This document shows positions 1 through 50,102 of a DNA stretch of 50,102 nt, piece by piece. The notes beneath the pieces are model-generated. The model ran no database searches. It saw only the letters and a list, made by a program, of their open reading frames with translations, and had not been told where the DNA came from. A program made the position numbers and the translations under genes. This DNA comes from a bacterium. Lineage in GTDB: Bacteria > Campylobacterota > Campylobacteria > Campylobacterales > Sulfurovaceae. The stretch is from NCBI GenBank assembly GCA_018822805.1, contig JAHJJU010000004.1, forward strand, positions 1 to 50,102, read 5' to 3'. The number at the start of each line of letters is the position of its first letter. The stretch's first letter is position 1.

Positions 1-70
1 ACTAACATACATATATTTATTTCATATTTTTAGATATAATTAGAAATAAGTATGTCATGAAAGGTCTATT

Positions 71-1525
71 ATGAAATTTGTATCAAGAACAGAAGAGTTA
101 AGCATTTTAAAGCGTGAGTATGGGAAGAAAAGTTCTTCTTTTATAGCTGTTTATGGTAGGCGACGGATTGGAAAGACAGAGCTTATAGACCACTTTTTAA
201 AATCGACCAACTGTTTTACTTTTAGTGTTACAGGAGCGTATGACAGTACATTAAAGTCACATCTTGCGAATTTTGCAAACAAACTCTCTTTGGATTTTGG
301 TGTGGAAGAGCAGGTGTTTAAAGATTGGGATGAAGCTTTTAAAGTATTGAGAGAACAAATAGAAGTGACGAAGCTTTCTAAAGGGTGTAAGTTTTCCATT
401 TTTATAGATGAGTTACCATGGTTGGCAGAGATGAAAAATAGAGGGTTCAAAGGGGCGTTGTCTCTGTTTTGGAATGACTTTGCTGCTAAGCGTGATGACA
501 TTTTTTTGATTGTTTGTGGTTCTGCTACTTCATGGATAATTAATCACATCATAGAAGATAACGGCTCATTGGCAAATCGAGTAACAGGAATTATTCATCT
601 ACAGCCTTTTACATTGGGTGAGACCAAAGCTTTTTTTAAAAGTATGGGCTTTAAAGGTCTTAGCCATAAAGTCATACTTGACTACTACATGGTTTTAGGA
701 GGGGTCGCACACTACTTGAAACTCTTAGATGCTAAAGCTTCGTTTGTTCAGAATATACAACAACTCTTTTTTATACAAAATGGACTTTTGCGTACCGAGT
801 ACAGTCATCTTTTTCGTAGCCTTTTTAAGAACCATAAAGTACATGAACTGGTGGTGAAGTATTTAAGTGTGACATGGTCTGGGATGACACTTTCTGAACT
901 TGGTCAAAAAAGAGGGCTACAGACAGGAGCTGTTTTGTCCAATACTTTAAAAGAGTTGGAGGCTTCAGGATTTTTAGTGCGACGAACAAAATATGGACAG
1001 CTAAAACGGGATACGCTTTATAGTCTAAATGATCCTTTTATCTATTTTTTTACCATAGGGGTGAACGATACAGCCATGGTAAACCTGATACAAAATCCAA
1101 ACTATTTTCAAAAGACCTTTAAAACACCAAGTTACAGCAGTTGGAGTGGGTTTGCGTTTGAAAATATTTGTCATATGCATATAGTGCAGATTAAAAAAGC
1201 ATTGTGGATCTTAGGTGTGGTGAGCAGTTCACACTATTGGAGTGAGCGTGGAGACAAAACAAAATCTGGGGCTCAAATAGATATTTTACTCAAACGAGAT
1301 GACGATGTTATCAATATTATCGAGTGTAAATATTATAATAACGTGTTTACCATCGACAAAAAATATGCCAATGAGTTGAACAACAAAGAGGAAGTCTTTA
1401 GAGAACACAGCTCTTACCAAGGAGCGATACAGACCATACTCTTAACAGTAGAAGGGGTTACGCAAAACAGTTACTATGATGAGACAGTAACAGATGATTT
1501 TACAGTTGATGTGTTGTTTGAATAA
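71..1525 (+). CDS. AAA ATPase with DUF234-type C-terminal domain
   Basis: The 484-residue protein has a P-loop (GRRRIGKT, residues 29-36) and a Walker B segment (IFIDELPW, about residues 111-118), as in the archaeal-type ATPase family. The C-terminal part carries a PD-(D/E)xK-like signature (QID, about eight residues, then IIECKY), which is the usual DUF234 arrangement. Such proteins are scattered in archaea and bacteria; their cellular role is unproven and they may act on nucleic acid. A TATAAT at 35-40 and a weak AAGG ribosome site precede the ATG. The gene is strongly G-rich on this strand, unlike plus-strand genes further right. It converges on the unknown gene at 1548-2249. The family call is firm; the function is unknown. 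Confidence 0.85.
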   Translation: MKFVSRTEELSILKREYGKKSSSFIAVYGRRRIGKTELIDHFLKSTNCFTFSVTGAYDSTLKSHLANFANKLSLDFGVEEQVFKDWDEAFKVLREQIEVTKLSKGCKFSIFIDELPWLAEMKNRGFKGALSLFWNDFAAKRDDIFLIVCGSATSWIINHIIEDNGSLANRVTGIIHLQPFTLGETKAFFKSMGFKGLSHKVILDYYMVLGGVAHYLKLLDAKASFVQNIQQLFFIQNGLLRTEYSHLFRSLFKNHKVHELVVKYLSVTWSGMTLSELGQKRGLQTGAVLSNTLKELEASGFLVRRTKYGQLKRDTLYSLNDPFIYFFTIGVNDTAMVNLIQNPNYFQKTFKTPSYSSWSGFAFENICHMHIVQIKKALWILGVVSSSHYWSERGDKTKSGAQIDILLKRDDDVINIIECKYYNNVFTIDKKYANELNNKEEVFREHSSYQGAIQTILLTVEGVTQNSYYDETVTDDFTVDVLFE

Positions 1526-1545
1526 ATTTCACTTTTAAGTACTAT
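1526..1545 (-). repeat. Copy 1 of a dispersed 20-bp intergenic repeat
   Basis: On the minus strand the repeat unit is ATATTACTTAAAAGTGAAAT. This copy matches over ATTTCACTTTTAAGTA on the plus strand and then diverges slightly. It begins directly after the stop codon of the preceding ATPase gene. Other copies lie at 2269-2288, 5343-5362 and 8661-8680. Confidence 0.5.
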
Positions 1546-1547
1546 AC

Positions 1548-2249
1548 CTATTTCTTTTTAATATAAACCGACCCACAAAAACGATCAAAAGTTTGAATAA
1601 TTCGACTCATTCGATCATTGGCTCGTAGTTCTGAAAAGGGTCGTTCATCGTGAAACCAGAGTAGGTTAGGGACATCTTTTCGTAGGTGGGTGTCGGCTGC
1701 TTTTGTTTTTCCACCTTCTAACTCCATAACATAGTAGAGAGCAGGGTAGTAGGTGTACTCTTCAAAAGTAGAAATAACAACATCATACGCAGTAAAATCG
1801 GCTAACACTTTGTTGATGTTTTGCTCGGCTATGACAATCTCTTTTTCAAGGTCGGCTCTTAATTGAACAGCTTGGTCATCGGTAATAGCTGACTCTGGAT
1901 CTGTTAGTTCTTTTTCTAAATAAACTCGTGATTTGTTTTTCCATATTTCAAACTCAGCAGGAAGGGCTTGTTTTACTTTTGCCGGGTCAAATATCTCTTT
2001 CTTTTTATGTTTCATAGAGAGGGTATATTTAAAAGCCGGATGTTCAGGATTGATAATTTTAGCATAGTCATAAAAGTAGTTTTTCTTCTCAACACCTTTT
2101 TCAATCTCATTGGCACGAACGGTGAGTTCTAGTTGTAATACTTTGTCGAGTTCAATACGGTTTAAAAGATGCAGCACAATACCTTTGTACTCAATACGCT
2201 TACTCATTTCCAATATAGAGTTTAACTCTTTTATAATGCTATTTTTCAT
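1548..2249 (-). CDS. Hypothetical protein, 233 aa
   Basis: I do not recognise this protein. It is soluble, charged and largely helical in appearance, with no signal peptide and no membrane segment. The ATG at 2249 has an AGGA five bases upstream, so the start is credible. It converges on the AAA ATPase with a 22-base gap and lies downstream of xerH on the same strand, about 100 bases away. Its top-strand base composition has G at or above C, unlike minus-strand genes to the right of 9 kb; this fits a skew change near 3.5 kb rather than foreign origin. The ORF is long and has a good ribosome site, so it is probably real. Confidence 0.7.
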   Translation of the reverse strand: MKNSIIKELNSILEMSKRIEYKGIVLHLLNRIELDKVLQLELTVRANEIEKGVEKKNYFYDYAKIINPEHPAFKYTLSMKHKKKEIFDPAKVKQALPAEFEIWKNKSRVYLEKELTDPESAITDDQAVQLRADLEKEIVIAEQNINKVLADFTAYDVVISTFEEYTYYPALYYVMELEGGKTKAADTHLRKDVPNLLWFHDERPFSELRANDRMSRIIQTFDRFCGSVYIKKK

Positions 2250-2268
2250 CTTATTCCTAAACTATATA

Positions 2269-2288
2269 ATTTCACTTTTAAGTAATAT
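2269..2288 (-). repeat. Copy 2 of a dispersed 20-bp intergenic repeat
   Basis: The plus strand reads ATTTCACTTTTAAGTAATAT. This is an exact 20-base match, in opposite orientation, to the copy at 5343-5362. It lies 20 bases upstream of the start of the hypothetical gene at 2249. Confidence 0.6.
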
Positions 2289-2350
2289 ATCATTTTTCCT
2301 ATTAAAATTCAGTACTAAAAATTTTTAAAATTCTATCTTTCTGCTTATAC

Positions 2351-3445
2351 CTAAAAATGTTTATTATTAAACATCTCATCCAAAACATCCGTAGCTTTTC
2401 GTCGTCGATCATTATCCATGTGTGTGTAGGCTCTTGTGGTAGCAGGGTCTTCATGTCGCATCATGTCTTGAACCAGTGCCAAATCTTTTACTTTACTGTA
2501 GAGCAGGGTGCCATAAGTATGTCGTAAGAGGTGAGCACCCTCTTTGTCTTTGACGATTCCTGCGTAGTGAAGCAGCTCTTTTATTTTATGTGACACCGAA
2601 GAGGCACTTGCTTCACGTTTAGCATTTTGAGGGGAACAAAAGAGTAGATTATTGGGGCAAGAGTACTCACGTAACCATAGAGTATAGTAAGGGTGAAGAG
2701 CCAATTTTGGTACCTCTATAATGGAGTTTTTATTTCCTTTTCCTACGATTTTTATTAGGAAATAGTTTCCTTTTTCTTGAATTTTATTTTTTTCTATAGA
2801 GAGAGCCTCTGAAATTCGGATACCGGTATGTAAAATAAGACGCACAATCAAATTATAAAATAGGGCAGAGCGATCAGAAATAAATTTATAAGTATCTAAG
2901 CCATTTAAAAAGATTTGTACCTCCTCTTCTGTAAGATAAGAAGGGATTTTATTACCTTTTTTTCCTGAGAGTCCTTGCCAATTTGCAAGTTTTAAATGAT
3001 AAATATAGCCGTTACCACTGTTTGGTTCATTTTCATTGTGGTCGGAGAGATAGGCAAAAAAGTTACTGATGGCATTTCGGTAGTTTTTTTTACTTGCATC
3101 ACTCATTCCTGCTGTATTCGACGTGAGATAATCTATAACCATTTCATCGTTTATCTCTTTTAGAGAGTAGATATTTTGCAACATTAAATAGTCAAAGAGT
3201 TTACGAACAGGTATATAAAATGTTTTAACACCTTCAATACCACCTTTACGGATCTCTTTGACGATTTCAGAAATCTCATCTATAGAAGCAGGGGCGTTAT
3301 TGAGCCTTGTTATGGCAGTTTGTATGATGAATTGATGTTTAACATTACGTGATGAAAGGGTATTGGTTTTATATTTGACATAACGTGTAATCCAAAATAA
3401 GAGGGATTCCTTGGTAGAAGCATCGATATCTAGTGGAAAACGCAT
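2351..3445 (-). CDS. xerH: Tyrosine recombinase XerH
   Basis: This is a single-recombinase (Xer-type) site-specific recombinase that resolves chromosome dimers at the terminus in Campylobacterota. All catalytic residues are present: R210 (HTGIRISEAL), K236 (VGKGNK), H305 and R308 (HLLRHTYGTLL), H331 (MMRHED) and nucleophile Y340 (TTRAYTH). The length of 364 residues and the overall motif pattern match the XerH proteins of Helicobacter and Campylobacter (about 360 aa), rather than the shorter XerC/XerD (about 300 aa). Residues 1-190 form the core-binding domain. It could in principle be a mobile-element integrase, but the adjacent dif-like site and the absence of phage or element genes favour chromosomal XerH. 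Confidence 0.9.
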   Translation of the reverse strand: MRFPLDIDASTKESLLFWITRYVKYKTNTLSSRNVKHQFIIQTAITRLNNAPASIDEISEIVKEIRKGGIEGVKTFYIPVRKLFDYLMLQNIYSLKEINDEMVIDYLTSNTAGMSDASKKNYRNAISNFFAYLSDHNENEPNSGNGYIYHLKLANWQGLSGKKGNKIPSYLTEEEVQIFLNGLDTYKFISDRSALFYNLIVRLILHTGIRISEALSIEKNKIQEKGNYFLIKIVGKGNKNSIIEVPKLALHPYYTLWLREYSCPNNLLFCSPQNAKREASASSVSHKIKELLHYAGIVKDKEGAHLLRHTYGTLLYSKVKDLALVQDMMRHEDPATTRAYTHMDNDRRRKATDVLDEMFNNKHF

Positions 3446-3535
3446 TTTTTATCCTTTTTCATAATTATAACAAAAAGTAGTTTTTTTTCTTATAAATATT
3501 TCATATTGACATAAAATCTAGGAGAATGAATATTT

Positions 3536-3563
3536 TTTTCAGGAAAGGTGAATTTCCTGAAAA
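3536..3563. other. difH: dif-like chromosome dimer resolution site
   Basis: Two perfect 11-bp inverted arms, TTTTCAGGAAA (3536-3546) and TTTCCTGAAAA (3553-3563), flank a 6-bp centre, GGTGAA. The symmetry stops exactly at 28 bp, which is the dif layout of 11 + 6 + 11. The site lies 91 bases upstream of the xerH start. As I recall, the cognate site often lies beside xerH in this phylum. An operator or attenuator is the alternative, but no gene start is placed to use it that way except xerH itself. Confidence 0.75.
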
Positions 3564-3641
3564 TTTTGTTTTCCATTGAATATTTTATAAATATAGAACG
3601 CTTAGAATCCATTTTTGATATGAGTATACAGGAAAAGAAAC

Positions 3642-3761
3642 ATGCTTATTTCGTTTAGAAGAAGATTCATGAAAAATAGCAAAAAAGAAATGAAAATGAA
3701 ATGGTTTTGTCTGCTACTCACTGTATTTAGTGGTTTTTACCATTTGGTTAACATAATATAA
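3642..3761 (+). CDS. Possible 39-aa single-span membrane peptide
   Basis: A short reading frame starts at ATG 3642 with an AGGA ribosome site eight bases upstream, and ends at TAA 3759-3761. The product would have a strongly basic N-terminus (RRR, then several lysines) followed by one hydrophobic stretch (WFCLLLTVFSGFYHL), as in small inner-membrane proteins. An in-frame ATG at 3669 is an alternative start. It lies alone between the dif-like site and the TetR operator array. I know of no homologue. In AT-rich DNA such a frame can arise by chance, so confidence is low. Confidence 0.3.
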   Translation: MLISFRRRFMKNSKKEMKMKWFCLLLTVFSGFYHLVNII

Positions 3762-3807
3762 ATTCTATACTATAAATAGATACACTCACTTCGGAGAAAA
3801 ACAACAA

Positions 3808-3939
3808 GGAACATTTGTTCCTACTTAAGTGTAGTGTTTTGAAAAAATAAAGAACAAATGTTCATACATATAATTAAAACATAAGAACACTTGTTCTTCT
3901 AATAAGTTATAAAAAACTTGACAAAAGGAACATTTGTTC
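3808..3939. promoter_or_regulatory. Four-copy TetR operator array
   Basis: Four palindromes of form GAACAnnTGTTC lie at 3809-3820 (GGAACATTTGTTCC with flanks), 3852-3863, 3885-3896 (flanks extend to AAGAAC...GTTCTT) and 3928-3939. Their centres are 43, 33 and 43 bp apart, near whole helical turns, so bound dimers would face the same side of the DNA. The last copy lies inside the promoter spacer of the TetR gene, implying autorepression. The motif and placement are seen directly; the identity of the binding protein is inferred. Confidence 0.8.
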
Positions 3940-3947
3940 ACTATAAT
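3918..3947 (+). promoter_or_regulatory. Sigma70 promoter of the TetR gene
   Basis: TTGACA (3918-3923) and TATAAT (3942-3947) are both consensus, separated by 18 bases. One copy of the GAACAnnTGTTC operator (3928-3939) fills most of the spacer, so a bound repressor would block polymerase. A perfect -35 box stands out, because most other promoters in this window show only a -10 box. Confidence 0.85.
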
Positions 3948-3991
3948 GCTTTTAATACTATGAATAGTTGTTTTATAAAAGGGGATTTAAG

Positions 3992-4633
3992 ATGTTAATT
4001 GACACCACAGCACCTAGAAAGAGTACCAAAGAGCTTATTTTGGAAGTATCGTTAAAGCTTTTTTCTAAAAAAGGCTATAAATCGACCTCTGTACGTGATA
4101 TCGCAGCTGATGTGGGTATAACACAAAGTGGTCTCTATAACCATTTTAAAGGAAAAGATGCCATTTTAGAAGCCTTAATAGGAGATTTAATGTCCTCTGC
4201 CATTGTAAAAATATTTAAAGACAGAAGCATTGATGACTTGGCACAAACAGGTAAGTCCCTACTCTTTTCGATTGCGACAACATTTAAACTTATCAGTTTT
4301 GATAGAAAAAATGAGGTACTCTTTAAATTTTTAATGCAAGAGTTATATAAAAACAGTACAATTCGCGATATTTACAATGAGCATTTTTACCAAGGTAATG
4401 TCAAAAAACTCTCTTCAGTTTTTTTTATTATGATGCAACAAGAGAAGATAAAGCCGGCAGATCCACTCTTTTTAGCACATGAGTTTTTCGCCCCACTCTT
4501 TTTTTACCAAATGCAGGTAAATTTGCTTAAAGTTGACAGTAAATCGACCTCCTCCATGGTGACTTTGTTTGAAAAACATGTTGATTACTTTTGGGAAAAC
4601 AATAAAATAGCCAAACAAGAGAGCCTATTTTAG
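3992..4633 (+). CDS. TetR/AcrR family transcriptional regulator
   Basis: The 213-residue protein has an N-terminal TetR DNA-binding domain, with the helix-turn-helix around residues 33-52 (TSVRDIAADVGITQSGLYNHF). The C-terminal two-thirds is a divergent ligand-binding and dimerisation domain. I place the start at ATG 3992, where AGGGGA at 3980-3985 is well spaced; an in-frame TTG at 3968 would add eight residues but lacks a ribosome site. Four operator-like palindromes and a strong promoter lie immediately upstream, so the protein probably represses its own transcription. The methyltransferase 32 bases downstream is probably co-transcribed. The ligand is unknown. Confidence 0.9.
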   Translation: MLIDTTAPRKSTKELILEVSLKLFSKKGYKSTSVRDIAADVGITQSGLYNHFKGKDAILEALIGDLMSSAIVKIFKDRSIDDLAQTGKSLLFSIATTFKLISFDRKNEVLFKFLMQELYKNSTIRDIYNEHFYQGNVKKLSSVFFIMMQQEKIKPADPLFLAHEFFAPLFFYQMQVNLLKVDSKSTSSMVTLFEKHVDYFWENNKIAKQESLF

Positions 4634-4665
4634 GTAATTATTAATAATATATAAGGTATATAAAA

Positions 4666-5277
4666 ATGCAAAAAAAAGATTTATTTGCTCACAAATCAAA
4701 ACATTGGGATGCAAAGAGTAGACGTGTTCAGAGTGCAAAAGCCATTGCTGATACGATCTTGGAAAACATTTCATTAAATAAAGAGATGCATATTATGGAT
4801 TTTGGTGCAGGTACAGGTTTGTTGTCTTATTGTTTGTCACATAAGGTAGGAAAAGTAACAGCTTTAGATAACTCTCCATCTATGTTAGAAGTATTTAAAG
4901 AGAAATCAGAAGCATTTGAGTGCCCTACTGTAGTTTTAGAACATGATTTGGTTCATGAAAATTTGTATAACAATATCATTTATGATGGTATTGTTTCCTC
5001 TATGACCATGCATCATATTGAAGATCAAGAAGATATGTTTTCTAAAATGTACGCCCTACTTGCAGAAGATGGTTTTATTGCTTTAGCTGATTTAGATCGT
5101 GAAGATGGAACTTTTCATAGCGATAATGAAGGGGTATTTCATTTTGGGTTTGATCGAGATGTTTTAGAAAATATTGCTAAAAAAGTAGGTTTTAAAGAGA
5201 TTAAGTTTTATACAGCCAATACTATAGAAAAACCTCAAGCAATTTATACGGTCTTTTTAATGACAGCAAAAAAGTAA
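4666..5277 (+). CDS. Class I SAM-dependent methyltransferase
   Basis: The 203-residue protein shows the Rossmann-fold methyltransferase motifs: motif I MDFGAGTGLLSYCL (residues 44-57), an acidic end of strand 2 (VTALDNSPSML, about 64-74), and a post-motif segment YDGIVSSMTMHHIED (106-120). This is the pattern of small-molecule methyltransferases of the UbiE/Methyltransf_11 type. The substrate cannot be read from the sequence. It follows the TetR gene by 32 bases on the same strand and is probably expressed from the operator-controlled promoter, so it may act on, or respond to, the TetR ligand. Confidence 0.85.
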   Translation: MQKKDLFAHKSKHWDAKSRRVQSAKAIADTILENISLNKEMHIMDFGAGTGLLSYCLSHKVGKVTALDNSPSMLEVFKEKSEAFECPTVVLEHDLVHENLYNNIIYDGIVSSMTMHHIEDQEDMFSKMYALLAEDGFIALADLDREDGTFHSDNEGVFHFGFDRDVLENIAKKVGFKEIKFYTANTIEKPQAIYTVFLMTAKK

Positions 5278-5342
5278 ATGTTTAGATAATTGCAAAGGGA
5301 GTTTATTAAGTTAGGTATTTATAGGTTTTAAAAAATTAGGTT

Positions 5343-5362
5343 ATATTACTTAAAAGTGAAAT
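5343..5362 (+). repeat. Copy 3 of a dispersed 20-bp intergenic repeat
   Basis: ATATTACTTAAAAGTGAAAT is an exact reverse-complement match to the copy at 2269-2288. It lies between the convergent ends of the methyltransferase and the DUF3820-like gene, four bases from the stop codon of the latter. Confidence 0.6.
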
Positions 5363-5365
5363 TGG

Positions 5366-6019
5366 TTATTTTAATTGATTTATACTTTCTTTTATTTTAG
5401 TCATGTCATGATGATTCTTCGGTAAATTGCCGGCTAACCATAATAGATAATTCAAAGGTAACTCTGTCCATGCAGTTCCTTTATGTTTACCAAAACCAAT
5501 TACTTCAACACTTTGTCGTTTATAGGTGTTTACTTTTTTCTTTGGAATATTGGATTTACTTATATTGTTATTTTCAGAGGTATTTTTATCATTATATGCT
5601 ATATGCCAGTCATTTTCATCTCTTCGTTTTATTTCAGCATATGCCAAAGCATAAATACGCTCCTCATTCATTTTTGAGATAATCCATGACAAATAACTTT
5701 TAGGCAACTCTTCCCAACGTTTACCATAGTGTTCTTTTCCAAAATAGATGCGTTGTTTATGTAAAGGTTCATAAAGTTCTTCATTGTCACTTATGTCTAT
5801 AAATTTAACAGGAATATTCAAGAGTTCAAAAACTTGTCGAGCTGTTTTCTGTGTCCATCTTTTTCGTACAGAAAAAAGTTTTAAATCGGCACGAAAAAAA
5901 CCTCCTCTACTTTCAGAGAATGTTTTTAAACGTACTAACATTTCTGAGTCGATGGTTTCTACTTCCATCATATGGAAGACCATTTCACTCCCCTTCTCTT
6001 CTAATGAAAGTTTAATCAT
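5366..6019 (-). CDS. Protein with two DUF3820-like repeats
   Basis: The 217-residue protein holds two copies of a short motif of form FGK...W-ELP..YL-W. The first is at residues 91-120 (IYFGKEHYGKRWEELPKSYLSWI) and the second, canonical one at 174-199 (GFGKHKGTAWTELPLNYLLWL). The second resembles DUF3820 and the C-terminal module of some ExoX-like nucleases. No nuclease domain is present here, so a nucleic-acid role is only a guess. A low-complexity Asn/Ser/Lys linker separates the two. The gene starts six bases after the SMI1/KNR4-like gene stops, and the two probably form one operon. No clear ribosome site precedes its ATG, suggesting translational coupling. Confidence 0.7.
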   Translation of the reverse strand: MIKLSLEEKGSEMVFHMMEVETIDSEMLVRLKTFSESRGGFFRADLKLFSVRKRWTQKTARQVFELLNIPVKFIDISDNEELYEPLHKQRIYFGKEHYGKRWEELPKSYLSWIISKMNEERIYALAYAEIKRRDENDWHIAYNDKNTSENNNISKSNIPKKKVNTYKRQSVEVIGFGKHKGTAWTELPLNYLLWLAGNLPKNHHDMTKIKESINQLK

Positions 6020-6025
6020 AAAGTA

Positions 6026-6730
6026 TTAATCAATCTCATGTTCAAAAACTGCATCAAGTTCATTGAATGCTAAATGCGTTTGAATCAGTTGAGCCAACTC
6101 TTGTTGAGTTAGCAATCCATAAGAAAACATTCCTTTTAGTACTTCTTTTCTATTATATATTTCATTTAAGATTGTTACATAAGATGCTTTTAAATAAGGG
6201 CTGATTGTTCTTAAATCATTTAACAAATCGGCTCTGTATCCTTCAAATTCACTCTCTTTATAATCAACAAAGAGATCTTCGGTATCGATATCATAAACCG
6301 ATTCCAGCATTTTTCTAAAAATGAAATCTTCAAAATTTTTAGCCAAAACTTCTGTTTCATTCATATCGTTCCAAATACAAACAATGGCACTTTCACCATT
6401 CGTTTTTATATTTGGATAAAAAGCATACACCGTACCTTCCTTTGTTATTGCAAAAGGTATAAATTCATGCGTTTCTATGTCCCATAGTTCATCGAATGTA
6501 AAATCATACATGCCTTGAGAGGTTAAGAGTTCAAAGTCTAAACCACCTGAGTGCAATAAGAGAGGTGGATTCTCTTTTATAATGGGGTAAATGCTTTTCT
6601 CCCAGCTCTCATCTGATGAAAAGGGTGTGGTTCGTCCATTCATCCAGTCGAGCATACCATCATTCCAAAGCATTGTAAAAAGTGTAGGAAATTTATAGTT
6701 GTATTTAGATTCAAGTTCTTCTAATTTCAT
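6026..6730 (-). CDS. SMI1/KNR4 (SUKH)-like protein
   Basis: The 234-residue soluble protein resembles the SMI1/KNR4 fold in its first 140 residues: a short helical start, a central IPFAITKEGTVYAFYP segment and a following IVCIWNDMNE strand. That family includes many immunity proteins against contact-dependent and other secreted toxins, as well as proteins of unknown role. The last 90 residues are helical and do not resemble anything I know. No toxin gene is recognisable next to it; the DUF3820-like gene six bases downstream is the only partner. The family call is moderate and the function uncertain. Confidence 0.55.
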   Translation of the reverse strand: MKLEELESKYNYKFPTLFTMLWNDGMLDWMNGRTTPFSSDESWEKSIYPIIKENPPLLLHSGGLDFELLTSQGMYDFTFDELWDIETHEFIPFAITKEGTVYAFYPNIKTNGESAIVCIWNDMNETEVLAKNFEDFIFRKMLESVYDIDTEDLFVDYKESEFEGYRADLLNDLRTISPYLKASYVTILNEIYNRKEVLKGMFSYGLLTQQELAQLIQTHLAFNELDAVFEHEID

Positions 6731-6803
6731 TCGTTTAGCCTTCTCTCATTTAAATTAAGTGTTTTAACAAAACTATACTTAAAATTACTCTATTGTTCAA
6801 AAA

Positions 6804-7235
6804 CTAATGTACTCGTTTATAAGGAAATACCGATTTACCGATTTTTAACAGTAATGTATTCTCTGATATCTGTTCAAAAATATAGGTTTCCATATCTTCA
6901 GAGCTTAGACCTTCACCAATACTTTCAACAATAAGTGAGAGCTCATCTCCTCTTATTTGCCATGTTTTATAAAGCAATTCACCTGTATTGATCGATCTTG
7001 CTGTCCCATCTGACAAGAGTGTAAAACCATGATACTCGTTTTCATTTTCAGGGATAGGTTCTACCCATGAGCCCATAAGTTTTTTTTCTTCTTGGCTCAA
7101 TACCAAGGGAAACTTTTCGACTGTAGTGCTTACTGTTTCTTGAGATGCTTTCCATTTGTAAAACAACAAACCACCCAACACCATGCTCAATAGCACCATA
7201 ATAACCCATGACATTTTAATAGCTGTCTCTATCAT
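6804..7235 (-). CDS. Membrane-anchored lipocalin-like protein
   Basis: The 143-residue protein starts with one membrane helix (about residues 7-27), then a small beta-rich domain beginning GSWVEPIPENENEYHGF and continuing LLSDGTARSINTGELLYKTW. This pattern is typical of the small bacterial lipocalin-like domain (Lipocalin_3). Such proteins may bind a hydrophobic ligand, but the ligand is not known. The domain would face the periplasm. An AGGAAAAG ribosome site lies about ten bases before the ATG. It is a single gene, on the same strand as the SMI1-like gene but 73 bases upstream of it. Confidence 0.65.
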   Translation of the reverse strand: MIETAIKMSWVIMVLLSMVLGGLLFYKWKASQETVSTTVEKFPLVLSQEEKKLMGSWVEPIPENENEYHGFTLLSDGTARSINTGELLYKTWQIRGDELSLIVESIGEGLSSEDMETYIFEQISENTLLLKIGKSVFPYKRVH

Positions 7236-7426
7236 GATTATACTTTTCCTTTTTTTAACTAAAGGCGTAATTATATAAAAGTCAAGCTAAAAAAACACAA
7301 TATTAATTAATTTTATATCATTTTATTTAACCATATTAGAAAATATAAAACATATTATATTATATTACATTTCAATGGTGAATTATATGATATACTATTA
7401 ATCGGAAATCTGTACGGGAAACAACC

Positions 7427-8671
7427 ATGACCAAATACAACCTAATCATAATCGGAGCAGGAGCAGCAGGAATGATGGCTGCCATTACAGCAGCACGTAA
7501 CAAGCATAAAGTTCTATTACTAGAAAAACTTCCAAAAATCGGTGCCAAACTCAAAGCCACGGGTGGTGGGCGTTGTAACCTAACCAATACCCTTTCAAAT
7601 GAAGATTTTATGAGCCGTTTTGGTCGAGAGGGGCGATTTATGACACCTGCTCTAGAAGCATTAGACTATAAAGCACTTCAAAACTTTTTTAATGAAATAG
7701 GAGTAGAAACCCATGCTCCTGATGGGTTTCGTGTTTTTCCAGTTGGGCATAATGCAGGTACGATTATAAAAGCTCTGGAACTAGAAATGGACAAATTGGG
7801 TGTAGAGGTTCTCTGTTCTCAAAAAGTAGAACGTTTAGAACATGATGGTTCAAAAGTTACAGGAGTCTCTACACAAAGCGATACTTTTTTTGCCGACAAT
7901 GTCATCATCGCTTCGGGTGGTATGGGGTACCCGGTTTTAGGTGCCGAGGGTGATGGATACCCTTTAGCAGAGTCGGTTGGGCATAACGTAACCGAACTGT
8001 ACCCAGCCATGATGCCTCTAAAAACTAAAGAGATCTGGGGTACAAATTGCAGGGCTGATACTTTGGCAAAAGTTGAATTGCGTGTTGATATAAAAAAATA
8101 TAAAAAACTCCATGCCATCGGCGATTTGATATTTACTAAAAATGGAATCAGAGGACCAGTGGTGTTGGATTTTTCTCGTGAAATCACTCCCCTGCTTTCA
8201 AAGTTTGATGAAGTTCCTATGTTGATGAACCTTACTAAAGGAATGAATGAAGAGCAAATTCGCGAGCACTTTAAAAAAGAGATAACCAAAACTCCTGACC
8301 ATACTGTAGCCTCTTTGGTTCAAACGCTTCTGCCTGAATCTGTAGTTTTAGAACTCTGTAAATTGGCTGATGCCAACCCTACCCTAACTTTAGGAAAACT
8401 CTCAGGAGTAGTTCGGGACAAGCTCATTAAACTTTTGGTGTGGACACCTTTGACCGTCAATGGACACGATGGTTTTAAAATGGCAATGATAACCCGTGGA
8501 GGCATTTCATTAAAAGAGATAGATCCCGACACCATGCAGAGTAAAAAGATAAAAGGACTTTATTTTTGTGGAGAAGTAATGAATCTGGATGGTCCTTGTG
8601 GTGGGTATAACTTGCAATGGTCTTTTGCGAGTGGATATTTAGCTGGATTATTAAAAGGATATATTACTTAA
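7427..8671 (+). CDS. HI0933/YhiN-family FAD-dependent oxidoreductase
   Basis: The 414-residue protein begins with an FAD-binding Rossmann motif (IIGAGAAGMMAA, about residues 7-18), followed by the family signature GAKLKATGGGRCNLTN. It ends with the second FAD contact, GLYFCGEVMNLDGPCGGYNLQ. This is the HI0933-like flavoprotein family, which includes the protein annotated as aminoacetone oxidase. The in vivo substrate in most bacteria is not established. The length is normal for the family. It is monocistronic as far as can be seen, with a divergent lipocalin-like gene upstream. The stop codon lies inside copy 4 of the 20-bp repeat. Confidence 0.92.
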   Translation: MTKYNLIIIGAGAAGMMAAITAARNKHKVLLLEKLPKIGAKLKATGGGRCNLTNTLSNEDFMSRFGREGRFMTPALEALDYKALQNFFNEIGVETHAPDGFRVFPVGHNAGTIIKALELEMDKLGVEVLCSQKVERLEHDGSKVTGVSTQSDTFFADNVIIASGGMGYPVLGAEGDGYPLAESVGHNVTELYPAMMPLKTKEIWGTNCRADTLAKVELRVDIKKYKKLHAIGDLIFTKNGIRGPVVLDFSREITPLLSKFDEVPMLMNLTKGMNEEQIREHFKKEITKTPDHTVASLVQTLLPESVVLELCKLADANPTLTLGKLSGVVRDKLIKLLVWTPLTVNGHDGFKMAMITRGGISLKEIDPDTMQSKKIKGLYFCGEVMNLDGPCGGYNLQWSFASGYLAGLLKGYIT

Positions 8672-8680
8672 CAGTGAAAT
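8661..8680 (+). repeat. Copy 4 of a dispersed 20-bp repeat
   Basis: ATATTACTTAACAGTGAAAT differs by one base from copies 2 and 3. It overlaps the last codons and the stop of the flavoprotein gene, so part of the match is coding sequence. Confidence 0.45.
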
Positions 8681-8834
8681 ATTTTTACTATTTAGTAGTA
8701 TTTTATTCTTTCTTATGTAAAAATATTTCATTATTTTTCCTTTTATTACCTATAGTAACTAACAATGATTTTTTACATTAACATATACTGTAAAAATGAA
8801 GCTTTTACTCACAATCTTAAAGTATACTATAAGT

Positions 8835-9224
8835 ATGAAATTATTAACAAAACTTAAAATACTAATTTTAACCCTCTTGCTTTTCTTAAGCTGTTCGGCA
8901 AATGCCTACAATAAAAATAAAGCACAAGTAGGCATAGGTAGTTGGTATGGTAAACGTTTTCATGGTAGAACCACAGCCAATGGAGAAAAATACAATATGT
9001 ACAGATATACAGCTGCACATAGAACCCTACCTTTTAATACGATTGTTGAAGTGACAAACCTAAGAAACAATCGTAAAATTAAAGTAAGAATTAATGATCG
9101 AGGGCCTTACACTAAAAAAAGAATTATTGACCTCTCTTATCTTGCAGCAAAAAAGTTGGGCTATGTCAATAAAGGTGTTGCCAAACTGAAACTAAAAGTA
9201 CTTTATCGTCAAAAAAGGCATTAA
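8835..9224 (+). CDS. RlpA-like double-psi beta-barrel protein
   Basis: The 129-residue protein has a signal peptide (residues 1-24, ending SANA, with a cysteine at 20 that could alternatively serve as a poor lipobox). A single RlpA-type domain follows: GIGSWYGKRFHGRTTANGE (33-51), AAHRTLPFNT (60-69) and INDRGPYTKKRIIDLS (87-101). RlpA proteins are septal or peptidoglycan-associated, and some are lytic transglycosylases acting on naked glycan. There is no SPOR domain, so this is a minimal form. I chose the ATG at 8835 because it gives a clean signal peptide; the in-frame ATG at 8796 adds 13 residues. Neither has a good ribosome site. Confidence 0.8.
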   Translation: MKLLTKLKILILTLLLFLSCSANAYNKNKAQVGIGSWYGKRFHGRTTANGEKYNMYRYTAAHRTLPFNTIVEVTNLRNNRKIKVRINDRGPYTKKRIIDLSYLAAKKLGYVNKGVAKLKLKVLYRQKRH

Positions 9225-9239
9225 GCCTCTACTTCCTAC

Positions 9240-10667
9240 TTAAAACTCCGAAGCCAATACAGCTTCCATCCCCTCTCTGTTTAACAGTCGAATCAAATTG
9301 GTTGAGCCTTGCTCACCTGTGGTTGACCCGATAGTGACTATAAATCGTTTATCCATATCAACACGCTCCTCTTCTAAGATTTTTTTTACAAAATCATAGA
9401 GCAGCTTTGTTGGGTTTTTAACTTCCCCCATAACGAACAGTGGATGCACACCCCAAACCAAACTTAGCTTTCTATGTGTTTTTAGTGTATGTGATACGGC
9501 GTAAATGGTCTGTTTTGGTCGATACTTAGAGAGTGTTTGAGCCGACATGCCCGAAGTCGTAAAAGGAACCAGTGCCTCTTTGTCTAAGTTTTTTGCTAAC
9601 TCTACAGCCGATTTAGAGACAGCATCTGATTTATCTAGGGTCTTAAACGTTTTAAAATAAGGGTAATCTCTCTCCACATCTTTAATGGTATCGTGTAATA
9701 CATCTACAGCTTGCAGTGGAAACTTTCCTATGGTGGTTTCATCACTAAGCATCACGGCATCTGTTCCATCATAGACAGCATTGGCTATATCACTCACTTC
9801 GGCTCGTGTTGGGAAGGGGTTGTCTTTCATGGAACTCAGCATCTGTGTTGCTGTAATAGAGGGTTTATTCATCTCATTGGCTACAGCAATAATACGTTTT
9901 TGTATACGTGGCAATTTGGTTACCCCAAACTCTGCACCCAAATCTCCCCGTGCCACCATTACCCCATCTGAAACTGAAAGAATATCTTCTAAATTAGCAA
10001 TGGCTTCTCCTGTCTCTATTTTAGAAACCACAAAGGGAGAAAAATTATGTGCTTTCATAATGGTATGTGCTTTTAAAATGTCCTCTTTGTTTTGAACAAA
10101 GGAAAGTGCTACGATATCAATATCGTGTGATGCACCAAAAGCCAAATCTATTTCATCTTTATGGGTAATGGCTGAAATGCTTAATTTGGTCTTCGGGAAA
10201 TTTACCCCTTTTCTTGAAGTCAATTCTCCATCATTCAGAAGTTTAAGTTCTAAGTAATTCGTCCCTTTATCCACTACTACGGTCTGAAGGGTTCCATCAG
10301 CAAAAAAGACCTCTTCACCTATATTGACCATATCAATAATTAATGGATAGGAGAGAGCCAAAGTATATTCATCCGATTCATCTTCTTCTTTTGCTAATTT
10401 TAATGTATCTCCTTTTTTGAGTTTGAGTATTCCTTCTATTTTACCTATTCGTACTTTAGGACCTGAGATATCTTGTAGTATGGCTACCTCTTTACCAAGC
10501 TCTTGTGAAGCTTGTCGTATTTTTTTTATATTTGTAGCATGAGTTTCATGGTCACCATGAGAGAAGTTTAATCTAAAAACATTGACACCTTTTGTAATAA
10601 GTGTTTTAATCATATCTAAAGAAGAAGTTGAAGGTCCAAGTGTTATAACTATTTTTGTTTTTCGCAT
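9240..10667 (-). CDS. pyk: Pyruvate kinase
   Basis: This enzyme makes pyruvate and ATP from phosphoenolpyruvate and ADP. The 475-residue sequence contains FRLNFSHGD near the N-terminus, the B-domain, and the active-site segment ITATQMLSSMKDNPFPTRAEVSD followed by DGTDAVMLSDET, all typical of the family. The C-terminal allosteric domain appears complete, so the length is normal. The gene converges on the RlpA-like gene with a 15-base gap, and is divergent from the M20 peptidase cassette across a 212-base intergenic region. No partner genes of glycolysis are adjacent. Confidence 0.96.
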   Translation of the reverse strand: MRKTKIVITLGPSTSSLDMIKTLITKGVNVFRLNFSHGDHETHATNIKKIRQASQELGKEVAILQDISGPKVRIGKIEGILKLKKGDTLKLAKEEDESDEYTLALSYPLIIDMVNIGEEVFFADGTLQTVVVDKGTNYLELKLLNDGELTSRKGVNFPKTKLSISAITHKDEIDLAFGASHDIDIVALSFVQNKEDILKAHTIMKAHNFSPFVVSKIETGEAIANLEDILSVSDGVMVARGDLGAEFGVTKLPRIQKRIIAVANEMNKPSITATQMLSSMKDNPFPTRAEVSDIANAVYDGTDAVMLSDETTIGKFPLQAVDVLHDTIKDVERDYPYFKTFKTLDKSDAVSKSAVELAKNLDKEALVPFTTSGMSAQTLSKYRPKQTIYAVSHTLKTHRKLSLVWGVHPLFVMGEVKNPTKLLYDFVKKILEEERVDMDKRFIVTIGSTTGEQGSTNLIRLLNREGMEAVLASEF

Positions 10668-10879
10668 ATATATTCCTTATATTATGTAAGAAATTATCAC
10701 GCATTTCTCGTTAAGAGTTGCTTCATTTATTTTTAATAACGTATTCGTTACTATTTAGAATTCTTTGTTCAATATTTAACTTTTATTTTGTATTGTAGTG
10801 TTATAATTCCACAATTATCACACAAAAAATTATTTTCTTCATTTTTACACAGTGATTAAACTAAATTAAAGTAAAAAAA

Positions 10880-11980
10880 ATGACATATTTAACTGATCTT
10901 CAACAAATTATTAACGTTAACTCTTATACAAAAAATAAAGCTGGCGTGGATGAGATTTCTAAATTTATGACCTCTTGGTTAACAGCTTTAGGTTTTAATG
11001 ATATCTGTTATGAACGAGAAGAGATTGGTAATCACCACCTCTATATCAGTCCCAAAACCGATGGCATTAAAGTTCTACTTTTGGGTCACAACGACACTGT
11101 TTTTCCTCAGGGTAAATTTGAACACTATGATGAAGATGCAGAGTGGATTTATGGTCCGGGTGTTTGTGACATGAAGGGGGGAAATATGGTTGCCCTTCAA
11201 GCCTTGCGTAATGTCTATGAGAAAACCGGAAAAATAGAAAACATTGACTTCTTATTGGTTTCAGATGAAGAGACAGGAAGCGATGACAGTAAACACCTCA
11301 GTTCAAAAATTGCTTTGGATTATGATGTCTGTTTTGTTTTTGAAGCTGCAGGAGAAAATCTTGAAGTAGTAACCGGACGTAAAGGTGTGGGAACGTTTAC
11401 CATTAGTATCGAAGGTAAAGCTGCTCATGCCGGTGTACGTTATGCCGAAGGTATTAACGCCAATTTAGAAGCTACTTATAAACTTCAAGAGCTTACCAAA
11501 CTGACCAATCTTGACATCGGTACTACGGTTAATGTGGGGAAAATTACAGGAGGGATCGGTGCCAATACCATTTCACCTAACTGTGAACTGCTTTTAGAGT
11601 TACGTTACACACAAAACTCTGAACGTGACCGACTCCTCAATGCCTTAGATGAGATTACCAATACCTCTTATATTGAAGGAACAAAGTCTACGCTCTGTGG
11701 ATTAATTCAGAGAGATGTAATGGAAGCCAATGAAGAACAAGAAATGTTAATAAAAAAAATAGAAGCAATATCTGGGGAAAAGCTTCCAACGGAACAACGT
11801 GGTGGTGTAAGTGATGCCAATATTATTGCATCACAAGGGGTGACAACATTGGATGGTTTTGGACCATTTGGTGATGGTGATCATACCGTTAATGAACGAG
11901 CTTTAAAAAGCTCTTTTGAACAGCGTATCAACTTGATGACCGATATTTTAATGCATCATCAAGAGTTTAAACAATTTTAG
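10880..11980 (+). CDS. M20-family zinc metallopeptidase
   Basis: The 366-residue enzyme has the complete M20 metal site: H70 and D72 (LLLGHNDTVFP), bridging D97 (GPGVCDMKGG), catalytic E130 with E131 (SDEETGS), E155 (FEAAGE), and a late His in GDGDHTVNE. A dimerisation lid lies around KAAHAGVRYAEG. It resembles the carboxypeptidase G2/ArgE-DapE-LysK branch, enzymes that release an amino acid from an amide. It is followed at 33 bases by a RimK-like ligase and then by a second ATP-grasp gene, so it is likely to act on the product of those ligases or on their substrate. It has no signal peptide and is cytoplasmic. Confidence 0.9.
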   Translation: MTYLTDLQQIINVNSYTKNKAGVDEISKFMTSWLTALGFNDICYEREEIGNHHLYISPKTDGIKVLLLGHNDTVFPQGKFEHYDEDAEWIYGPGVCDMKGGNMVALQALRNVYEKTGKIENIDFLLVSDEETGSDDSKHLSSKIALDYDVCFVFEAAGENLEVVTGRKGVGTFTISIEGKAAHAGVRYAEGINANLEATYKLQELTKLTNLDIGTTVNVGKITGGIGANTISPNCELLLELRYTQNSERDRLLNALDEITNTSYIEGTKSTLCGLIQRDVMEANEEQEMLIKKIEAISGEKLPTEQRGGVSDANIIASQGVTTLDGFGPFGDGDHTVNERALKSSFEQRINLMTDILMHHQEFKQF

Positions 11981-12013
11981 ACAATACATTTCAATTTAAA
12001 AGGACGAATAAAC

Positions 12014-12928
12014 ATGGCAAAAAAACGAAAAATAGGTATGTGGCTTTACAGTAATAGTGGTGGAGATGCTATCGGTAAAAAAATTATTACAAAACTAAAA
12101 GAGCGTGATATTAAAGTAGTCGATGATATTAATCTACGTCATGCAACGGCTCAAGGTAAAAACATTATTCATAATGGAACAAAGCTCAATAAATTGGATC
12201 TCTTTTTCTCCTATAATGCAGGGGAACAAACCGTTTATCAAACGTATCTTTATCAAGCTCTTAATCGTATGATTCCCATGATTAATTCGTATGACTCTTT
12301 TGCATTAACTGAAGATAAATTTCAAACTTCATTTGTCTTAAGAAATGCAGGTATAAATACTGCTGATTATAAATTATTTCATCGTGATGAAGCACAAGAA
12401 GAGTTACTTAAAACACTTAAAAAGTGGGGTGGTCTTGTCTATAAACCAACCAGTGGATGGGGTGGTGCCGGACTAAGTAAAATTGAGAATAAAGAGAGTA
12501 TTCGTACTTTAATGCCAACACTAAATCAAATGGACACACGTCAAGTTTTTATTGAAAAATTTATTAAATACGACAATACCGACTTTAGAGTAGATATTGT
12601 CGATGGTCAATTTGTAGGATGTTATGGACGCAAAGCCGGTGGAAGCGATTGGCGAACCAATGTAACATCCGGTGGATCCGTATTTTTACGAGAACCGAAT
12701 GATGAAATTATTGACATAGCCATCAAAGCTTCGAATGCTTGTGGTACGGACATAGCAGGTGTCGATATTATTTATGATCAAGAAAAAGAAGAGTATGTAG
12801 TATTGGAAGTAAACGGAATTCCGGCATTTGCTACACCGGAACAAGAAAAAATGGGTCTGGACTTTAATGATAAAAAAATCGACTTAATTGTTGATTTAAT
12901 TGATAAAAAAACACAAAAAAATAATTAA
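12014..12928 (+). CDS. RimK-like ATP-grasp ligase
   Basis: The 304-residue protein has the ATP-grasp layout of RimK and glutathione-synthetase relatives. It has a Rossmann-like N-terminal half, an ATP-binding lysine and glycine-rich loop (VYKPTSGWGGAGL), and a metal-binding E265/N267 in VLEVNGIPAF. Such enzymes join an amino acid or peptide to a carboxylate through an acyl phosphate, using ATP. The acceptor cannot be predicted. It sits between an M20 peptidase and a second ATP-grasp gene with gaps of 33 and 34 bases, all on one strand, so the three are probably one operon. The active site looks intact. Confidence 0.88.
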   Translation: MAKKRKIGMWLYSNSGGDAIGKKIITKLKERDIKVVDDINLRHATAQGKNIIHNGTKLNKLDLFFSYNAGEQTVYQTYLYQALNRMIPMINSYDSFALTEDKFQTSFVLRNAGINTADYKLFHRDEAQEELLKTLKKWGGLVYKPTSGWGGAGLSKIENKESIRTLMPTLNQMDTRQVFIEKFIKYDNTDFRVDIVDGQFVGCYGRKAGGSDWRTNVTSGGSVFLREPNDEIIDIAIKASNACGTDIAGVDIIYDQEKEEYVVLEVNGIPAFATPEQEKMGLDFNDKKIDLIVDLIDKKTQKNN

Positions 12929-12962
12929 CAAAAAAACAACTTAATAAAGGAACAACAGCACA

Positions 12963-14375
12963 ATGGGCTTAAGCAACAAACAACTACCTAAACTAGGCTT
13001 CTTATACATGGACTATGTCCTCAGATTTTTCGACCACTCAAACCTTAAAGGGTGGCCAAATAAAATAGAAACCGTAACCTACCACTGGAAAAATGATAAA
13101 GAAAGATTTATAAAAGAGGTTAAAAGAAAAAAAATTGATGTATTAATCGGTAATATTCCGGCAACTGCATATGAGACCTTTAGAGAGATTGCACGTGAAT
13201 TGCCACATGTACGATTTGTCCCTTCACTTGACACACAATTTTCAAACAAATCAAAAGAGAACGTTACACGATTTGCATGGAAATATGATTTACCTATTCC
13301 TAAAACGTACATCTATTACAATAGACCAAATGCAGACAAATTTTTACAAAAAACAGAATATCCAAAAATTGTTAAAAAATCTTATGGTCCATCAAACTAC
13401 GGGGGATACTTTGTTCATAAAGTTGACTCATATAAAGAAGCTCGAGCACTTTTTGATGAGAAAAAATATCACCCAATGTATTTCCAAGATTTTGTTCCAA
13501 TGGAAGCCGATATTCGTGTTATGCTTATTGGTCACAAACCTGTATGTGCCTTCTGGAGAAGAGCTCCTGAAGGTGAGTGGTTAACCAATACTTCTCAAGG
13601 TGGAAGTATGGACTACATGAATGTTCCAAAATCGGTTCTTGATTTGGCCGTTAAAGTTTCTAAAGCTGCCAATGCAGAATACTGGGCATGTGACGTTGCT
13701 TATGGTAAAGATGGGAAAGTAAGAATTCTTGAATGTGCGACTGCCTTTGCTGCCTTCCCCTACATCAGAGACTGGATTGGTCAATACCTCATGTGGAGTC
13801 TAAGTGAAGGTCGATTTAGAAAACCACATATGCCAATGTTTAACTGGGAAGAGCTAGGTAAAATCAACTCTGACCTACTTAGAACCATGAGACACATTAC
13901 TTTTGGAGAGTACAAACCTTCTTATGATGGTGCCTACTTTGGTAAAAAGAAAAAAGTATATGGAGATAAAGAAGTTTATCTTCATGAGCTTGATTCAGCG
14001 TATAAAATGTTCGATATAAAACCAAGAACATTCGAAGAGTGGCCAAGTGAAAAATGGAACTACCAAGACAGATTTCCTCTTAAAAGCATTAAATCTATGA
14101 AAGTTCCTGCTCTAAAAAAAGAAGAAGCTCCGGAAGTAAGTGGAGATGAAGCTGCTGCTATGGCAATCGAAATCTCTAATGAAGATTTAGAAGCATTGCT
14201 ACTTTCTATTAAAGGTTTAGGAAAAAAGAAACTTAGCAAAATTCTAGCATACTATGACCATGCTGAGCTTGTGGCTGTTTTAGAAGTTGAACCTAGAGCA
14301 TTAGAAGACATTAAAACCATTGATGCAAAAATGGTTGAAAAAATTCTTGAAGCTTGGAACGACTTTAAGGTTTAA
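12963..14375 (+). CDS. ATP-grasp protein with C-terminal helix-hairpin-helix tail
   Basis: The 470-residue protein has an ATP-grasp domain in about the first 300 residues, with the ATP-binding segment IVKKSYGPSNYGGYFV. A roughly 100-residue linker follows, and then a helix-hairpin-helix-like tail (about 411-470, with IKGLGKKKLSKIL and IKTIDAKMVEKIL). The usual metal-binding E-x-N motif is altered to E257-C-A (ILECATAF), so catalysis may be changed or lost. The HhH tail suggests DNA binding or a protein contact. It is the last gene of the M20/ATP-grasp/ATP-grasp run and is followed by a hairpin. The domain assignment is good; the function is unknown. Confidence 0.82.
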   Translation: MGLSNKQLPKLGFLYMDYVLRFFDHSNLKGWPNKIETVTYHWKNDKERFIKEVKRKKIDVLIGNIPATAYETFREIARELPHVRFVPSLDTQFSNKSKENVTRFAWKYDLPIPKTYIYYNRPNADKFLQKTEYPKIVKKSYGPSNYGGYFVHKVDSYKEARALFDEKKYHPMYFQDFVPMEADIRVMLIGHKPVCAFWRRAPEGEWLTNTSQGGSMDYMNVPKSVLDLAVKVSKAANAEYWACDVAYGKDGKVRILECATAFAAFPYIRDWIGQYLMWSLSEGRFRKPHMPMFNWEELGKINSDLLRTMRHITFGEYKPSYDGAYFGKKKKVYGDKEVYLHELDSAYKMFDIKPRTFEEWPSEKWNYQDRFPLKSIKSMKVPALKKEEAPEVSGDEAAAMAIEISNEDLEALLLSIKGLGKKKLSKILAYYDHAELVAVLEVEPRALEDIKTIDAKMVEKILEAWNDFKV

Positions 14376-14398
14376 TTTTTAAATTTTCCACCATCTAC

Positions 14399-14437
14399 AT
14401 CGGGCATTTCTCTGCCCGATCCCTCCCTTATTTTTTA
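14399..14437 (+). terminator. Probable terminator of the ATP-grasp operon
   Basis: An 8-bp perfect stem, ATCGGGCA (14399-14406) with TGCCCGAT (14413-14420), encloses a six-base loop. A T-rich run (TTATTTTTT) follows after a gap of about nine bases, so termination may be partial. Confidence 0.6.
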
Positions 14438-14538
14438 AGTATTTAATTTATTGATAATAAAATTAACAAAACGCTATTAACCTCCATTAAGGTAACAATC
14501 TGTTAAAATTCCACTTATTTAACATTGGAGAGTCATCA

Positions 14539-17115
14539 ATGAAACAACAATACAAATCTTATAAAGAGAGCTGTACTTTTCTTGAAGAGTGTGTCGAAAA
14601 ATATCCCGATTTAATCAGCATTGAAAATATTGGAACTACATGGGAAAACAGACCCATTATTTTGGCTACCATCTCACTTAATGTTACCTATTCTCGTTTA
14701 AAACCTGCCCTACTCTATACGGGAACAGCCCATGCTCGTGAATGGATTGGACATGAATTGGGTATTGAGTTTATCGACTATCTTCTTAAGAATTATCGAA
14801 GTAATCCTCAAATATTAGAAGTGCTTAGTCAAAATACCCTCTACCTTGTTCCTTGTCTTAACCCTGATGGATTTGAGTACAGCAGAAAGCACTTCTCTTT
14901 TTGGAGAAAAAACCGACGCAATAACGGTGATGGAAGCTATGGAGTGGATCTTAACCGTAACTTTGAAATTGGATACCAAAAAAACACCAATACTTCAAGT
15001 AATGTTTACAGTGGTCCCCACCCCTTTTCAGAACCTGAAACACAGGCCATAAAAAACTTTGTTGATACGCATAACAACATTACAATAGCACTCGACTACC
15101 ACTCTCAAGGTAACGTCTTTTTTCCTGCACATAAGTTTAACCATGAAAATGAAATAGACGGAACCGATATGAATGCCCTTTGTGCCAATATGAATTACCA
15201 CATTCATAAAGTAACAGGACGACACTATGGAATTAACCGTGGTAAGCCACCTACAAAACTTATCTCCGGATCAGGTCGAGAATACTACTACTCAAAAGGT
15301 ATTCTTGCTGTTGTTGTTGAAGTTGGAACACGAAACATCCCGGACTACATACAAAATATGTCTGAATCGGTCAATGAAAATATTCCTGCACTGCTCCATG
15401 CATTGGGTGAAGCAAAAAGTTACAGTCGTATAGCACCAAAACGAGTGGACAACTTTCATCTAGAATCATTTTCGGATAACGATTGTCATTTGGCATGGGA
15501 GTATGAAGAGAACCCGAATATCTATTTTGAAATTTATAGAAGTTTAAATAACAAAATGGCATGTAACCACTCTTCACTGATTGCGACAACCTGCAACAAA
15601 AATTTTATGGACCTTAATCTACACAGTGGAACCATGTATTTTTATTACATCCGTGCTGTAGATAAATTGACAAAAACCAAGTCAGCATTTGCTCCAAAAG
15701 TAAAATTAAAAACACTATTAAAAGAGAATGAATTTTTTAGAACCATTTTTCCCAACGCTTCAGAGGTAGGATATGTGGCTGAAAAATCACCTGAAGCCAA
15801 TCATGGACACTTTGGTGTCAACTCACTCAAAGTTGGAGTAAGCGAAGGAAGAGGTATCTCCTATGGAGTCATGACTTTTGATTTGAAGAGTATTCCTAAA
15901 AATGCTATTATTTTAGATACAAAGGTTTCACTCTATCCTCTGAATCGTGTTTCAGCTAAAATTGAAAAATATGGTGAATGGTCATTGTCCATTATTGATC
16001 AAGAGAGCATTTCCAACATACGAGATTTTGATCAAGTGCATAATGCTACACACATTAAAACCATTGGAGCGAGTATTCCTTCTGAAAAATTAACCCAAGG
16101 TATTTGGTCGCATTGGGATTGTAATGAATTTGAAAAGAATATGATTCAACAACAGTTAAAAAAAGGGAAAATGACCCTAAAACTTGAAGGACCGACCACC
16201 TTACCGGTAGGACGAGACTCACAAATTATGGTTTTTGATTTAGGTTACGGTAATGAAGGGGGAGGTCTACACTACCGACCTTCTATCGATATCAAATATA
16301 CTGTACCGAGTGAAGAGGTCACCATAGACCTTCAAAACTCAATGACCATTTCACCCAACAACATCACACCTGAAGCTATGGCCTGTGGATTTAACAAAAA
16401 TGATGAAAAAATCTACGCCTATATGTCTTTTGATTTATCAACCCTTCCCGATCCTGATGAAGCCGTTATTACCGATGCATGGATACAAATCGAAAATACT
16501 TCTACTGTTAAAAACAAAATCGATATTCGTTACAACGTTGAGTTTGTAGACTTAGAAGAGTTTTCTTACCAAGATATTAGAGAACGAGAACGTATAGAGT
16601 TCATTGGTTATGAAGTAAGTTCAGCAGAATTGGGAACAAAAAAAGAACATCACTTTATTTTTGATCACTACTCCAAACTCGCATTGGAAGAGAAACAGAG
16701 AAAGGCAGAAGAAGCAAAATTTGTAATACATCCAACCTCTGTACACAGTCGTAACCATGTTATTAATTGGGCTCATGAGGGTAAAAAAGCTGCTAAATTA
16801 AAAATTAAATACATTAAACGAAGAAAATGTCCTCTTCCTTCACCCGTAAATCTAAAGACTTCTGTAGAAAATAAATTGGTTAAAATATCTTGGGACAAAA
16901 TAAATGATAATGACCTTGTCGGTTACTACGTGGTCCGAAATCGTTGGCATATTCCTAGAAATCCATTTGATGGAGTTAAACTCTATGCCGGTCCGGATAA
17001 CTTCACCTTTGATAATTTTGGTTCAACAAAAATAGATAAATATTTTTCTGTATTTACCTATGATAATGTTCCTAATTACAGTGAGCCTGCATTTATCGAA
17101 TATAACGCAAAATAA
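14539..17115 (+). CDS. M14 zinc carboxypeptidase with DNRLRE-like and Fn3-like domains
   Basis: The first 290 or so residues are an M14 carboxypeptidase. The zinc ligands are H65 and E68 (TAHAREW) and H188 (LDYHSQG), the substrate arginine lies in NRNF, and the catalytic base is E261 (VVVEVGTR). Next comes an Fn3-like segment (about 300-395), one or two DNRLRE/CBM96-like beta domains (about 400-690, with VGYVAEKS and GVMTFDLKSIP), and a last Fn3-like module (about 770-858). Such architecture usually belongs to secreted enzymes, yet no signal peptide is visible at the start. It follows the ATP-grasp operon by 163 bases across a hairpin, so it may have its own promoter. Confidence 0.88.
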   Translation: MKQQYKSYKESCTFLEECVEKYPDLISIENIGTTWENRPIILATISLNVTYSRLKPALLYTGTAHAREWIGHELGIEFIDYLLKNYRSNPQILEVLSQNTLYLVPCLNPDGFEYSRKHFSFWRKNRRNNGDGSYGVDLNRNFEIGYQKNTNTSSNVYSGPHPFSEPETQAIKNFVDTHNNITIALDYHSQGNVFFPAHKFNHENEIDGTDMNALCANMNYHIHKVTGRHYGINRGKPPTKLISGSGREYYYSKGILAVVVEVGTRNIPDYIQNMSESVNENIPALLHALGEAKSYSRIAPKRVDNFHLESFSDNDCHLAWEYEENPNIYFEIYRSLNNKMACNHSSLIATTCNKNFMDLNLHSGTMYFYYIRAVDKLTKTKSAFAPKVKLKTLLKENEFFRTIFPNASEVGYVAEKSPEANHGHFGVNSLKVGVSEGRGISYGVMTFDLKSIPKNAIILDTKVSLYPLNRVSAKIEKYGEWSLSIIDQESISNIRDFDQVHNATHIKTIGASIPSEKLTQGIWSHWDCNEFEKNMIQQQLKKGKMTLKLEGPTTLPVGRDSQIMVFDLGYGNEGGGLHYRPSIDIKYTVPSEEVTIDLQNSMTISPNNITPEAMACGFNKNDEKIYAYMSFDLSTLPDPDEAVITDAWIQIENTSTVKNKIDIRYNVEFVDLEEFSYQDIRERERIEFIGYEVSSAELGTKKEHHFIFDHYSKLALEEKQRKAEEAKFVIHPTSVHSRNHVINWAHEGKKAAKLKIKYIKRRKCPLPSPVNLKTSVENKLVKISWDKINDNDLVGYYVVRNRWHIPRNPFDGVKLYAGPDNFTFDNFGSTKIDKYFSVFTYDNVPNYSEPAFIEYNAK

Positions 17116-17192
17116 TTTTTCATGGATTTGATCGAACCTACGGCTTACTAAAACTATGTTAAAATTCCGAAAATTTTTACAAAGGAATTTAT

Positions 17193-18776
17193 GTGATTAA
17201 TCTCCAAAATTATTCTACTCAAAACATAAAAAACGATGTTCTTTCAGGGGCATTGGTGGCTGTCGCTCTAATTCCTGAAGCCATTGCATTTTCAGCCATA
17301 GCAGGGGTAAACCCCATGGTTGGATTGTATGCTGCATTTATTATTGGTCTTGTGACCTCCATACTTGGTGGTAAACCGGGTATGATTTCCGGTGCTACGG
17401 GTGCTGTGGCTATTGTTTTTGTCTCTTTAGGTGTCGCTGTTAAAGCTTTATACCCTGAACTTGATAAAGAAGCTCTCTCTATGATGATACTACACCATAT
17501 TCTTATTGCGTCTATTTTTGCCGGACTCTTTCAAATTGCCGTTGGCTTACTTAAAATGGGTAAATTTATCCGTTTGGTTCCTCAACCTGCCATGTTTGGT
17601 TTTGTAAATGGTCTTGCTATTGTCATTGCTTTAGCACAATTTAAATTTTTAGCACCTGCGAATGTGGAAAGCCTAGCATGGATAGATGTTGTAAAAAACA
17701 GTTTCACTGAAAACCATATGATGTACGCACTCATTGCTGCAACGATGCTCATTATGCACTTTTTACCAAAGGTTACAAAAGCTGTTCCTGCCGGTTTGGT
17801 AGCGATTATTGGTTTAACCCTTGTTATCTACTTTACAAGTGTTGACACAAAAATGGTAGGACAGCTCTTTGGAGATATGACATCTATTTCACTTCCACAC
17901 TTTATCATGCCAAATACCGACCTCTTCACCATGCAGTCTATGTATATTATTATTCCTACAGCATTTTTGGTTGCAATGGTTGGTTTAATTGAGTCACTGC
18001 TTACCCTTTCTGTTCTCGATGAGATGAGTGGTACAAAAGGTTCAGGAAACAAAGAGTGTGTTGCTCAAGGAATCGGTAATGTCTGTTCAGGTTCATTTGG
18101 TGGTATGGCAGGTTGTGCAATGATTGGTCAAAGTATTATTAACTACTCTTCAGGTGGGTTAGGACGTCTCTCTTCATTTGTTGCTGCTGTACTTTTAATG
18201 GTATTGGTAGTGAGTTTCTTTAATGTTATTGCAATTATTCCTGTGGCTGTACTCATCGGTATTATGTTCATGGTAAGTATTGGTACTTTTGAGTTCTCAA
18301 GTTTACGAAGAATCAAACACATGCCTAAAGCTGATGCTTTTGTTCTTTTGGCTGTAACCATTATTACCGTATTTGCTGATTTGGCGATTGCTGTTATTGC
18401 CGGTATTATTATCTCTGCATTGGTATTTGCTTGGGAAAATGCAAAAATTCATGCAAGCATCGAAAGTAATGAAGAGGGTAAAAAAGTATACCGATTAAAC
18501 GGTCCTTTATTCTTTGCTTCGGTTACCTCATTTGCTGAACAATTTAATGTTGAAAATGACCCTGAAGAAGTCATTATAGATTTTAAAAATGCCAGAGTCA
18601 TGGACAGTTCAGGAGCAGAAGCAATTGATAACCTTACCGAAAAGTACAAACAAGAAGGAAAAAAGCTAACCCTTAGACACTTATCAAATGACTGTAAAAA
18701 AGTCTTAAAAATAGCAGGACCTTTCTGTACCTATGAAGAAGATGATCCTACGTATAAAGTTGCTGTAAACCAGTAA
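17193..18776 (+). CDS. SulP-family anion transporter with STAS domain
   Basis: The 527-residue inner-membrane protein starts with about 400 residues of hydrophobic helices typical of SulP/SLC26 carriers, including ALIPEAIAFSAIAGVNPMVGLYAAF near the N-terminus. It ends in a cytoplasmic STAS domain (about residues 430-527, with VIIDFKNARVMDSSGAEAI). SulP proteins move sulfate, bicarbonate or dicarboxylates; the substrate cannot be decided here, although bicarbonate uptake would suit a carbon-fixing member of this phylum. The start is GTG 17193, with AGGA six bases upstream; the overlapping ATG at 17191 reads straight into TGA. It converges on the bioV operon. Confidence 0.93.
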   Translation: MINLQNYSTQNIKNDVLSGALVAVALIPEAIAFSAIAGVNPMVGLYAAFIIGLVTSILGGKPGMISGATGAVAIVFVSLGVAVKALYPELDKEALSMMILHHILIASIFAGLFQIAVGLLKMGKFIRLVPQPAMFGFVNGLAIVIALAQFKFLAPANVESLAWIDVVKNSFTENHMMYALIAATMLIMHFLPKVTKAVPAGLVAIIGLTLVIYFTSVDTKMVGQLFGDMTSISLPHFIMPNTDLFTMQSMYIIIPTAFLVAMVGLIESLLTLSVLDEMSGTKGSGNKECVAQGIGNVCSGSFGGMAGCAMIGQSIINYSSGGLGRLSSFVAAVLLMVLVVSFFNVIAIIPVAVLIGIMFMVSIGTFEFSSLRRIKHMPKADAFVLLAVTIITVFADLAIAVIAGIIISALVFAWENAKIHASIESNEEGKKVYRLNGPLFFASVTSFAEQFNVENDPEEVIIDFKNARVMDSSGAEAIDNLTEKYKQEGKKLTLRHLSNDCKKVLKIAGPFCTYEEDDPTYKVAVNQ

Positions 18777-18785
18777 AAAACCCTT

Positions 18786-18806
18786 CACTTCCCGAACAAG
18801 GAAGTG
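18786..18806 (-). terminator. Terminator after the aroB-bioV operon
   Basis: A 7-bp perfect stem, CACTTCC (18786-18792) with GGAAGTG (18800-18806), has a seven-base loop. Read on the minus strand it is followed by AAGGG and six T residues, so it best serves the bioV operon. It also lies just after the SulP stop. Confidence 0.65.
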
Positions 18807-18807
18807 G

Positions 18808-19317
18808 CTACTTTAATAAGTGCCCTAATTCTTTAAACATATATACCGTAGTCAACTTAGAAAAGAACTCTAAACTTTTTTTTGCATCTACTATTTTGTC
18901 TTTTTCACCCATAAAAACTTCTATCGTAACTCCACGATCTATCAGTTCTAAGATTTTTTCCAGGTCCCACACATAACTTAATAAAGCTTCTAACGCTTCA
19001 ACTGTTCCAGTATTAAGATAATCATATAAGTTGATAGTAGAAGGATACGCAACATTTTTTAAAAACTGCTCCGTATAGGCTTTTTCATCTGCTTTATAGT
19101 AACGAAGTTGGGTTCGAATAAAAGATTTTTTATGGTTTTGAAAAAAAGCAGGAGAAAGTAAAATAAGTCGGTCTATACGTTCTGTACTCTTGTAAACATA
19201 TTCAAATGCCTTTTGTGCTCCATAAGAGAAACCGGCGACACAAAAGTCACTCTCTATAAGTTCTTCTTTAAAAAAGATTTCCTCGCCTTTTAAAGCAAAA
19301 CCATGAAAATAGAGCAC
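18808..19317 (-). CDS. bioV: Pimelyl-ACP methyl ester esterase BioV-like
   Basis: This small alpha/beta hydrolase (169 aa) has a nucleophile elbow GFSYGA (about residues 29-34), an acid in MGEKDKIVD, and a C-terminal histidine in KELGHLLK. The minimal size and the operon position after the FtsH-like gene match what I recall of BioV, the Helicobacter enzyme that frees pimeloyl-ACP from its methyl ester for biotin synthesis. The start is GTG, overlapping the FtsH-like stop codon by one base (TAGTG on the minus strand), so translation is coupled. The hydrolase fold is sure; the BioV role depends on family and context. Confidence 0.75.
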   Translation of the reverse strand: MLYFHGFALKGEEIFFKEELIESDFCVAGFSYGAQKAFEYVYKSTERIDRLILLSPAFFQNHKKSFIRTQLRYYKADEKAYTEQFLKNVAYPSTINLYDYLNTGTVEALEALLSYVWDLEKILELIDRGVTIEVFMGEKDKIVDAKKSLEFFSKLTTVYMFKELGHLLK

Positions 19318-20972
19318 TAAAAGAGTTCATCCATAATTTTTTTAGTCTGTTCAGCTGTAATCGATTCATTCTCTAATAAATAAACCGTTACTTGATCAAC
19401 CACTACTTCCAATTTAGAAAGCAAGCTTTTAACTTCCCCAGTTGCTTCAGTTAAAAGAGTTTGAATTTGCCCGGAAGATCCAAAATACTCCTCAGTCATA
19501 GCAAACTCTTCTATAATCTTATGGGTTAAAACTTTAGCCTCTTTTATATCCTCTTTCGCATTTGTAAAAAGTTCATTATAGATCTTATGTGTTGCAATAC
19601 GACCGGACAACAGAACCTTCAACTCATTTTCTAAAATAGTTTTAGAGAGAATTTCGTTATGATGAGGGATAAAACTTGAAGAGATAATACCTATCTTATC
19701 ATACTCAACCTCTAGCCATGAAGCTGTTACTGCTTTGGCTGCTTGATAGAGTGCTTGAATTTTTCGTTCTTGGGGATTAAACGTTTGAATTTTATGTTTA
19801 CCCAAAAGCACTTTATCTTTTACAGCTTCAATATCGGAATTTTCAATACGTTTTTTTCCCATACGTAAGGCATAAAGAGCAGCTTCATTAATCAATGTCG
19901 CCAACGCTGCTGAATTAAATCCAATGGTCATTTTAGCAATAGCATCAACAGTAACACTATGCTTTTTATCTTTCAAATAGAGTTTTAACGTACTCGCACG
20001 CTCTTCAAAATTAGGTAAACCGATATGCACACGTCGGTCAAAACGTCCTGCACGAAGCAGTGCTTCATCTAAAACTTCTATTTTATTCGTAGCAGCGATG
20101 ACCATAACACCTGAACTCTCTTCAAAACCATCCATCTCTGTTAAAAGCTGATTGAGCGTGGCTTCTCTCTCTTCATTGTTGTGTCCACCACGGCTTTTAC
20201 CTACAGCATCTATCTCATCTATAAAAATAATACTTGGTGCCATCTCTTTGGCTTTTATAAAAAGTTCAGAGACCCTTTTAGCACCCATACCTACATAAAT
20301 TTGTACAAATGAAGCAGCACTTTGATAGAAAAAAGGAACATCAGCTTCACCTGCTACAGCTTTAGCAATGAGTGTTTTACCCACACCCGGAGGGCCTACT
20401 AAAAGTACCCCTTTTGGTAGACGAATATCAAACTCACGATATTTAGCAGGATAACGAAGAAAATCAATAATCTCTTCTAACTCCTCTTTGACGCCTTCAA
20501 CTCCTGCAACATCGGAGAAATTAACGGTTGAATGTTGTGCTTGAATCACTTGTCTACTAGCTGCTTCCTCCTGAGCTTCAAGTTGTTTGTTATTTATAAA
20601 CTCCTCTTGTGCTTTACGACTTGAACGCATCATGTATAAAATATAAAACATGGTTGAAAGAAGAACAATAAAAAGAATCATATCCATGGTTTCAGTAGAC
20701 TCTTCATCATACTCCACCAATGTTTTATCAAAAAGTTTTTCTTTATCTAAAGCATCTTTGGCTACTTTATAAATATTATCCTTTGTATGTAAATAGACAT
20801 ACGGTTCTTTGATCAATACCCGTACTAATGTAGTACTTTCAATAAGCTTCATGGCTTCTTGTTTATCAATAATTTTAGAACTTTTCTCCCAACTCGAAAA
20901 GGTTAAGATACCTACTAAAACAACAAAGGTAAGAATAATAATTTTTACATTTTTACTAATAGACTGCCACAT
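19317..20972 (-). CDS. FtsH-like AAA protein lacking the protease active site
   Basis: The 551-residue protein has an FtsH layout: two N-terminal membrane helices (about 11-25 and 96-113), a periplasmic segment, an AAA domain with Walker A GPPGVGKT (193-200), Walker B IIFIDEID (248-255) and the second region of homology ending GRFDRR (309-314), then an M41-like helical domain. The zinc motif HExxH is replaced by QAAKA (410-414), so it should have ATPase but not protease activity. Orthologues, such as Helicobacter HP0286 as I recall, occupy the same operon position. It overlaps mtaB by 17 bases and bioV by one. A true FtsH must lie elsewhere. Confidence 0.9.
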   Translation of the reverse strand: MWQSISKNVKIIILTFVVLVGILTFSSWEKSSKIIDKQEAMKLIESTTLVRVLIKEPYVYLHTKDNIYKVAKDALDKEKLFDKTLVEYDEESTETMDMILFIVLLSTMFYILYMMRSSRKAQEEFINNKQLEAQEEAASRQVIQAQHSTVNFSDVAGVEGVKEELEEIIDFLRYPAKYREFDIRLPKGVLLVGPPGVGKTLIAKAVAGEADVPFFYQSAASFVQIYVGMGAKRVSELFIKAKEMAPSIIFIDEIDAVGKSRGGHNNEEREATLNQLLTEMDGFEESSGVMVIAATNKIEVLDEALLRAGRFDRRVHIGLPNFEERASTLKLYLKDKKHSVTVDAIAKMTIGFNSAALATLINEAALYALRMGKKRIENSDIEAVKDKVLLGKHKIQTFNPQERKIQALYQAAKAVTASWLEVEYDKIGIISSSFIPHHNEILSKTILENELKVLLSGRIATHKIYNELFTNAKEDIKEAKVLTHKIIEEFAMTEEYFGSSGQIQTLLTEATGEVKSLLSKLEVVVDQVTVYLLENESITAEQTKKIMDELF

Positions 20973-22203
20973 TTTTGTCGCCTTTTATTGTTGCATTTTC
21001 TATGTTTAACCAATTAGAAGTTAAATCTTCCATAGAGCTAACTTCTATTTTATTAAAGTATTGATCATAGCCATGATAGACGCCATTATTACCCTGTTCT
21101 ATCAAAACTTCTAAATTTTGATGATGTTTTTGTCTAAATTGTAAATTTTTCTCTTTAATCAAAGCTGTTAACTCTCGATGACGCTCTTTTGCAATGTCTC
21201 CTTTTACTTCCGGTTTCATGGTCGCAGAAGGAGTATTGTCACGTTTAGAATATGAAAAAGCATGTACATGGGTTAATGGCAATTGCCGTACACGCTCAAT
21301 GGCTTGGCTCCACTCTTTCTCATCTTCACCAGGATGTCCTACAATATAGTCGGTTCCTAAACCATAGCCATGAGATGCCAACTCTTCCAACAAAAGAATA
21401 TCACTTTTAAACTCATTGCGTCGATTCATAAGTTTCAGCATTTTATCTGCAGTATGTTGCAAAGCCACATGCAGATGTTTTGCCATCCATGGCTCAGATA
21501 AAAGCTCTTTAAACTCAGCATCGATTTGAATAGGCTCTAAACTCCCTATCCGAACACGACGTACACCACGAATCATGCTCATACGCTTAAGCAATTTCGC
21601 CATAGAAGAGTTTTGATCTTGTCCGTAACTTCCTACATTGGTACCTGTTAAAATGAATTCACCAAAACCATTGGCTGCTAGTTTTTCAATTTGGATTAAA
21701 ATATCTTCTTCTTTATGACTTCTTGCATCACCACGAACTGAAGGGATAATACAGTATGAGCATCGAAAATCACAGCCCTCTTGAATCTTAATGAATGCCC
21801 TACTCTTACCAACAAATTCTTCTACTATGGTTGAGTCAATATGTTTTAGATCACCAATTTGATAAAAAGGTTTTTCATATTTTAAAATATCATTTATTTT
21901 TTCTTTTTCAGAATGCCCTATAACCCCAAAAATCTTTTTGTCTTCAAAGAGTGACTCGCCTTTTGAGTGAGAACCACAACCTGCTAAAATAACTTTTGCA
22001 TTAGGGTTCTTACGTGTAGAGCCATTGATATAGGCACGAACAGATGAGTCTGCACCATTGGTAACCGTACAAGAATTTACCATGATTACATCTGCTTCAT
22101 CTTCATTGAGTGTTAATTCAAAATCTTTTAATTTTGACATCATTACTTGGGTATCGAACTGATTGGTTCGACATCCAAAGGTTTTAAAATATACTTTTTG
22201 CAT
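20956..22203 (-). CDS. mtaB: tRNA ms2t6A37 methylthiotransferase MtaB
   Basis: This radical-SAM enzyme adds a methylthio group to t6A at position 37 of tRNAs reading ANN codons. The 415-residue protein shows the three N-terminal cluster cysteines (FGCRTNQ, NSCTVTN, AGCGSHS) and the radical-SAM CxxxCxxC in GCDFRCSYCIIP. The KTFGCRTNQFD opening and domain order are those of the MtaB branch rather than MiaB or RimO. A TRAM-like C-terminal segment is present. It starts two bases after the MscS-like stop and overlaps the FtsH-like gene, so it is in the middle of the aroB operon. Confidence 0.92.
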   Translation of the reverse strand: MQKVYFKTFGCRTNQFDTQVMMSKLKDFELTLNEDEADVIMVNSCTVTNGADSSVRAYINGSTRKNPNAKVILAGCGSHSKGESLFEDKKIFGVIGHSEKEKINDILKYEKPFYQIGDLKHIDSTIVEEFVGKSRAFIKIQEGCDFRCSYCIIPSVRGDARSHKEEDILIQIEKLAANGFGEFILTGTNVGSYGQDQNSSMAKLLKRMSMIRGVRRVRIGSLEPIQIDAEFKELLSEPWMAKHLHVALQHTADKMLKLMNRRNEFKSDILLLEELASHGYGLGTDYIVGHPGEDEKEWSQAIERVRQLPLTHVHAFSYSKRDNTPSATMKPEVKGDIAKERHRELTALIKEKNLQFRQKHHQNLEVLIEQGNNGVYHGYDQYFNKIEVSSMEDLTSNWLNIENATIKGDKNVAVY

Positions 22204-22205
22204 TA

Positions 22206-24068
22206 TTAGACTCCCCTACCTTTTGAATCATATTCATTTTTAGGTCTATTTGAATCTACTCGATGTTCTTGTGTAGGCTCTTCACCCTCAGCTAAAGGCA
22301 GTTTAGGAGCCGGCTTATCCATATAAAGAGATTGACTTGGCAAAGCAAGAAAAATATCATCTTCTTCATTTAGTCTTGTTAAAATTTCCATAGAAATGGT
22401 ACTTCTTAGCGTCAATGTTGCATAAGCATTGGTTAAATACCATGCCGAAATACGTACTCCATAGCTGTCCATAAAACCAAAGATACGAGGTTCAACAGCC
22501 GTATTTCTCATACTGTATTTACTGCGTAGTTTATTAAGTTGCTTTCGCGTCATATCGGTATAGCCTTTTGAGTACTTTCGTGTAACGTCTTTAGCAATGT
22601 GTTGAGCTTTAGCAACATTCGAATCAAAAGTAATTAAAAAATCTATACCGTCCCAAACGGTTTTCAATCCGGAATGCGAATAGTTTGCAATCATATCGGT
22701 AAAAATATAATTGTTTGGTATAAATATAATTCTACCTGCACGTCTGTTTAATGTGGTGGTTGTTAAGGTCACATCTTCATGTAAAGTCATACGTAAAATA
22801 GAAATATCAACCACATCTCCTACATACTCAACACCATCTTTAAAAAACTTAACTCTGTCCCCAACATGAATGGAACCCGAAACTAAAATAACAAACCATC
22901 CAATTATACTCATGAACCAATCTTTTAATGCAATAGCAATACCGGCTGATGCAAAAGAGAGTACTGTAACCAAGTGTTCAATATTTTCCAAATAGCTAAA
23001 AAGTAAAATGGTAAATACCAAAACTATAAATAAGGAATTAATAACCTTATTGGTTCCATAAAAAAGCTCATTATCTGACATGTACTTTTTAACCAAATAT
23101 TTGATAAAAAAGAAAAAGAGTAAAATGAATAAAATAATAGAACCTGTAATAATCGACTTCTCTATCTCATTATCAATTCCATGATCAATGTTTAAATTAA
23201 TTTGAGCTACTTTTTGCTCAAATGCCGATACCGATGTTTCAAAAATGGCTAAAGTCCGTTCAAAGTCCACCAGTTTATGTTCAGTAGCTCTTAGTTCATC
23301 CACATAATTATTATAAATTTCACCTCGTGTTTTAACAACCAATTCTTGTAAAAGAATACTTTTTTGATACAACTTGGCTATAGCATTATTCAAGGTTTTG
23401 TAACGTTGAGCATACTCTTCTTTAACTGTGGTTAACTGCTTTTGAAAAGACATTACTTTAATAATATCTATAGGATTCGTAATCGTAGGTTCTTCGCCTA
23501 TTTCCGGAGATGTAACCAGTTTCTTAAAGGGATCATCTTTATACTCTTTAAGTTGTGAAAGTTTCCCTTCAATGGTCTGATACTCTCCTTTTATTTTTTG
23601 ATATTCAATCTTCTCTTTTTTACTTAATGAAGATTTATTTTTAAAAAGTCTAATTTTATCATTTAAAGATTGAAGTTGAATATCCAAAGATTGATAGGTC
23701 TCATGATTGTAATAGAGGCTTGCCCAAATATTGTCTTTGAGTAAATGTTCATCAATCTCTTTTTTTTGAGCAACCAATACATTAATCCGTGCTGTTAATG
23801 CAAGTTCTGCTTCAGCCTCTTTCTTTTGTTTTTCTAACTCTTGTTTAACTCTTTCAACTTTTAATTGGTTTTCTTTAATTTTCTCTTGTAGATTTTTCTC
23901 TTCTTCAAGCTCTTTCTTGCTATTTGATCTGTTTGTCTCTTTCGATTTATTTGTCTCTTCCGTCGAAGTAAGTAAATTCGTTATCGCCGTTTTTACCTGT
24001 GCCGTTAAATTAGAATCGGCAGAAACCACTTGAGTAAAAAGAAGAAAAAAGAGTAAAATTAATTTCAT
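22206..24068 (-). CDS. MscS-family mechanosensitive channel with long coiled-coil N-terminus
   Basis: The 620-residue protein has a signal peptide (about residues 1-18), a long charged coiled-coil periplasmic region (about 20-300), membrane helices from about 305 to 410, then an MscS beta domain (GDRVKFFKDGVEYVGDVVDIS) with a C-terminal cytoplasmic vestibule. The pore-helix region (VLSFASAGIAIALKDWFMS) has the small-residue pattern of MscS TM3. The last 40 residues are hydrophilic and proline-rich. It is coupled to aroB by a TAATG overlap and is followed by mtaB, the order known in Helicobacter (HP0283-HP0285, from memory). One of four MscS-like proteins in this window. Confidence 0.88.
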   Translation of the reverse strand: MKLILLFFLLFTQVVSADSNLTAQVKTAITNLLTSTEETNKSKETNRSNSKKELEEEKNLQEKIKENQLKVERVKQELEKQKKEAEAELALTARINVLVAQKKEIDEHLLKDNIWASLYYNHETYQSLDIQLQSLNDKIRLFKNKSSLSKKEKIEYQKIKGEYQTIEGKLSQLKEYKDDPFKKLVTSPEIGEEPTITNPIDIIKVMSFQKQLTTVKEEYAQRYKTLNNAIAKLYQKSILLQELVVKTRGEIYNNYVDELRATEHKLVDFERTLAIFETSVSAFEQKVAQINLNIDHGIDNEIEKSIITGSIILFILLFFFFIKYLVKKYMSDNELFYGTNKVINSLFIVLVFTILLFSYLENIEHLVTVLSFASAGIAIALKDWFMSIIGWFVILVSGSIHVGDRVKFFKDGVEYVGDVVDISILRMTLHEDVTLTTTTLNRRAGRIIFIPNNYIFTDMIANYSHSGLKTVWDGIDFLITFDSNVAKAQHIAKDVTRKYSKGYTDMTRKQLNKLRSKYSMRNTAVEPRIFGFMDSYGVRISAWYLTNAYATLTLRSTISMEILTRLNEEDDIFLALPSQSLYMDKPAPKLPLAEGEEPTQEHRVDSNRPKNEYDSKGRGV

Positions 24069-25132
24069 TAAGCCAGCTCTTTGGAAAATGTTTTTAAGAC
24101 TTTTTTCAATAAGTCACCATCTATGTCATCACGAAGAACATGACCTCCTATACCTTGAGGTAAGATAAACTTTATTTTGTTGTTTGCAGACTTTTTATCT
24201 AAAAAGAATTTATCATAAAAAGCTTCTACATCCTTAATATGATAATCCGTTGGTAAATCGTGTTTTTCTAATAAAGTTTTAACTTGATTTGATTCATCTT
24301 CACGCATTAATCCCAATTCTACTGCCAATCGGTTCGCCATGATAATACCAATCGCCACGGCTTCACCATGCAAATACGCTGTATAATTTGTTTCATTTTC
24401 TATTACGTGACCAAAAGTATGACCATAGTTGAGTACAGCACGTATACCAGACTCTTTCTCATCCAGATTTACCACTTCTGCTTTTAACTCTACGGAACGT
24501 TGAATAATTTTTTCTAAACGCTCGTTATCTTTCAAGTCGGCTGTTACTAAAAAATCAAAATAGGCTTTATCAAACATTACAGCCATTTTAATAATTTCTG
24601 CAACACCGGCTGAAAACTCCCGTTTCGGTAAAGTTTTCAAAAATGCTGTATCAATGTAAACAGCCTCCGGTTGGTAAAATGCACCAATCAAATTTTTACC
24701 ATACTTGTTATTAACACCCGTCTTACCTCCAACACTGGCATCTACTTGTGAAAGTAGCGTTGTTGGTACTTGCACAAATCCTATACCTCGTTGATAGAGA
24801 CTTGCTGTAAACCCTGTCATGTCTCCAATGACCCCACCACCTAAAGCAATTAACAATGATTTCCTATCAAGCTTATGACTAAAAAGTTCATCAAGTATGT
24901 TCTCTACGGTCTCTAAAGTTTTGTACGCTTCTCCATCCGGAACCGTAATCACATAGAGTTCATTACACTCTATACGTGATTTTAATGTTTCTAAATGCAA
25001 TGGAGCTACGGTTGTATTGGTTACAATAGCTACTTTTCGATTAAACACTAACTGTGGAAGGGTATCAATAACAACATCATAGTGTACGGGAGTTTGATTC
25101 TCTAAATGAATGGGTACAATCATAATTTTCAA
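24068..25132 (-). CDS. aroB: 3-Dehydroquinate synthase
   Basis: This is the second enzyme of the shikimate pathway, converting DAHP to 3-dehydroquinate with NAD and a divalent metal. The 354-residue sequence has the NAD-binding GGGVIGDMTGFTASLYQRG, the substrate-contact segment VGGKTGVNNKYGKNLIGAFYQP and the metal ligand region YGHTFGHVIE. Length and motifs are normal. It is the first gene of a tightly packed five-gene minus-strand operon (aroB, MscS-like, mtaB, FtsH-like, bioV) with overlaps or gaps of at most two bases. Confidence 0.96.
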   Translation of the reverse strand: MKIMIVPIHLENQTPVHYDVVIDTLPQLVFNRKVAIVTNTTVAPLHLETLKSRIECNELYVITVPDGEAYKTLETVENILDELFSHKLDRKSLLIALGGGVIGDMTGFTASLYQRGIGFVQVPTTLLSQVDASVGGKTGVNNKYGKNLIGAFYQPEAVYIDTAFLKTLPKREFSAGVAEIIKMAVMFDKAYFDFLVTADLKDNERLEKIIQRSVELKAEVVNLDEKESGIRAVLNYGHTFGHVIENETNYTAYLHGEAVAIGIIMANRLAVELGLMREDESNQVKTLLEKHDLPTDYHIKDVEAFYDKFFLDKKSANNKIKFILPQGIGGHVLRDDIDGDLLKKVLKTFSKELA

Positions 25133-25204
25133 GCCTATTCGGTAAAATAAATATAGCCATTATTTTACCTTATATTCCTATTTAAAGGACTTAATAACTC
25201 TTAT

Positions 25205-25243
25205 GTAAGTGGACACAATAGGTTTCATATTGTGTCCACTTAC
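25205..25243 (-). terminator. 16-bp perfect hairpin after the TrkA-like gene
   Basis: GTAAGTGGACACAATA (25205-25220) and TATTGTGTCCACTTAC (25228-25243) pair perfectly around a seven-base loop, starting directly after the stop codon of the TrkA-like gene. No clear T run follows on the minus strand, so it may terminate weakly, protect the mRNA end, or be the remnant of a small mobile element. Confidence 0.55.
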
Positions 25244-26662
25244 TTATTTATCAACCGGTATTAAAAGTTGTGGGTGTTTTTTGATCGAGAAAAAATAGTG
25301 ACTCAATTGAGTATAAATAAGGTTTGTAAAGGATACATCAGAAGCTTTTTTTGTAAATGGTGCGATGTGTAGTATCTCTTCATGTTTTATAAGTTCTCTA
25401 ATAGGATTCACCCGTTTTTTATCAATAGTGATTTTAAAATTATAGAGCCTGGAAAGACTTTCGTAGTGTTCCACTATATGGTCACTCTCTTCAAAATCTC
25501 CCTCAGGATTATAATCACACAGACTAAGAGACAAGCCCAAGCTTTCAGAAAAATCAAAAACCGAGGTTGAAAGAGATTCCATCTCTGCATCTTCACCCAT
25601 TAAAATCACAGCTTTTTCAATATTATAAAGAGATTTATCACCAAAAATATAAATTGGTCGCATCAAACCATAGAGATATTTTTTAAAACTTCTTTTAAAA
25701 AATTGCTTATTACTTATGAGAAAAAGTCCAATATCATGTTGACTAACATCATAATCTATATCGGTAAAGACATCAATAGGATTGTAAGTAGCAAAAATAA
25801 ATATATTCGGCGTTTCTAAAGTTCGTATTTCATTTAAAGTATCCAAATCACGTATATTTATAAGACGAATAAAGAGTTTTGTTTTTGAGAGTTGATTGCT
25901 TAGAAAAATTGCTTCATTAATTTGTAATAATATGTCTTCTTTTTTCTGATTCATATTCACAATCAAATAAAGATTTTTACCAAAGGGTTCAGGGAATACC
26001 CCTTGTCGTTTATTGATTCGTTTATAAACCTCTTCTAGCACAATGGGATTTCCAATAACAATAAGCCTATCATTGGGCAATAACATCGTGGCATTATTGG
26101 GAAAAAGTTGTTTCCCTTTCCTGTAAATTGCTACTATTCTCCATTTTCTATGAGATATGGCACCTAAATGACGGTAAGCAAAACTGCTTCCGAAGGGAAC
26201 CAGTATCTCCATAATTTCACCTTGTCCTAAACCAATATTTTTTGCAATCATTGGAACATTAGGAAGTTTTTCATAAAGATTCCCGGCTACTATTTCATTC
26301 ACATTTAATACACTTAAGTTATCATCATCCAGTGTTAAATTGTCCCATTTATTTACAAAAACAACTAAAAGTTTTGGTGTAATCATACGTATGTTTTTAA
26401 AAGCATACAGTGACTCTTCTCTCTCCTTCATCACAATAAATATCATTGTAAAGTCTCTCTCTTCCATAATGCGTTTTAATCGCATATAAGAAGTAGGATC
26501 AGCATCAATAAATGTAAGATTTTCAACTAAGGGTGAAGGGGGGTTGAGATGAATATTTGAACAAGTAATATAGTAGTGATTGTCATCAATACGACTTTTT
26601 CCCACCCATTGAACAAAATGCTTTGCCATTTCACCATTTGCCAAAATCAATATGTTTTTCAT
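25244..26662 (-). CDS. TrkA-like NAD-binding/RCK protein (COG3400 type)
   Basis: The 472-residue cytoplasmic protein starts with a TrkA-N-like Rossmann region (KNILILANGEMAKHFVQWVGK). Around residues 140-215 it carries an RCK_C/TrkA-C domain (GEIMEILVPFGSSFAYRHLG, then LLPNDRLIVIGNPIVLEEV). The second half resembles another Rossmann unit without clear motifs. I recall such proteins in Campylobacterota beside tgt and aroB, under the COG3400 heading; a role in potassium channel gating is inferred from the RCK domain only. No channel subunit is adjacent. It is divergent from tgt with 67 bases between them. Confidence 0.75.
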   Translation of the reverse strand: MKNILILANGEMAKHFVQWVGKSRIDDNHYYITCSNIHLNPPSPLVENLTFIDADPTSYMRLKRIMEERDFTMIFIVMKEREESLYAFKNIRMITPKLLVVFVNKWDNLTLDDDNLSVLNVNEIVAGNLYEKLPNVPMIAKNIGLGQGEIMEILVPFGSSFAYRHLGAISHRKWRIVAIYRKGKQLFPNNATMLLPNDRLIVIGNPIVLEEVYKRINKRQGVFPEPFGKNLYLIVNMNQKKEDILLQINEAIFLSNQLSKTKLFIRLINIRDLDTLNEIRTLETPNIFIFATYNPIDVFTDIDYDVSQHDIGLFLISNKQFFKRSFKKYLYGLMRPIYIFGDKSLYNIEKAVILMGEDAEMESLSTSVFDFSESLGLSLSLCDYNPEGDFEESDHIVEHYESLSRLYNFKITIDKKRVNPIRELIKHEEILHIAPFTKKASDVSFTNLIYTQLSHYFFSIKKHPQLLIPVDK

Positions 26663-26691
26663 TTAATTCTTTCTATTTGGAATCTTGTTGG

Positions 26692-26697
26692 TATAAT
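26692..26697 (+). promoter_or_regulatory. -10 box of the tgt promoter
   Basis: TATAAT lies 32 bases before the tgt ATG, in the 67-base gap between divergent genes. No convincing -35 box is visible, which is common for promoters in this phylum. AAGGA at 26712-26716 is a rather distant ribosome site. Confidence 0.5.
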
Positions 26698-26699
26698 AA

Positions 26700-27873
<1,174 letters not shown>

Positions 27874-27875
<2 letters not shown>

Positions 27876-29922
27876 AAATCGAAATTTCTTTAATATCTGC
27901 AATCTCTCTAAATGATTTATAGATAGAAGCCACCGTATTTTTACGGTTATTACGAACAGCTTCATCTTCAGCATTGACCATGACATCATCAAAATATGCA
28001 TCGAGTTTTGGTTTCAACGCAAACATTGCTGTTAATTTCTCTTCATAAGAACCATAAGTTTTAGCCATTGTAGAAGCATAATCACCATACAACTCATTCT
28101 CAATGCTTTCTGCAAACAAGGCACTGTCTACAGAAAGTTCACTTTCCAAATCAACCTCTTTAGATATATTGGCAACCCGTTTAAAGGTAGAGAACTGTTC
28201 TTTAAAACTTTTCTGAGAAACAATGCTGTTTAATGCTGCTACTTTTTTAGCTATCTCATTAATGTCTTTTTCTCCCGACTCTAAAACAGCTGCAATGACC
28301 GATGGGTTTGCTTCTAACGATTTTTTAATTCGCTCCACAATAAACTCAAGCAATTTCTCTGTCTCATAATCAGCATAAAGTTCATTAAGCATTGTAAGAA
28401 CCTCATCGATATGAAATGATAAATCATATTCGGTTACCATACGCACAACACCATTGACAGCACGACGCAAAGCAAATGGGTCTTTTGAGCCTGTTGGAAT
28501 TTTACCAACAGAGAAGAGACCAATAAGGGTATCAAGTTTAATCGACATCGCTACAATGGCAGAGAAAGTAGAACCAGGAAGCTCTGCACCCTCACCCAAT
28601 GGGAAATACTGCTCTTTAATCGCATTGTAAACCAAAGCATCTTTTCCTAAAGCTTTTGCATAGTAGTATCCCATAAGACCTTGAAGCTCTGTAAACTCAT
28701 AAACCATTTCCGAGGTTAAGTCTGCTTTTGCTAGTGTAACCGTTTCATTCATTAAATCCATGAGCTCAGAAGCACTTTTCCCTGTCTCTTTTTCCACTTG
28801 CTCCCTATAAAGTGAGAGAAGTTTTCCTGCAATGTTCTTTTCACGATTAATCTTATCGGTTAATGTTCCAAGTCCATCCATAAAGGTAATCTTCTCTAAA
28901 CCATTGGTGAGAAGACCACGTTTTAGGTCATTTCGGTAAAAAAAGAGTCCATCTGCTAATCGTGGCTTCAAAACCCTCTCATTTCCTGCTACCACTTTTG
29001 AATAGTCATCGGTAACAGCATTTGAAACCACTACAAACTTGTTGCTCAATTTTTCATTTTCAAAGACAGGGAAATAACGCTGATGCTCTTTCATAGAGGC
29101 GACAATCGCTTCAGGTGGTAACTCTAAAAAAAGTTCATCAAACGACCCCAGTAACGCTTTAGGGTGTTCAGTAATCGCTACAATCTCAGCCAACAGTTCA
29201 AAGTCTCGCTCTATCGTGATACTGTGCTCTTTTTCTAAAACATCAAACGCTGCTAAAATGGTAACTTCTCGTTCTTTAGGGTAAAGTGTTACTTTACCTT
29301 TGGCTAAGATCTCATCATACGCTGCAATGGTTGGAACTTCTACAGCATCAAAGTTTAGCATACGATGAACATAAGTTTTTGTATCTGACTGAACACCAAA
29401 GAGTTCTGTAGAAATTGAATCTTCACCCAATCGTACCTGTAACCAACGAATCGGTCGAATAAATTCATCACTTCTTGAACCCCAACGCATCATTTTTCCA
29501 AATGCCATTGAGCTTATCCATTTTTCTAACATTGCTTGTAATAAGGCTGAAGTTGCCGTTCCCTCTTCTTCTTTTTTGAAATAGAGAACCTCTTTACCAT
29601 TCTTTTCCATGGTGCTAAGTTCATCAAAACTTACACCACATTTACGAGCAAAACCCTCACCTGCTTGTGTTACTTTGCCATCTCTTTTTGCAGCCATCAG
29701 AGGTGGTCCAAAGAATTCCGTTGTTTTGTCAGCTTGTTTTGTAGCAATGTTTGCATGTTTCAATACCAAACGGCGTGGCGTATAAATAAACTCAAAATCA
29801 CAATCAAGAAGATACTCTTTTAAAATATCTTTCCATGATTTTTCTATAGTGTTTACAATTTTTAGGAGGGGTATAGCCGGTAACTCTTCTACACCGATTT
29901 CTATAAGAAGTGGTTTTGTCAT
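27874..29922 (-). CDS. glyS: Glycyl-tRNA synthetase beta subunit
   Basis: This is the beta subunit of the tetrameric (alpha2beta2) glycyl-tRNA synthetase, which carries tRNA-recognition functions. The 682-residue sequence begins LLIEIGVEELPAIPL, which is diagnostic for GlyS, and shows the HD-like region KMMRWGS and YFPVFENEKLSNKFVVVSNA. Its C-terminal third contains the DALR-type anticodon-binding segment. Length is normal. The alpha subunit glyQ is not in the window. The acyltransferase gene lies 69 bases upstream on the same strand. Confidence 0.95.
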
Positions 29923-29991
29923 AACGATTATGTCCTAGTCTCAATATTAATGACGCGATTTTATCTAAATATTGATAAATGAGGGGTTACA

Positions 29992-30672
29992 TCAAATATT
30001 GAAGATCTCTTTATAGACTTTTTGAAGTACTTCTTTCTCTTTGTAATCTATCTCATCACCTATCTCTATGGTTACGGTCTGTTGAAGATTTTTATTCTTA
30101 AGTGCCTTACCTAAAACTTTGTCCGTATGGGTTCGTATGTACACCGGTAAAATAGGCAATCTATTTTTTAAAGCAATGATTCTAAATCCCTCTTTAAATT
30201 CTATGAGTAACGCTTCACTTTTGTTACGTGTTCCCTCCGGAAAAATAAAGATGGAGTTTCCTTTTTGTACTTCAGATTTGACTTCTGAAAAAAACCCACC
30301 CATCTGATTTTTCTCTCTGTCTAAAAGTATCGCCCCACCATTACGAACAAAAAGTCCAAAAAATGGAGAGTTATACAACTCTTTTTTCGAGATCCATAAA
30401 CCATAAAGAGTTGTCTCTTTCAGTGCCAATTCAACAATAAGAGGGTCAATAATACCACGATGATTTGATATCAGCAGATACTGTTTGTCAGGAGTTATTT
30501 TTTCACGGTTTTTAACCTCTACCGATATATTTAATTTGGCTAAAAGTGTTTCGGCATAATTTAATCTTACACGTTTCTTTTCAAGGGGTTCTTGAATTTT
30601 TTTTAATTTAAAACCATAATAATTGGTTAAAAGAAGTGAATATACTGCAAGTTTGATTTTATGAACGTTCAT
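29992..30672 (-). CDS. 1-Acyl-glycerol-3-phosphate acyltransferase (PlsC-like)
   Basis: The 226-residue membrane-associated protein has the acyltransferase HX4D motif (SNHRGIIDPL) and the glycerophosphate-binding FPEGTRNKSE. It is expected to acylate lysophosphatidate to phosphatidate at the inner membrane, though related enzymes act on other lysophospholipids. The N-terminus has a short amphipathic stretch rather than a clear membrane helix. It is upstream of glyS on the same strand (69 bases) and divergent from the MscS-like gene at 30790. Confidence 0.88.
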   Translation of the reverse strand: MNVHKIKLAVYSLLLTNYYGFKLKKIQEPLEKKRVRLNYAETLLAKLNISVEVKNREKITPDKQYLLISNHRGIIDPLIVELALKETTLYGLWISKKELYNSPFFGLFVRNGGAILLDREKNQMGGFFSEVKSEVQKGNSIFIFPEGTRNKSEALLIEFKEGFRIIALKNRLPILPVYIRTHTDKVLGKALKNKNLQQTVTIEIGDEIDYKEKEVLQKVYKEIFNI

Positions 30673-30789
30673 TGATATATTTCCTTATTATTTCTAAAAG
30701 TATTATAGCTAAAGAGAGAGTATTTTAATTTAGATCTATTTTTATGGCATAATGCTTATTAGTATTTTATTGTAAGTAAGGTTATACAT

Positions 30790-32649
30790 TTGAAAATAGT
30801 TCTCTTTTTAATGAGTTTATTAAGTATCGTTTATACAGCAGAAATCAATCCTAAACTCTATCAAGGTGATGTGACAGAGCTTAATATCTATCATTCTCAA
30901 ATGAAGCAAGAGATAGAAAACAGCATTGCTACAGATGAGACCGGCAAAGAACGTCTTGAAAATGAAAAAATTTTACTTTCCAAGATACAGGAGCTCGTAG
31001 CATACAAACCTAAGTCATTCATAATAGAGAATGATTTTATAGGTAAAGGGAGCATTACTGAAGTAGAGTTTTTAGAACTTTTCAATCATATTTCAGAGAT
31101 ATTGGCAACACAAACAACAATCAGAACAAATCAATTAATTATTCAAGATAAATTGGCTTTCTTAAAAAATCGTATAGAAAATCTTGTAGAGTCGCAAAAA
31201 GAGAATCTTAGACTCTACCAGTTGCAATTTGCCTACTATAAACTCATACAGATAAAAGATAAAAAACTTATACTGGATACGTCAACCATCATTGATGAGG
31301 GACTGAATTTACTTCGTGTAGATATTCATAAAGTGGTCTTTAATTCAAAAAAGCATCTTTTAGCGATTGAAAAGTTAGATGAAGAAATTAAAAATATTGA
31401 TACAAAGTTTATTGCTCTTAATTTAACTAAAGAGCGAGAACTGCTCTCATCGGAAACCATTTCAACAGAATTAGAGCTCAAAATAGAGAGCAATATTAAA
31501 AAGAAAAATAAATTTCTACAAGAAGCTTTCGACACATTATTACTTTTAGGGTTCTATGAATATCAACAGAACAATCTGGATATGTTTTTAGCCAAACAGA
31601 AGCTTATGAAAAGCAAACTTAATACCTTCTTGGGAGAAAATGAACTCTATCAAGCTAAATACTCTTTAATCAAAGATTTAAGTACCAAACAACTTGAGTC
31701 AACGGATTATTTTATACTTACTTTAAAAGAGCAAATGCAAACACTCTATAGTGATTTAAAAAACCATTTAAAGGAGCCTCTTTTTGTCTATGATGAAAAA
31801 CCGATACTCGTAGGCAATATTTTTAAAGCCATACTTATTCTTATATTTGGATTTATTATTGCTAAAATCTATCATCGACAGTTTATCAAACTACATAATC
31901 GTCGTAAAGATATGAGTACCATTTCTATTAAAGTTATTGCAAACTTTGGCTTTACGATTATTTTTCTTATTTCACTTTTTATAGCCATAACCAATGTGGG
32001 GTTAAGCCTTGCAAATCTGACAGTTATTGCAGGGGCATTGTCTATTGGTATTGGTTTTGCACTTAGAAGTGTGGTGGGGAATTATATAGCCGGTATTGTA
32101 ATTATGAGTGAAAAAAACATCAAAATAGGTCACTACATTCGTGTTGATAATCTGTATGTGGGTAAGGTCATAGACATTGGTTTAAGATCTACCGTTATTC
32201 TTACCATTGACAATACACATATTATTATTCCTAACAGTGATTTAATTGAAAAAAGTGTATTAAACCTTACTTTAGATGATAGAATTAGACGAATTTATGT
32301 ACCCTTTAAAATCGCTTATGGAAGTGACATAAAAAAGGTTCGTTCATTAATCATTAAAGCTGTGAATACAAGTAACATTAAACTGCTTCGTGATATACCC
32401 GGTAGAAAACCCAATGTCTGGATGAGTAAAATGGGAGACAGTTTTATAGAGCTTGATTTGTTTGTTTGGATTGAAGGGTATCGACCTTCTACTAAATCGA
32501 ACTTGCTTATTTTGATTCATGAAACATTGCTTAAACATCATATTAAAATGCCTTATCCTCAACTTGATTTACATGTTAAAAAACCACATGACAGCAATCT
32601 TTTAGAGCGTAATATATTAAATTCAATAATTAAAAATCCAAAATTATAG
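30790..32649 (+). CDS. MscS-family channel, first of a cluster
   Basis: The 619-residue protein has a signal peptide (about residues 1-16), a helical periplasmic region (20-330) and several membrane helices. The typical MscS pore follows (about 410-450: VIAGALSIGIGFALRSVVGNYIAGIVIM), then the beta domain (GHYIRVDNLYVGKVIDIGLRST, IIIPNSDLI) and a cytoplasmic vestibule. It should open on membrane tension and release osmolytes. The start is TTG 30790, with AAGG eight bases upstream. The CorA-like gene follows at 13 bases and a close paralogue comes next, suggesting an operon from a duplication. Confidence 0.9.
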   Translation: MKIVLFLMSLLSIVYTAEINPKLYQGDVTELNIYHSQMKQEIENSIATDETGKERLENEKILLSKIQELVAYKPKSFIIENDFIGKGSITEVEFLELFNHISEILATQTTIRTNQLIIQDKLAFLKNRIENLVESQKENLRLYQLQFAYYKLIQIKDKKLILDTSTIIDEGLNLLRVDIHKVVFNSKKHLLAIEKLDEEIKNIDTKFIALNLTKERELLSSETISTELELKIESNIKKKNKFLQEAFDTLLLLGFYEYQQNNLDMFLAKQKLMKSKLNTFLGENELYQAKYSLIKDLSTKQLESTDYFILTLKEQMQTLYSDLKNHLKEPLFVYDEKPILVGNIFKAILILIFGFIIAKIYHRQFIKLHNRRKDMSTISIKVIANFGFTIIFLISLFIAITNVGLSLANLTVIAGALSIGIGFALRSVVGNYIAGIVIMSEKNIKIGHYIRVDNLYVGKVIDIGLRSTVILTIDNTHIIIPNSDLIEKSVLNLTLDDRIRRIYVPFKIAYGSDIKKVRSLIIKAVNTSNIKLLRDIPGRKPNVWMSKMGDSFIELDLFVWIEGYRPSTKSNLLILIHETLLKHHIKMPYPQLDLHVKKPHDSNLLERNILNSIIKNPKL

Positions 32650-32662
32650 GAAAAATAAAATA

Positions 32663-33451
32663 ATGCAAAAAGATATTAATAAACTTCTAGACCCTTTTCA
32701 TAAAGAAGATCTAAATAATAGTATTCACCCCTCAATTTATCTAGAACATGAGCACTATGATTTTTTAATTTTACGATTTCCTATAGAAACGGAAGATGAT
32801 AAAATTGAATTGGTTTCAAAAGGTATCATTATTGCCAATAATGAAATATTTCTATATGAACGTGAACGTGAAGAGTTGGTTAAATTGAAGTTGGGTTGGG
32901 AGTCTTTACACCAATTACTCGATGAAATAATTGATAAAACCTTACTTTTAGTTACGAATCTTCGTGAACAGATTATTGATATGGAAGAGTCTCTTTATAC
33001 GAAACAACTTAAAGAAGAGTTTTTAAATCATTGGTTTAATGTTAAAAAGGAACTTATAGCAATAAACCGAGTTATAGTGCGTACCGTAACGATGTATGAG
33101 CGTTTTTATGAAAAAAATCAAAAAAATATTCATCCTTTTATCAATAATTTTCATGATCTATTAGAACACTTAAGCAGAAGCCAAAGATATGTTGAACACA
33201 ATATTGAAAAGCTTAATACTATTTATAATTTTTACAGTGCCCGAAGTAATGATAAAATGAATCAGTCTATTTATATTTTAACCATCCTCTCTGCAATTTT
33301 TTTACCACTTAATTTAATGGTTGGTTTCTTCGGCATGAATACAGGGACACTTCCATTTACAGAAGAGGGAGGAACCATAAATGTAGTTCTTTTATTGGGA
33401 GCAACTTCTCTCATTCTTTTTTTGTTTTTACTATTTAGGAGAAATCGATGA
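32663..33451 (+). CDS. CorA-like divalent cation transporter
   Basis: The 262-residue protein has a long helical cytoplasmic part and two C-terminal membrane helices. The CorA signature GMN at residues 224-226 (FFGMNTGTLPF) lies between them. CorA-type channels move Mg2+, Co2+ or Zn2+ as pentamers. It is shorter than classical CorA (about 316 aa) and has a reduced N-terminal domain. It sits between two MscS paralogues: 13 bases after the first and overlapping the second by ATGA. The close coupling suggests shared control in ion or osmotic homeostasis. Confidence 0.88.
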   Translation: MQKDINKLLDPFHKEDLNNSIHPSIYLEHEHYDFLILRFPIETEDDKIELVSKGIIIANNEIFLYEREREELVKLKLGWESLHQLLDEIIDKTLLLVTNLREQIIDMEESLYTKQLKEEFLNHWFNVKKELIAINRVIVRTVTMYERFYEKNQKNIHPFINNFHDLLEHLSRSQRYVEHNIEKLNTIYNFYSARSNDKMNQSIYILTILSAIFLPLNLMVGFFGMNTGTLPFTEEGGTINVVLLLGATSLILFLFLLFRRNR

Positions 33452-35238
33452 GATTTATTTTATTACTTATTTTAACACCATTTTTATTTGCCACACAGAT
33501 TGATAATAGCCTATTTGAAGGAGACTTAAAAGAGAGGTATCAAAAGATTGAACAGGGCTTTTCAGAACAAAACATTTCGACTCCCGAGGCAAAAGAACAA
33601 CTACAATATCATCAATCTTTGGTCACTAAAATTAAAACCATAATCAATAATCCCATAAATATAGAAACTTTGTCCTATGATGAATTAAAAAAAAGTTCTG
33701 TTTCCAAAAAGACTTACTACACCTATTTTCAATCTTTAATTAATTACAATAAAAGAAAAAGAGAAGCCAAAGAGAAGCAGATAGAACTACAAGAGAAAAT
33801 TCTTTTTTTAAAAAATAAAATTGAAAAAGTTGATGATTCAGATAAAGATTTACTCTTTTCACTACAGTTGCAGTATGCCATTTATAAGCTGCAACAATCA
33901 AAATCGAAAGAAGAATTAGAGAAGTTTGAAAAAGCATATCATACTCTTTTTAATCACTTTTTAACTGCTTTGGAAAAAGTAAATTTTCAAGAAGAGAATC
34001 TTAATAAAAATAAAATAGAAGATGAAATAGAAGTTCTTGATAAAAAAATTGTTGCATTAGAAGTAAAAAAAGAGCGACAACTGATTACGCTTGAAAAAGT
34101 TGAACCGGCTGTTGAAAACCAACTTTCAGCTTACCAAAAAGATATAGAAAAACTTTATTTTAAACAAATTGATTCTATTACACTTAATCTTCTTTTTCTC
34201 ATTAAAGAGAAAAAGAGTAATGAAGTTTTTAAGCAGTTACATAAACTTGAAAGTCTCTTTTCAAATATCCATTCTGACTTAAATCTCTATATAGATTATC
34301 GTGATATCTTACAATCACTTATTAAACAAAGGCTAGGAACACTTACTGTTGTTTTTAGCAATATGAAACAAAATGTACAGCAGAGTCTATATGGTTTAGT
34401 TGATTGGTTTTCAAATCCTCTGTTTATTTATCATGAACAACCTGTATCAATCATAAATATTATGAAAGTTATTGTTATTATTATATTGGGATTTATTATA
34501 GGATGGATTTATAAAAAGAAAATTCTGTCACTACAAGATAAATGGTCAAAAGTAAGCCTAATGTCTATCAAATTACTAGCAAATGTGGGTTATTATTTTA
34601 TTATTCTTATTACGTTTATTATTGCTATGGCAAGTATAGGACTCGATTTAACCTCACTCTCTTTAATTGCCGGTGCATTATCCATCGGTATAGGTTTTGG
34701 ACTACAGACAGTTGTATCTAATTTTGTGGCTGGAATTATTTTAATGTTTGAACGTAGTATCCGTATTGGAGATTTATTAGAGCTAAGTAATACATTAAAG
34801 GGTGAAGTAACCGATATACGAATTAGGTCAACAACCATTAAAACATTTGATAATATTGAGATTATTGTACCCAATGCTACATTTATCCAAAGTAATGTTA
34901 TCAATTGGACATTAGAAGATAAAATAAGACGTTTACACATTCCATTTTCTGTAGCTTATGGAAGCGATGTAGATATGGTCAACGAAACGGTACTACAAGC
35001 TTTGGAGAAAAGTACTTTACTTTATGTACGTAATAATGAAAAACAAATGCCTAAAGTTTGGATGGCTGCAATGGGGCAAAGTTCTGTAGATATGGAGCTA
35101 CTGGTTTGGGTTAACTCAGAAATAACAAATATGCCACTAAAAACAGATTTTTTAATTTTAATTTATAAAACACTCAATGCTCATAATATTGAAATACCTT
35201 TCCCTCAAATGGATGTACATCTAAAAAAAGTTAATTAG
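33448..35238 (+). CDS. MscS-family channel, second of a cluster
   Basis: The 596-residue protein is a paralogue of the 30790 gene product, with the same order: signal peptide (about 1-16), coiled-coil periplasmic part, and MscS pore at about 404-440 (LIAGALSIGIGFGLQTVVSNFVAGIILMFERSIRIGD). The beta domain ends in NATFIQSNVINWTLEDKIRR. The C-terminus ends IPFPQMDVHLKK, close to MPYPQLDLHVKK in the first copy. It starts within the CorA-like stop (ATGA). Its last eight bases overlap the end of the convergent MscS-like gene. Confidence 0.9.
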   Translation: MRFILLLILTPFLFATQIDNSLFEGDLKERYQKIEQGFSEQNISTPEAKEQLQYHQSLVTKIKTIINNPINIETLSYDELKKSSVSKKTYYTYFQSLINYNKRKREAKEKQIELQEKILFLKNKIEKVDDSDKDLLFSLQLQYAIYKLQQSKSKEELEKFEKAYHTLFNHFLTALEKVNFQEENLNKNKIEDEIEVLDKKIVALEVKKERQLITLEKVEPAVENQLSAYQKDIEKLYFKQIDSITLNLLFLIKEKKSNEVFKQLHKLESLFSNIHSDLNLYIDYRDILQSLIKQRLGTLTVVFSNMKQNVQQSLYGLVDWFSNPLFIYHEQPVSIINIMKVIVIIILGFIIGWIYKKKILSLQDKWSKVSLMSIKLLANVGYYFIILITFIIAMASIGLDLTSLSLIAGALSIGIGFGLQTVVSNFVAGIILMFERSIRIGDLLELSNTLKGEVTDIRIRSTTIKTFDNIEIIVPNATFIQSNVINWTLEDKIRRLHIPFSVAYGSDVDMVNETVLQALEKSTLLYVRNNEKQMPKVWMAAMGQSSVDMELLVWVNSEITNMPLKTDFLILIYKTLNAHNIEIPFPQMDVHLKKVN

Positions 35239-36847
35239 GCTGATGAATCGTTAGTTGTGGGAATGGTATCTCCCAATTATAGTGATTACAGGCATCAACA
35301 CACCATCGTTGAATGGCTCTACGTAAACGATAGTAAAGTGGTGCCATCTCACCATTAAAGTTGGCAATAATAACCATATTAAGAGAAGAATCACCTGCAG
35401 CAGAAAATTGAACCAATAATTTTTTAAGTCCATGACCATAATCTTCTTCTTCAATTTTTTGTAAAATAAAAGCTTCAAGTTGTTCAATAATTTTAGTGGT
35501 ACTCTCTTTTTGATGTCGATAACTAATACCAAATGTCTCTACCACTCTAAAATCTGTTGAAAGGTTAAGTGGAGAAAGAGCTAAAAACTCCGATACCAAA
35601 TAATTTTTATGACCTCCTCCTAAATCTTCTAACTCAATAAACTCCAATGAAATACCAACAACCTTACCATAATAGCCATCAGAAAGTATAACCCAATCAT
35701 CTATTTTAGCAGGGAACCATGGTTCATGCTCATGAGATGGTCGTGAGGTAAGTCCAACAAGTGATTCAATAGGTATTCGTAAACTCACTCCGGAGATTGG
35801 ATTTTCGATAAGGGTGAAAATATTAATACTTTTGACTTTCCATGGTAACCCCTCATAAAAGATACGCTCATCTTCACGTACTGAACCGATATTTAAAAAG
35901 AGTCGTGCCTGTTGCCAAAGTTTTGAGATAAGATTACGAAAAGTCCATAGCAATCCAACGAACAGTAAAATCCCGATACTAAAGAGAAACCAATCCTCTT
36001 CAATATAAAAGATTGCCATAGGAATCACAATGGCTAAAATAACCGTTACAAATCGATATAAGAGGTCTAACAAACGTAGATAAAAACTACGACTCGGCTT
36101 TGTAAAGATAGGAAAAAGTTTAATGGAAAAAAGATAAATAAAGTTCATCAATGCAAGAACAAAAATAAAGGCTAAAAATCCTTCTAATAAAAAAAGCCCT
36201 CGTTCTTGAAAAAATTTTTTGGTATTTTGTTTTAATGATGAAGTAAATGAAACACTGTTTTTTTCTAATATATCTACTTGGTGCAGTGAAGCATTAAGAT
36301 TACTCGAGAGTAATTTGACCTGTCCTGCCCAATATTTTTTTAGGGGTTCTAGCTCTTGCTTAATTTTTTTATCTTTAGAAAGTTTGAGTAAATTATCAAT
36401 ATTGTCATAAGCTTGAACAGCATGGGGAAGCGTCACCTTATAATAATCAATCTCCTCTTGCAATTTAGCTTTTTCACGCATCTCTTTGGTTGCCTCTTTG
36501 GCACTATCAACCAGTGGTTTAAGAAGCAGTTGAAAATCTTCACTAAGGGTAGTTGAATCATCTTTATTCTCTTGTTTAATAACAGATGTATCAATCCCCG
36601 TCGCAATTTTTTCAAATTTTGTCTCTATATTAGAGACTTCATTATTAAGCTTTTTAATTTCTTCTTTAAGTTGATGTTTTTCATCTTCTGAGGGTATTTT
36701 TTTAAAAATTTCATTTTTACTTTTTAACTCCTCTTGTAACATTGTTTTAGATTGATAAAGTTCTTCGAGCGTTTGAAGCGTTGTTTCATTGGCATGACCA
36801 AGTGTAAGAGTAATTACAGTAAGAAATATAATAAATTTTAGAAGCAT
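35231..36847 (-). CDS. Divergent MscS-like membrane protein
   Basis: The 538-residue protein has a signal peptide (MLLKFIIFLTVITLTLGHA), a coiled-coil periplasmic region to about 200, and four or so membrane helices (about 215-325). An MscS-like beta domain (WVILSDGYYGKVVGISLEFIEL) follows, and it ends IPFPQLTIHQ, as MscS proteins often do. The glycine-rich pore helix of its neighbours is not recognisable, so it may not be a classical tension-gated pore. I place the start at ATG 36847 because AAGG lies eight bases upstream and a clean signal peptide results; an in-frame TTG at 36886 would add 13 residues. It is convergent with, and overlaps, the second cluster gene by eight bases. Confidence 0.82.
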   Translation of the reverse strand: MLLKFIIFLTVITLTLGHANETTLQTLEELYQSKTMLQEELKSKNEIFKKIPSEDEKHQLKEEIKKLNNEVSNIETKFEKIATGIDTSVIKQENKDDSTTLSEDFQLLLKPLVDSAKEATKEMREKAKLQEEIDYYKVTLPHAVQAYDNIDNLLKLSKDKKIKQELEPLKKYWAGQVKLLSSNLNASLHQVDILEKNSVSFTSSLKQNTKKFFQERGLFLLEGFLAFIFVLALMNFIYLFSIKLFPIFTKPSRSFYLRLLDLLYRFVTVILAIVIPMAIFYIEEDWFLFSIGILLFVGLLWTFRNLISKLWQQARLFLNIGSVREDERIFYEGLPWKVKSINIFTLIENPISGVSLRIPIESLVGLTSRPSHEHEPWFPAKIDDWVILSDGYYGKVVGISLEFIELEDLGGGHKNYLVSEFLALSPLNLSTDFRVVETFGISYRHQKESTTKIIEQLEAFILQKIEEEDYGHGLKKLLVQFSAAGDSSLNMVIIANFNGEMAPLYYRLRRAIQRWCVDACNHYNWEIPFPQLTIHQPN

Positions 36848-36980
36848 ATCTAGAACCTTAGAAATTATTTTTTGAATTGTAGCCAATAGTTACAAAAATT
36901 AGGTCATAGAGTAGTGTTTTTTTAATTTTAAAAGAGCTTTATTTTATAACTCTTTTAATTTTTAAAAGAAAAGTACAAAA

Positions 36981-37050
36981 CAGGCTACGAAACAGATTGG
37001 GAGAAAATGTGAAAATTTTCTTGAAAAAGAAAATATTTTAGAGTAGCCTG
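36981..37050. other. Structured intergenic segment with long-range inverted repeat
   Basis: CAGGCTAC (36981-36988) and GTAGCCTG (37043-37050) form an 8-bp inverted repeat. It encloses a smaller stem, AGAAAAT with ATTTTCT (about 37002-37021). It lies downstream of the outer-membrane protein gene and upstream of the divergent MscS-like gene. It may be a folded 3' UTR or small RNA; no promoter of its own is evident. Confidence 0.3.
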
Positions 37051-37072
37051 ATGTCTACTTTTGATTAGAGGA

Positions 37073-37098
37073 AGGAAAAAGGTTTATACCTTTTTCCT
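37073..37098 (-). terminator. Hairpin after the outer-membrane protein gene
   Basis: AGGAAAAAGGT (37073-37083) and ACCTTTTTCCT (37088-37098) form an 11-bp perfect stem with a four-base loop, 19 bases past the stop of the gene at 37118. On the minus strand the following bases are pyrimidine-rich but not a pure T run. Confidence 0.6.
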
Positions 37099-37117
37099 GT
37101 TTTATATAGACAAAAGC

Positions 37118-38302
37118 CTATTTTAAACGGTATTGAATACCTGTTGTAAATGATGTTCCCCAATCTTTTGTCTCATAAAGACCACCATCTGTTTTACCTA
37201 AACTCAAGGTACTTGTCAAATCTAAATTGTTCGCCAAGTAATATCTGAATGTTGATGAAAGTGTATTGGTTGTTACATCTTCAACTCCATTATCACCTTT
37301 TGTAAATCCTAGTAACCAAGCATTTTCCCAATCTATCGTGTTTGAGAGTTCATACGTATAGGCTAGGGTGTTATCAAAAGTATAATTAGAAGTTGTTTTA
37401 TCATCCAAACTTTTTCTAAACATAGCTGTGTTTCTAAATTGTGATTGATATCCTATTGGTAGGGCATAATCAAAGATAGCATCAGCTGTTGTCTCTTTAT
37501 CCAAACCATTAAAATTGGTAAGGTCTTGCCCCAAGCCCCCTTTAACCATCCATCCATGAAGTCTGTCATTTGGTCTTTGAACATCAAGAACGTCAGCAAT
37601 TCTTACTGTACCAAAAGCACCTAAACCCTCTTCTCCAATAGCACCTGATTCTTTAAGTGCCTTTTCCATATCCGTATACCAATATTGTTTATATTCACGA
37701 GATCCATATTTACTTATGTATTCATCTTCAACATGAATTACTTTTGCCAATGCCATAATTGATTCATCTGAAAGAGATTTATCAATAATTTTATGTTCTC
37801 TCAAATCTTCAATAATTCTTAATGCTTTAGCCAATGGTGTTGCTACATACATACGACCATATCCCATACCTGCACCAACATTAATAGCATCATCACCATT
37901 ATCAGCTGTAGCACTTTTGTTATAGGCGATGCCTGTACTACCATAAAGAAACGTGGTATCATCATTATTTAAATATTTATTGATATCAGTATTTAATTGA
38001 GTGTCGTAAGAACTTTGACTTTCATCACCATTGTTTGGACCTTTTGAGACATTTGCAATCCCATCAGCTGTTAAATTCCAAATAAATGGAGCTGTTGTAT
38101 AAATATTATCATAAGAGACTGTACCTGCAGCATCATAACTGGTTTGATCTTGATTTCCACTATTTACTTGAAGTTGACCACCAACATAAGCATTTTGATA
38201 CGTTCCTTCAACAACTTTATAATCCGTCATTTCAATAGCATTTGCACTTTGTACTGTAGCAAGTAATCCTGCTACCAACATCGATAATTTAATTTTGTTC
38301 AT
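37118..38302 (-). CDS. Outer-membrane beta-barrel protein with helical insert
   Basis: The 394-residue protein has a cleavable signal peptide (residues 1-22, ending SANA). Alternating beta segments rich in Asn, Asp, Thr and Tyr follow, and the C-terminal strand ends TGIQYRLK, typical of outer-membrane barrels. Between about residues 151 and 243 the pattern changes to a helical, charged block (KALRIIEDLREHKIID...LSDESIMALAKVI), which would be an extramembrane domain. I cannot name the family; a porin or adhesin role is possible. AGGAG lies eight bases before the ATG and a TATAAT is at 38335-38340. The Crp/Fnr regulator is directly upstream on the same strand. Confidence 0.8.
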   Translation of the reverse strand: MNKIKLSMLVAGLLATVQSANAIEMTDYKVVEGTYQNAYVGGQLQVNSGNQDQTSYDAAGTVSYDNIYTTAPFIWNLTADGIANVSKGPNNGDESQSSYDTQLNTDINKYLNNDDTTFLYGSTGIAYNKSATADNGDDAINVGAGMGYGRMYVATPLAKALRIIEDLREHKIIDKSLSDESIMALAKVIHVEDEYISKYGSREYKQYWYTDMEKALKESGAIGEEGLGAFGTVRIADVLDVQRPNDRLHGWMVKGGLGQDLTNFNGLDKETTADAIFDYALPIGYQSQFRNTAMFRKSLDDKTTSNYTFDNTLAYTYELSNTIDWENAWLLGFTKGDNGVEDVTTNTLSSTFRYYLANNLDLTSTLSLGKTDGGLYETKDWGTSFTTGIQYRLK

Positions 38303-38334
38303 TTTTGTAACTCCTGTTGTTTTATATAGGAGGA

Positions 38335-38340
38335 ATTATA
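38335..38340 (-). promoter_or_regulatory. -10 box of the outer-membrane protein gene
   Basis: TATAAT on the minus strand lies 32 bases before the ATG at 38302, in the 98-base gap after the Crp/Fnr gene. The strong AGGAG ribosome site suggests high expression. No good -35 box is visible. Confidence 0.55.
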
Positions 38341-38400
38341 GAGGGAAATGAAAAATAGTTCTGCTACCTAAGTATCAAAAGTCAAAAAAATAAAAAATTA

Positions 38401-39141
38401 TTATTTTTCAGAGTGGAAAAGTGCGTGTTCACAGCGTTTGATGAGCTCTTTTAAATTTTTAACCGACTTCTCTTTTCGACTTGTTTCAATGATTTTATCA
38501 CTTTTAAGTACCTGAATACTACGATTAACCACAGCTCTAACCGAACCAATCATCTTAGCAATGTTATCATGAGAGAGGTCATTAATAAGAGAAACCGAAT
38601 GGGCATTCTTTTTACTCTTTAAAGAACTTTCATCATCAACATTACGTAAAATCAATTTTGAAAGTCGTGTAATGGTATCATGCAGTGCCAAATCTGCAGC
38701 TGACTCTTCTAAATAACGCATTCGTTTACCCAAATAGGGTAAAAAATTTTTATTAAACTCAGGATGCTCATCAAGCCATTCACGTGCAGCATCGGCACGC
38801 ACTCTTAATGCCATCACATCTTCTAACGCTTCTAATACAACGGCATGTTCACGTTTTTCCATTAAAGCGACAATATCAAAAATATCACCGGGAGCCAATA
38901 AAAAAATTATATACTCTTTTCCTGTCTGAGGATTAATTTGTGAAATTTTTACCCGTCCAACAATTGGCATATACATCCATTCCAATGTTTCTTCGGAATC
39001 AATAATCGTTCCTTTTGTAATAGGTATCAATTCAAACCAAGAGAGGGTCTCTTTTAAAAAATCTTCTTCTACATCTTTAAAAAGTAAAGAGTTACGCATC
39101 ACATGCAAACTGTTATCATAAAATGGGGAATTTTCATTCAT
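38401..39141 (-). CDS. Crp/Fnr-family transcriptional regulator
   Basis: The 246-residue protein has a cyclic-nucleotide-binding-type beta-roll (about residues 18-130, with GRVKISQINPQTGKEYIIFLLAPGDIFD). A long dimer helix and a winged helix-turn-helix (about 190-220, LSHDNIAKMIGSVRAVVNRSIQVLK) follow. It lacks the N-terminal cysteine cluster of FNR, so it is not an oxygen-sensing iron-sulfur type; the effector is unknown. It lies 98 bases upstream of the outer-membrane protein gene and 58 bases downstream of the patatin gene, both on the same strand, and may regulate one of them. Confidence 0.9.
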   Translation of the reverse strand: MNENSPFYDNSLHVMRNSLLFKDVEEDFLKETLSWFELIPITKGTIIDSEETLEWMYMPIVGRVKISQINPQTGKEYIIFLLAPGDIFDIVALMEKREHAVVLEALEDVMALRVRADAAREWLDEHPEFNKNFLPYLGKRMRYLEESAADLALHDTITRLSKLILRNVDDESSLKSKKNAHSVSLINDLSHDNIAKMIGSVRAVVNRSIQVLKSDKIIETSRKEKSVKNLKELIKRCEHALFHSEK

Positions 39142-39198
39142 AACGTTCCCTTATAAATATTTTTGAATTTGATTATACTTTTATAGAATAAAAAAAAA

Positions 39199-41280
39199 CT
39201 ATTTTTCATCACTTATCCAATAAAGAAAACTTGGTATGTCACTAATGCCCACAAAAAAGTAATGCCCATCTCCTTGGTAGTCTGCTCTTTGTGTATAGGT
39301 CAATCGAAATATATTTAAAAAATCACCGTAAATATTAGCACCAAAACCGATTTCTTTATTGACTTCATTACTTAAGTCTCTATAAATAGAAGGACCAAAA
39401 CCCAACGTTAACATATCTTTTTTCAACTCATAGTTAAGATTTAAATCCATTCTGAAAAAATCCTGCTGATTTTCTCGATCACTTAATTTAAAAGCAAGTG
39501 AAGGTTTTAGCTCTAATGCTTTGGGCATCAAAAAACCATTATTTTCAAAATAATAGTAGTTTTCATAGGCTAATGAGAAGGTGTTTTTTGCATAAGCAAC
39601 CTCATAAGGAAAATACTTCACCCAAAGTTTATCTTGGTCAAGAGGAGCCGAGACAGGATTGAAAGTATATCCACTTTTTGTTCGATAAAAACTCCCGGCC
39701 CCATAGGCTGTCATGGAAGCCAGTGCTTTAGATAAATTATCTGAATTTTCTTTTTCTAAATGAACAATACGATGGGTCAAACTGCTCAATGGTCGTCTGT
39801 ACCACTCATTAGGATAAGAAAGTGTGTGTTTAAGATAAGAGTTTTTTGCTTTATATTTCTGCTCGTTAAGTTTACCAATAAAGGTATAAAACTCCTCCAT
39901 ATCTTGGTAGTTCAAAGTTTTAATGCTCTTAAAAATAGCCAATAAATCAGACTCTACAGGGTAGGATTTTTTTTCAAATGCGTATCCAAACTCTTCAGTA
40001 CTTAAAAGGTTTAAAATATATTTTGCTCTATTGGAACCTTTACTCAGCAGTTCATAGGCATTGCTTCTCTTTTGCATTTCACACGCTACCCTATTACCTT
40101 CAATGCAATTATCTTTTGCATAATCTACAATGGCATCATAAACCCCAACATAATAGTCATACTCTCTAAAACCTTTATCTAAAAAAGCACCAAAATGTTC
40201 TAAAAACATACCTGTAATGGGGAAATAACGAGATGAGACCTCTATTTGTTTGCTATTGTCTTGAAACTCTTCAGCTAATGTATTGTACAAAATACTCGAT
40301 TCAGAGGCTGAAAAAATATCCCCTATTAGCGTCATGGCACTGTTGAGTGGACTCTCAATTTCTGATTTTTTTTGAAACTCTTTAGGAGCCAATTCTCGAC
40401 GTAGGTGTTTTGGATCCATAAAAATATAATCGTTGGCATTTCCCAAGGAAAGTCTTCGTGCAAAATCTAAAGGAACATTGTCAAAAACACCACCATCAAG
40501 AAAAAGAGACTTTTCAAACTGATTATGATGAAAATATTCAAGCTCAACTTGTTCAAAAGCAATGGGAAAAGCACTTGAAGCAAACAGTGCTTTTTTAATC
40601 CGATTCGCTGTGGGGAAACCATCATGAGAAAGATGAATAATATTGTCTCTACTCAAATCATTATTGTCTAAAATTTGAGCTACTCCACTTGCATTAACGG
40701 TTAAATAAAGAGGAATATGGAAAAGCTTGTTAGAAATTTTAATATCTTGTATGGTTGATATTTTAGGCTTAACCCGTGTAACGGCAAATCCAAAAGGTAT
40801 TTTACATCCAGCCTCATAATAGGGTTGTTCCAACTCCAAAAACATCTCTTCTGAGAGTTGCTCAAGCTTTTGACGACTAAATAGAGAAGTTTTATTTTGA
40901 TTATCAATGGTTCCAAACTCTTTATCAATCAATAAATCTTCAAAATCAATCTGTGTCCACATACGATAAAACAGATTGTTTTCAATCAAATTTTTTTGAT
41001 CCAAATAGTGTTCATCTCTGCACCATGCCATGGCTGACATGACCGTATTAATCGCTCCTGCAGATGCACCTGCAATGGAATGCATTTGAATATTTTTTTC
41101 ACTATTGCTATGTTTTAGATGGTTCAAATGTTTTATTAATCCCCAATTGTATCCTGCTTCATAGGCTCCTAAAGAGATACCTCCACTGATAATTAATGAA
41201 AAATCTCTCTTATCTTCATGGCTCAAAAGAGGTAATGAAGATAAGAGTATTAATGTTATGAGCTTATTTTTAATGGTCAT
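39199..41280 (-). CDS. Secreted patatin-like phospholipase with beta-rich C-terminus
   Basis: The 693-residue protein has a signal peptide (about 1-19) and then a patatin domain. The oxyanion loop is SGGISLGAYEAG (32-43), the nucleophile is S73 in GASAG, and the dyad aspartate is D262 in LDGGVFDN. It should hydrolyse phospholipid acyl esters. The last 180 or so residues are beta-rich with alternating aromatic strands and may form an outer-membrane barrel, like PlpD-type (type Vd) autotransporters. The final residues, ISDEK, are not a classical barrel end. The start at ATG 41280 is supported by AGGGA and the signal peptide; an upstream in-frame start at 41334 is less likely. Confidence 0.85.
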   Translation of the reverse strand: MTIKNKLITLILLSSLPLLSHEDKRDFSLIISGGISLGAYEAGYNWGLIKHLNHLKHSNSEKNIQMHSIAGASAGAINTVMSAMAWCRDEHYLDQKNLIENNLFYRMWTQIDFEDLLIDKEFGTIDNQNKTSLFSRQKLEQLSEEMFLELEQPYYEAGCKIPFGFAVTRVKPKISTIQDIKISNKLFHIPLYLTVNASGVAQILDNNDLSRDNIIHLSHDGFPTANRIKKALFASSAFPIAFEQVELEYFHHNQFEKSLFLDGGVFDNVPLDFARRLSLGNANDYIFMDPKHLRRELAPKEFQKKSEIESPLNSAMTLIGDIFSASESSILYNTLAEEFQDNSKQIEVSSRYFPITGMFLEHFGAFLDKGFREYDYYVGVYDAIVDYAKDNCIEGNRVACEMQKRSNAYELLSKGSNRAKYILNLLSTEEFGYAFEKKSYPVESDLLAIFKSIKTLNYQDMEEFYTFIGKLNEQKYKAKNSYLKHTLSYPNEWYRRPLSSLTHRIVHLEKENSDNLSKALASMTAYGAGSFYRTKSGYTFNPVSAPLDQDKLWVKYFPYEVAYAKNTFSLAYENYYYFENNGFLMPKALELKPSLAFKLSDRENQQDFFRMDLNLNYELKKDMLTLGFGPSIYRDLSNEVNKEIGFGANIYGDFLNIFRLTYTQRADYQGDGHYFFVGISDIPSFLYWISDEK

Positions 41281-41386
41281 ATTTTCCCTTTTTACTGTTA
41301 AAACTTTTAATAAAATTGAGATTATTATACCCAATGCTTATTTTATACCTATAGAAAAAGATAAAAATATATCCTACATTCAGTTC

Positions 41387-41427
41387 AAATATAATTTCAA
41401 TGATTTATAATTATTGAAATTATATTT
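41387..41427 (+). promoter_or_regulatory. 15-bp inverted repeat around a -10 box
   Basis: AAATATAATTTCAAT (41387-41401) and ATTGAAATTATATTT (41413-41427) are perfect inverted arms. The 11-base centre contains TATAAT at 41406-41411. The second arm ends just before the ribosome site of the 76-aa gene. It may be an operator covering the promoter, or a transcribed hairpin. Confidence 0.6.
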
Positions 41428-41439
41428 AAGAGGACAACA

Positions 41440-41670
41440 ATGAAAGCTTCGGACATTATGTTTGAACTGAACAGTCATTATGTTAATGAAAAAGTGATTA
41501 AACATATTATTAAAGATGTTAATACACATGGGTTTAATGCTCAAAAAATCGATGAAATATTGGTCAAATTAGGTTATGATGAGATATTTACTAATTCTGA
41601 TGACATAAACTACCAAGAATATTATACTGAGAAAATAAGTCATCGTCGTAAACAATTAGCTGATGAATAA
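41440..41670 (+). CDS. Small hypothetical protein, 76 aa
   Basis: I do not recognise this protein. It is a charged, soluble, probably helical polypeptide with no signal peptide or membrane span. AGAGGA lies just upstream of the ATG, so the start is credible. The 15-bp inverted repeat immediately upstream suggests tight regulation, possibly by the product itself. The short acidic and basic tail is reminiscent of small regulatory proteins, but there is no helix-turn-helix that I can defend. It lies 168 bases before the SnoaL-like gene on the same strand and is probably transcribed separately. Confidence 0.65.
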   Translation: MKASDIMFELNSHYVNEKVIKHIIKDVNTHGFNAQKIDEILVKLGYDEIFTNSDDINYQEYYTEKISHRRKQLADE

Positions 41671-41805
41671 CACATGAGTGGTTCTTAGTTTTAAGAGCTA
41701 CTTAATTATTAATTTTTTTCTATTCTTCTATTTAAAAACTCTCTTAATTTGTTGAAGTATATTGCAAAAAATAGTGATAAAATCCTAAATAAGATTTTTT
41801 TAGTG

Positions 41806-41811
41806 TATAAT
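41806..41811 (+). promoter_or_regulatory. -10 box before the SnoaL-rimK operon
   Basis: TATAAT lies 28 bases upstream of ATG 41839 in a T-rich region with no good -35 box. GAGGA at 41829-41833 is the ribosome site. This is the likely promoter for the five genes that follow. Confidence 0.5.
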
Positions 41812-41838
41812 TTCTCACATTTTTTGACGAGGAAAACA

Positions 41839-42237
41839 ATGAGTAAAAACAAACAAATAGTAAAATCTTACTATGAAAATCTCTGGAACAATCATGACAA
41901 ATCGTATATCGATAAACTCTTTGATGATGAGATTGTGTTTAAAGGATCTTTAGGGGTAGAAACCATAGGAAAAGAAGCATTTGAAACCTATTTTGATATG
42001 GTGAGTGTAGCCATACCCAATCTTTATCATGCTGTTGAACAGTTAATAGAAGAAGACAATCAAGTAGTTGCTAGAGCTTGGTACAGTGGTAGACAAACAG
42101 GAAAATTATTTGATTTTGAAGCATCGAACAATAAAATTAGATATAACGGAGCTTCCTTCTTTACAATAGAAGATGGAAAAATCAAAAGCATTTGGGTACT
42201 AAGTGATTTATACTCTTTATATAAGCAGATACAGTAA
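41839..42237 (+). CDS. SnoaL-like (NTF2-fold) protein
   Basis: The 132-residue protein has the pattern of SnoaL/ester-cyclase-like NTF2 proteins: an N-terminal helix with YYENLWNNHD, a GKEAFETYFDMVSVAIPN helix, DNQVVARAWYSGRQTG, and YNGASFFTIEDGKIKSIWVLSD near the end. Members may bind or convert small hydrophobic molecules; the activity here is unknown. I place the start at ATG 41839 with GAGGA five bases upstream; an earlier in-frame start at 41749 lacks a ribosome site. It precedes the RimB-like gene by 19 bases and probably opens the operon. Confidence 0.8.
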   Translation: MSKNKQIVKSYYENLWNNHDKSYIDKLFDDEIVFKGSLGVETIGKEAFETYFDMVSVAIPNLYHAVEQLIEEDNQVVARAWYSGRQTGKLFDFEASNNKIRYNGASFFTIEDGKIKSIWVLSDLYSLYKQIQ

Positions 42238-42256
42238 AAAATAAAAAAGGTTTGGG

Positions 42257-42688
42257 ATGAAAAAAAAGGTTATTGGACGAAAAGAGAGAATATCAATCTT
42301 AGATTTAGAATTGTATGATTTAGATGCCAAAATTGATACAGGAGCAGACTCTAATGCCCTACATTGTGACCATATAGAGATAGATAAAAACAACATCGTT
42401 CACTTTACTTTACTTGATGAAGTACACGAAGCTTACCATGGAAAACGGATACAAATTCCTTTATACAAGTTAAAACGGGTTAAAAGCTCAAATGGAAAAA
42501 TACAAAACAGACCCTCCATTAAAGTTGATGTTGAGTTTTTTGGGAAAAAATACAAAACGGTTATCTCTTTAACGGACCGTTCTGAAATGAAATTCCCTAT
42601 GTTAATTGGAAGAAAATTTTTAGAAAAACGATTTTTAGTAGATGTATCACAAGAAAATCTAGCAGAACCCCATTACAAGGAAGCATAA
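42257..42688 (+). CDS. RimB-like retropepsin-fold protein
   Basis: The 143-residue protein belongs to the family annotated as ATP-dependent zinc protease (PF05618), which has a retropepsin-like motif, here [10 protein letters not shown] with D27-T-G-A. The conserved late segment [10 protein letters not shown] is also present. In Pseudomonas, the relative RimB is encoded with RimK and works in the RimABK system that adjusts poly-glutamate tails on ribosomal protein S6; this is knowledge from memory. Here it is directly coupled to rimK by a TAATG overlap. No RimA-like gene is recognised. Catalytic activity is inferred from the DTGA motif. Confidence 0.85.
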
Positions 42689-43620
42689 TGCGAGTCTATA
42701 TATTATCACGAAATAAAAACCTTTATTCAACAAAAAGATTGGTTGAAGCAGGAGAACAAAGAGGATGGGAGATTAGAGTAATTGACTATCTTAAATGTAC
42801 CATTGAAATTTTTAAAGGGGAACTTCACATTAATTATTTAGGTGAGCAACTACCTGTTCCTGATGCAATTATTCCTAGAATAGGAGCAAGTCGAACTTTT
42901 TTTGGTACAGCCATGGTACGACAATTTGAAATGATGGATGTCTTTACAGTAACAGGCAGTTTAGCCATTAAAAGAAGTAGAGACAAACTAAGAAGTCTTC
43001 AAATTTTTTCTAAACACGGTATTGATATGCCAAAAACTGTTTTTGCATCCAATAAATCTTCGTCTAAAGATGTTCTTGCTTTAAGTGGTGGGGCTCCCTT
43101 GGTTCTTAAAATTCTTGAAGGAACTCAAGGTGTCGGTGTGGTATTGGTCGACAGCGACAAAGCTGCTAAATCTGTTTTAGATGCTTTTTATGGGATGAAT
43201 GTAAACTTACTGGTTCAAGAGTTTATAAAAGAGGCTGGTGGTGCTGATATCCGTGCATTGGTTGTTGATGGAGAAGTGGTCGGAGCAATGAAACGACAAG
43301 GTGCAGAGGGAGACTTTAGATCCAATCTTCATCAAGGAGGTACAGCAACCTCTTATAAACTAAACCGAAAAGAGAAATCAACTGCCCTTGCTGCTGCCAA
43401 AGCCATGGGACTTGGTGTTTGTGGGGTCGATATGATTCCATCATCAAGAGGACCTTTGGTGATGGAAGTAAACTCTTCACCGGGCTTAGAAGGAATAGAG
43501 AAATCCACAGGTATCGATATTGCCGGAAAAATAATGGATTACATAGATAAAAATGTAATCAAAAAAACTAATGAGAGTCCTAAAAAAAGACGCCTTAAAA
43601 AAGACAATATAGGAGCTTAA
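42688..43620 (+). CDS. rimK: RimK-family alpha-L-glutamate ligase
   Basis: The 310-residue ATP-grasp enzyme matches RimK closely: [15 protein letters not shown] at the start, [20 protein letters not shown], the ATP-binding loop [31 protein letters not shown], and the metal-binding [12 protein letters not shown]. RimK adds glutamates to the C-terminus of ribosomal protein S6 and can make poly-glutamate. It overlaps the RimB-like stop and is followed eight bases later by an M42-like peptidase. A basic tail of about 20 residues (SPKKRRLKK) extends beyond the usual end. The active site looks intact. Confidence 0.93.
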
Positions 43621-43628
43621 TCATTTAA

Positions 43629-44666
43629 ATGGAAAATTTTTATGATATCTTAAAACAACTTATACGTGTACCCTCTGTTGTAGGAGCAGAACATCCCTTT
43701 TTCATGTTTGTAAAAAGAGAACTTGAAGAGATAGGAATTGCAGTTGAATATTATGACGGGGTATTGGTTGCAAAAGGAAAAAAACCTACCAAAGGGTATA
43801 TCTCAGCCCATGCCGATAGACACGGACTGATTTGTACAGGGCATAATGAGTTTCAATATGCAGCCTTTATTGCTAAAAACCAAGCTGATTTATTGGGAAA
43901 CTCAAACTCTGAAAAGCTTCTAAAAAACTTTGAAATGCGGTTTGTAAATCAAAAGGTTCAAGCCTATCAACCTTGGTCAGGCTTGTATTTGGGTTTAGGT
44001 ATCATTGAAGATGCTTATTTATGCCCAAGAAGAAACAACATCATATTTAGAATCGAAGAGTTTGACCATCTGATGCCGGGTACACCTATAGCATTTATGG
44101 ATAAATTGATTATCAATGATGATAAAATTTCAGCTCAACTTGACAACGTTATCTCTGTAGCCATGATTATCTACTTGTATCATTTAGGCTATCAAGGTAC
44201 GGCTTTCTTTACAGCATCGGAGGAGGCCGGAAGAAGTTGGCGTTTTTTACTCGAATATTTTAGACGATTTAATATTAGTACCAATGAACTATTGGTACTC
44301 GACACCAGTCCATACCAAACCAATGAAGAGTTGTCGCTTTTAGATGTGGTATTGAGAAATCGTGACCAAAATGGTGTCTTTCGATCCTCTCTTAAGAATC
44401 AAATAAAAACCATTGCCATAAAAAATAAAATCAAATACCACTTTAAAGATGCCTATTTAAAAAACATCATGAGACAAGAAGGCATCAAAGGCTCTATCGG
44501 TGTAACAGAATTAGGAAGAATCATTCATGCCAGTAAAAATGAAATTCAAGGAACCACACTTCAAATACCAACCATTGGATACCATACTATAGAAGAAACA
44601 GCCTCTATCAAATCGATAGATAGTATAATGTTTATTTTAAAAGAGCTTTATATTATGGATTCTTAG
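43629..44666 (+). CDS. M42-like deblocking aminopeptidase
   Basis: The 345-residue protein has the two-metal site of M42/M28 peptidases: H61 and D63 (ISAHADRHGL), bridging D172 (AQLDNVISV), catalytic E198 with E199 (ASEEAG), D225 (VLDTSP) and a late H319 (IGYHTIEE). The family includes tetrahedral aminopeptidases that cut small peptides, some of which prefer acidic N-termini. The insert around residues 75-120 differs from standard M42, so specificity is open. It follows rimK by eight bases and is probably co-transcribed, suggesting that it trims peptides made or tagged by the ligase. Confidence 0.82.
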   Translation: MENFYDILKQLIRVPSVVGAEHPFFMFVKRELEEIGIAVEYYDGVLVAKGKKPTKGYISAHADRHGLICTGHNEFQYAAFIAKNQADLLGNSNSEKLLKNFEMRFVNQKVQAYQPWSGLYLGLGIIEDAYLCPRRNNIIFRIEEFDHLMPGTPIAFMDKLIINDDKISAQLDNVISVAMIIYLYHLGYQGTAFFTASEEAGRSWRFLLEYFRRFNISTNELLVLDTSPYQTNEELSLLDVVLRNRDQNGVFRSSLKNQIKTIAIKNKIKYHFKDAYLKNIMRQEGIKGSIGVTELGRIIHASKNEIQGTTLQIPTIGYHTIEETASIKSIDSIMFILKELYIMDS

Positions 44667-44675
44667 TATAAAATA

Positions 44676-44700
44676 GCAGATTCCATTCTTAGGAGTCTGC
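44676..44700 (+). promoter_or_regulatory. Hairpin covering the oxygenase ribosome site
   Basis: GCAGATTCC (44676-44684) pairs with GGAGTCTGC (44692-44700), nine positions with one G-T pair and a seven-base loop. The second arm contains the AGGAG ribosome site (44691-44695) and ends directly before the TTG start codon, so the fold would block translation initiation. Confidence 0.55.
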
Positions 44701-45423
44701 TTGATACAGATCAGTGAAAAAATATTTTGTGATGACTTTTTACATACAGCTGTTATAGATAACAAAAACTTACCCAATCCTTACAACGACTATCCTTTTT
44801 TAATTATAGAAAATTTTTTAACTCCTAATGAGGCGCACACCATTGCTACTTCCATTCAAGAGCAATCCGATGCACAACAAGCAAAAGTAAAAACGAAATT
44901 TTTAGACAGTGTTGTGGTACCCAGTGTTGTTGAAGAGATTCGTAAAACAACCCTTCATACCTTACCCCGACTCTTTGAGGAGTTGTATATAGAAAGATTT
45001 TTAAGTCATCAACAGAAAATTGAAGATTTTTTCTCTATGGGATTTATCAATGCAACCCCACTACAAATTTTGGTTTATAGAGAAGGTGATTTCTATATTA
45101 AACATGCCGATGATTCTAGTGAGCTTGTTGATAAAAATGGTCAAACAGTAGGTTTTAATTGTGTTGCTCCCCAAAGAAAAATCACCACGGTACTTTTTGG
45201 AACTTCTCATGAAAGTACAAAAATATCCAATGATACCTACAGTTTTGAAGGAGGAGAATTGGTCTTTAACTACCTTTATGATAAAGATCAGCAACCTGTT
45301 ATTCTCTACCCAAAAGCCGGAGATATGGTGATTTTTTTTAGTAATCCATTTTTTAGTCATGAAGTAAAACCTGTTACATCAGGCTACCGTTTAACCATGG
45401 TTCAATGGCATAATGCATTGTAA
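44701..45423 (+). CDS. 2-Oxoglutarate/Fe(II)-dependent oxygenase
   Basis: The 240-residue protein has the jelly-roll oxygenase triad H135-x-D137 (YIKHADD) and H220 (FFSHEV), with R230 ten residues later (SGYRLTMVQWH) to bind 2-oxoglutarate. This arrangement resembles prolyl-4-hydroxylase-type enzymes acting on peptides or proteins. The start is TTG 44701; AGGAG five bases upstream supports it but lies in a hairpin. It is the last gene of the SnoaL - RimB - RimK - M42 run, 34 bases after the peptidase. A hydroxylated peptide or ribosomal protein would be a natural substrate, but this is inference. Confidence 0.87.
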   Translation: MIQISEKIFCDDFLHTAVIDNKNLPNPYNDYPFLIIENFLTPNEAHTIATSIQEQSDAQQAKVKTKFLDSVVVPSVVEEIRKTTLHTLPRLFEELYIERFLSHQQKIEDFFSMGFINATPLQILVYREGDFYIKHADDSSELVDKNGQTVGFNCVAPQRKITTVLFGTSHESTKISNDTYSFEGGELVFNYLYDKDQQPVILYPKAGDMVIFFSNPFFSHEVKPVTSGYRLTMVQWHNAL

Positions 45424-45426
45424 CTC

Positions 45427-45446
45427 AAGTACCAAAAAAGGTGCTT
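45427..45446 (+). terminator. Weak terminator-like hairpin after the oxygenase gene
   Basis: AAGTACC (45427-45433) pairs with GGTGCTT (45440-45446), with one G-T pair and an A6 loop, followed by CTCATTTTC. It stands four bases past the stop codon and ends the five-gene run. Confidence 0.4.
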
Positions 45447-45474
45447 CTCATTTTCAACAAGTTTGATAGATATT

Positions 45475-46350
45475 CTAAAAAATAATTGAAAGATAAAAAC
45501 TTATCTCAAAATGCTTATCATCTGAAAGATAATTATTTTTTTTATACTCAGCATAGGGTGGTTTAGTGGTGGTTTCATAGTCACTTTTTGGAAGCCACTC
45601 ATGATAAACCCAGTGAATAAACTTCAGTAAGTCTCCATCCATTCCCTTAATATCAAACTTTGCATAAATGCCCTCAGAAATTTTAAACTTGGGCAACCGT
45701 TCATCTTGAATCTCTTTTTCTTCGTCATTAATTACACAAGCAACATATTGACACTCATTTAGAGGTGTAATTGTTGGATTATCATGAAAAAGAGCAATCT
45801 GCGTATATTCGTTTAAATTATGAGTAAAAATCCATGTTTGAATCTTCTCCCACGTCTGTTTAATTTGTGGATTGTACCCCTGATGGCGAACATAATAACT
45901 GCTCAGTTCAGGACGTTTAACAATAGAAGGTTCGATATGTTCAAATGATGCTTTAGAAGCAATCGCTTTATTAGACTGCTGGAGAATTTTTTGAGAATAC
46001 TCTTTGTAGCCTCCTTGTCGCCATGCCTTAGGCGTCATACAAAAACGTTCTTTAAATAGTCGAATAAATGAACTTTGAGAACTGTAGCCACAACTGTTTG
46101 CTACTTCTGAAATGGTGGAGTATTTATTGGTCAGAAGTAGATTCGAGGATTTTTGTAAACGAATTGATTTAATACTCTCATAGATATTGCGTCCAAATAT
46201 CTCTTTAAAAATTTTATGCATGTAAAATTTACTAATTTTAAAATCTTCAGCCAATTCATCCATATTAATGCTTGTATCAATATGCGTGTAGATGTAAAAA
46301 AGGATACTGTTGGCTATTTTGGTTTTTTTTTCTAAAGTTACACGTTTCAT
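45475..46350 (-). CDS. AraC-family regulator with GyrI-like effector domain
   Basis: The 291-residue protein has an N-terminal AraC helix-turn-helix pair (about residues 10-110, with DELAEDFKISKFYMHKIFKEIFG and SEVANSCGYSSQSSFIRLFKERF). A GyrI-like/AraC_E_bind ligand domain follows (about 135-291). Such proteins resemble Rob or MarA-type activators that sense hydrophobic compounds. I place the start at ATG 46350. No ribosome site precedes it, but a minus-strand TATAAT at 46358-46363 is only seven bases away, so the mRNA could be leaderless. An in-frame TTG at 46389 would add a hydrophobic stretch unsuited to this family. Confidence 0.87.
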   Translation of the reverse strand: MKRVTLEKKTKIANSILFYIYTHIDTSINMDELAEDFKISKFYMHKIFKEIFGRNIYESIKSIRLQKSSNLLLTNKYSTISEVANSCGYSSQSSFIRLFKERFCMTPKAWRQGGYKEYSQKILQQSNKAIASKASFEHIEPSIVKRPELSSYYVRHQGYNPQIKQTWEKIQTWIFTHNLNEYTQIALFHDNPTITPLNECQYVACVINDEEKEIQDERLPKFKISEGIYAKFDIKGMDGDLLKFIHWVYHEWLPKSDYETTTKPPYAEYKKNNYLSDDKHFEISFYLSIIF

Positions 46351-46357
46351 AAGAATT

Positions 46358-46363
46358 ATTATA
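46358..46363 (-). promoter_or_regulatory. -10-like box next to the AraC start codon
   Basis: The minus strand reads TATAAT ending seven bases before ATG 46350. A start of transcription at the usual distance would fall at or near the ATG itself. It may be coincidental in AT-rich DNA. Confidence 0.35.
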
Positions 46364-46483
46364 GCAATAAATAGTAAAAAATAGAACAAAAATAGATAAT
46401 TTTAAAGACAAAAATAGTATAGAATTAAAAATTTTAAAACTTTATAATATCACATAACTTACTTCATTTTTAGGAAACAAACT

Positions 46484-47938
46484 ATGTTAAAAAAAATATC
46501 TAAAATTCTTATTGCCAACCGAGGTGAAATTGCTTTAAGGATTATACGTGCGTGTAAAGAGCTTGAAATCAAAAGTGTCGCCATTTTTTCAGAGGTCGAT
46601 GCCGAAGGTATATGGATACAAGTAGCTGACGAATGCTATCCAATTGTAGGTGATCCAATCGCTGCGTATCTCAGCCCTGAGGAGATTATCAAAATTGCTA
46701 AAATGGCGAAATGTGATGCTGTTCACCCAGGGTATGGATTTTTATCTGAGAGTGCTGAATTTGCAAGAGCATGTGAGGAAAATGATTTAATTTTCATTGG
46801 ACCAAAAGCTGAGCATATTGAACTCTTTGGAGACAAAATGGCATCTAAAGTTGCTATGAAAGCTGTTGGTGTGCCTGTATTAGAAGGAACAGATACCCCA
46901 ATTCTTGATAAAAGTGAGGGAAAAAAGATTGCTGAATCAATCGGTTTTCCTATTATTATTAAAGCAGCATTTGGTGGAGGTGGTCGTGGTATGCGTATTG
47001 TACGTACTGCCAAAGAATTTGAAACTCTTTTTGATTCAGCAACCAATGAAGCTGTAAAATATTTTGGAAAAGGTGAAGTGTTTATCGAAAAATATGTCGA
47101 AAATCCTCGCCATATTGAAATACAAATCGTTGCCGATAAACATGGAAACGTGGTGCATTTAGGTGAGCGTGACTGTTCAATTCAACGTCGACACCAAAAG
47201 GTAATAGAAATTGCTCCTTCTCCACGACTTGAAAGTCAAACACGTAAAGAGCTCTATCGTATTGCAAAAAAAGCCATGATTAAACTCGGATACGAAAGTG
47301 TTGGAACAGTAGAATTCTTATTGGACGCTGATGACAACATTTACTTTATCGAGATGAACACGCGTGTACAAGTTGAGCATCCTGTGACAGAGATTATCTC
47401 AGGTGTGGATATTATTCAGCGTATGATTGAAATTGCTGAGGGAGATAAATTACAATTTATGCAAGAAGAAATTACGTTTAGAGGATATGCCATTGAATTT
47501 AGAATCAATGCTGAAGATCCACAAAAAAACTTTATGCCTTCGTCAGGAACAATTTCAAAATACCTTATACCAGGAGGTCCAGGAGTACGTATTGATAGCA
47601 GTGCCTACAGTGGGTACACGCTTCCAACCAACTACGACTCCATGATTGGAAAGTTAATTGTATGGGCATTAGATTGGGAAGGTGCTGTTAAAAAAGCACG
47701 AAGAGCCTTAGATGAGTATTATATCGAAGGAGTTACGACCAATATTCCACTGCACCGAGAGATTGTCAAAGATACTGATTTTAAAAAGGGAATGATAACA
47801 ACCAACTATTTAGATAATAAAATGGACACTTTTAACCTCAAAGCCGTCTCATCTACAGCAAAAGAAAAGAAAAAACTTTCATTTTTATCAAACTTAATTG
47901 AAAAAGGTTTGATGAATTTTAAGGGTGATTTCCTTTAA
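46484..47938 (+). CDS. Biotin carboxylase subunit
   Basis: The 484-residue enzyme carboxylates biotin on a carrier protein with ATP and bicarbonate. It shows KILIANRGEIALRIIRACKEL at the start, the ATP loop FGGGGRGMR, ERDCSIQRRHQKVIEIAPSP and EMNTRVQVEHPVTE, all intact. Compared with AccC (about 445 aa) it has a longer C-terminus. The segment IFIGPKAEHIELFGDKMASK resembles pyruvate or 2-oxoglutarate carboxylase A subunits, as I recall them from this phylum. I therefore favour that role over acetyl-CoA carboxylase, without certainty. The partner subunit is not adjacent. TATAAT at 46443-46448 is a likely -10 box. Confidence 0.9.
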   Translation: MLKKISKILIANRGEIALRIIRACKELEIKSVAIFSEVDAEGIWIQVADECYPIVGDPIAAYLSPEEIIKIAKMAKCDAVHPGYGFLSESAEFARACEENDLIFIGPKAEHIELFGDKMASKVAMKAVGVPVLEGTDTPILDKSEGKKIAESIGFPIIIKAAFGGGGRGMRIVRTAKEFETLFDSATNEAVKYFGKGEVFIEKYVENPRHIEIQIVADKHGNVVHLGERDCSIQRRHQKVIEIAPSPRLESQTRKELYRIAKKAMIKLGYESVGTVEFLLDADDNIYFIEMNTRVQVEHPVTEIISGVDIIQRMIEIAEGDKLQFMQEEITFRGYAIEFRINAEDPQKNFMPSSGTISKYLIPGGPGVRIDSSAYSGYTLPTNYDSMIGKLIVWALDWEGAVKKARRALDEYYIEGVTTNIPLHREIVKDTDFKKGMITTNYLDNKMDTFNLKAVSSTAKEKKKLSFLSNLIEKGLMNFKGDFL

Positions 47939-48139
47939 TATTCTATCTATTTAACTCTATTCGTATATCTTTTCCCTTGTATGCTGGGGAGAAGATTGCC
48001 ACATTATATTTTTGATGTATCAAAATAAGTGTAATTTAAGTTTTATTCCCTAAAAAGGGTCAAAAACCCTTTGTTTCTAGTTTTACTAATATTACGCCTT
48101 CTTGGCACACCCTGACTCTAAAGTTTGGTGGTTAAAAAA
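47939..48139. other. 201-bp intergenic region with weak hairpin
   Basis: This gap lies between the convergent biotin carboxylase and VOC genes. The only feature I can support is a 7-bp stem, AAAGGGT (48054-48060) with ACCCTTT (48066-48072), followed by GTTTCTAGTTTT, a possible weak terminator. I see no ORF or RNA gene here. Confidence 0.4.
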
Positions 48140-48562
48140 TTATGCACCTGCAAACTCTCCATCCTTTGAAGAAAATCCTAAAATATACCCATTGATATCT
48201 CGAATATAAAACTCGCGTTGTCCATACCAAGTGGTTTCGATATCTTTATAGATTTCTACTCTGCCTTTTATTCCATCATAAAAGCTATTAACATCTTCAA
48301 TAGCTATGTAAAAAGTACAACTTGCTCCGATTTCATTAAAAAATGTACCTATATCCTTTTGTAAACTTTCTTTCTCTTGTAACATAATCTCGACATTACC
48401 TCTTTTGAGCATTGCCCAGATATAGTGTTTATCTTCTTCAAAAGTTGCACCAAAACTTTTATCTTCAGCTACAGCTACCTGAAATTCAAAACCTAAATTT
48501 TGGTAATAAACAACACTCTCTTTTATATTTTTAACGGCTAAATTTGGGGTGAGCATTTGCAT
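48140..48562 (-). CDS. VOC-family (glyoxalase/bleomycin-resistance-like) protein
   Basis: The 140-residue protein has the two beta-alpha-beta-beta-beta halves of the vicinal oxygen chelate fold. It starts with MLTPNLAVKNIKESVVYYQNLGFEF and ends with FYIRDINGYILGFSS. The YIRDINGYILGF strand is typical of glyoxalase/dioxygenase-like members. The substrate or metal function is unknown. The start ATG 48562 has AAGGAG six bases upstream, and a TATAAT lies on the minus strand near 48585-48590. It is a single-gene unit, convergent with the biotin carboxylase gene. Confidence 0.85.
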   Translation of the reverse strand: MQMLTPNLAVKNIKESVVYYQNLGFEFQVAVAEDKSFGATFEEDKHYIWAMLKRGNVEIMLQEKESLQKDIGTFFNEIGASCTFYIAIEDVNSFYDGIKGRVEIYKDIETTWYGQREFYIRDINGYILGFSSKDGEFAGA

Positions 48563-48838
48563 GGATAACTCCTTACTTTTTTCATATTATAGTGATTTTT
48601 TATTTTTTTTAGTTAAATTATAAACTTTCTAACGTCCAACAAACACTTTAAAAAGAGAAATAATATGCAACAAAATAAAAATTATCTAAAATTAAGAAGC
48701 AACTATTTCTAACATCATGTTTCAATTGAACTGTAATAAAACTACTCAATAGAATATCAAAAAATATTCATACTCTTATTATAAGTTTAGTTATAATAAT
48801 TCTAAAATTAATAAAATGAAAAGAGGTTGAAATCTACA

Positions 48839-49813
48839 ATGAAAACAGCAGTAGCTACACTACTATTTCTATTTATATTAACTCAGCAGACAATAGCCAA
48901 AAATATTAATTACAGTGTAGATGGTGGAGAATTTAAACAACAAAATGCCGTTTATTTAAAACCCTCTCAAAAATTAAAATTGAAATTTGATGTCAAAAAT
49001 GCTAAAAGCATTAAGTGGTATCAGATTATTCCCGATACTTCTAAGTTTTATAAGAATGCCAACCACCCTTGGGAAAAAAATGCTTACAAATGGGTAGGCT
49101 ACGGAAAAATAGACTATAAAAGAGTTGAGATAAAACCTTTCGAAAACAAGAAAGAAGTAGAGCTTACATCAAAGATTTTAGAAGCCAATAGACCAAAAAA
49201 CAATCGTTACTACAACTCTAAATTAGGTAGCTTTTGGTTTGAGGTTGAAGCAACGCTAAAGAGTGGAAAAGTTATTAAAACTCTTGGTATTAATGATGTA
49301 GGTAGAAAAGGACTCTCACCTAAAGTTTTTCGTGTCTCCTACTGGTCAAATGATGACTACTTGGGATACTTAACAACCTTTTTTAATGTTCCGGGAATCT
49401 TTGGTTCGATGCCCTATCAGAGTTCAAACTATATCGGTGTAGATTGTACTGATGTTTTGGTAGCAGCCTCAAGCCTTATGAACAAAAGAGAAAATGTAAA
49501 AAATTATAATGTTGTGATGCTGGTGGAGAAACTCAAACAAAAAGCAAAGCTAAAAGTGATAGATGGAAAACCCAATAAAAGACTAAAGTGGGGAAAAGAT
49601 TTTCAATCAGGTGATTTTATAGCTGTCAAATACCGAGAAAATGGACGCTATGCCCACATCGGTATGTTGTTTACCGATGAAAACAAAAATGGGGTTTTAG
49701 ACAAAGAAGACGGCATTATAAATGCAGGACCGAATGCCCTGCATGTTACACCATTGAAAGAAGGGGCGTTTAATGGAACAGTTGTTGTTTTAGATAATGT
49801 GGATATGGAGTAA
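48839..49813 (+). CDS. Secreted cysteine-hydrolase-like protein (NlpC/P60-like)
   Basis: The 324-residue protein has a signal peptide (residues 1-20, ending TIAK). A beta-rich N-terminal part follows (about 25-160), then a C-terminal segment with C203 in YIGVDCTDVLVAASSL and H273 in GRYAHIGMLF. That order resembles the cysteine-histidine core of NlpC/P60-type amidases, which cut peptidoglycan peptides. The call is from motif shape only; I could not assign a named family. I chose ATG 48839, which gives a clean signal peptide; AGAGG lies 12 bases upstream, rather far. An in-frame TTG at 48827 overlaps that ribosome site and is less likely. Confidence 0.65.
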   Translation: MKTAVATLLFLFILTQQTIAKNINYSVDGGEFKQQNAVYLKPSQKLKLKFDVKNAKSIKWYQIIPDTSKFYKNANHPWEKNAYKWVGYGKIDYKRVEIKPFENKKEVELTSKILEANRPKNNRYYNSKLGSFWFEVEATLKSGKVIKTLGINDVGRKGLSPKVFRVSYWSNDDYLGYLTTFFNVPGIFGSMPYQSSNYIGVDCTDVLVAASSLMNKRENVKNYNVVMLVEKLKQKAKLKVIDGKPNKRLKWGKDFQSGDFIAVKYRENGRYAHIGMLFTDENKNGVLDKEDGIINAGPNALHVTPLKEGAFNGTVVVLDNVDME

Positions 49814-49935
49814 GTCTAGTTCACTAAACTCTGTACCTTCCTCGGCTGAGAACTCATCTAACCCTATTAAAACCTTTACTCTTAATCGTTTTCCAAACAG
49901 CTTTGCCTTGAAATTTATCAAAATCAACGGTTTTT

Positions 49936-49953
49936 CAACTCGTTCAACTCGTT
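49936..49953 (+). repeat. Tandem 9-bp duplication
   Basis: CAACTCGTT occurs twice in direct succession (49936-49944 and 49945-49953). The second copy runs into the REP-like hairpin, which suggests slippage or an insertion event at the element edge. Confidence 0.6.
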
Positions 49954-49976
49954 CCCATCCGTCCTCGGTGGGAACG
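49950..49976. repeat. REP-like palindromic hairpin
   Basis: CGTTCCCATC (49950-49959) pairs with GGTGGGAACG (49967-49976) with one G-T pair and a seven-base loop. The CGTTCCCA...TGGGAACG core resembles a widespread repetitive palindrome of proteobacterial genomes. It is GC-richer than its surroundings and lies about 50 bases from the end of a probable REP-associated transposase, its expected partner. Confidence 0.65.
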
Positions 49977-50003
49977 CATACGAGAACCTAAACTAAAACA
50001 ATT

Positions 50004-50102
50004 ATCACTTAAACCAAAGCCTCTCAACTTCAATCAATCCCTCAATACCCTCATAATCCCTAGCACTGCTATATCTCCAATGACTTGCCTCATCCACATA
50101 AC
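50004..50102 (-). pseudogene. 3' end of a REP-associated (IS200-like) tyrosine transposase, apparently frameshifted
   Basis: Reading leftwards from the window edge, the frame encodes YVDEASHWRYSSARDYEGIEG, the usual C-terminal pattern of RAYT-type transposases (WxYSSARxYxG). After a run of four G the frame gives ID and a stop at 50029-50031. Skipping one G instead gives LIEVERLWFK and a stop at 50004-50006, which is how such proteins commonly end. So a one-base insertion, or a sequence error, has probably truncated the tail. Catalytic residues lie outside the window. The family call rests on only about 30 residues. Confidence 0.55.

Follow-up and report, generated by a model that had tools for sequence, protein, structure and literature searches.

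The 28-bp palindrome adjoining xerH in the window (the whole 50,102-nucleotide stretch of Sulfurovum DNA analysed here) is probably the recombination site of the neighbouring, divergent XerH-family recombinase, and the pair would constitute a second, independent Xer module located ~30-260 bp from the canonical dif at the terminus (Table 1). Each type of Xer system is known already, but the presence of both sites in one Campylobacterota genome appears to be new, and our search of the literature retrieved no description of the two together in a genome of this phylum.

Table 1. Xer-related features of the window and their neighbours
Feature	Position	Strand	Basis or context
orf233, conserved protein of unknown family	1548..2249	-	Far flank of the xerH module; directly follows dif where xerH is absent
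xerH-type tyrosine recombinase, 364 aa	2351..3445	-	PF18644 and PF00589; homology to H. pylori XerH
Candidate XerH-type recombination site	3536..3563	.	Perfect 11-6-11, single copy, conserved with xerH
Canonical XerC/XerD dif, ATAGTATAGAA-TTTATA-TTATGTTAACC	3746..3773	-	Core identical to published Sulfurovum dif
TetR-family regulator gene	3968..4633	+	Conserved neighbour beyond dif; context, outside the Xer module
HI0933/BaiN-like flavoprotein gene	7427..8671	+	Conserved dif-side neighbour in relatives; context

A canonical dif and a probable second Xer site in one intergenic gap

The 28-mer reads TTTTCAGGAAA-GGTGAA-TTTCCTGAAAA, and on the minus strand, which carries both xerH and dif, its centre is TTCACC. 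The palindrome is real: each arm is the exact reverse complement of the other, with pairing that stops at base 28, as the original prediction had it, and the XerH-type recombinase that it placed beside the site is encoded by an ORF with its ATG at 3445. The predicted form of an Xer site likewise held up, in the 11-6-11 shape, the linkage to xerH, the location at the terminus and the copy number, which is one in the 2.79 Mb draft genome containing the window (search with up to 3 mismatches). At this base composition, ~0.07 perfect 11-6-11 palindromes are expected per 50 kb, and ~0.8 pairs of 11-bp arms when the spacer may be anything from 0 to 12; the window has 7 such pairs. Chance expectation is thus weak evidence for the 28-mer, and the case rests on comparison between genomes.

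The same gap contains a canonical dif, separated from the palindrome by 182 bp when both are counted as 28-bp sites. Sulfurovum has been published as an XerCD/dif organism, with the dif of strain NBC37-1 (...TTTTTTAATAGAATTTATATTATGTTAATCAATA...) located 2.4 kb from the skew switch (PMC2731167, Table 2), and the 20-bp core at 3748-3767 (minus strand) of the window is identical to that sequence. A search of the whole draft found this core exactly once. It is this site, and not the 28-mer, that displays the hallmarks of a dif, namely 28 bp, a conserved XerD arm, a single copy and location at ter. As expected, GC skew decreases from one side of dif to the other on most contigs, skew being readable on contigs only, most of them a few kb long. 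The window's genome (G000) also encodes an XerD-like protein (274 aa, contig C6; 76-86% identical to genus orthologues), an XerC-like protein (282 aa, contig C90; 67-79% identical to genus orthologues) and an FtsK with the gamma domain. The ftsK contig additionally carries an integron integrase (TIGR02249, 417 bits) at G000:C98:25305-26273 (L102:2306-3274).

Because the canonical dif lies so close, with XerC, XerD and FtsK-gamma encoded, the 28-mer is an extra, second Xer site rather than the main dif of the lineage. The original prediction had taken it for the dif of a single-recombinase lineage, a claim to be given up should a better dif appear near the skew switch; the canonical XerC/XerD dif, single copy and common to members of the genus with neither xerH nor the 28-mer, is exactly that, and XerC, XerD and the XerH-type gene are all encoded. 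The form, single copy and xerH linkage of the palindrome would suit a main or only chromosomal dif, but given the neighbouring canonical site, the presence of XerC and XerD, and the absence of the 28-mer from most dif-bearing members of the genus, such a role is scarcely credible for the lineage. It is possible for two relatives, G001 and G025, in which dif, XerC and XerD were not found; in G001, no dif was detected between the 28-mer and the HI0933-like gene, the usual dif neighbour.

A divergent XerH under constraint

The protein aligns end to end with H. pylori XerH (5jjv; E 1e-68) and, as in other XerH proteins, this homology is accompanied by the PF18644 N-domain, which places it in the XerH family. 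Its catalytic residues R210, K236, H305, R308, H331 and Y340 are invariant in seven homologues and correspond residue by residue to R213, K239, H309, R312, H335 and Y344 of H. pylori XerH (PMC5241119). In the latter, K290 reads the outer thymine of difH (PMC5241119); the equivalent position in Sulfurovum XerH appears to be occupied by an invariant histidine (H286), as in E. coli XerD. Identity of Sulfurovum XerH to other XerH is 36-48%, and in a tree with eight XerH from other families, XerH proteins being the sole outgroup, it forms its own strongly supported clade. In named genome contigs, the relatives of this recombinase come from MAGs of uncultured Sulfurovum or Campylobacteraceae/Epsilonproteobacteria. 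The dN/dS values of xerH (0.03-0.16), xerD (0.05-0.13) and xerC (0.08-0.21) indicate purifying selection on XerH as well as on XerC/D.

Conservation of the site with xerH

Among 34 Sulfurovum genomes, of which all the relatives are draft MAGs, the core of the 28-mer was found in 7 (G000, G001, G021, G023, G025, G031 and G032), once in each, and every one of these 7 carries an xerH-type gene. As the original prediction had anticipated, the 28 bp are conserved while the flanks vary: 20 of the 28 columns are invariant, versus 1 of 40 and 3 of 40 in the flanks. In the orientation of xerH, the centre reads TTCACC in five genomes, TTCATC in G025 and GATGAA in G001; since gene orientation is the same in G001, the centre has been turned round there. 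At this inverted site (L037:12720-12747), the adjoining canonical dif is missing. No convincing 28-mer (≤3 mismatches) was found in G020, whose xerH is disrupted by a deletion, or in G017 and G027, two xerH carriers whose contigs end on the site side. Beyond the genus, no site was recognised in 299 genomes of the order (≤2 mismatches); the matches were scattered, most of those examined lay within coding regions, among them some in a GEKMSKSLGN segment resembling cysS, and no Xer gene neighboured any of the 30 loci examined.

The spacing between the 28-mer and dif is 30 bp in G021 and G032, 178 bp in G031, 182 bp in G000 and 256 bp in G023, and their relative orientation is constant in 5 of the 5 genomes with both sites. 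Matches to dif with 2 mismatches in G017, G025, G003, G006 and G012 had no flanking signature and were excluded from the counts. In G021, G032, G001 and G025, a second and divergent recombinase gene, int2 (~318-328 aa), separates the site from xerH. In relatives without xerH (G019, G030, G010 and G009), dif is followed directly by orf233, and the xerH module therefore occupies exactly the interval flanked by these two.

This arrangement bears on whether the palindrome could be an intrinsic terminator or an operator of xerH. A terminator scan flags positions 3536-3563, followed by TTTTGTTTT, and in the window the palindrome lies 90 bp upstream of xerH. However, in the four genomes with int2, the site is ~1.2 kb from xerH, and in G021 and G032 it nevertheless remains next to dif, which argues against a promoter element or operator. 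The 28-mer is located between two divergent genes, so that no gene reads into it, and the centre, which would be the loop, is conserved but the T tail is not; a Rho-independent terminator would have both a gene reading in and a conserved T tail. Synteny thus largely refutes the operator and terminator readings, which are very improbable.

Several further features of the neighbourhood were recorded. The 233-aa product of orf233 had no Pfam or NCBIfam match, and its AlphaFold model is of low confidence (pLDDT 55); the gene adjoins dif with or without xerH and is preceded by a conserved TATATTACTTAAAAGTGAAA motif. Upstream of the TetR gene, the window contains several palindromes, GAACAAATGTTC / GGAACATTTGTTC (3809-3944), one of them inside a perfect TTGACA-18-TATAAT promoter (3918-3947), and similar repeats precede the TetR gene at L033:5169-5286; these palindromes probably serve TetR autoregulation. 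Finally, a perfect palindrome, AATCATAACATAAT-N5-ATTATGTTATGATT, with an extra half site resembling the XerD arm of dif, lies between int2 and xerH (L035:14889-14921, also L034:6613-6647 and L037:13756-13788), and is a candidate operator or further recombination site.

Distribution of Xer systems and age of the module

Dif, XerC, XerD, XerH and the 28-mer are all present in G000, G021, G023 and G032, and G031 has dif and the 28-mer with a fragment of XerC and, at a contig end, a fragment of XerH. Thirteen genomes encode XerC and/or XerD without XerH. Conversely, XerH is present in G001, G025, G017 and G027, where XerC and XerD were not detected. In G017 (99% complete), xerH encodes the only PF00589 match and the only intact tyrosine recombinase detected, the start of int2 being located at a contig end; XerH is thus the only Xer recombinase among the detected proteins of G017, as in difH/XerH systems, but not in G000. 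Two genomes, G013 and G016 (estimated 95-98% complete), had no detectable PF00589 tyrosine recombinase and no recognisable Xer system. Overall, xerH occurs in 5 of 18 genomes with XerC/D and in 5 of 16 without, showing no association with loss of XerCD. Given this, and the near-complete genomes with neither system, replacement of XerCD by XerH is a possibility rather than a demonstrated trend.

XerH divergence rises with rpoB divergence for most pairs of genomes, G021-G032 with its more similar xerH genes being the exception, and the xerH carriers are scattered on the rpoB tree of the genus. Together, these patterns favour an old module with many losses over a recent spread.

The patchy presence on the genus tree could also be that of a mobile or formerly mobile element (28-mer, int2 and xerH) that settled by dif, the 28-mer being an attachment or internal resolution site with no part in dimer resolution. 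This reading is rather unlikely, but several observations agree with it: comparison with the empty relatives shows a precise insertion of the module at the dif-orf233 junction; int2 has matches among integrase families of the phage type; in G025 the module lies away from dif, together with a remnant of the orf233 promoter; and elements are known to settle at dif (PMC5357621). However, with one 28-mer per genome and no second copy of dif, there is no attL/attR pair, that is, none of the duplicated att or dif sites around cargo that mark an IMEX or other integrated element, and the module contains no other cargo gene. Viral contigs yielded no XerH relative and two matches to the site pattern, both without Xer genes, and plasmids yielded only distant integrases (under 60% identity, best 28%). 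The congruence of XerH with rpoB for most pairs and the same ter synteny in many species also speak against mobility. Counting against an independent XerH module, int2 lies between the site and xerH in four genomes, so the site could originally have belonged to an element of two genes.

Discussion

Terminus location, single copy, xerH linkage and purifying selection make chromosome dimer resolution the best-supported role for XerH and the 28-mer. Judging from sequence comparison, binding, cleavage and dimer resolution by XerH at the 28-mer, and their dependence on FtsK, could proceed as follows. Two XerH monomers would bind the two identical 11-bp arms and, on a chromosome dimer, two copies of the 28-mer, brought together at the septum by FtsK as in H. 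pylori, would synapse as a tetramer. Y340 would cut at the edges of the asymmetric 6-bp centre, with the matching centre sequence setting polarity, and strand exchange would convert the dimer to monomers. In a genome of this kind, two routes would lead to monomers, one through XerCD acting at dif and the other through XerH acting at the 28-mer.

Aligned by the published cleavage position, the arms end in GGAAA here and in GAAAA in difH, 4 of 5 positions being the same (sequences from PMC2731167 and PMC3325230), and mutating that G or the A run of the difH arm abolished recombination in H. pylori (PMC3325230). In H. pylori difH, unequal arms of 11 and 10 bp order the reaction, and a synthetic difH retained activity with two left arms (PMC5241119). 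Since the natural 28-mer is fully symmetric, strand exchange must be ordered by something other than the arms: the centre, FtsK or a further factor.

Against dimer resolution by XerH, it can be argued that genomes with a working-looking XerCD/dif should need no second system. Indeed, the 28-mer might be a relic, with XerCD now resolving dimers and XerH retained for another role, such as decatenation or plasmid resolution. Intact XerCD and dif accompany XerH in these genomes, and xerH has been lost in many relatives without visible cost; yet the arms and centre of the site and XerH itself are all still under constraint, and at least one relative (G017) has xerH only. We consider a relic improbable.

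The closest known counterpart of the XerH/28-mer pair is difH/XerH of Helicobacter and Campylobacter (PMC2731167, PMC3325230, PMC5241119), in which a single tyrosine recombinase of about the same length (~360 aa), with PF18644 and PF00589 and the same catalytic residues, is likewise encoded by a gene linked to a palindromic site of the 28-bp scale at the terminus. The sites differ, with TTTTCAGGAAA here versus AGTTATGAAAA in difH; the published difH consensus (TGAAAAC...TTTTCAAA) is not matched by the 28-mer, which has only the inner GnAAA in common with it. Perfectly symmetric arms replace the 11/10-bp pair, H286 replaces K290, and XerH coexists here with XerCD and a canonical dif. The dif/XerCD system published for Sulfurovum and Sulfurimonas (PMC2731167) is found intact in this genome, with its canonical dif in the same gap, and differs from the XerH pair in a site sequence unrelated to the 28-mer and in having two recombinases, encoded elsewhere. 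Two kinds of Xer recombinase also occur in Lactobacillus helveticus DPC 4571, which has XerC, XerD and XerS together and was suggested to be an evolutionary intermediate (PMC3025954); there, a site was found for neither system, whereas here both sites are identified, adjacent and present in several species. Dif/XerL of Legionellales (PMC9765430) resembles the XerH pair in its single recombinase and long, uninterrupted inverted-repeat arms, but the recombinase belongs to another family, dif is far from xerL, and XerCD is absent from the genome. IMEX that use XerCD (PMC5357621) are likewise located at dif, but the module described here has no second dif copy or cargo, and has its own recombinase and its own site.

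Campylobacterota have been described as split between an XerCD/dif group, including Sulfurovum and Sulfurimonas, and an XerH/difH group (PMC2731167). A genome that combines the two recombinase types with their two sites, at a distance of 182 bp, breaks this division. Tentatively, two complete and independent dimer resolution systems, XerCD/dif and the divergent XerH with its own palindromic site, may have been kept at one terminus through much of Sulfurovum, with XerH the sole system in some lineages; the genus might then capture the exchange of one published Campylobacterota system for the other, in both intermediate and final states. The dual genomes provide a natural setting for studying how one Xer system replaces another. 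The dual terminus raises the question of whether FtsK can serve a pair of unrelated Xer complexes at a single location, and the symmetric 28-mer that of how the order of strand exchange is set when H. pylori difH uses arm asymmetry.
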